Positions 1-34,258 of a DNA stretch of 34,258 nucleotides are shown in pieces (positions within the stretch are counted from its first letter, which is position 1; every line of letters begins with the position of its first letter). The stretch is taken from positions 1-34,258 of the forward strand of contig CANFBW010000033.1 of assembly GCA_947444925.1 (NCBI GenBank), given 5' to 3'. Below the pieces are notes generated by a model. That model had not been told where the DNA came from. It saw only the letters and a program-made list of their open reading frames with translations, and ran no database searches. The DNA is from Flavobacteriales bacterium. Its GTDB lineage: Bacteria > Bacteroidota > Bacteroidia > Flavobacteriales_C > GCA-002722245. Position numbers and translations under genes: made by a program.

Positions 1-2
1 AC

Positions 3-719
3 ATGAAAATTGCATTGTTAGGATATGGCAAAATGGGCCAGGAAATAGAGAAAATCGCTGTAGAGCGTGGACACGAAATTGTACTTAAAATCAACATCGA
101 CAACGCCCACGACCTTAGCAATGAAAACCTAAGCAAGGCCGATGTCGCCATCGAATTCAGCACACCTGAAACAGCCTACAGCAATATTCAAAAGTGTTTT
201 GAAGTCAACGTACCTATTGTTGTGGGCACTACCGGTTGGCTCGACAAAATGGAAGAGGTCAAAAATGCTGCCCAAAATCAGGGCAAAGGATTTTTTTATG
301 CCTCCAATTACAGTATTGGCGTAAATGTATTTTTTGAAGTCAACAAGCACCTCGCCAAATTGATGAAACCCTACCCATCGTATCACATTGAGATGGAAGA
401 AATTCACCATACGCAAAAATTAGATGCGCCAAGCGGTACTGCTATTACTTTGGCTGAAGGAATTATAGAAAATAGCAGCAGCAAAAGCAAATGGGTCAAC
501 GACAAAACAAACGTTGAAAGCGAATTAGAAATTATTTCAAAGCGCATAGAGAATATTCCAGGTACCCACACCGTTGTGTACGACTCTGAAATAGACGAGA
601 TTTACATACGACACACCGCCAAAAACAGAAAAGGCTTTGCTTTGGGCGCTGTCATTGCTGCCGAATTTATGAAAGGCAAATCTGGTTTTTTCGGAATGAA
701 AGACTTAATGAAATTTTAA
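3..719 (+). CDS. dapB: 4-hydroxy-tetrahydrodipicolinate reductase
   Basis: Cytoplasmic NAD(P)H-dependent enzyme of the diaminopimelate/lysine pathway, reducing the dihydrodipicolinate-type intermediate to tetrahydrodipicolinate. The 238 residues carry a Rossmann dinucleotide loop GYGKMG (7-12), the GTTGW segment (75-79), and the family signature with catalytic His-His (135-136), Lys139 and DAPSGTA (141-147). The C-terminal RHTAKNRKGFALGAV stretch is also typical. The length is normal for the short Bacteroidota form. The ATG lies two bases into the window, so the upstream region and any preceding operon member cannot be seen. lepB starts 12 bases after the stop, which suggests a shared transcript. 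Confidence 0.96.
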   Translation: MKIALLGYGKMGQEIEKIAVERGHEIVLKINIDNAHDLSNENLSKADVAIEFSTPETAYSNIQKCFEVNVPIVVGTTGWLDKMEEVKNAAQNQGKGFFYASNYSIGVNVFFEVNKHLAKLMKPYPSYHIEMEEIHHTQKLDAPSGTAITLAEGIIENSSSKSKWVNDKTNVESELEIISKRIENIPGTHTVVYDSEIDEIYIRHTAKNRKGFALGAVIAAEFMKGKSGFFGMKDLMKF

Positions 720-731
720 TCCATACCTAGC

Positions 732-2489
732 ATGAATAAGACTTACATATTAATACTCCTTTCCATATTGTTTCTCTTTGGATTGGCGAAGCTCTTTAGC
801 AAAGCTGGGGAAAAATCATGGAAGGCCTTTGTTCCAATTTACAACGTTTACGTTTGGTTAAAAATAGTACAGCGCCCCACTTGGTGGCTCATCTTATCGC
901 TCATTCCGGTAGTCAACATTGTGCTCATCATTGGGCTAACGGTAGAATTACTCAATTGCTTTGGCAAAAGAAAAGTGTTCGAACATGTACTCGGTGCCGT
1001 AGCCGGATTTATTTACTTGCCCTACATCGCCTTTTACGAAAACGTTGAATTCACGGGCGTTATAGACTATGCGAAAGCTAAAAAATCAAAACCTAGAGAA
1101 TGGTCAGAAGCTATTTTCTTCGCCATTATAGCAGCAACCATCATCCGAACTTTTGGCTTGGAAGCTTTTAAAATCCCCACACCTTCCATGGAAAACACGC
1201 TCATGACGGGCGACTTTTTATTCGTTAGTAAATTTCACTACGGTGCCAAAACACCCATCACCCCATTGTCGATTCCTTTTACGCATCAAACTATTCCTGT
1301 TCTTGAAATTCAATCGTATTTAGACTGGATTCAACTGCCTTCTTTAAAATTACCGGGACTCAAAGACGTGGAGCGACGCGATATCATTGTGTTCAACTAC
1401 CCCTATGAACCCTATCGGCCTACGGACAAAAAAACCAATTATGTGAAGCGCTGCGTAGGGATTCCCGGAGACAGCCTACAAGTAAAACAGGGCTTTGTAT
1501 ACATCAATGGCAGCAAAGAAGATTTTCCTAAAAGCGCCATTCCACAAGCCACCAACAACCAAAGTGATTTCGAAATCATTCATCCTTTTGAGTTCTCTCG
1601 CGATCGTTCAAAAGCAATTGTCGCCCTACACAACAATGCGGCGGTGCACTCAGGACTCGACCTTTTCACCTACGCACACAGCGACTGGACGATGCTCAAC
1701 AATGGCCCAATATGGGTACCCAAAAAAGATGCTTCGGTGCAGCTCAACGACAATTCTTACTATGAATACCGACGCATCTTTCGCTATTACGAAGACGGAA
1801 ATGTGTTGTATTTAAAAGACTTGGTCAACAGCTACATCGAATTGTCGTACTTGGAAAAACAAGTTGACTTTGAAAACAAATCGCGCTTCATGGAACTCTT
1901 GCGTCAAATGCAAGAACGTTTGCAATTTACCAAACTGCCTTTCAATCTTGCAGAAGCCGGCGACATGTTCTTTTTGCAAAACCCAGCCAATGGCGACAAA
2001 CTCGTCAATAATTTCAGTGACTACGAAAAAGACTTTAGCACTTTTTGCAGCACTCAAATTCCCATTGAAAAAGAAAAAATACTCGAAGCCATCAAAAAAA
2101 TGAATCCCAATTTAGTGGGCGATGGTAATAAAATTGAAATTGAAAAAGTGCAAATGCAGTTAAAAGAAGGAAAAAACTTATTCTTGGTAAACGGAGCACT
2201 CAACGACAAGTACACCTTCAAAAAAAGCTACTATTTCGCTATGGGTGACAACCGCGGACAATCAGCTGATTCGCGCGCTTGGGGATTTGTACCCGACGAC
2301 CACATTGTTGGAACACCCGTATTTATTTGGATGTCAATCAACGACGGCGTGCAATTCGATCGCTTGTTTTGCTTCGTTAATGCAAAAGGCATTTCTAAAT
2401 CCTACCTTTTTGAATTCTTGATTGGCGGATTGCTACTTTGGCTTGCCAACAAACTTTGGAAAAATCGAAAATCAAAAGAAAAGAAATAG
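732..2489 (+). CDS. lepB: Signal peptidase I with long insertion (Bacteroidota type)
   Basis: Membrane-bound S26 serine/lysine peptidase that removes signal peptides from exported proteins. At 585 residues it is more than twice the length of minimal LepB. The N-terminus (about 1-105) is hydrophobic and resembles the DUF5684-type membrane domain. A further membrane helix (about 126-142) precedes the catalytic Ser152 in PTPSMENTL. Lys239 in YVKRCVGIPGD is the general base, and the box E motif GDNRGQSADSRAWG starts at 505. Thus about 250 residues are inserted between the PGD motif and box E; long insertions here are known in Bacteroidota signal peptidases. A C-terminal hydrophobic helix (about 562-575) precedes a basic tail. 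The gene lies between dapB and a WbqC-like gene whose start overlaps its stop. Confidence 0.95.
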   Translation: MNKTYILILLSILFLFGLAKLFSKAGEKSWKAFVPIYNVYVWLKIVQRPTWWLILSLIPVVNIVLIIGLTVELLNCFGKRKVFEHVLGAVAGFIYLPYIAFYENVEFTGVIDYAKAKKSKPREWSEAIFFAIIAATIIRTFGLEAFKIPTPSMENTLMTGDFLFVSKFHYGAKTPITPLSIPFTHQTIPVLEIQSYLDWIQLPSLKLPGLKDVERRDIIVFNYPYEPYRPTDKKTNYVKRCVGIPGDSLQVKQGFVYINGSKEDFPKSAIPQATNNQSDFEIIHPFEFSRDRSKAIVALHNNAAVHSGLDLFTYAHSDWTMLNNGPIWVPKKDASVQLNDNSYYEYRRIFRYYEDGNVLYLKDLVNSYIELSYLEKQVDFENKSRFMELLRQMQERLQFTKLPFNLAEAGDMFFLQNPANGDKLVNNFSDYEKDFSTFCSTQIPIEKEKILEAIKKMNPNLVGDGNKIEIEKVQMQLKEGKNLFLVNGALNDKYTFKKSYYFAMGDNRGQSADSRAWGFVPDDHIVGTPVFIWMSINDGVQFDRLFCFVNAKGISKSYLFEFLIGGLLLWLANKLWKNRKSKEKK

Positions 2490-3088
2490 TGACAGCCATC
2501 TTTCCTAGCACCTTTTTAGGGCCCATTGAATATTACGCCTTGCTGAAAAAAAATCCGCAATCTTTGCTGGAAGTACACGAGCATTTTCCAAAACAAACCA
2601 TACGCAGCCGCACCGAAATTTATGGCGCCAATGGCAAACTAAACATCTCTCTGCCTTTGCAGAAAAGAAAAAACGAACACACGCCGATCGCACAAATACG
2701 CATTTCCTACGACGAGTCATGGCAAAACATTTTATGGCGATCCATCACTGCCAGCTACCGTTCATCGCCTTTCTTTGAATACTACGAAAGCGAATTGGAA
2801 AAACTCATTTATGTAAAGCATGAATTTCTGCTCGACTACAATACGTCGCTGCACCAGTGGATTTGCGCCAAACTAAAATTAACATCTACGCTTATTCCTA
2901 CCACTGAATACCATAAAACGTACAGCGACATCAATGACTTCCGCAGCAGCATTCACAGCAAAAAGGGACCCGCTTTTGTGCATCCCGAATACATGCAAGT
3001 GTTCGCCAACAAAATGGGTTTCATTCCCAACCTAAGCATCGTTGACTTGTTGTTCAACGAAGGCCCACACGGCTTGTCTTTGCTGTAA
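2489..3088 (+). CDS. WbqC-like family protein
   Basis: This 199-residue protein matches the WbqC-like family, a conserved Bacteroidota family whose name comes from an O-antigen locus; its biochemical activity is not established. Typical segments are the N-terminal FPSTFLGPIEYYALL, the HFPKQTIRSRTEIYGANG block, and the C-terminal LSIVDLLFNEGP. I chose the GTG at 2489, which overlaps the last base of the lepB TAG stop. The open frame extends further upstream (TTG at 2438) but would then overlap lepB by 52 bases, and the conserved N-terminus begins just after the GTG. The one-base overlap implies translational coupling in a dapB-lepB-wbqC-like operon. Confidence 0.85.
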   Translation: MTAIFPSTFLGPIEYYALLKKNPQSLLEVHEHFPKQTIRSRTEIYGANGKLNISLPLQKRKNEHTPIAQIRISYDESWQNILWRSITASYRSSPFFEYYESELEKLIYVKHEFLLDYNTSLHQWICAKLKLTSTLIPTTEYHKTYSDINDFRSSIHSKKGPAFVHPEYMQVFANKMGFIPNLSIVDLLFNEGPHGLSLL

Positions 3089-3201
3089 ACTCAACTCATT
3101 TTCTTTATTTCAAACAGCAATTTTGCGCATTTCGCCTGCAGTGAAAATAGTGTATTGACCAGCACTTCAATAAATTCGCACGAGCCAAAAATCAAATTCC
3201 T

Positions 3202-3209
3202 TATATTTG
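3202..3209 (+). promoter_or_regulatory. Bacteroidota -7 promoter element
   Basis: TATATTTG matches the Bacteroidota primary-sigma -7 consensus TAnnTTTG exactly and lies 15 bases upstream of the ATG at 3224. No convincing TTTG -33 element sits at the usual distance, so this is a single-element call. Confidence 0.45.
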
Positions 3210-3223
3210 ATCAAAATTGAAGA

Positions 3224-4525
3224 ATGAAACAAAAGTATTTTCTACTTTTTGTTATTGGATTATTTGTACTGCGCATGGCTTACGGTCTGGTGTCAGACTT
3301 TTGGGAGGAAGACAACAAGCAAATTTATCTCATTGGACTGAAATCATACACTACCGAAACATGGCCTTATTATGGTCCCGACATCGTGTATACCAAAACA
3401 CAAATTCCAGGAGCATTACAAGGTTTGCTCATCAGCTTACCCCTACATTTGTTAGCGATTCCTGAAGCGCCCTTTCTTTTTTTGGGTTTACTCTCCTTTG
3501 CCATACTTGTATTTTTTGCCAATTATTTGGCGCATCGCTTTAGCGATATTCCAAAATGGCTGATATACACCATCGTACTCACAACCTCGTGGGTGATGCA
3601 CTTCTCCATGTCGGTAGTCAACCCTTCGTACGTCATTTTATTTTCCATTCCTTTTTTCGTGTGCTTTGTAGAAATCATCGATGTTTACAAAAGCAAACGC
3701 ATAACCAACACAACAGCATTTTTCGTTATAGGCATCAGTACCACATTGGTCATGCAAATCCACATGTCTTGGGTTTTGCTTTTACCCTTCACTGCAGTGG
3801 CCTTTGCATACACACTTTACAATTCACGAAAGAGCTTTATTAAGTACAGTTTACTTTATATTCTTGGCGCAAGCATTGGTGCGCTGACCTTGCTGCCAAC
3901 CTTGTTTTTTCCCGATGCTTCCGGCACTGGCGACGTAGCAAGCAACATTGTTTTCAATTGGGAAAATTTTAAAAACATTGGCACCATCCTCACACGTTTT
4001 TTAATTTTTGCGGGCTACGAAGTTCCTTATATGTTAGGCACAAGTACTGAAGCTCGCTTGGCGGTAGTGGAGCACCAACTCTGGATGGCTCCTTTCACAG
4101 CATATTTGTACCTTTTTGGTTTCGCACAAGTGGCTCTTTTTATCATTTCTTTCTTTCAAAAAAATGATAGCGGCGATTGGCGCAAAATGAAGTGGATCAC
4201 CTTTGGTTCCTACCTGTTAATTTTTGCAAGCTTCTTTTTCTCCATTAAAGGTCCGGCACCACACACCTTTTACATTATGCTGCCTATCGCCATGATCTAT
4301 TCATTTCATTGCTATCGATGGATCATCTCAAAAAAGAAATTTTTCGCGACACTTCTGCAAATAGCCGCCATCAGCGGCATACTGTTTCACATTGGATTGG
4401 GCATCGACAAGTACGAAAACAAATCACTTTACAAAAACAGAGCGCTCATACAAAATGCCATCGATCAAAAAGACTACAAAATTTTGGGCACAAGACGCAG
4501 CGATGTTTTGGGACACGGCTATTAA
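3224..4525 (+). CDS. Polytopic membrane protein, GT-C glycosyltransferase-like
   Basis: The 433-residue integral membrane protein has about ten hydrophobic helices, starting with residues 5-22. The first external loop is acidic (DFWEEDN), the position where GT-C enzymes of the ArnT/PMT type keep a catalytic acidic residue. Further loops contain YYGPDIVYTKTQ and a long segment around GTGDVASNIVFNWENF. From this topology I infer a lipid-linked-sugar-dependent transferase or a related envelope protein, but no family motif is decisive and other membrane transporters are possible. The start ATG follows a TAnnTTTG element. The next gene begins 11 bases after the stop, so the nuclease gene may be co-transcribed. 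Confidence 0.6.
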   Translation: MKQKYFLLFVIGLFVLRMAYGLVSDFWEEDNKQIYLIGLKSYTTETWPYYGPDIVYTKTQIPGALQGLLISLPLHLLAIPEAPFLFLGLLSFAILVFFANYLAHRFSDIPKWLIYTIVLTTSWVMHFSMSVVNPSYVILFSIPFFVCFVEIIDVYKSKRITNTTAFFVIGISTTLVMQIHMSWVLLLPFTAVAFAYTLYNSRKSFIKYSLLYILGASIGALTLLPTLFFPDASGTGDVASNIVFNWENFKNIGTILTRFLIFAGYEVPYMLGTSTEARLAVVEHQLWMAPFTAYLYLFGFAQVALFIISFFQKNDSGDWRKMKWITFGSYLLIFASFFFSIKGPAPHTFYIMLPIAMIYSFHCYRWIISKKKFFATLLQIAAISGILFHIGLGIDKYENKSLYKNRALIQNAIDQKDYKILGTRRSDVLGHGY

Positions 4526-4536
4526 AACACACAACA

Positions 4537-7308
4537 ATGACAACATTTCTTGGCAAAGTAGCCCAACATATTTTTGAAAATTACCCCAACGACACTGAAA
4601 ACATTTGCGTTGTGTTGCCCAGTAAACGCGCTGGATTATTTTTAAAAAAAGAAATCGCCAACACTTTTCAAAAAACCATTTGGGCACCTGTCATCCTTTC
4701 TCCCGATGATTTTATTCAAGAAATTTGCGCCTCTAAAATCATATCCTCCTTTGAACTCACCCTGCACTTTTACAGCGTGTACAAAGCCTTGCCCAGTGAG
4801 GTTGAAAAAGACGACTTCAATGAATTTTTAAATTGGGCACCCTCACTGCTCAGTGACTTTGATGCCATTGACCGCCATCTTATTGATCCCGCAAAATTCT
4901 TTGGCTACATCAATGAATCTCGCGCTTTAGAAGTTTGGAATGTAGATGGACAAGCACTGTCGGAATTTCAAAAAAACTACCTGCGCTTCTGGAAAAATCT
5001 ACATCTATACTACAACGCACTCAATAGCTCGCTGCAGGCCGAACACTTGGTCACACGCGGACAGGCATACCGACTTGCCGCTGAAGCCATCAGTAAAACC
5101 GATTTCAGCAACAAGTACCACAAAGTAATTTTCGCGGGATTAAATGCCTTGAGTCCAGCCGAAGAAAAAATTGTCAGCACTTCCATTAAAGCCGGCTGGA
5201 GCGAAATACTTTTTGACGCCGATGAATACTACCTCTTCAACAAGAGTCAAGAAGCGGGCAGTTTTTTGCGAAAATATTTAAAGGGTTGGGCTTCGTCCAA
5301 TTTCATTTGGAAAGAAGACCTGTTGCAAACACAAGAAAAAAACATACACATCATCGCTTGTCCGCAAAACATCATTCAAGCAAAGGTCGCCGGCGAAATA
5401 GTGAAGACTAAATTTCCGGTGAACTCACCGCGCTCAGCCGTCATTCTGTGCGATGAAAATTTGCTTCTGCCCTTTCTCAACCACCTGCCCGAAGAAACTA
5501 CTGCAGCCAACATCACCATGGGTTTTCCGCTAAAGCAAAGCGACCTTTACCCCTTGTTAATTCAACTGTTTTCACTGCACAGCAATGCACTCCTCAAAGA
5601 AAAAGATTATCTTTTTTACCACCACGACTTGCTGCTTTTGCTCGCGCATGAAAAAATGCAATTGCTCTTCAATCCCTCTAAATTCAATGCACTCAGTCAG
5701 TGGATCACCAGCAACAACAAAGTATACATCACTCTTGAAAGATGCATTTCATTTTTGGGCGAAGAACTGCGCTTCATCCTATCGGCAGAAAACAAATTTG
5801 GCAACGGATTTTTAAAAAATACGCTACAGCTCACCCTACAACTTAAAAACAAATACAGCGACACACGTCCCATTGAAAGCGAATACCTTTTCACCTTTTA
5901 TACCTTTTTGCAAAAATTATCGAACCTCGTTTTAAAATACAACCTCGAAGAACTCAACAACTTAAAGTCACTCAAGCGCGTTTGCCTGAAATTGGTGAAG
6001 CTCGAAAAACTATCCTTTTACGGCGAACCATTGCAAGGGCTGCAAATCATGGGAATGCTCGAAAGCAGAACCCTCGACTTTGAAAACATAGTATTATTAT
6101 CAGTCAACGAAGGCGTGATACCGAAAGACAAACAGCAACAATCTTTCATACCCTTTGACATTAAAAAAGAATTCGGACTGCATACGCACCACGAGAACGA
6201 CGCTATTTTCGCCTACCATTTCTACCGCCTTTTGCAGCGTGCAAAAAACATTTATTTACTGTATACTTCAGCCGGAGATGGCATGGGCGCACAGGGTGAA
6301 AAAAGCCGCTTTCTAAAACAAATAGAAATGGAGTATTCGGGCAAAAGCAATCCGAATGTGCACCTCTACAGCACACAGGCAGCAATCCCTGCATCAACAA
6401 GCAACAACGCCGACATCGACATTGAAAACTCCGCCAACATTGGCGAAAAGCTACAGTGCATGGCCGAAAAGGGATTTTCACCTTCGGCCATCAACAAGCT
6501 CATCGCCTGTCCACTCGATTTCTATTACCGCTATATTCTCGGATTGGGTGAACTTGAAGAAGTAGAAGAAGACATTGAGGCCAGCAGCATGGGAACCGCC
6601 ATTCACAGCACACTTGAACGAATGTATCAACCCCACGTATCAAAAATCATAAAAATCAGCGACGTACAAGCCATGTTGCCCCAAGTTGAAAAAGAGCTCA
6701 AACAGTCCTTTGAAGCAGTAAAAATCAGCGAAATTGCGCAAGGCAAAAACCATTTGACTTTCAACATCGCCGTTGATGTTGTGACACAATTTTTGCGCAA
6801 CGAAATTGCCTTTTTAGAAGAGCTCCAAAGCACCAATCAAGTGCTGACCATATTGAATCTCGAACAAAAAATGGAAAGCACCCTTGAAATTGAAGTACAA
6901 GGTCAAGTACAAAAAATTAAAATCAAAGGCATCGCCGATCGTATTGATCAAATAGGAAGCACCATACGCCTTGTTGACTACAAAACAGGAAGTGTGCAAA
7001 GCTCTGAACTTACTTTCGACATGGACACAATTACGGGCGATAAAAAATCAAAGGCCCTGCAGTTGATGTGGTACAGTCTTTTGTACCTCAACAACCATCC
7101 GCAGGTGCATAGCGTTACCCCAGGCATTATTTCATTTCGATCGCTGAGCAAAGGAATGATAGGCATCAAATACAAAAACGAAAGCAGCGCCAACCGAGAC
7201 TCCTGTGCCGAATACGAAACCCAACTCAAAATCATTTTTGAGCATTTATTTTCCGGTAAATTTCGCTACTCGCACAACAGCGATGCCAAATATTGCCAGT
7301 ATTGTTAA
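4537..7308 (+). CDS. AddB-like PD-(D/E)XK nuclease family protein
   Basis: A 923-residue protein resembling the AddB/RexB-type subunit of recombination helicase-nucleases. The N-terminus (ENICVVLPSKRAGLFLKKEI) is a degenerate SF1-helicase fold whose Walker A position lacks the GK(S/T) residues, so ATP use is unlikely there. The C-terminal nuclease starts with FSPSAINKLIACPLDFYYRY and keeps Asp801 in ADRID, Asp814 and Lys816 in DYKTG. AddB-type nucleases bind a 4Fe-4S cluster with one Cys before the nuclease core (here Cys658) and three near the end; only the CxxC pair (920, 923) is present because the frame stops right after it. The ATG at 4537 was chosen because upstream codons overlap the preceding gene. 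A separate AddA-like partner is not in the window. Confidence 0.85.
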   Translation: MTTFLGKVAQHIFENYPNDTENICVVLPSKRAGLFLKKEIANTFQKTIWAPVILSPDDFIQEICASKIISSFELTLHFYSVYKALPSEVEKDDFNEFLNWAPSLLSDFDAIDRHLIDPAKFFGYINESRALEVWNVDGQALSEFQKNYLRFWKNLHLYYNALNSSLQAEHLVTRGQAYRLAAEAISKTDFSNKYHKVIFAGLNALSPAEEKIVSTSIKAGWSEILFDADEYYLFNKSQEAGSFLRKYLKGWASSNFIWKEDLLQTQEKNIHIIACPQNIIQAKVAGEIVKTKFPVNSPRSAVILCDENLLLPFLNHLPEETTAANITMGFPLKQSDLYPLLIQLFSLHSNALLKEKDYLFYHHDLLLLLAHEKMQLLFNPSKFNALSQWITSNNKVYITLERCISFLGEELRFILSAENKFGNGFLKNTLQLTLQLKNKYSDTRPIESEYLFTFYTFLQKLSNLVLKYNLEELNNLKSLKRVCLKLVKLEKLSFYGEPLQGLQIMGMLESRTLDFENIVLLSVNEGVIPKDKQQQSFIPFDIKKEFGLHTHHENDAIFAYHFYRLLQRAKNIYLLYTSAGDGMGAQGEKSRFLKQIEMEYSGKSNPNVHLYSTQAAIPASTSNNADIDIENSANIGEKLQCMAEKGFSPSAINKLIACPLDFYYRYILGLGELEEVEEDIEASSMGTAIHSTLERMYQPHVSKIIKISDVQAMLPQVEKELKQSFEAVKISEIAQGKNHLTFNIAVDVVTQFLRNEIAFLEELQSTNQVLTILNLEQKMESTLEIEVQGQVQKIKIKGIADRIDQIGSTIRLVDYKTGSVQSSELTFDMDTITGDKKSKALQLMWYSLLYLNNHPQVHSVTPGIISFRSLSKGMIGIKYKNESSANRDSCAEYETQLKIIFEHLFSGKFRYSHNSDAKYCQYC

Positions 7309-7333
7309 TAGATCAGGACAGCTGTCAATTTTG

Positions 7334-7846
7334 CTATTTCAACACAAAAGAATTCAAAACGCTTTCGCCAATGGCCTGCGTGCTATTGCCCTGCTCCATT
7401 GTAAAAGTAAGGATGTATGCTCTGTCGTTCATCACCCACACATACTGCTCAAACTGCAAGTGAAATGCGCCTTGATCACCAGTATAAATCATTTTATGAA
7501 ATTCAGAACTCTCTTTTTTAATGCGCTTACTCTCCAAAACATTTGAATTGGTGATCATCGATTTGATTTGTCCTTCCGATATTTCAACGTATTTGTTCAA
7601 GTCCAAATCATGACCTTTCAAATCCTGAGAAATCAAATTTACATTTTCACTAAACTTGTCTTGTTCCGACTCACTTGGCGAAAAAATAGCGAAACTGGTG
7701 CCCATTTTTCCACTGGTATCCAACTTCCAAGTTGCCGGATAGTGAATGCTAAAATTGGCTTTGGTAAAAACAATGTCTGTTTCAGGAGCTGCAAAAGCTA
7801 GACAAAGTGCACAAAGCGCAATAAATACAAAAATGTTCGATTTCAT
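7334..7846 (-). CDS. Exported PsbP-like (DUF1795-like) small protein
   Basis: A 170-residue protein with a signal peptide (residues 1-19, hydrophobic core VFIALCALCLAFA), so it is probably periplasmic or surface-associated. The mature part starts with TKANFSIHYPATWKLD, the opening typical of PsbP/DcrB/DUF1795-like domains, and ends with ILTFTMEQGN..SVLNSFVLK, also characteristic of this fold. Function in bacteria is generally unknown. The gene converges on the nuclease gene with only 25 bases between the stops and is transcribed alone. A possible -7 element (TATCTTCA on the minus strand, 7873-7880) lies 27 bases upstream of the start. Confidence 0.7.
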   Translation of the reverse strand: MKSNIFVFIALCALCLAFAAPETDIVFTKANFSIHYPATWKLDTSGKMGTSFAIFSPSESEQDKFSENVNLISQDLKGHDLDLNKYVEISEGQIKSMITNSNVLESKRIKKESSEFHKMIYTGDQGAFHLQFEQYVWVMNDRAYILTFTMEQGNSTQAIGESVLNSFVLK

Positions 7847-8073
7847 TTTACAAGATTTAAATTAGTGGGCGGTGAAGATAAAATAAACACAACACTTTCA
7901 GCCATTTCATTAAAAGCAATAAGGAAAGCTTGCATTTTCTATCGCTACAAAGTTTGATTTTATTTCCACCAAGCCTGCATTATCCGCCGGCTCCAAAGCG
8001 CAATAAAAGTAATGTCTTTTGAGCCACAGCGCACAAAAGAAAATTCTTTGCTGCTGCGAAAAGCAGAATAGTT

Positions 8074-8081
8074 TATCTTCG
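8074..8081 (+). promoter_or_regulatory. Probable -7 promoter element of mnmE
   Basis: TATCTTCG differs from TAnnTTTG at one base. A TTG at the -33-like position lies 23 bases upstream, inside TTCTTTGC. The element ends only 4 bases before the mnmE ATG, so the transcript would be nearly leaderless. Confidence 0.45.
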
Positions 8082-8085
8082 CACT

Positions 8086-9480
8086 ATGGACGGACTCAGA
8101 AAACTATCGGCAAAAAACGACAACATCATTGCACCCGCAACAGCGCCAGGCATAGGCGCTATTGCCGTGCTGCGCATCTCGGGTGCCGATGCCATCACGC
8201 TGTGCTCCACTGTTTTTGAATCCATCAAAGGCAAAAAAAAATTAGTCGATGCCGCTTCACACACCGCGCACTTTGGCAACATCAAAGACGGCGATCGCAT
8301 TCTCGATGAAGTGCTCGTCACCGTTTTCAAAGCACCCCACTCCTACACCAGTGAAAACACAGTAGAAATTTCCTGTCACGGCTCAACATACATCCAGCAA
8401 GAAATCATCAAACTTTTTCTTGCAAAAGGGGTACGTATAGCCGAACCCGGAGAATTCACACTGCGTGCTTTTTACAACGGAAAACTCGACTTGTCGCAAG
8501 CCGAAGCCGTGGCCGACCTCATTCATTCCACATCTGAAAGCGAACATCAGCTGGCCATTCAGCAAATTCGAGGAGGTTTTTCCAACGAAATAAAAAAACT
8601 GCGCGAAGAAATCATCCGCTTTGCTTCCTTGATCGAACTTGAACTCGACTTCAGTGAAGAAGACGTAGAGTTTGCCGACCGCAAAGACTTCATTGCCCTC
8701 ATCACAAAAACAAAGGCAGCGATTCAGCATTTGATAGATTCTTTTTCAGCGGGCAACGTGATTAAAAATGGTGTTCCAGTAGCCATTGTGGGCAAACCCA
8801 ACGTAGGCAAGTCCACCTTACTCAATGCGCTGCTGAACGAAGAAAGAGCGATTGTATCCAGCATCGCCGGCACCACGCGCGATACCATTGAAGACGAAAT
8901 AAACATGAATGGCATCAAATTTCGTTTCATCGACACAGCCGGAATCCGCGAAACATCCGATGAAATAGAAAGCATAGGCATTGAAAAAACCTTTGAAAAA
9001 ATAGCGCTGGCCAGCATTGTATTGTACCTGCTCGATCCATCAACGCCAGAAGAAGAATTGGCTTCTTTGCGTAAGTCCTTTTCTGAAAAAAGCAACAGCG
9101 ATCGGCGCAGCTTAATATTTGTATTCAACAAAAGTGACCTCGCGACACCAAGCGTCAGCGAAAGTGACGACGTCATTTTCATATCCGCCAAAGACAAAAC
9201 AGGCATTGACAAAGTGAAAACTAAAATTCTTTCATTGGTGAATTTAGGCAAGGTAAAAGTAGGCGACATCATTGTATCCAACAGTCGACACTATGACGCA
9301 CTGTCTCGCGCCCACATTAGCCTTGACACTGTGCTGAAAAATCTCCACTCTAAAATCCCTACCGATTTAATTGCCATCGACATCCGCACCGCAATGCACG
9401 AACTCGGTACCATCACAGGCGAAGTATCAACCGACGACTTATTGGAGTCCATCTTCAGGAATTTCTGTATCGGAAAGTAA
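8086..9480 (+). CDS. mnmE: tRNA uridine-5-carboxymethylaminomethyl modification GTPase
   Basis: Cytoplasmic GTPase that, with MnmG, modifies the wobble uridine of several tRNAs. The 464-residue protein has the N-terminal formyl-tetrahydrofolate-binding domain (IIAPATAPGIGAIAVLRISG, 14-33) and a central helical domain. The Ras-like G domain follows, with G1 GKPNVGKS (236-243), G2 GTTRD (262-266), G3 DTAG (283-286) and G4 NKSD (348-351). The invariant C-terminal CIGK motif has its catalytic Cys at 461. Length and architecture are those of the family. The start ATG is the only suitable one, although the promoter-like element just ahead leaves almost no leader. It appears monocistronic. Confidence 0.97.
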   Translation: MDGLRKLSAKNDNIIAPATAPGIGAIAVLRISGADAITLCSTVFESIKGKKKLVDAASHTAHFGNIKDGDRILDEVLVTVFKAPHSYTSENTVEISCHGSTYIQQEIIKLFLAKGVRIAEPGEFTLRAFYNGKLDLSQAEAVADLIHSTSESEHQLAIQQIRGGFSNEIKKLREEIIRFASLIELELDFSEEDVEFADRKDFIALITKTKAAIQHLIDSFSAGNVIKNGVPVAIVGKPNVGKSTLLNALLNEERAIVSSIAGTTRDTIEDEINMNGIKFRFIDTAGIRETSDEIESIGIEKTFEKIALASIVLYLLDPSTPEEELASLRKSFSEKSNSDRRSLIFVFNKSDLATPSVSESDDVIFISAKDKTGIDKVKTKILSLVNLGKVKVGDIIVSNSRHYDALSRAHISLDTVLKNLHSKIPTDLIAIDIRTAMHELGTITGEVSTDDLLESIFRNFCIGK

Positions 9481-9769
9481 CCACTACAAAACAGCGACAA
9501 CCAAAAAGCAAAACCCAGCTAAAAAACTCTGTGTAATCAAGGGTTTTGAAAATTTCACACCTTCTATCAATGTTTAGGTTGCGCATCAAATAAATTGCTC
9601 ACTACAACAACTTTGTACCCTAATTGTACGTCAATATCATAAAGCCCTTTGCTATTACGAATTATCATTTGAATGGCACGCGAGTAGGTTACTATGCAAA
9701 AAACTTCTATTGCACAAAACCAATTTACGTCAAACTATTCGTGACATTAAAAGAATGACAATTTAAACG
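9481..9769. other. Non-coding gap between mnmE and tRNA-His terminator
   Basis: About 290 bases with no supported gene. Short open frames here have no recognisable protein character. I see no repeat, RNA gene or clear mnmE terminator. Confidence 0.5.
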
Positions 9770-9801
9770 AAAAAATCCCTCCAGTTTCCTGAAGGGATTT
9801 T
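9770..9801 (-). terminator. Rho-independent terminator of tRNA-His
   Basis: A hairpin of AAAATCCCT paired with AGGGATTTT, extended by CAG/CTG around a four-base TTTC loop with one C-A mismatch. On the minus strand it is followed by a T run (complement of the A run at 9770-9775), seven bases beyond the tRNA 3' end, as expected for an intrinsic terminator. Confidence 0.8.
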
Positions 9802-9808
9802 CATTTCG

Positions 9809-9883
9809 GGCGAAGTATGGGACTCGAACCCATGACCCTCGGTACCACAAACCGATGCTCTAACCAGCTGAGCTAACATCGCC
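9809..9883 (-). tRNA. tRNA-His (anticodon GTG)
   Basis: On the minus strand this 75-nt sequence folds as a full cloverleaf. The D arm is GCTC/GAGC and the anticodon stem TCGGT/ACCGA encloses TTGTGGT with anticodon GTG (9846-9848). A five-base variable loop and a T arm ATGGG/CCCAT with loop TTCGAGT follow. The encoded extra G (position -1, base 9883) opposite C73 (base 9809) is the identity pair for histidyl-tRNA synthetase. The acceptor stem has a U5-U68 mismatch but is otherwise paired. CCA is not encoded (the next bases read CGA), so it must be added after transcription. Confidence 0.96.
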
Positions 9884-9892
9884 GTATGGGTG

Positions 9893-9923
9893 CAAATGTA
9901 AAGAAATTCTGCTTTGCCGCAAA
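9893..9923 (-). promoter_or_regulatory. Promoter of tRNA-His
   Basis: On the minus strand, TTTG (9920-9923), a 19-base spacer, and TACATTTG (9893-9900) match the Bacteroidota primary-sigma consensus TTTG / TAnnTTTG exactly. The -7 element ends nine bases before the mature tRNA 5' end. It is the best promoter match I found in the window. Confidence 0.75.
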
Positions 9924-10028
9924 CATTCTTCTAAATCAAAAATAATTTTATCCCATTTTTCCCAACGAACTCCTTCCTTTACCCCCTATTTCTGAGCAAT
10001 ATCAATAGGCCTTGGCTGCTAATTTTAC

Positions 10029-10036
10029 TATCTTTA
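10029..10036 (+). promoter_or_regulatory. Possible -7 element of copper ATPase operon
   Basis: TATCTTTA matches TAnnTTTG except for the last base and ends six bases before the ATG at 10043. There is no -33 element at normal spacing, so this is tentative. If it is right, the transcript has almost no leader. Confidence 0.35.
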
Positions 10037-10042
10037 AGCCAC

Positions 10043-12133
10043 ATGGAAAAAAGACGATTGAACATTGAAGGCATGGATTGCACCAATTGCGCCCTAACCA
10101 TTAAAAAAGTGATGGAGAAGCAGGGTGCACTTGATGTTTCCGTGAGTTTCACAACAGGAGAAGCTGCTTTTTCAGCCGACCAAAAAATAGTACCGAACAT
10201 TGTTGCCTCCATAGGCAAATTGGGCTATACTGTTGTGCCCGAAAACAGCGAGCAAAACGGAAGCGCTTCGGCGACGGTGAAACTCAAAAACATTTTGATT
10301 TTTTGCGCTTTGCTCACTACCCCCCTTCTGCTGCATATGTTTGCTGCCGAGGACAGCTTGCTGAACAATCCATATTTTCAGCTGGTTTTGTCGACTCCAG
10401 TTTTTGTAATAGGCTTTGTACATTTTGGAAAAAGTGCGTGGGGTTCTGTAAAAGTGGGACTTCCCAATATGGATGTGCTCATTTTCATTGGCGTCACGTC
10501 AGCATATGTCTACAGCTTGGTAGGCACTTTTGCTTTGCATGGCCACCACAAATATTTGTTTTTTGAAACCGCAGCATCCATAGTAACCCTTGTATTGCTT
10601 GGCAACTGGATAGAACAGCGCGCTGTTAAGCGCACCACGGGAGCCATTGAAGAATTGACCAAATTGCAAAAAACAAAAGCGAAAGTATTTAACGGATTGT
10701 TGAGCAAAGAGGTATACACGATCAAAAACGCCAATGAGTTGGTATTGGGAGACATCGTTATTGTGAGCGACGGAGAACAAATTCCAGCCGATGGCATGGT
10801 AAGCGAAGGCGAATGCTGGGTTGACGAAGCGATGATTTCAGGTGAAAGTTTGCCTTTGCTCAAAAAGCTGGGCAACCAGGTCATTGGAGGCACGCTTTGC
10901 ACGCAAGGCAATGTAAAAATTACGGTGAACCGCATTGGCAAAGACACTACCTTGCAACAAATTATTCAGCTCGTAAAAAGTGCACAAGAAAACCAACCCA
11001 ACATACAAAGGCTGGGCGACAAGGTGAGCGCCATCTTTGTACCAGTGGTGCTGGGCATTGCGCTGCTTACTTTTACGATCGCCTACTTTTTTGTTCACCT
11101 TTCATTTGAAACAGCGATGATGAACAGCATTGCGGTGCTCGTAATATCTTGCCCCTGCGCAATGGGCCTCGCCACACCAACGGCTGTGATGGTTGGCGTG
11201 GGCAAAGCTGCAAAAATCGGCATCTTGATCAGAGGAGGAAGTACGATAGAACGCTTGTCGGAAGTGACCTACATGGTATTTGACAAAACAGGAACGCTGA
11301 CTACCGGAGATTTTAAAATTAAAAATATAAATCTACTCGCTCACCTTTCTTTGCAGGAGGTGCAAAACATAGTATTCTCATTGGAAATTCAATCAGCACA
11401 TCCCATCGCCAAGTCGATGTGTCGCGAATTGAAAGAAAAAGCGGCACCACTTTCAATTGAAAATGTACTTGAAGTAAAAGGGCAAGGCATCAGCGGCACC
11501 TATAACAACAAGCAATACAACATCGCCACAGGCGTAGAAAACGGAAGCATAGACCTCTTTGAAGACCAGCAGCGCGTGGCATCGATTGAGATTCAAGACG
11601 AATTGAAAAACGACGTCAAGGAAGTCATTATTTTGCTTAAAAAACAAGGCATTCAAAGTGTGATGCTGTCGGGCGACCGCAAAGAAAAATGCGAAAATAT
11701 TGGAAAAGAAATTGGCATTGATTTGATATACAGCGAACAGAAACCCGCTGACAAACTGAAAGTCATCGACGCTCTGAGCGCGAAAGGAAAGGTCGCCATG
11801 CTTGGCGATGGCATCAATGATGCGCCAGCACTAACAAAAGCACATGTGGGCATTTCCTTTGGAGGTGCAACAGATGTGGCGCAAAATTCGGCGCAAGTTA
11901 TTTTACTCAACAACAAAAGTTTAAAACAATTGGGAGAGGCTATTTCCTTGTGTAAAATCACGCTTACGACCATCAAACAAAATCTCTTTTGGGCCTTGTT
12001 TTACAATGTATTAGCGATTCCTATAGCTGCATTTGGATGGCTACTCCCCATCTTCGCCGCCATCGCCATGGCCTTCTCCGATATTATTGTTATTGGAAAT
12101 TCTTTGCGCATAAAGTCAAAAACACTAAATTGA
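10043..12133 (+). CDS. copA: Copper-translocating P1B-type ATPase
   Basis: Inner-membrane heavy-metal pump, most likely exporting Cu(I). The 696 residues begin with one heavy-metal-associated domain, GMDCTNC (Cys13, Cys16). The transmembrane region contains the ion-binding CPC (370-372). The ATPase core shows the phosphorylated Asp414 in DKTGTLT, the P1B-specific His453-Pro454, and GDGINDAPAL near 590. The CPC and HMA motifs fit a copper/silver (class 1B-1) pump; only the substrate is inferred. The gene heads a run of closely spaced glycan genes: the next frame begins seven bases after its stop. No copper-sensing regulator is visible nearby. Confidence 0.93.
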   Translation: MEKRRLNIEGMDCTNCALTIKKVMEKQGALDVSVSFTTGEAAFSADQKIVPNIVASIGKLGYTVVPENSEQNGSASATVKLKNILIFCALLTTPLLLHMFAAEDSLLNNPYFQLVLSTPVFVIGFVHFGKSAWGSVKVGLPNMDVLIFIGVTSAYVYSLVGTFALHGHHKYLFFETAASIVTLVLLGNWIEQRAVKRTTGAIEELTKLQKTKAKVFNGLLSKEVYTIKNANELVLGDIVIVSDGEQIPADGMVSEGECWVDEAMISGESLPLLKKLGNQVIGGTLCTQGNVKITVNRIGKDTTLQQIIQLVKSAQENQPNIQRLGDKVSAIFVPVVLGIALLTFTIAYFFVHLSFETAMMNSIAVLVISCPCAMGLATPTAVMVGVGKAAKIGILIRGGSTIERLSEVTYMVFDKTGTLTTGDFKIKNINLLAHLSLQEVQNIVFSLEIQSAHPIAKSMCRELKEKAAPLSIENVLEVKGQGISGTYNNKQYNIATGVENGSIDLFEDQQRVASIEIQDELKNDVKEVIILLKKQGIQSVMLSGDRKEKCENIGKEIGIDLIYSEQKPADKLKVIDALSAKGKVAMLGDGINDAPALTKAHVGISFGGATDVAQNSAQVILLNNKSLKQLGEAISLCKITLTTIKQNLFWALFYNVLAIPIAAFGWLLPIFAAIAMAFSDIIVIGNSLRIKSKTLN

Positions 12134-12140
12134 ACCCGAT

Positions 12141-13313
12141 TTGGCACTAAAGCGCAACATATTGTTTTTAAGCAGTTGGTATCCCCACAAGGAAGATCCC
12201 ACTTTGGGCATCTTTGTGAAGCGCCACGCCGAAGCTGTTAGTAAAATACATAACGTTTGTTTGATATACGTACGTGGTACTCAAAATCAAAAAGCACATT
12301 TCGAAAGCAGCATCAATGCCGACCATGGGGTTACTGAGATTACAGTTACTTTTAGAAAAAGTCACAAGAAGTTTGGCATTGGCACCATCATCAATTGGTC
12401 GCGCTACTACATAGGTCATCAGTTGGCATGGAGGGCTGTAAAAACCATGCGATTTAAACCAGAACTCATACACTTAAACATTGCTTTCCCTGCTGGAATT
12501 GTGGCGTCAAGCTGGCGATTTTGGAAGCGTATGCCTTTTATTGTAACCGAACATTGGACGGGTTACTTGCCAGAAGATCCGCAATACAAAGATTCAGTGT
12601 TTCGACAAATGGTCACCAAAATGACCATCAATGGCGCTAAAGAAGTGGTGACGGTTTCGGGCGGACTCAAAGAAGCCATGCGTGCGCACGGACTAAACAA
12701 CAAGTACAGCATTATTCCAAACACCGTCGACACCAACTTCTTTTTTTACAACACCCCCATCGAAAGTCGTAAAAATTATTTTTTAGTGGTGGCTGATCTA
12801 TTGGACAGACAAAAAAACATCAGCGGCATTATTTTGGCGATGAGCCATTTGCGTGAAAGATACCCAAACACTGAACTCAAAATCATTGGGCAAGGCGTTG
12901 ACAAACAAACTTTAATTGAACTGGCGGCAAACCTGAACATAAGCGACAACATTCATTTTTTAGGTGTGCAAGAACCGGTGGTGGTGCGCAATCATATGCA
13001 AGAAGCACTTGCTACTGTTTTGTTCAGTCACTTTGAAAACCAACCCTGCGTGATTGCAGAGTCTTTTGCCTGCGGAACACCTGTCATTGCTACTGATGTT
13101 GGCGGTATTAAAGAACACTTGCTTCCTGAAATGGGCTTCCTTATAGCAGCCGGCGATAGTGAAGCATTGCTCAATGCCATGCAAAAAATTGTTCGCACCA
13201 AACCCTTTGATCCTCACGTCATCAGACAATATGCCATCGACCATTTCAGTTCTCTGAAAATTGGCACTAAATTCGACGAGCTCTACCTTAAGTACTGCAA
13301 CATTGGCGATTAA
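12141..13313 (+). CDS. Glycosyltransferase family 4 protein
   Basis: A 390-residue cytoplasmic or membrane-associated GT-B glycosyltransferase that probably transfers a sugar from a nucleotide donor during surface-polysaccharide assembly. The N-terminal acceptor-side domain has LFLSSWYPHKEDPTLGIFVKRH, and a central TEHWTGYL follows. The C-terminal GT4 domain has the FLGVQ segment and the donor-binding stretch VIAESFACGTPVIATDVGGIKE with its conserved Glu. Specificity cannot be read from the sequence. The start is a TTG seven bases after the ATPase stop; no ATG lies near the conserved N-terminus. The flippase frame overlaps its 3' end. Confidence 0.88.
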   Translation: MALKRNILFLSSWYPHKEDPTLGIFVKRHAEAVSKIHNVCLIYVRGTQNQKAHFESSINADHGVTEITVTFRKSHKKFGIGTIINWSRYYIGHQLAWRAVKTMRFKPELIHLNIAFPAGIVASSWRFWKRMPFIVTEHWTGYLPEDPQYKDSVFRQMVTKMTINGAKEVVTVSGGLKEAMRAHGLNNKYSIIPNTVDTNFFFYNTPIESRKNYFLVVADLLDRQKNISGIILAMSHLRERYPNTELKIIGQGVDKQTLIELAANLNISDNIHFLGVQEPVVVRNHMQEALATVLFSHFENQPCVIAESFACGTPVIATDVGGIKEHLLPEMGFLIAAGDSEALLNAMQKIVRTKPFDPHVIRQYAIDHFSSLKIGTKFDELYLKYCNIGD

Positions 13314-14655
13314 AAAAATCATACAAAACTACCGTTCGGGTGTTAAAGAAGATTCCTACAAAGGAAAATATTTAAAAAATTTAAGCTCAAGCTTTATACT
13401 CAACATTGGCGCAGTAATCATTACCTATCTGACCAACTTAGTGTTGACCAACATTACCGACAAAGCCGAATACGGAGCGTACGTCGGCATCAACAACATG
13501 GCGAATATGCTCGCACTGTTTGCTCCCATGGGACTGAACATTCTGATTTTACGCCAACTGCCAGAATACAAAGCCAAAGAAAACTATGGCCTCATAAAAG
13601 GCTTCAACCGCTTCAGCATTCTCTCTATTTTCATTTTCTCAACGATTATTACGCTCATTGCCATTCTGGTTTTTACCAACTTTGATTTGATTCATGGCGT
13701 TAAAAACAAAAACTACATTGTGATTGGCCTCTGCTGTGTTCCACTACTCTCACTGCTTGGCTACTTTCAAGGGGTGCTCAATGGTTTGAAACACATTGGA
13801 AAAGCGCTCATTGGCGAAAAAATTATTCGACCTCTGCTCATTGCCGCCGGTAGCACACTGCTGTTTTTTCTTTATGCGAATCCTGATGGTGGCGACCTAC
13901 TCAGTGTTTTTCTCGTTTCATCAATCATCGTATTGGCCATCGCCTATTTTTTAATGCAGCGCGGACTGAAGCAAGAAATACCCAATCATCAAGCCGAATA
14001 CCAGCGTATTTCTTGGATCAAACAGGGCTGGCTCTTTGTGCCGCTTAGCGCACTATCGGTCATCAACTCACGCATCGACATACAAATGATTGGCATGATT
14101 ATGAGCGAAAAAGAAGCGCTGAACAGCATCGCTCTTTTCAATGTAGCAAACAAAGCGGCGATGGGTCTGGGGCTCGGACTGCTGATTTCGAACTACGTGC
14201 TAGGACCCTCTGCTTCTGAATTGTTTCATACAGGTCAGCAAGAACGCTTGCAAAACATTGTCACAAAAACGTCGCGCATTGTGATGTTGTTGAGCTTGCC
14301 ACTATTTTTGGGCTTAATCTTTGGCGGTTACTGGCTACTCGGTCTTTATGGTCCGGGCTACAACGAGGCCTACCCTACTTTACTGATCCTTATTTTCGGT
14401 CAGTTTGTCAACGTTGCCACGGGTGCCGTTGGTTACCTTTTGATACTCACCAAAAATGAAAAATACACCATCATTGGTATGGGCGTGAGCGTGGTGATTA
14501 ACATATCGCTGAACCTTATGCTAATTGGCGATTATGGTATTGAAGGCGTTGCTGTTGCCACTGCTCTATCGCTTGCCGCCTGGAATCTCATTATGCTCTA
14601 CTATCTCGTCAAGAAAACTGGAATCAACCCTACTCCTTTTAAATTCAATGGATAA
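13303..14655 (+). CDS. Polysaccharide flippase (Wzx-like)
   Basis: A membrane protein of about 450 residues with some 12-14 hydrophobic helices, resembling oligosaccharide flippases of the MATE/MOP (MurJ-Wzx) superfamily. The family look is clearest in NLSSSFILNIGAVIITYLTNLVLTNITDKAEYGAY, the typical first helix and loop, and in the C-terminal VVINISLNLMLIGDYGIEGVAVATALSLAAWN. It would move lipid-linked glycan units across the inner membrane for the neighbouring transferases. The start is uncertain: TTG at 13303 overlaps the GT4 stop by 11 bases, and another TTG at 13261 overlaps by 53. Both are non-ATG, and there is no ATG before the first helix. The sulfotransferase start overlaps its end by eight bases. 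Confidence 0.85.
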   Translation: MAIKKIIQNYRSGVKEDSYKGKYLKNLSSSFILNIGAVIITYLTNLVLTNITDKAEYGAYVGINNMANMLALFAPMGLNILILRQLPEYKAKENYGLIKGFNRFSILSIFIFSTIITLIAILVFTNFDLIHGVKNKNYIVIGLCCVPLLSLLGYFQGVLNGLKHIGKALIGEKIIRPLLIAAGSTLLFFLYANPDGGDLLSVFLVSSIIVLAIAYFLMQRGLKQEIPNHQAEYQRISWIKQGWLFVPLSALSVINSRIDIQMIGMIMSEKEALNSIALFNVANKAAMGLGLGLLISNYVLGPSASELFHTGQQERLQNIVTKTSRIVMLLSLPLFLGLIFGGYWLLGLYGPGYNEAYPTLLILIFGQFVNVATGAVGYLLILTKNEKYTIIGMGVSVVINISLNLMLIGDYGIEGVAVATALSLAAWNLIMLYYLVKKTGINPTPFKFNG

Positions 14656-15547
14656 GTCGCCACTGCATCCTCACTTTTTAATTGTAGGCGCACCCAAATG
14701 CGGCACCACTTCGCTCCATCATTATTTAGCGCAACATCCATCATTGTTTTTAGCGCCCAAAGAAATGCATTATTTTGGTAGAGATCTGCACATTAAAAAT
14801 CAAACTGACAGCAGCACTTATTTCAACTCGTTCGCGCAAGGCGAAAATAAATTGCGCGGCGAAGCTTCTGTGTGGTACCTCTATTCACAAACGGCCCCAC
14901 AAGAAATACTTGAGCAGTTGGGCAACATAAAAATCATTGTGTGCTTGCGCCGTCCCGATGAAATGATTTACTCGTTGCACCGCGAAAATATATTCAACGC
15001 CGACGAAGACGAAAAAAATTTCGAAGAAGCACTCGCCTTAGAATTCTACCGCAAAGCGAATCAAAAAATTCCCGCATCAGCGCGCTTCAAACAATGTTTA
15101 CTTTATAGAAACAATGGTTTATACAGCGAACGCATACAACTTTACCTAAACACATTTGGCGCCGAAAACGTATACTTTGTACTGGCAGAAGACCTTAAAG
15201 AAAATCCACTGACAGAAACCAACAAAGTGCTTTCATTTTTAAATCAAAGTGAACTGAACGCGCTTTCAGCCGATATGCACAACACTGCCAAAACCTACTC
15301 ATCAATGGCTGTGCACCAAAAATTTAAAACTGCCAGCGATTGGGAAAAGAAAATAGTGCGCTTCTTTTTGCCCTCTAAAAATTTGCGCGAAAAAATATTG
15401 AACCGCATCTACAACAGCAATATAAAAAATGAAGTTCCGGCAAAGATGAGCGATGCGATGCGCCATGAACTGCAACTCTTTTTTAGCGACGACATCAAAA
15501 AAACGGCGAAACTCATTCACCGCGATTTAAACCATTGGATCAACTGA
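14648..15547 (+). CDS. PAPS-dependent sulfotransferase domain protein
   Basis: A 299-residue protein of the sulfotransferase superfamily, transferring sulfate from 3'-phosphoadenosine-5'-phosphosulfate. The 5'-phosphosulfate-binding loop PKCGTTSL is at 16-23 and the 3'-phosphate-binding element is IVCLRRPDEMIYSL with Arg101 and Ser109. Its position among glycan genes suggests sulfation of a polysaccharide or glycolipid. The ATG at 14648 overlaps the flippase stop by eight bases and places the PAPS loop at the usual distance from the N-terminus; the open frame further upstream only shadows the flippase gene. AsnB starts one base after its stop. Confidence 0.88.
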   Translation: MDKSPLHPHFLIVGAPKCGTTSLHHYLAQHPSLFLAPKEMHYFGRDLHIKNQTDSSTYFNSFAQGENKLRGEASVWYLYSQTAPQEILEQLGNIKIIVCLRRPDEMIYSLHRENIFNADEDEKNFEEALALEFYRKANQKIPASARFKQCLLYRNNGLYSERIQLYLNTFGAENVYFVLAEDLKENPLTETNKVLSFLNQSELNALSADMHNTAKTYSSMAVHQKFKTASDWEKKIVRFFLPSKNLREKILNRIYNSNIKNEVPAKMSDAMRHELQLFFSDDIKKTAKLIHRDLNHWIN

Positions 15548-15548
15548 T

Positions 15549-17471
15549 ATGTGTGGTATCTGCGGCATAGTAAATTTAAAAAAAGCATCATTCAGCACAC
15601 CAAAAGTGCTGGAACAAATGAACCGTTTGATCGCCCACCGCGGACGAGACGACGAAGGTTTTGCGCTCTTCACTGCCGAACAAGCAAAGCCTTTTTTTGG
15701 CGATGACAGCGCATCCAATTTAAACGAAGCACATTTACCTTTTTTGCCAAAACAACATATTTCTGCCGCCGATGGCAACTGCGAAATAGCACTGGCACAC
15801 CGCCGCCTGAGCATTCTCGATTTGTCTCCTACTGGGCACCAACCCATGTCGACAAGCGACCAAAAAATATGGATTACCTACAATGGCGAAATTTACAATT
15901 ACCTTGAAATTAAAGAAGAACTGAAACAAAAAGGACATTCATTTTTTTCAAATTCTGATACCGAAGTCATTCTCAAAGCCTACCAAGAATGGGGAACACG
16001 ATGCGTGCAGCGCTTCAACGGAATGTGGGCTTTTGCTCTGTACGACAGTCAGAAATCACTATTGTGGTGCAGCAGAGACCGCATAGGCGTGAAACCATTT
16101 TACTATTGCCACGACGATCACAAATTCCTTTTTGCCTCTGAACAAAAAGCACTGCTGCATTCTGGACTTATTCCAAAAAAAATAAATGCGCAAGCTGCTT
16201 TCGACTACCTCAGTTTTAACGAAATTGAAAACCATCCACAAGGCATTCTGCAAGGCATAATTGAATTAGCTCCTGCCCACCACCTGCTCGTTGACACCAG
16301 GTCGGGGAAAATGACCATTGAAAAATACTACACTTTAGAAGTCAACAACAGCACTGAAAAAGTTGACCCAATAAAGTCGGCAAAATACATTGAACAAATT
16401 AGTGAGCACCTCCAAGCCTCCGTTAAATTGCGCCTGCGCGCTGATGTGGAAATTGGCTCTTGCCTCAGTGGCGGACTCGATAGTTCTTCCATCGTTGGAT
16501 TGATGCATCACTTGCAACCCAACAAAAAAATACATTTATTCACGGCAACCAGCAGCGACAAAGCCATCGACGAAAGTCAGTGGGCAAAAAAAATGGTAGA
16601 CTTTACCAATGGGCAATGGCATACCACGCAAGCTACTTCAGAAGAATTATTGAGAGACCTTGAAGAACTCACGACGTGCCAAGACATCCCCCTCTTTTCT
16701 ACCAGTACTTATGCCCAATGGCGCGTGATGCAACAAGTGAAGGAAGTTGGAATAAAAGTGGTACTCGACGGTCAGGGAGGTGATGAAATTTTTGCGGGCT
16801 ACGAGCCACACCGCTATTTTTTAAATGGCGAAACAAACAAAAGCTGGAACAAAGCCTGGCTCAAACACCACGGGTTAAAAAAATTACCAACTTCAGTTCT
16901 CCAAAAAATGTACCGTGCAAAATTCGCCGATTTCAATATCATCAACAGCGATCTGTTTCAACGCTGTGCACCAACAACTTTTGCTGACTTTAAAAACATC
17001 CAACAATTTTCACTCAACGAAAGGTTGGCCTACGAATACGAAAACAGCTCGTTAAAATCGTACCTCAAATGTGAAGACCGCTGCTCCATGTGGTTTTCTG
17101 TAGAATCACGTGTTCCGCTTGCCGACGACCACACGCTTGCTGAATTGCTTTTCTCTATTCCAGGAGCTTATAAAATTCAAAACAACTCGCTCAAATTTTT
17201 GCTGCAATCTGCGGTCACAGGCTATTTGCCCGATGAAGTGCGACTGCGCAAAGACAAATTGGGTTATGTCACACCAAACAACCAATGGATATACAATATC
17301 AAAAACGAAGTAAAAGATTATTTCAGCGCTGACCTCAGCGAATACATTGATGTGGCTGCGCTGCTCAAAAACTACGATCATTTTTTCGACCAACGTCACA
17401 ACCCCGAAAACCGCCGTTTGTTTAAATTCATTTCATTCGCCATGTGGAAAAAAGTCAATGCCATCCAATAG
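15549..17471 (+). CDS. asnB: Asparagine synthase (glutamine-hydrolysing) type amidotransferase
   Basis: A 640-residue class-II amidotransferase. The glutaminase nucleophile is Cys2 in MCGICGI, with RGRDDEG and the NGEIYNY motif following. The C-terminal ATP-pyrophosphatase domain has SGGLDSS at 307-313, and VESRVPLADDH lies further on. The general reaction is amide transfer from glutamine to an ATP-activated carboxylate. It could be a housekeeping asparagine synthase. However, in glycan clusters members of this family often amidate sugar acids or peptides, and its place directly behind a sulfotransferase makes that alternative plausible. The gap to the sulfotransferase is one base and to the LOG gene six, so it is embedded in the operon. 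Confidence 0.9.
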   Translation: MCGICGIVNLKKASFSTPKVLEQMNRLIAHRGRDDEGFALFTAEQAKPFFGDDSASNLNEAHLPFLPKQHISAADGNCEIALAHRRLSILDLSPTGHQPMSTSDQKIWITYNGEIYNYLEIKEELKQKGHSFFSNSDTEVILKAYQEWGTRCVQRFNGMWAFALYDSQKSLLWCSRDRIGVKPFYYCHDDHKFLFASEQKALLHSGLIPKKINAQAAFDYLSFNEIENHPQGILQGIIELAPAHHLLVDTRSGKMTIEKYYTLEVNNSTEKVDPIKSAKYIEQISEHLQASVKLRLRADVEIGSCLSGGLDSSSIVGLMHHLQPNKKIHLFTATSSDKAIDESQWAKKMVDFTNGQWHTTQATSEELLRDLEELTTCQDIPLFSTSTYAQWRVMQQVKEVGIKVVLDGQGGDEIFAGYEPHRYFLNGETNKSWNKAWLKHHGLKKLPTSVLQKMYRAKFADFNIINSDLFQRCAPTTFADFKNIQQFSLNERLAYEYENSSLKSYLKCEDRCSMWFSVESRVPLADDHTLAELLFSIPGAYKIQNNSLKFLLQSAVTGYLPDEVRLRKDKLGYVTPNNQWIYNIKNEVKDYFSADLSEYIDVAALLKNYDHFFDQRHNPENRRLFKFISFAMWKKVNAIQ

Positions 17472-17477
17472 CCTCTT

Positions 17478-18230
17478 ATGCAAAATAAAAAAGGAATAAC
17501 GGCAAAAGAAAACCACGAAGAAAAAGCATTTTATGAAGGACCGCATTCGCGCTGGCGCGAATTTCTTTTTTTAAATACAGTGTTATTTGACTTCATAAAA
17601 AGTTTCAGAACCTTACACTTTCTTGGCCCATGTGTGACCGTATTCGGCTCAGCTCGATTCAATGAAGACCACAAACATTACCATCAGGCTCGCGCTATGG
17701 GGACCGCAATAGCCAACAGCAATTTTACAGTAATTACAGGAGGTGGTCCAGGTATTATGGAAGCGGCAAACCGAGGTGCAAAAGACGCAAAAGGAAAATC
17801 CGTTGGATGCAATATCGTGCTGCCGCGCGAGCAAAAGCACAATCCTTATTTAGATGAATGGGTCGATATCAAATACTTTTTTGTGCGCAAAGTATTGCTT
17901 ACCAAATACTCCCATGCCTTTGTTGTTTTTCCGGGTGGTTTTGGCACACTCGACGAATTCTTCGAGTCTGTTACACTGATACAAACAGGGAAAATAGCAC
18001 ACTTCCCGGTAGTGGTAATGGGTCTCGAATACCACTCCAAAATGCATGACCACATCCAGTTGATGGTCAATGAAGGTACTATCGCACCAAGAGACCTTGA
18101 TCTGGTGCTCTTCACTGACTCTGTTGAAGATGCCATGGCACACATCAACAAGCATGCAAGCAAACGATTTGACGCTGCACCAAGAAAAAAATTCAGACCA
18201 TTGCGCGTACTATGGGAAAAAAAATCATAA
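17478..18230 (+). CDS. LOG family phosphoribohydrolase (TIGR00730)
   Basis: A 250-residue cytoplasmic protein of the LOG (LONELY GUY) family, often misannotated as lysine decarboxylase. Family members hydrolyse nucleoside 5'-monophosphates to base plus ribose 5-phosphate. The phosphoribosyl-binding motifs GGGPGIMEAANRGA (88-101) and PGGFGTLDE (152-160) are intact, including the catalytic Glu of the second. The N-terminal 45 residues extend beyond the minimal LOG fold, as in many Bacteroidota members. Six bases separate it from asnB, so it is probably the last gene of the copA-glycan operon. I see no clear terminator after it. Confidence 0.9.
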   Translation: MQNKKGITAKENHEEKAFYEGPHSRWREFLFLNTVLFDFIKSFRTLHFLGPCVTVFGSARFNEDHKHYHQARAMGTAIANSNFTVITGGGPGIMEAANRGAKDAKGKSVGCNIVLPREQKHNPYLDEWVDIKYFFVRKVLLTKYSHAFVVFPGGFGTLDEFFESVTLIQTGKIAHFPVVVMGLEYHSKMHDHIQLMVNEGTIAPRDLDLVLFTDSVEDAMAHINKHASKRFDAAPRKKFRPLRVLWEKKS

Positions 18231-18744
18231 TAGTGCCAACATATTTCTTCACTGCCAAACGTTTAAAATTGTCCTATTACTTCTACAACTGTGTTCTCAA
18301 AAGGCTAATTCAAATCTCCAATCTACTGTTCGTTTAGAAAATTAAAAGAAGAAACGGAAATCCACCAATAGCTCTTTCAGTGCTAAAAACAGAAGCACTT
18401 GAATCCTGTAAATACCCATACAGAATATTGTCGACTTAGCGCTCATCAACGACAGCGATCTCTTTATCCATGAATACAATTTTCGTTCATTGCATGACAA
18501 AATACATTCTGCAATGGAAGGAAATGGAACGTCAAAGATCAACCTGAACAATATCCACCATCACTTCAAAAAAACGCATCAATACAAACACTAAAATTCT
18601 GGGGTCAAAAAAAACTATCATCAAGAAGAAGCGCTGCGACTTCGACACTTTTACTACCCAACTATTCAATTTATAAGGCTGGCACAATATTTTCTTGTAT
18701 CTACACGAGGATAAATCATAAAAGAGCTTTTGTTCAGCACTAAA
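18231..18744. other. Gene-poor gap, possibly holding an FtsH relic
   Basis: About 510 bases between the LOG gene and the FtsH-like gene with no supported intact gene. In the same reading frame as the FtsH-like gene, 18418-18594 encodes a stretch (QNIVDLALI ... EYNFRSLHDKIHSAMEG) that weakly resembles the C-terminal lid of the FtsH AAA+ domain, interrupted by stops on both sides. Minus-strand open frames here lack protein character. A promoter for the downstream genes is expected in this gap but no convincing TAnnTTTG element was found. Confidence 0.35.
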
Positions 18745-19461
18745 ATGGCAAAAATGGGTAAGAACAGAATAACGAAACAAAACACCAATAACACTTGGTT
18801 TCATTTTGCCTTAATTTTACTGCTACTTCTCTTTATTTTCTTACCACTAAGATCCGAAAAAAATAAAAAAAGAAGAATCATTAACTATCATAAGGCGGCG
18901 CGTACCGTGGTGCGTTGGATGCTCAAAAATGTTGATCCCATAAACAAAGCATCCATCATCCCAACAGTGAAAAACATTGGCGCGCCTTGGTGTTTGCTCG
19001 AAGAAAAACAAATCACTATACGACAGCGATTTGAATACAGAATGAGTGCAACACTCGGCTGCAGAGCTGTTAAAGAACTGAAATTTTATGAAATATCAAC
19101 GGGAGCACAGTACGATCTCGAAAAAACCACCAACCAAGCGCACATGATGGTTAACCAACTCGGCCTACGCAACATGATTGGTCATGTTAGTTTTCACGAC
19201 TCAAGTGGTATGCATGAAAAAAGTTTTCAAAAACCATATCGTGAAGCAACGGAAAATCTCATCAAGAATAAAGTACGCGTTTTAATTGACTTCTGTTGTT
19301 CCAAGGTCATGATGCTATTGATAAAAAACAAAGACAAACTCTATCAATTGCCCCAATTACTAATTACGATGGAGGTCATCGCCCACACAAATTTAGAAAA
19401 CATTTTGGGCAAAAGAGTATTCTACGAAAGTGGCATTTTTACTAGTATTCATCAACAATAA
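18745..19461 (+). CDS. Orphan FtsH peptidase-M41-like protein with degenerate active site
   Basis: A 238-residue protein with one membrane helix (about 18-36) followed by a basic stretch and a domain that follows the Bacteroidota FtsH C-terminal peptidase almost end to end. Matching landmarks are WMLKNVDPINKASIIP, the WCLLEEKQI stretch, EISTGAQYDLEK (116-127), HDSSGMHEKSFQKPY, and the terminal NLENILGKRVF. The whole AAA+ ATPase domain is absent. The zinc site HEXXH reads His49-Lys-Ala-Ala-Arg53: the catalytic Glu and second His ligand are lost, while the first His and the third ligand Asp124 remain. It should therefore be proteolytically dead. The start could also be the ATG at 18754 or TTG at 18730. 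The response regulator gene starts 11 bases after its stop. Decaying pseudogene is the alternative. Confidence 0.75.
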   Translation: MAKMGKNRITKQNTNNTWFHFALILLLLLFIFLPLRSEKNKKRRIINYHKAARTVVRWMLKNVDPINKASIIPTVKNIGAPWCLLEEKQITIRQRFEYRMSATLGCRAVKELKFYEISTGAQYDLEKTTNQAHMMVNQLGLRNMIGHVSFHDSSGMHEKSFQKPYREATENLIKNKVRVLIDFCCSKVMMLLIKNKDKLYQLPQLLITMEVIAHTNLENILGKRVFYESGIFTSIHQQ

Positions 19462-19472
19462 ATCTTTAAAAA

Positions 19473-20531
19473 ATGACAAACACAATTTTGATCATCGACG
19501 ACAATGTGGAAGTTTGTGGAAACATTTCCGAACTTCTAAAGTTAGCAGGTTATCAAACTTTTACAGCTCAAAATGGAAAAAGCGGATTACAACTTGCGCA
19601 CGAGCACAAACCCAATTTGATATTGTGTGACATTGTGATGCCAGAACTCGACGGATATGGGGTATTGCGTGCTTTAGACAATATACCTGACATGGAACAC
19701 GTGCCATTTATCTTCATGACTGGGAAATCTGACAAATCAGATTTCAGACGAGGTATGGATTTAGGCGCAGATGATTACTTCATGAAGCCATTCAACGGAG
19801 ACGATTTACTAAAAGTAGTGGCTACTCGTTTGAAAAAGAAAGGCGCAATACAATCAGTAGAAAACCACGAACAACAATGGAACAAATTGCTTCATAGTCC
19901 AAAATCATCAAATAGCATCAATAGTCTACAAGAGCATAGAACGATAAAAAAATTAAGAAAAAAAGACATGCTTTTTATGGAAGGTGATTCCTGCAATTTC
20001 TTGCATTTCATCATTTCAGGGAAAATAAAAATATTCAAATCAAATGATTTTGGAAAAGAATTCATAATAAACATATACAAGAATGGTGATTTTCTGGGGC
20101 ATATTTCTTTGCTCGAAAACAGCAAACACAAAGAATCGGCAATGGCAATTGAAAACACAGAAGTAGCTTTAATTCCAAGAGAAGATTTTTTTCAAGCTTT
20201 ATATTCGAACCAAGAAGTAGCGATGAAATTCATAAAACTAATGTCAAAAGATTATGCAGAAGCGGAAGATAAATTATTAAAGTTAGCTTACGATTCTGCA
20301 AGAAAAAGGGTAGCGGAAGCCATACTATATGTGTCGAAAAAACACAACCATTCCGACAGCGACAATGTATCTTTTAGCATTGACCGCGAAAACATTTCAT
20401 CACTTTCAGGCATCTCACCAGAATCTGTAAGTCGAAATCTCAGCGACCTCAGAGAAGAAGGCTTGATAGAAACAGGAAATGGTACTCTAAAAATTCTCAA
20501 CGTTAAAAAACTTATGACAATTAAGAATTAA
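19473..20531 (+). CDS. Response regulator fused to CRP/FNR-type DNA-binding module
   Basis: A 352-residue transcription factor with three parts. The receiver domain (about 4-118) has acidic Asp9-Asp10, the phospho-acceptor Asp53 in LCDIVMPELDG, a T/K switch region and Lys105 in DDYFMKPF. A cyclic-nucleotide-binding-like beta barrel spans about 145-260 (DMLFMEGDSCNFLHFIISGKIKIF). The CRP-type winged helix-turn-helix covers about 275-345, with ISSLSGISPESVSRNLSDLREEGLI as recognition region. No iron-sulfur Cys cluster is seen, so it is not a classical oxygen-sensing FNR. No histidine kinase is nearby. It is probably co-transcribed with the FtsH-like gene (11-base gap). By position it is a candidate regulator of the following stress-type genes. 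Confidence 0.9.
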   Translation: MTNTILIIDDNVEVCGNISELLKLAGYQTFTAQNGKSGLQLAHEHKPNLILCDIVMPELDGYGVLRALDNIPDMEHVPFIFMTGKSDKSDFRRGMDLGADDYFMKPFNGDDLLKVVATRLKKKGAIQSVENHEQQWNKLLHSPKSSNSINSLQEHRTIKKLRKKDMLFMEGDSCNFLHFIISGKIKIFKSNDFGKEFIINIYKNGDFLGHISLLENSKHKESAMAIENTEVALIPREDFFQALYSNQEVAMKFIKLMSKDYAEAEDKLLKLAYDSARKRVAEAILYVSKKHNHSDSDNVSFSIDRENISSLSGISPESVSRNLSDLREEGLIETGNGTLKILNVKKLMTIKN

Positions 20532-20597
20532 TAGTGCAAAACAACTATTCAAATATGGACCATTAAACCTCTGCGAGAAACCAATAAAAAAAATGTC

Positions 20598-21008
20598 ATG
20601 AAAAAAATTGCTTACGGATTAATGGCAGGAGCAATCATGCTATTGCTCTCTCTGTTAATAGGAATATTGACCCATCTCGTACTTCCTGAAATAGAAAGCG
20701 AATATAAAAATACTAGACTTTTTCGTCCGTGGTCAGATCCAAGGATGTGGTGGTTCTTTGTTCACCCCTTTTCTTTAGCCTTAATTATGGCTTTTGTGTG
20801 GTCACCAACAAAAGACCTTTTTAAAGACAAACGATACACTGAAAGAGGTCTGCGCTTTGGCTTTCTATTTTGGATCATCTCACTACCTGGTCTAATGATG
20901 TCCTATTCCACTTTTCCACTTACTCTTATGATGACTTTCGCTTGGGCTCTATCAGGATTGATTCAAGTCCTATTTGGCGGATACTTCTTTTCAAAAACGT
21001 TGCAATGA
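20598..21008 (+). CDS. Uncharacterised four-helix membrane protein, copy 1
   Basis: I do not recognise a named family. The 136 residues contain four hydrophobic segments (about 5-28, 52-68, 85-105, 108-130). A conserved loop after the first helix reads RPWSDPRMWWFFVHPF (Trp45-Ser-Asp-Pro48). The next gene is a clear paralogue sharing this motif and the block RFGFLFWIISLP as well as the C-terminal GYFFSKTLQ. The start ATG is 66 bases after the response regulator stop, so it may belong to the same transcript. The acidic stretch EIESEYKNTR between helices 1 and 2 is also shared. Membrane location is supported by sequence; function is unknown. Confidence 0.75.
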   Translation: MKKIAYGLMAGAIMLLLSLLIGILTHLVLPEIESEYKNTRLFRPWSDPRMWWFFVHPFSLALIMAFVWSPTKDLFKDKRYTERGLRFGFLFWIISLPGLMMSYSTFPLTLMMTFAWALSGLIQVLFGGYFFSKTLQ

Positions 21009-21076
21009 CCACCTTATAACAAATACGAAACAACTGCTGTAAATAAACTTCCTAATTAAAATAGGATAGAAATAAA

Positions 21077-21520
21077 ATGAGTATTAATGTAATGAAATAT
21101 CATTTTAAAAAAATTCGAATAGCTATTTTGACTGGCGTTATTCTTTCCGTTATTTCGTTTAGGCTCTCCTATTTTGCTCATTTCATTACATCAGAAATCG
21201 ATAAAGATTATAGCAATACCTGTCTTCTTCGGTCGTGGTCAGATCCAAAAATGTTGTGGTTCTTTATTCACCCCTTTGTGACATCCGTTATTATGGCGTT
21301 TACTTGGAGTTTTGCAAAAGGGAATTTTAAAGACAAATTCAACACGGAGAGTGGAGCTCGTTTTGGTCTTCTATTTTGGATCATATCCCTACCAAGTCTA
21401 TTGCTGTCATATTCAATTTTCCCTATTTCACTATTGTTGACTATCACATGGGCTATAACGGGATTGTCGCAAGCAATAGTGGCAGGATATATATTTTCAA
21501 AAACAATACAAAGAGGATAA
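21077..21520 (+). CDS. Uncharacterised four-helix membrane protein, copy 2
   Basis: A 147-residue tandem paralogue of the preceding protein with the same layout. It has a first helix at about 15-38, EIDKDYSNTCLLRSWSDPKMLWFFIHPF with the WSDP motif at 54-57, then FKDKFNTESGARFGLLFWIISLP and a terminal GYIFSKTIQ. The N-terminus is about ten residues longer and basic (KYHFKKIR); ATG 21092 would give a shorter form. Conservation is concentrated in the WSDP loop and helices 2-3, which suggests a shared functional surface while the first helix diverges. The gene lies 68 bases after copy 1. Function unknown. Confidence 0.75.
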   Translation: MSINVMKYHFKKIRIAILTGVILSVISFRLSYFAHFITSEIDKDYSNTCLLRSWSDPKMLWFFIHPFVTSVIMAFTWSFAKGNFKDKFNTESGARFGLLFWIISLPSLLLSYSIFPISLLLTITWAITGLSQAIVAGYIFSKTIQRG

Positions 21521-21544
21521 TCTATCACATTCTTTTACATCAGT

Positions 21545-21560
21545 TCAATTGATGACGTCA
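21545..21560. promoter_or_regulatory. Tandem palindromes upstream of the Pro-rich gene
   Basis: Two perfect eight-base palindromes, TCAATTGA (21545-21552) and TGACGTCA (21553-21560), directly abut each other about 52 bases before the ATG at 21612. They could be an operator for a dimeric regulator; nothing in the sequence proves this. Confidence 0.25.
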
Positions 21561-21611
21561 GCCGCCATATGAAACGAAAACGTGCATCAAATAAACATTA
21601 AAAAACACATT

Positions 21612-21791
21612 ATGAATATGGATACCAGACTTCAGAAAGAAGATAAACCTGAAATAATTTCCCCGCCGGACTCACCAATACTGACTCCGAAGGAACAGGA
21701 AATCAGTCCCATGCCCAATGAAAATTCTCCGGCAATGCCAAAGCCAGAAATACAACCAGCTATACCTCCTGATTTTAAACCCATGCCTTAA
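21612..21791 (+). CDS. Small proline-rich protein
   Basis: A 59-residue hydrophilic protein with no signal peptide or membrane segment. Its second half is a run of proline/glutamate phrases (SPPDSPILTPKEQEISPMP, PKPEIQPAIPPDFKPMP), so it is likely disordered. I recognise no function. Reality as a gene is supported by an open frame of strongly biased composition, an ATG start with an A-rich leader, and a strong terminator hairpin directly after the stop. A longer version starting at GTG 21582 is possible. It sits between the membrane-protein pair and the BON gene. Confidence 0.6.
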   Translation: MNMDTRLQKEDKPEIISPPDSPILTPKEQEISPMPNENSPAMPKPEIQPAIPPDFKPMP

Positions 21792-21792
21792 C

Positions 21793-21831
21793 AAATCAAA
21801 AGAACCGCAGTGCCTTCGGTTCCTTTGATTT
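21793..21831 (+). terminator. Rho-independent terminator after Pro-rich gene
   Basis: A 15-base-pair stem (21793-21807 with 21817-21831) with a single A-C mismatch and a nine-base loop, beginning one base after the stop codon. The AAATCAAA/TTTGATTT ends make it potentially bidirectional. Confidence 0.8.
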
Positions 21832-21877
21832 AAAATACAGTACAAATAATTTCCTCAATCATTGTAAGTCCAAAAAT

Positions 21878-21899
21878 AAAGCGCCGCAATTAGCGCTTT
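21878..21899 (-). terminator. Terminator of the BON-domain gene
   Basis: AAAGCGC and GCGCTTT form a seven-base-pair stem with an eight-base loop. On the minus strand it lies ten bases downstream of the BON gene stop and is followed by TTTATTTTTG, as in an intrinsic terminator. Confidence 0.7.
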
Positions 21900-21909
21900 T
21901 CAAATTGTA

Positions 21910-22575
21910 TTAGGCAAAAACTTGTAAATCAATTTCAATCTTATTTTCAACTTTGGTCACTCCAGGAGCCAACCAAGCGGTTCTCTCCGCTTCTTTTTTT
22001 TCAGCATAGGAACGCACTTTCCCTGAAAGCGAAACTTTTGACCCTTCTACCAAAACATTCACTTTATCACCATCTACAGTGGCACTGCGGTGAAAAGCAG
22101 CCGTGATTTTTCTCTTTATTTCTGATGGTACCAATTTGGGGATAAGTTTGACATTATTCAAAACACCGACTACTCCGATTAAATCCTTCACCATACTTTT
22201 TACAGCATTCCTTTGAAACTCCCATTCTACCTCCCCTTCCAGAGTAACCCAACCGTCTTCTACTTTTATCTTAATTTTATCTTCCTGCATTGCACTATGC
22301 CATTTTAAAGCATTAAGTACCGCTTCAGCTATTTCGCCATCACTCTTTTTACCGTTGAAATCTAGCTTTACCTCAATGTCTTCCGCCACGGCTTTGACAC
22401 CAGCAACCCTTTTGGCCGCTTTTTCAGCCGATAATTTTTTGCTGTAACTATCAACTCTACCCGAAAGAGTAACAACACCATTTTTTACAGCAACACCAAT
22501 TTCAGTAGCCTTTAATAAAGGCTCCCAATTAAGCTCATCCATTACGTCTTTTTGAATTTCAACATCTGTTTTCAT
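21910..22575 (-). CDS. Triple BON-domain protein
   Basis: A 221-residue protein built of three consecutive BON domains (about 4-70, 79-147 and 150-218), each with the pattern of helix, conserved VxNGxVTLSGxV-like strand pair, helix and V..V.N.I strand. Examples are VKNGVVTLSGRV, VEDGWVTLEGEV and VEGSKVSLSGKV. BON modules occur in stress-induced proteins such as OsmY and are thought to bind lipids or membranes. Unlike OsmY there is no signal peptide, so a cytoplasmic location is expected. It is divergent from the universal stress protein gene, sharing a 218-base intergenic region, and has its own terminator. The stress role is inferred from family and context. Confidence 0.9.
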   Translation of the reverse strand: MKTDVEIQKDVMDELNWEPLLKATEIGVAVKNGVVTLSGRVDSYSKKLSAEKAAKRVAGVKAVAEDIEVKLDFNGKKSDGEIAEAVLNALKWHSAMQEDKIKIKVEDGWVTLEGEVEWEFQRNAVKSMVKDLIGVVGVLNNVKLIPKLVPSEIKRKITAAFHRSATVDGDKVNVLVEGSKVSLSGKVRSYAEKKEAERTAWLAPGVTKVENKIEIDLQVFA

Positions 22576-22704
22576 AAAAATTTATTTTTAATAGGTTAGT
22601 AAAGCAAATAAATCTAAAACAGTTGATTAGATACATGACTCAAATCAAAAACAGATGTACATTTCATCAATACTCAATTTCATCTGATAAGATATTTGAT
22701 TCGT

Positions 22705-22720
22705 TGTGATGGCTGTCATT
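22705..22720. promoter_or_regulatory. CRP-like half-palindrome between BON and usp genes
   Basis: TGTGA, six bases, TCATT resembles the CRP-type consensus TGTGA-N6-TCACA in eight of ten core positions. It lies 74 bases before the usp ATG in the divergent promoter region. It is a candidate site for the nearby CRP-fused response regulator, but a sequence of this quality can occur by chance. Confidence 0.3.
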
Positions 22721-22793
22721 TATTCTGTTGAAATTGTTTTGCTTCTTTATTGTGCGGGGGATATTTTGACCTTGTACCTTCAATGCTTCACTT

Positions 22794-23615
22794 ATGAAAA
22801 CTATCCTCGTTCCCATTGACTTTTCAAAAAATGCGCACAATGCACTGACTTATGCCATTGGCATGGCACATAAAAAAATTGCGCAACTCTTACTATTGCA
22901 TGTTTGCCAACAAAAAGAAGGAAATACAACTAGAGCAACAAAACAAAAACAAAACAAATTAGAAGTTTTATGCGACAGCATAAACAAACTACAAAAAGTG
23001 CAATGTTCAGCGCAAATTGAAGAAGGAATCGTTACCGATTGCATAGAAAAAACGACTGCGGCACAAAAAGTTGATTGGCTCGTAATGGGTACAAAAGGAG
23101 CAAAAGGCATTAAAGAAATCTATTTTGGAAGCAACGCCAAAAGAGCCAGTCAAAAAGCGCATTGCCCTGTGATCATCGTTCCAAAAAAAGCGCAATACAA
23201 AGGTATACGAAACATCGCTTTCTATTGCAGTTACTATGACGTCGAAACATCACTTTCAACATTAATGCAAATCATTGAACTCGCAGAATTTTATACTGCG
23301 GATATTTTTGTTTTTCAAATCAACGACGAAGAATGCATTATGCAAGAAGAAAAAAAGCTATTCGAAAATTTCAAAAAGAAGGTACATAGCGCAACTAAAT
23401 TCAAAAATATAGAGTTTCATCTCATTTCTGGAAACGACGACGAAGCCAGACTAGAATTTATTTTACATGAGGCAAGCAGTGACCTCCTCGCTATTTCAGC
23501 AAATAACAGACTCATGATGGAAAAAATATTTGGCGAAAAAACAAAACACAAAGCTATCAATCGTCGACAGATTCCGCTATTGGTCTACAACAGCATGCAG
23601 CAATCATCCCATTAA
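22794..23615 (+). CDS. Universal stress protein (tandem UspA-type)
   Basis: A 273-residue cytoplasmic protein of two UspA-like domains. The first starts with ILVPIDFSKNAHNALTYA and contains the ATP-binding pattern G-2x-G-9x-GS (Gly99, Gly102, Gly112-Ser113). It ends with CPVIIVP, so it probably binds ATP. The second domain (about 147-270) keeps the fold (ISANNRLMMEKIFGE, IPLLVY) but lacks the glycine pattern, so it probably does not bind nucleotide. A weak promoter (TTG, 22-base spacer, TACCTTCA) ends about 18 bases before the ATG. The gene is divergent from the BON gene and converges on the glycogen gene with a 21-base gap and no clear terminator. Confidence 0.92.
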   Translation: MKTILVPIDFSKNAHNALTYAIGMAHKKIAQLLLLHVCQQKEGNTTRATKQKQNKLEVLCDSINKLQKVQCSAQIEEGIVTDCIEKTTAAQKVDWLVMGTKGAKGIKEIYFGSNAKRASQKAHCPVIIVPKKAQYKGIRNIAFYCSYYDVETSLSTLMQIIELAEFYTADIFVFQINDEECIMQEEKKLFENFKKKVHSATKFKNIEFHLISGNDDEARLEFILHEASSDLLAISANNRLMMEKIFGEKTKHKAINRRQIPLLVYNSMQQSSH

Positions 23616-23636
23616 GCACATTTGTTCATTTTTATT

Positions 23637-26600
23637 TCATATCCATTTGAGCAGTAACAAGTCGTGTTGATGCGCAAGGTCAACGTTTTTAGGATAAATG
23701 CGAAAACCATATTCATACACACCAGACTGATCAATGGGAACTGCAGTTGAAAAAGTCAATTTATTTTTCACCAAGCCCCCCCCCGACAATTGTTTCTTAA
23801 AAATTATTTTATTGAAATCAGCATCTCCTACCCTCTTATCGATAAACACCACCTCAACGCCAATGTCATCTGGAAAAAGTTTTCCAATATCAACAGTAAG
23901 ACTCGGCTGAAATTCTTTTCCAAGTGGAAACGGAAGTTTGGTAGCACCAACAAAATCTGGTGAGACGACACTTAAACTGTTCCAATCCATACCCACCCTG
24001 TTTTTCCATCGAATAAGCGATTTCACCAGTGCAAAATGATGAGCGCCCATTTTTTTATTTCTTTCAAAAAGCGGAAAATAAAATTTCTCTTGGTATTCTT
24101 TAAGCATTCGATGGGTATTGAAATAAGGAGCAATGCCAGCAATCGAATGTTTCATTTTCTCAACCCATCTATCCGGAATACCTTTGCTGTTTATTTCAAA
24201 AAACAAAGGTGCTATTTGCTGCTCAAAAATTTGATACAGTACATCTGCATCTGCTTGATCTCGCACATCGGGCACACTGTAATTCGCAGGCAAAGCCCAA
24301 CCGGAATCCGCTTTGTAGGCTTCTGCCCACCATCCATCCATCACGCTGCAATTGAGCACACCATTCATCACTGCCTTCATGCCACTGGTTCCCGATGCTT
24401 CATTTCCTGCAATGGGCAGATTGAGCCAAACATCAGCCCCTTCAGTCATTATTTTCGCCAATGCTATATCGTATCCTTCTAAAAAAATGATGTGATTTTT
24501 AAAGCGATCTTGTTGCGAAACCTCCACCACTCTTTTAAGCATTTCTTGTCCCTCGAGGTCCTTTGGGTGCGCTTTTCCTGCAAACACAAAAACAATAGGC
24601 TTCGATTTATTAGAAAGCAAAGCTGCCAATCGATCCAAATCATGAAACAACAATGTCGCACGTTTGTAAGTTGCGAATCGGCGCGCAAATGCGACAATCA
24701 GCGTTTGCTCGTTTAAAATATGTTCTTCATCAAAAGGAAGATCCGCCCCTTTTGCCACTTGCAGTTTGATCCTTTGTATTAATTTTTTTTTCAACTGCAA
24801 ATGAACATTCCACAATACGCTGTTCTCTACTTTGTGTATTTTTTGCCACAAAGCGCTTGTTGAAAGTTGTTGCGTGAATATTTTTTCAAAATTATCAGCG
24901 TACAATTGCTGCCATTCATCGGCAGTCCAAGTGGAATAATGCACACCATTGGTAACATGACTGATACTCAACTCTTCCTCCGCATAGCCTTTCCAAAGAG
25001 CAGAAAATATTTTGCGAGATACTTTTTCATGCAAATCACTCACTCCATTAGTTTCTTGTGACAATCGAGTCGCCAAATAACTCATTGAAAAAGTTTCATC
25101 AGAGTCAGCAACATTTACTTTTCCTAGTGCAAGAAAGCGTTCCCAAGAAATATTCAACAAATTACAGAGGTACGAAAGGTACACCCTAAGCAAATTTTCA
25201 TGAAAGCGATCGTGTCCCGCAGGTATTGGCGTATGCGTTGTAAAGAGCGACGAAGATCGCACCATTTCAAGGGCCTCATCAAAAGATAAATTTTGCTCTT
25301 GCACTAAAAACAAAATTCGCTGTAAGCCGGTAAACGCGGCGTGGCCCTCATTGCAATGAAAAATATCAGCTTCGATATTCAATGCGCGCAGTATTTGCAC
25401 GCCACCAATACCAAGCAACATTTCTTGTTTGAGACGATACTCCTCATCACCGCCGTACAAATTTTGCGTAAGGGTGCGGTCCTCAATACTATTTTGCTGA
25501 ATATCAGTATCCAGTAAATAAAGGGGAATACGTCCCACTTCTACTTTCCATACCTTTGCTAAAACGGTGCGACCTGGCAGCGTAAGCGCAATTTTAATCC
25601 ACTGTTTATCGCTGTCGTACACCGGCAACAAAGGAAGATTGGTGAATTTTTGTCTTTCTTGAATTGCATGTTGCGCACCATCAACAGCTACTTCTTGCTT
25701 GAAATAACCACTTCTATAAAGCAATCCAACGGCAACCAAATCGGCACCACTGTCGCTGGCCTCCTTTAAATAATCACCTGCCAAAATACCCAAGCCTCCC
25801 GCGTACAAATGCAAGGTAGCGCAAACACCATACTCCATGCAAAAATAGGCGACTTTGGGTTGATTTTTAGCCAAATTGAATGTCATATATAACTCAAAAT
25901 CGGCCTGTACTTTATTCAGTCTTAAAATGAAAGGAATATTTTCTTCAAGATTTTCCATTTTCACAAAATCCAAAGCATTTAACAGTGCCGTTGGATTGTG
26001 ATCCACCCTTTGCCAAAGATCAGCATCAATGCTTGCAAAGAGTTCACGAGCTTCGTTGTTCCACGACCACCACATGTTTTTCGCCAATGTTTCCAGCGCT
26101 TTTAATTTTGCTGGAAGTATTGGCTGCACAAACATTTTTCGCCACACAGGTTTGTTTTCTTCTTCCACATTTGTCTCCGAATACATATCGATTTCATGCA
26201 CTTTCGGCGCATGAACAAACTGTGCAGCGCGACCTGCTGCTTTGTTTAAGGCAATCGCGAATGCTCTCTTATAATTGCCAATAACCTGTTTCCACGAAGT
26301 TATTTTAAACAGTTCATAAGCGGCATCAGTGCTACTTTCATTGCTTTGTGCTACGCTAAATTCTTTGATCGTGTTGACTATAGCTTGCGTAAGCTCAAGG
26401 TCATTGTCATCATTTCGATGGAGTACAGCAATGCCATCCGAAATACCTTCCGTCTTTCCTTTCATAAAACTTCCAAACCCACTTAAATCAGTGGTAATAG
26501 TGGGCACATGAAAAGCCAAACTTTCTTGTGGAGTGTATCCCCAGGGTTCATAATAAGAAGGGAAAACCGATAGATCGAAACCGATCAATAAATCGTAATA

Positions 26601-27860
26601 ATGCATATTAAAAATACCATCATAGCCATCCATATACGCTGGAACAAAAATAACCTTGGCTCTTTTGCTCGTGGTATTATCGAGGAGATTTCTGTTGATG
26701 CGATTGAAAATCAAATCATTATGAATACCTTGCAAACAATGAGTTAAACAATTGGGGCCCTCTAATTCAGAAGCCAATGACTTAAACATTTTCTCGAGCA
26801 AATCTTTTCGTGGACCCGTATTGTGTGCAGGCACAAAAATAAAAGCAATGAGTTCCTTCCCCTCCTCCTCAGCGTTGAGTGTTTCCAATGCATCAATAAA
26901 TAAATCGATGCCCTTGTTGCGAAATTCGTAACGACCACTTTGTATCAAAAGCAAGGTGTCATCGGCAAATTTTTGGCCCAATAAAACTTGCGCCACTGAT
27001 AGTAATTTCTGTCGGGCCAATGCCCTTTTTTCTTTGTATGCAGAAGCCGAAGGAACTATCGCTTCGTCAAAACCATTGGGTGTTATCACATCGGGCGCTT
27101 TCGCTAAAAAATGAATGCATTCCTGTTCAGTGATCGAACTCACTACCGTAAAGCAATCCGCTGAAGCAGCGGATCTGGTTTCCATTGAATGTTTTGCAAC
27201 AACATTGAAATCGCGAGCGGTGGTGGCAGGAAGGTATTCTTGCATTTTAGAATAAAACGGCCGCCCACTGCCGGCAATACATCGCCCCAAAATAGTAGCG
27301 TGCGTAGTAAAAACAGTGGCGATTTGTGGAACCCTTTCTTTAAGGTAAAGCAATCCAGCTCCGCTCAGCCACTCGTGAAAATGGGCAATAATTTTATCGC
27401 TAAAAGTGAAGTAGTAATGGTAAAAACATTCTATTACTTTTCCAGCAGCATAGGCAAAAAGTGTAGGTTCAATATAGTCCCAACCTCCAGATAAGGAGTC
27501 AACTTGATGCTCCATCCATAGCTTTTTAAAAATGTCGTCTTTGTTTTTGTAAAACGGAGAAAAGTCAACCAATAAAACGATGGGCTTTCCCGCTATTTTC
27601 CACCGACCCACCTTTACATTCAAACCAATGCTTGCCGCATGCTGCTTCCACGACGAGAACATTTTTTTGTCCTCCATAAATTCGCTGTGCTCCGCTGCCC
27701 CCTTATAGATATCGGGACCAATCATTAGCAGTTGATCTTCGCGCTGACGCTCAATCGTTAATACTTTAGTACTAATGACGGTATGGATACCACCCACTTT
27801 ATTACAAACCTCCCAACTGACTTCAAAAATATAGTCGGGATCACGTTCTAACTCTAGCAT
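23637..27860 (-). CDS. Glycogen synthase (GT3) / alpha-glucan phosphorylase (GT35) fusion
   Basis: A bifunctional protein of about 1407 residues. Residues about 1-560 resemble the eukaryotic-type GT3 glycogen synthase: FEVSWEVCNKVGGIHTVI, AHFHEWLSGAGLLYLK, FTTHATILGRC, and the acceptor-end PSYYEPWGYTPQE. The rest, from about 580 (KALETLAKNMWWSWN, a DUF3417-like start), is an alpha-glucan phosphorylase of the TIGR02094 type. It has YFCMEYGV, FHCNEGHAAF, ATYKRA, and the pyridoxal-phosphate site EASGTSGMK with Lys1162. It would thus combine glycogen synthesis and breakdown in one chain; such fusions are known in Bacteroidota. ATG at 27860 was preferred over the in-frame GTG at 27875. No frameshift is seen. 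Confidence 0.92.
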   Translation of the reverse strand: MLELERDPDYIFEVSWEVCNKVGGIHTVISTKVLTIERQREDQLLMIGPDIYKGAAEHSEFMEDKKMFSSWKQHAASIGLNVKVGRWKIAGKPIVLLVDFSPFYKNKDDIFKKLWMEHQVDSLSGGWDYIEPTLFAYAAGKVIECFYHYYFTFSDKIIAHFHEWLSGAGLLYLKERVPQIATVFTTHATILGRCIAGSGRPFYSKMQEYLPATTARDFNVVAKHSMETRSAASADCFTVVSSITEQECIHFLAKAPDVITPNGFDEAIVPSASAYKEKRALARQKLLSVAQVLLGQKFADDTLLLIQSGRYEFRNKGIDLFIDALETLNAEEEGKELIAFIFVPAHNTGPRKDLLEKMFKSLASELEGPNCLTHCLQGIHNDLIFNRINRNLLDNTTSKRAKVIFVPAYMDGYDGIFNMHYYDLLIGFDLSVFPSYYEPWGYTPQESLAFHVPTITTDLSGFGSFMKGKTEGISDGIAVLHRNDDNDLELTQAIVNTIKEFSVAQSNESSTDAAYELFKITSWKQVIGNYKRAFAIALNKAAGRAAQFVHAPKVHEIDMYSETNVEEENKPVWRKMFVQPILPAKLKALETLAKNMWWSWNNEARELFASIDADLWQRVDHNPTALLNALDFVKMENLEENIPFILRLNKVQADFELYMTFNLAKNQPKVAYFCMEYGVCATLHLYAGGLGILAGDYLKEASDSGADLVAVGLLYRSGYFKQEVAVDGAQHAIQERQKFTNLPLLPVYDSDKQWIKIALTLPGRTVLAKVWKVEVGRIPLYLLDTDIQQNSIEDRTLTQNLYGGDEEYRLKQEMLLGIGGVQILRALNIEADIFHCNEGHAAFTGLQRILFLVQEQNLSFDEALEMVRSSSLFTTHTPIPAGHDRFHENLLRVYLSYLCNLLNISWERFLALGKVNVADSDETFSMSYLATRLSQETNGVSDLHEKVSRKIFSALWKGYAEEELSISHVTNGVHYSTWTADEWQQLYADNFEKIFTQQLSTSALWQKIHKVENSVLWNVHLQLKKKLIQRIKLQVAKGADLPFDEEHILNEQTLIVAFARRFATYKRATLLFHDLDRLAALLSNKSKPIVFVFAGKAHPKDLEGQEMLKRVVEVSQQDRFKNHIIFLEGYDIALAKIMTEGADVWLNLPIAGNEASGTSGMKAVMNGVLNCSVMDGWWAEAYKADSGWALPANYSVPDVRDQADADVLYQIFEQQIAPLFFEINSKGIPDRWVEKMKHSIAGIAPYFNTHRMLKEYQEKFYFPLFERNKKMGAHHFALVKSLIRWKNRVGMDWNSLSVVSPDFVGATKLPFPLGKEFQPSLTVDIGKLFPDDIGVEVVFIDKRVGDADFNKIIFKKQLSGGGLVKNKLTFSTAVPIDQSGVYEYGFRIYPKNVDLAHQHDLLLLKWI

Positions 27861-27945
27861 AATTGATTGCCACACTGAAAAAAAGCGTAGCCCAACAAGG
27901 TACGGTCAACGCTGTGCCGCAAAAATGACAGACCTCAATTGCATT

Positions 27946-27961
27946 TGTGACGCACATCAGC
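27946..27961. promoter_or_regulatory. CRP-like site upstream of archaemetzincin gene
   Basis: TGTGA, six bases, TCAGC resembles TGTGA-N6-TCACA and is the same type of site as in the BON/usp region. It lies 24 bases before the archaemetzincin ATG and in the region divergent from the glycogen gene, overlapping the expected promoter. Weak evidence. Confidence 0.25.
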
Positions 27962-27971
27962 GTAAATTACT

Positions 27972-27979
27972 TAGCTTTA
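27972..27979 (+). promoter_or_regulatory. Possible -7 element of archaemetzincin gene
   Basis: TAGCTTTA matches TAnnTTTG except for the last base and ends five bases before the ATG at 27985, with a TTTG some 24 bases upstream. It supports the ATG at 27985 over the longer open frame. Confidence 0.35.
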
Positions 27980-27984
27980 AGCAA

Positions 27985-28617
27985 ATGAAAAACATGTTCA
28001 CCATAGTCGCCCTTCTTCTGCTCTGTGCCACTTCCTGCATGCAATCGGTCGCTGACAAAAAAATAGCTGTACAGACATTGGGCGTTTTTCCGCAAAAATT
28101 TAAAGATTCAATCGCCGCCGCTGTGCATCGCTATTTCGGCTTTGAAGTGGTTGAACTGCCGCAAATCCAAATACCAGAGCGCTTCTTTACCAACGTGAAA
28201 TCTCCCCGCTACCGCGCCGACTCTATTATAGCGCTATTACGGACTGACAAACCAGATTCAGTAGACTACGTTATTGGACTCACATCGGCGGATATCTCTG
28301 TAAGCAAGCGCGATAGTCAAGGCAATATACGCCAACCCCAAGCGCGCTATGCCGACTGGGGTGTGTTTGGATTCGGTTACATTGGTCAAGCGGGGTGCGT
28401 AGTATCCACCTTTCGCATCTACCATAAAAACTTAGCAACAGTAGTGCTTAGAATGCAAAAAATAGCTTTGCACGAGATCGGCCATAACCTAGGTTTGGCG
28501 CACTGCACCAACAACAATTGCTTTATGCGCGACGCGGCCGAATCCATAAAAACCATCGATCAAGTAGAAATTAACCTTTGCGAAAACTGCAAAAGTAAAA
28601 TTCAACTAAAGCACTGA
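27985..28617 (+). CDS. Archaemetzincin-family zinc metalloprotease, lipoprotein
   Basis: A 210-residue M54 metallopeptidase-like protein. The extended zinc motif is HEIGHNLGLAH (His163, Glu164, His167, His173), followed by Cys174, Cys179 and Met181. A CENC pair (199-202) completes the cysteine-rich structural site typical of archaemetzincins. All catalytic residues are intact. Starting at ATG 27985, the protein begins with a signal peptide ending in ATSC18, which suggests lipid attachment to Cys18 and an extracytoplasmic location. The frame also permits an earlier start at 27925, but that would bury the signal peptide. Its natural substrate is unknown. It is divergent from the glycogen gene. 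Confidence 0.87.
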   Translation: MKNMFTIVALLLLCATSCMQSVADKKIAVQTLGVFPQKFKDSIAAAVHRYFGFEVVELPQIQIPERFFTNVKSPRYRADSIIALLRTDKPDSVDYVIGLTSADISVSKRDSQGNIRQPQARYADWGVFGFGYIGQAGCVVSTFRIYHKNLATVVLRMQKIALHEIGHNLGLAHCTNNNCFMRDAAESIKTIDQVEINLCENCKSKIQLKH

Positions 28618-28788
28618 AATACAGACTTGCCTGTAAGCAAAAAGCAAGCTGTTCGACCAAGTACCTTTAAAAGTGCTAACACCCTGTTCTTACTCGTGTA
28701 TTTCCTTACAAATAATACCTTATGGAACAATAAAAGCAAGACTTTTCAAGAAAGTGCTGTATCTCTCTTTTTTTTCCTGAAAAAACTG

Positions 28789-28796
28789 TACTTTCG
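28789..28796 (+). promoter_or_regulatory. Probable -7 element of fur-purA
   Basis: TACTTTCG differs from TAnnTTTG at one base and lies 21 bases before the fur ATG. The -33 region is only T-rich. Confidence 0.4.
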
Positions 28797-28817
28797 ACCC
28801 TTTGTCATTTTTGAGAG

Positions 28818-30559
<1,742 letters not shown>

Positions 30560-30582
30560 CCGCGCTAAATGAGGGATCCCCA

Positions 30583-32088
30583 ATGAAAACTACAGCGTCA
30601 TTTTGGATCCTGTCATTTTTGCTTCTGCTCGCTTCTGCCCTGCCGGCGCAGTTTAGCGAGAAGAAAGAGTATGTTGAAATTTTACAGGCCGACTATTTAG
30701 AATCCACTAAGCCCGGAGAACAAAAACTCGTGGGCCACGTGCGCCTCAAACAGGGCGCCGTGATACTCGCCTGCGACAGCGCCTTTATTTACGAGAAAAA
30801 CAACGACTTTTATGCTTACGGTCGTGTTTTCATGAACAAAAAAGATTCTGTAAAAACCTACTGCGACGAAATGAAATACTTTGGTGAAAAAAAACTCACC
30901 ATCTTCAGCCGCAACGTACGCATGATCAGCGACAAAACCATTATTGAAACCGATCAACTCTTTTACGAGAACGAAAAAAACAACGCCTACTACCTCGACG
31001 GCGCCAACATCAAAGCCGACAAAACAAAAATTTACAGCAAAAAAGGCTACTACAACACCAGCACCAAACAAATCAATTTCAAAAAAAATGTAGTGGTGAA
31101 AACAGCCGACTTCAGCATTATTTCTGACACACTCACCTACCACACGCCCACCCAAAAAACCACATTTAACGGTCCAACAAACATCCTTTCAAAATCGGGA
31201 AAAATATATTGTGAAGAAGGATATTTCGATGAACTCAAGCAAGAGTCGGTGTTTAAAAAAAACGCCCGCATTACCGAGAAATCACAAATCATATATGCCG
31301 ACTCCATTCACCGCAGCAGTAAAAGCGCCATCACTGACGCATACCGAAACGTGCGAGCGATAGATACCGTAGAGCACATCACCATCTCAGGAGACCACGG
31401 TATTTTTTACGAGAAATCAGGAAAGAGCATCATGACCGAGCGCGCTTTGCTAGAACAACTCATTGACAACGACACCTTGTTTTTACATGCCGATTCTTTG
31501 AAGGTGATAAACGACACCCTTAAAAAAGAAAGAAAAATTTACGCTTACCACGGTGTTCGTTTTTTCAGAAAAGACCTACAAGGCACCTGTGACTCCATGA
31601 CCTTCTTTCCTTCCGACTCCCTCATTCGCTTGTACCACAAGCCTGTCATTTGGTCAGGAGAAAGTCAAATCACGGGCGACTACATTGAGCTTTTTATTTA
31701 CGAAAGTAAAATTCGAGAACTGCGCATTCACAAAAATGGATTCATCATTTCGAACAATGGTCCAAACACCTACGACCAAATAAAAGGCCGAGATATGGTG
31801 GGCTATTTCGACAAGGGAAAAATGAAAAAAATGAAAGTCACAGGCAACGGTCAAACCATATACTACGTCAAAGAAAGCGATGGTTCTTATGTAGGCGCCA
31901 ATCAAGCCGACTGCAGCAACTTAATGATTACATTCAAAGAAGGAAAAATATCAAAAATAAAATTCTTTGTGAAGCCAAGTTCAGTGTTTCATCCTATCGA
32001 GAAAATTGATGTAGCGAAATTGAAATTAGAAAATTTCAACTGGCGCGAAAATGAAAAACCAAAAACAAAGGAAGCGCTTTTTAAGTAG
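30583..32088 (+). CDS. OstA/LptA-like outer-membrane biogenesis protein
   Basis: A 501-residue exported protein. The signal peptide (hydrophobic core FWILSFLLLLASALPA, probable cleavage after Ala22) is followed by repeated beta-strand units of the OstA/LptA type. Each has a pattern like 'function of an element plus D-x-..-Y' (for example DSAFIYEKNNDFYAYGRV, DEMKYFGEKKLTIFSRNV, DQLFYENEKNNAYYLDGA), continuing to about residue 420. LptA-type proteins carry lipopolysaccharide across the periplasm. The Bacteroidota OstA-like form is longer than E. coli LptA and its exact partners are inferred. It follows purA by 23 bases. Confidence 0.82.
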   Translation: MKTTASFWILSFLLLLASALPAQFSEKKEYVEILQADYLESTKPGEQKLVGHVRLKQGAVILACDSAFIYEKNNDFYAYGRVFMNKKDSVKTYCDEMKYFGEKKLTIFSRNVRMISDKTIIETDQLFYENEKNNAYYLDGANIKADKTKIYSKKGYYNTSTKQINFKKNVVVKTADFSIISDTLTYHTPTQKTTFNGPTNILSKSGKIYCEEGYFDELKQESVFKKNARITEKSQIIYADSIHRSSKSAITDAYRNVRAIDTVEHITISGDHGIFYEKSGKSIMTERALLEQLIDNDTLFLHADSLKVINDTLKKERKIYAYHGVRFFRKDLQGTCDSMTFFPSDSLIRLYHKPVIWSGESQITGDYIELFIYESKIRELRIHKNGFIISNNGPNTYDQIKGRDMVGYFDKGKMKKMKVTGNGQTIYYVKESDGSYVGANQADCSNLMITFKEGKISKIKFFVKPSSVFHPIEKIDVAKLKLENFNWRENEKPKTKEALFK

Positions 32089-32329
32089 TATTGGTTAGAT
32101 GAGCGAAAAATGCAGCGAGGCGAAGCCTCTGAAATGTAGCCGTCGCTTAGCCAAAAGAACGCTAAACGAGGCGGAGGATACTTGGTAAATAGGAACCAAC
32201 GGGATCTATTTTAGAGGAATGGCTTTTAAATTACTACATATCTATGTTATTAAATTTATAGATCAAGACTAAACAGTTGCGCGCCAAAAAGCTTAGCCAA
32301 GAAAAGAAGGCATCTGATAACGCAAGTGC
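32089..32329. other. Intergenic stretch with two hairpins
   Basis: Between the convergent OstA-like and GT2 genes. It holds a small perfect hairpin GAGGC-GAA-GCCTC (32117-32129). A second stem pairs CGCTTAGC (32144-32151) with GCTAAACG (32161-32168, one mismatch), extended by GCC/GGC. This part is richer in G+C than its surroundings; the rest is AT-rich. No T run follows either hairpin. It could be a dispersed intergenic repeat or a structured RNA; nothing in the sequence identifies it. Confidence 0.4.
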
Positions 32330-33202
32330 TTAGTTCAGAGAATATAAAATATTAGCGGTGATAGGCCAGGGATATTTTAATAGTTTTGGAAACAATAGTT
32401 TAACGATAACATGTTCGATTTTTTGAAGTCCGTATCTTTCGCAGAGGGCGAGCGTTTTTGTTATGTGGTTTTTCTTTTTCAACAGATAGTGAAGTATCTC
32501 CAGATTGTCACTTTTGCTGTGCTTCTTGTAAATATTTTCAATTTCCAATATCCTTTTATTCGAGCCACTGCCTGATTTGTGCGCTTCATGCAAGCGGTAT
32601 GCTGAAAGATAGCGTGTAGTATAAGTGGTCTTTATTTTGCATTCATTTGCGCGAATCAGCCATTCCCAGTCGAAACAATAGTGCATATCCACATTCAATT
32701 CTCCTGTTTTTGTCCATGCTTTCTTTGTCCAGAATGTACTGGGTTGAATATAAAAATCATAGTCTGTTATTTTATGATTCTTTTGTGCGCCGATAACATT
32801 TGATCCATAAGCAAAAGAACTGTTTTCTTTGAAATGAAAGCAATTTCCTGAGAGCAGTTGCTCTGCGTTGCAATCAAGATGCTGGGCAACAAAATTCAGT
32901 GTTCCCGGAAGAAAGTAGTCGTCTGAATTTATCCAACACAAAATATCACCTGTCGCCCTATTGAACCCTTGATTGATCGCATCACCTTGTCCTTTATCGG
33001 GGGCGCTCTGCCAAAAAGAAATATATTGCTCGTATTTCTTTATTATTTCAACTGTATTGTCAGTGCTGTCGCCATCCATAATGATGTACTCCAAATTTGG
33101 ATAGCCTTGCATGATGACCGATAAGATGGTTTCTTCAATAAATTGTCCTTGATTGTAACTTGGTGTTACAACGGTTATTTTGGGATAGTAATTATTTAGC
33201 AT
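32330..33202 (-). CDS. Glycosyltransferase family 2 protein
   Basis: A 290-residue inverting GT-A glycosyltransferase. It starts PKITVVTPSYNQGQFIEETILSV, then MDGDSTDNT (Asp43, Asp45, Asp48) for nucleotide binding, then DILCWINSDDYFLP with the DxD-like Ser93-Asp94-Asp95 metal site. DWEWLIRA further on probably supplies the catalytic base region. The sugar and acceptor are unknown; by context it acts on cell-surface glycans. ATG 33202 places the conserved first strand at the usual distance; ATG 33214 and the open frame to 33247 are alternatives. It has no gene partners on its strand within 300 bases. Confidence 0.88.
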   Translation of the reverse strand: MLNNYYPKITVVTPSYNQGQFIEETILSVIMQGYPNLEYIIMDGDSTDNTVEIIKKYEQYISFWQSAPDKGQGDAINQGFNRATGDILCWINSDDYFLPGTLNFVAQHLDCNAEQLLSGNCFHFKENSSFAYGSNVIGAQKNHKITDYDFYIQPSTFWTKKAWTKTGELNVDMHYCFDWEWLIRANECKIKTTYTTRYLSAYRLHEAHKSGSGSNKRILEIENIYKKHSKSDNLEILHYLLKKKNHITKTLALCERYGLQKIEHVIVKLLFPKLLKYPWPITANILYSLN

Positions 33203-33517
33203 GCATTGGCACATTGAAGTTTTGTAAGATGCATACAAATACGACACCCAAGCCTGGCATCAAAACGAAATCATCTTCCTTAAAGCTCTTAAAAACCAAG
33301 CAGGATTTGATATTTATCATCACCAACGCCACTATTTCAGCACATTTACGAATGCATTTTTGAAAAGAAAATTCAATAAAATTACTGCCCTTGAGACATT
33401 TTTTGCTCAACAATGAGGCACTTGTGTTGATGCACAAGTTGCATTTATTCTTAGCCGAAATTTATTCCTTTCAGTGCAAACAAACAGTTTGCAGCAAAGA
33501 AGAGCGATAGACAAGTA
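33203..33517. other. Non-coding gap between GT2 and WG-repeat genes
   Basis: About 315 AT-rich bases without a supported gene. It holds one 7-bp perfect hairpin (33420-33426 with 33433-33439) lying about 80 bases downstream of the WG-repeat gene on the minus strand. There is no recognisable promoter element for the GT2 gene. Confidence 0.4.
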
Positions 33518-34258
33518 TCAATCTTCAAAATATGGAATACCTGAATCACTGATGTAGCCCCAGCGATAATTAAAATATACGGGATAAACGATGCGCCAAC
33601 CCGGCACAACAACACTTTCTTTGATACTCAAATACGTGGGCTGAATTAAGGTTTGTGTGCGCAAAACATACAAGCCCTTTAAGTCATTTTTGCTCAAAAC
33701 CACGGCACTCGCATCGTCGTTGAACTGCGCATTGTCCCAGTGTTGATAAGGCAAAATAACTGTACCATTTAATGCCACCATTCCAATTGCACCATTCAAG
33801 CGCACTAAAAATTTTTGACTGTCAAAATGAACCTCGAGTACATCGTCGTACAAGGGTGACAAGAAAAAAGCAGCTTTGTTGTACGCCCCCACTTTACCGT
33901 TTTTTCGAATTTTGTAAAAAGACGAATGCGGCATACTGTGCTCTTCCAAATCTATATTTGCAATGCCGTATTTTTTGAGAGTATCGGCAACAGCGTAAAA
34001 CGGAATGTCATTGGATTCAAAATAATAGTTATTTGGATCTTCTGCTGACATTAGATTCAGTTGCGTGATTTTTTCAAATTCACTTTTAGAGATTTTTCTT
34101 TTAGTACCTGCCAAATCCAACACATAATATTGCTCGTTGATTGCCGCAACAAAACGCAACACAAATGGAGTACTGTGATACAATGCACGACGATCAACAT
34201 CAAGTAAAGTAAATTCAGCCTTCGCTATTGTTTTACCGTCGTAGGACAACAATCCCCA
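33518..34258 (-). CDS. WG-repeat protein, 5' end outside the window
   Basis: The open frame runs to the edge of the window, so the N-terminus and any signal peptide are missing; at least 246 residues are visible. It contains repeats of the WG/KWG type, each with a Trp/Gly-x-(hydrophobic)-(Asp/Asn)-x-x-G-x-x-(hydrophobic) pattern. Examples are WGLLSYDGKTIAKAEF at the edge, GKVGAYNKAAFFLSPLYDDV, GAIGMVALNGTVILPY and the terminal WGYISDSGIPYFED. WG repeats are common in Bacteroidota surface or periplasmic proteins; function is not established. Confidence 0.75.
   Translation of the reverse strand, partial: WGLLSYDGKTIAKAEFTLLDVDRRALYHSTPFVLRFVAAINEQYYVLDLAGTKRKISKSEFEKITQLNLMSAEDPNNYYFESNDIPFYAVADTLKKYGIANIDLEEHSMPHSSFYKIRKNGKVGAYNKAAFFLSPLYDDVLEVHFDSQKFLVRLNGAIGMVALNGTVILPYQHWDNAQFNDDASAVVLSKNDLKGLYVLRTQTLIQPTYLSIKESVVVPGWRIVYPVYFNYRWGYISDSGIPYFED

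Follow-up and report, generated by a model that had tools for sequence, protein, structure and literature searches.

Can the peptidase domain of an FtsH protease remain an open gene once its ATPase motor and its zinc site are both gone, and if so, what keeps it open? The question is raised by an ORF on a contig of a Flavobacteriales bacterium, of which we analysed 34,258 nucleotides (the window, by which we mean this whole stretch). We read the ORF, with a probability of about 0.45, as a presumably translated but non-proteolytic vestige of a second FtsH, whose frame would be kept by its place in front of a regulator gene to which it may be coupled.

An orphan M41 domain on a single membrane helix

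The ORF and its parts are as follows.

18745-19461, forward strand: ORF, very probably a relic of FtsH2 (see below); ATG at 18745, 238 codons, with an N-terminal tail, one membrane helix and an M41 domain
18793-18849, forward strand: membrane helix, residues 17-35, similar to the first membrane helix of FtsH2 (profile score, pairwise alignments, hydropathy)
18850-18885, forward strand: junction of 11 residues, versus about 420 in FtsH2 (periplasmic domain, second membrane helix and AAA+)
18859-19404, forward strand: M41 peptidase domain (Pfam PF01434; AlphaFold model compared with FtsH 2ce7)
18889-18903, forward strand: HKAAR replacing HEAGH, residues 49-53 (alignment with 42 FtsHs)
19114-19116, forward strand: codon of Asp124, the third zinc ligand position, kept (alignment)

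No internal stop interrupts the 238 codons, and the product matches the Pfam Peptidase_M41 profile at E=9.1e-34 over positions 4-191 of 191, with no AAA+ ATPase found in the ORF by the same search. An initial annotation of this DNA had described an M41 region present nearly end to end without its motor, and this description holds. Homology to the M41 proteases is evident from the Pfam match, from the tree and from the fold match, and the alignment to FtsH runs through 183 columns with 0 indels, far above chance. It also confirms what the annotation had said of the zinc site: the HEXXH motif is absent, HEAGH having become H49-K-A-A-R53, and Asp124 is kept within GAQYDLEK, where it aligns with the invariant Asp of FtsH.

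The layout of FtsH, with two membrane helices and a periplasmic domain, is not that of the ORF. Hydropathy places one helix, and only one, in front of the M41 domain as previously described (residues ~17-35, best Kyte-Doolittle mean 2.42), and the YH site of M41 follows after 11 residues. Helix 1 of FtsH normally directs the following sequence outward; the basic stretch KNKKRR after the helix of the ORF would favour the cytoplasm for the downstream part.

Kinship with a second FtsH

The genome's own FtsH, on contig C4, is intact (a 669-residue open frame with HEAGH) and is 41% identical to the ORF, versus 52-54% for two FtsH2 proteins (L033 and L038). FtsH2 is a second FtsH, full-length (about 650 residues) and with its active site intact, that occurs sporadically in Bacteroidia. 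In a tree of 43 M41 domains the ORF groups with the FtsH2 rows at a support of 99/100, on an end branch of 5.0 (the median being 0.18), and an origin from the genome's own FtsH is ruled out by this placement together with the 41% identity. The nearest kin are FtsH2 proteins of Bacteroidota (L033, L004, L036 and L039; up to 54% identity), which have the signatures WMLKNVDP and QKPYSEAT in common with the ORF but, unlike it, possess two helices, AAA+ and an intact HEAGH.

FtsH2 is patchily distributed, with matches in 3 of the 36 genomes of one well-sampled family at the threshold used. A scan of 84,980 species genomes returned five relatives, all of them full-length FtsH2; L033, L034 and L035 were read in their entirety, L036 and L037 as open frames of 654-667 residues. 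The truncated form was found neither in related genomes nor in the species collection, where the best matches are full-length FtsH2, in a search whose thresholds were strict beyond the 60 nearest genomes, such that a more diverged truncated form could escape it. Among ten genomes from the order none has a homologue of the truncated form, which is the outcome that the initial annotation had taken to indicate a decaying FtsH duplicate. An M41 match in a 0.5-Mb genome of the same class (G033:C1:439105-439650), lying in a 224-residue open frame, may be a split or truncated FtsH.

The membrane helix gives a clue to how the ORF arose. Against a profile of the first FtsH2 helix it scores 31.4, compared with a mean of 10.3 (sd 5.8) for shuffles that retained its three blocks (P=0.002), and alignments gave no support to the second FtsH2 helix as its source. 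From the end of helix 1 to the YH site FtsH2 has ~420 residues, and the ORF 11. We regard the ORF as very probably a relic of FtsH2, and because its helix resembles the first membrane helix of FtsH2, an in-frame internal deletion of about 410 residues is the simplest account and a likely one. Such a deletion would have joined the N-terminal tail and first helix of FtsH2 straight to the M41 domain, with loss of the periplasmic domain, the second helix and the AAA+ motor. Sequence comparison found no AAA+ or other FtsH2 remnant above noise upstream of the ORF, which is preceded by:

18231-18744, no strand assigned: gene-free stretch of 514 bp, with no detectable FtsH2 remnant

An ORF with an AAA domain on contig C29 (38% identical to FtsH2 over 225 residues) was considered as the missing AAA+ part and rejected, as it is of another kind, a 447-residue protein with what looks like a TPR-like N-terminal repeat.

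A stress-type gene block and the downstream regulator

The ORF lies within a block of genes, with a regulator directly downstream.

17478-27875, no strand assigned: inserted block comprising a LOG-like gene, the relic, the regulator, m1, m2, BON (reverse strand), Usp and a GlgP-like gene (reverse strand); absent between AsnB and the M54-type gene in G003 and G004
19473-20531, forward strand: response regulator with receiver, cNMP-binding and Crp-type helix-turn-helix domains; an orthologue directly follows full-length FtsH2 in G373

The block measures ~10.4 kb and is missing from both congeners compared (G003 and G004), where the genes run P-ATPase, glycosyltransferase, flippase, sulfotransferase, AsnB, M54-type gene, FUR, PurA; AsnB and the M54-type gene abut in G004 and have unrelated frames between them in G003. 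At the thresholds applied, the remaining genomes of the genus and family gave no regulator orthologue and neither m1 nor BON, and gain by this genome is a simpler reading than loss elsewhere. GC content is 0.36 in the stretch that starts with the gap preceding the relic and ends with m2, versus 0.42 in the left flank. Contamination can be dismissed, since PurA on the contig is 90-94% identical to that of three congeners and the contig therefore belongs to the genus. The two junction regions of the block have no direct repeats of at least 10 bases between them, and the sole tRNA (His, 9808-9882) is far from the block ends. Two BON-domain matches in another genome (L099 and L100, G014) each contain one internal TGA.

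A gap of 11 bases separates the ORF from the regulator, as the initial annotation had observed. In one genome, G373 (L068), full-length FtsH2 is followed on the same strand and in the same order by an orthologue of the regulator (phmmer E=5e-138), with Hsp20 and BON beyond, such that the window repeats the order of G373 with the relic in the place of FtsH2. This adjacency was seen in G373 only, the other regulator orthologues being without FtsH2. Several FtsH2 genes lie near Hsp20 or Usp genes, and Usp and BON stand beside regulator orthologues in other genomes. Because full-length FtsH2 directly precedes the regulator orthologue in G373, gene order indicates that the neighbour is ancestral rather than evidence of a new partnership, and the idea that the regulator is a meaningful new partner of the ORF is not supported.

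More widely, regulator orthologues (L082-L089, L068 and L071) recur across Bacteroidia beside Usp, BON, Hsp20, phosphoribosyltransferase-like and hydrolase-like genes, in what looks like a mobile stress gene set. Past the regulator, m1 (20598-21008) and m2 (21077-21520) are tandem duplicates, 52% identical, that encode small hydrophobic proteins belonging to no Pfam family. In G333 the regulator orthologue is likewise followed by an orthologue of m1 (L083, 8656-9078), so the two genes may constitute a conserved pair. In the vicinity of the ORF, scans for sigma-70 and Bacteroidota-type promoters returned no site that scored above chance.

Pseudomonas likewise has an additional FtsH on a stress island acquired by transfer, and deletions of ftsH2 from such islands are reported to be frequent (PMC10850787). 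The likeness considered here is one of setting; PaFtsH2 differs from the ORF in belonging to another phylum and in being full-length and active.

Apparent loss of FtsH constraint in an open frame

Of 50 columns invariant in 42 FtsHs the ORF has changed 18, including the E, G and H of the zinc motif, and of a further 30 invariant in FtsH2 it has changed 9; intact FtsHs in a leave-one-out control change 0-3 of such columns. At 40 of 103 variable columns it carries residues unseen in FtsH2. Its differences from L033 number 85 in all, which by rough arithmetic leaves 58 for the 103 variable columns, where FtsH2 members differ among themselves by about a third (L033 and L004 are 82% identical overall). 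On this arithmetic invariant and variable columns have changed at similar rates, and most of the constraint proper to FtsH therefore appears to be lost from the sequence. A branch codon model could not separate omega values, its estimates running to their bounds with synonymous sites saturated; the fit of omega=1 fell short by ~18 lnL for one placement of the ORF and by only ~1.6 for the best-fitting one.

The same similarity of rates speaks against a functional membrane pseudoprotease, in which a bare, zinc-less M41 fold on a single helix, having escaped from a stress-island FtsH by internal deletion and without an ATPase, would serve as a non-catalytic domain that binds or scaffolds substrates or other membrane proteins. 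We consider this reading possible but doubtful. Besides the absence of stops and indels and a codon signal like that of intact neighbours, which neutral change of 0.2 substitutions per site would be expected to lower (P~0.07), it draws on the hydrophobic core: 1 of 42 conserved hydrophobic columns has become polar versus 6.3 expected, with P~0.01 under one definition and about 0.02 under another (0.007-0.023 for these two of the four definitions), but 0.07-0.18 under two more, and all of these values weaken if fewer changes are ascribed to a neutral phase. A constrained fold is thus suggestive only; under the favourable definitions the retained hydrophobicity would point to a selected fold, and away from a frame kept by its position.

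The structure model can be read in the same two ways. AlphaFold, given 34 aligned sequences, returned a mean pLDDT of 76.7, close to the 79.6 of an intact FtsH2 domain modelled on a like alignment, with comparable confidence in the helices of both. Model residues ~61-90, a beta region by the active site, are poorly modelled, however, at pLDDT ~50-56 and almost without strands, whereas the control has strands there, partly also at low confidence. Among solved structures FtsH 2ce7 matches best (Z 18.2, rmsd 2.2, 160 aligned residues). Because the alignment guides it, the model indicates compatibility with the M41 fold rather than proving that the protein folds. A 131-residue Vibrio cholerae protein of unassigned function (PDB 5iqj_A) also matches the model, at Z 7.5, and might represent an M41-like fold that stands alone.

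That dead M41 domains can gain essential roles is known from the FtsHi proteins of plant and algal chloroplasts (PMC8197885, PMC11266112), which like the ORF lack a working zinc motif (e.g. REAAV in FtsHi4 and WAAGR in FtsHi5; PMC11266112). Unlike it they retain the ATPase, as the initial annotation had correctly stated (PMC11266112, PMC9020784), and act in a motor complex. The Arabidopsis protein VIRESCENT3 (VIR3) is, like the ORF, a membrane M41-type metalloprotease without an ATP-binding domain (PMC9166295), but its HEAGH is kept and needed for function where the ORF has HKAAR. In the searches described above no orthologue conserving the truncated form was found, which speaks against a functional protein.

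Restriction to one genome among those searched fits with a decaying pseudogene that is open by chance, as do the loss of motor and active site and the long branch, but we judge this reading unlikely. The stops and frameshifts that mark pseudogenes are absent: simulated neutrally to the same loss, the sequence acquires ~4 stops and stays free of them in only 0.75-2.5% of runs (P 0.0075-0.025), which upholds the earlier argument from the intact frame against simple decay. If indels occur at roughly a tenth of the rate of substitutions, a rule of thumb, about ten would be expected in ~550 bp, and there is none. The net charge of the product has drifted to +12 in an A-rich context, which fits decay and is marginally beyond neutral drift (P 0.02-0.05); given the A-rich background it was rejected as a sign of new function.

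The initial suggestion of a decoy or adaptor, which would join the peptidase ring of FtsH hexamers, is highly improbable. In its favour, the prediction retains the M41 fold, and FtsH subunits are able to assemble into mixed hexamers (PMC9020784); against it, the first helix of the model (14-58) continues without a break from the membrane into HKAAR, with no room for an AAA+ ring. The AAA+ ring of FtsH separates the membrane from the peptidase ring, and since the ORF product has no such spacer its domain would sit at the membrane, away from the peptidase-ring position.

A probably translated relic in front of a regulator

We therefore return to the translated vestige as the reading that we prefer. 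Its ancestor would be an FtsH2 from a stress-type gene block, shortened in frame as described above. Because motor and active site are missing, the product should be unable to unfold or cut proteins; translation of the ORF into a small membrane protein probably continues. The open frame would most likely be kept because the ORF is the upstream cistron to the Crp-type regulator, such that stops or frameshifts in it would, we propose, reduce expression of the regulator.

At this locus one can trace how the second FtsH of a patchy stress block loses both its motor and its active site and yet remains an open frame. A working protein would amount to an ATPase-less bacterial M41 pseudoprotease, a form that we did not meet in the literature searched. 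A non-functional one would show how a dead gene may stay readable through its place in an operon, which would call for caution in annotating orphan peptidase domains.
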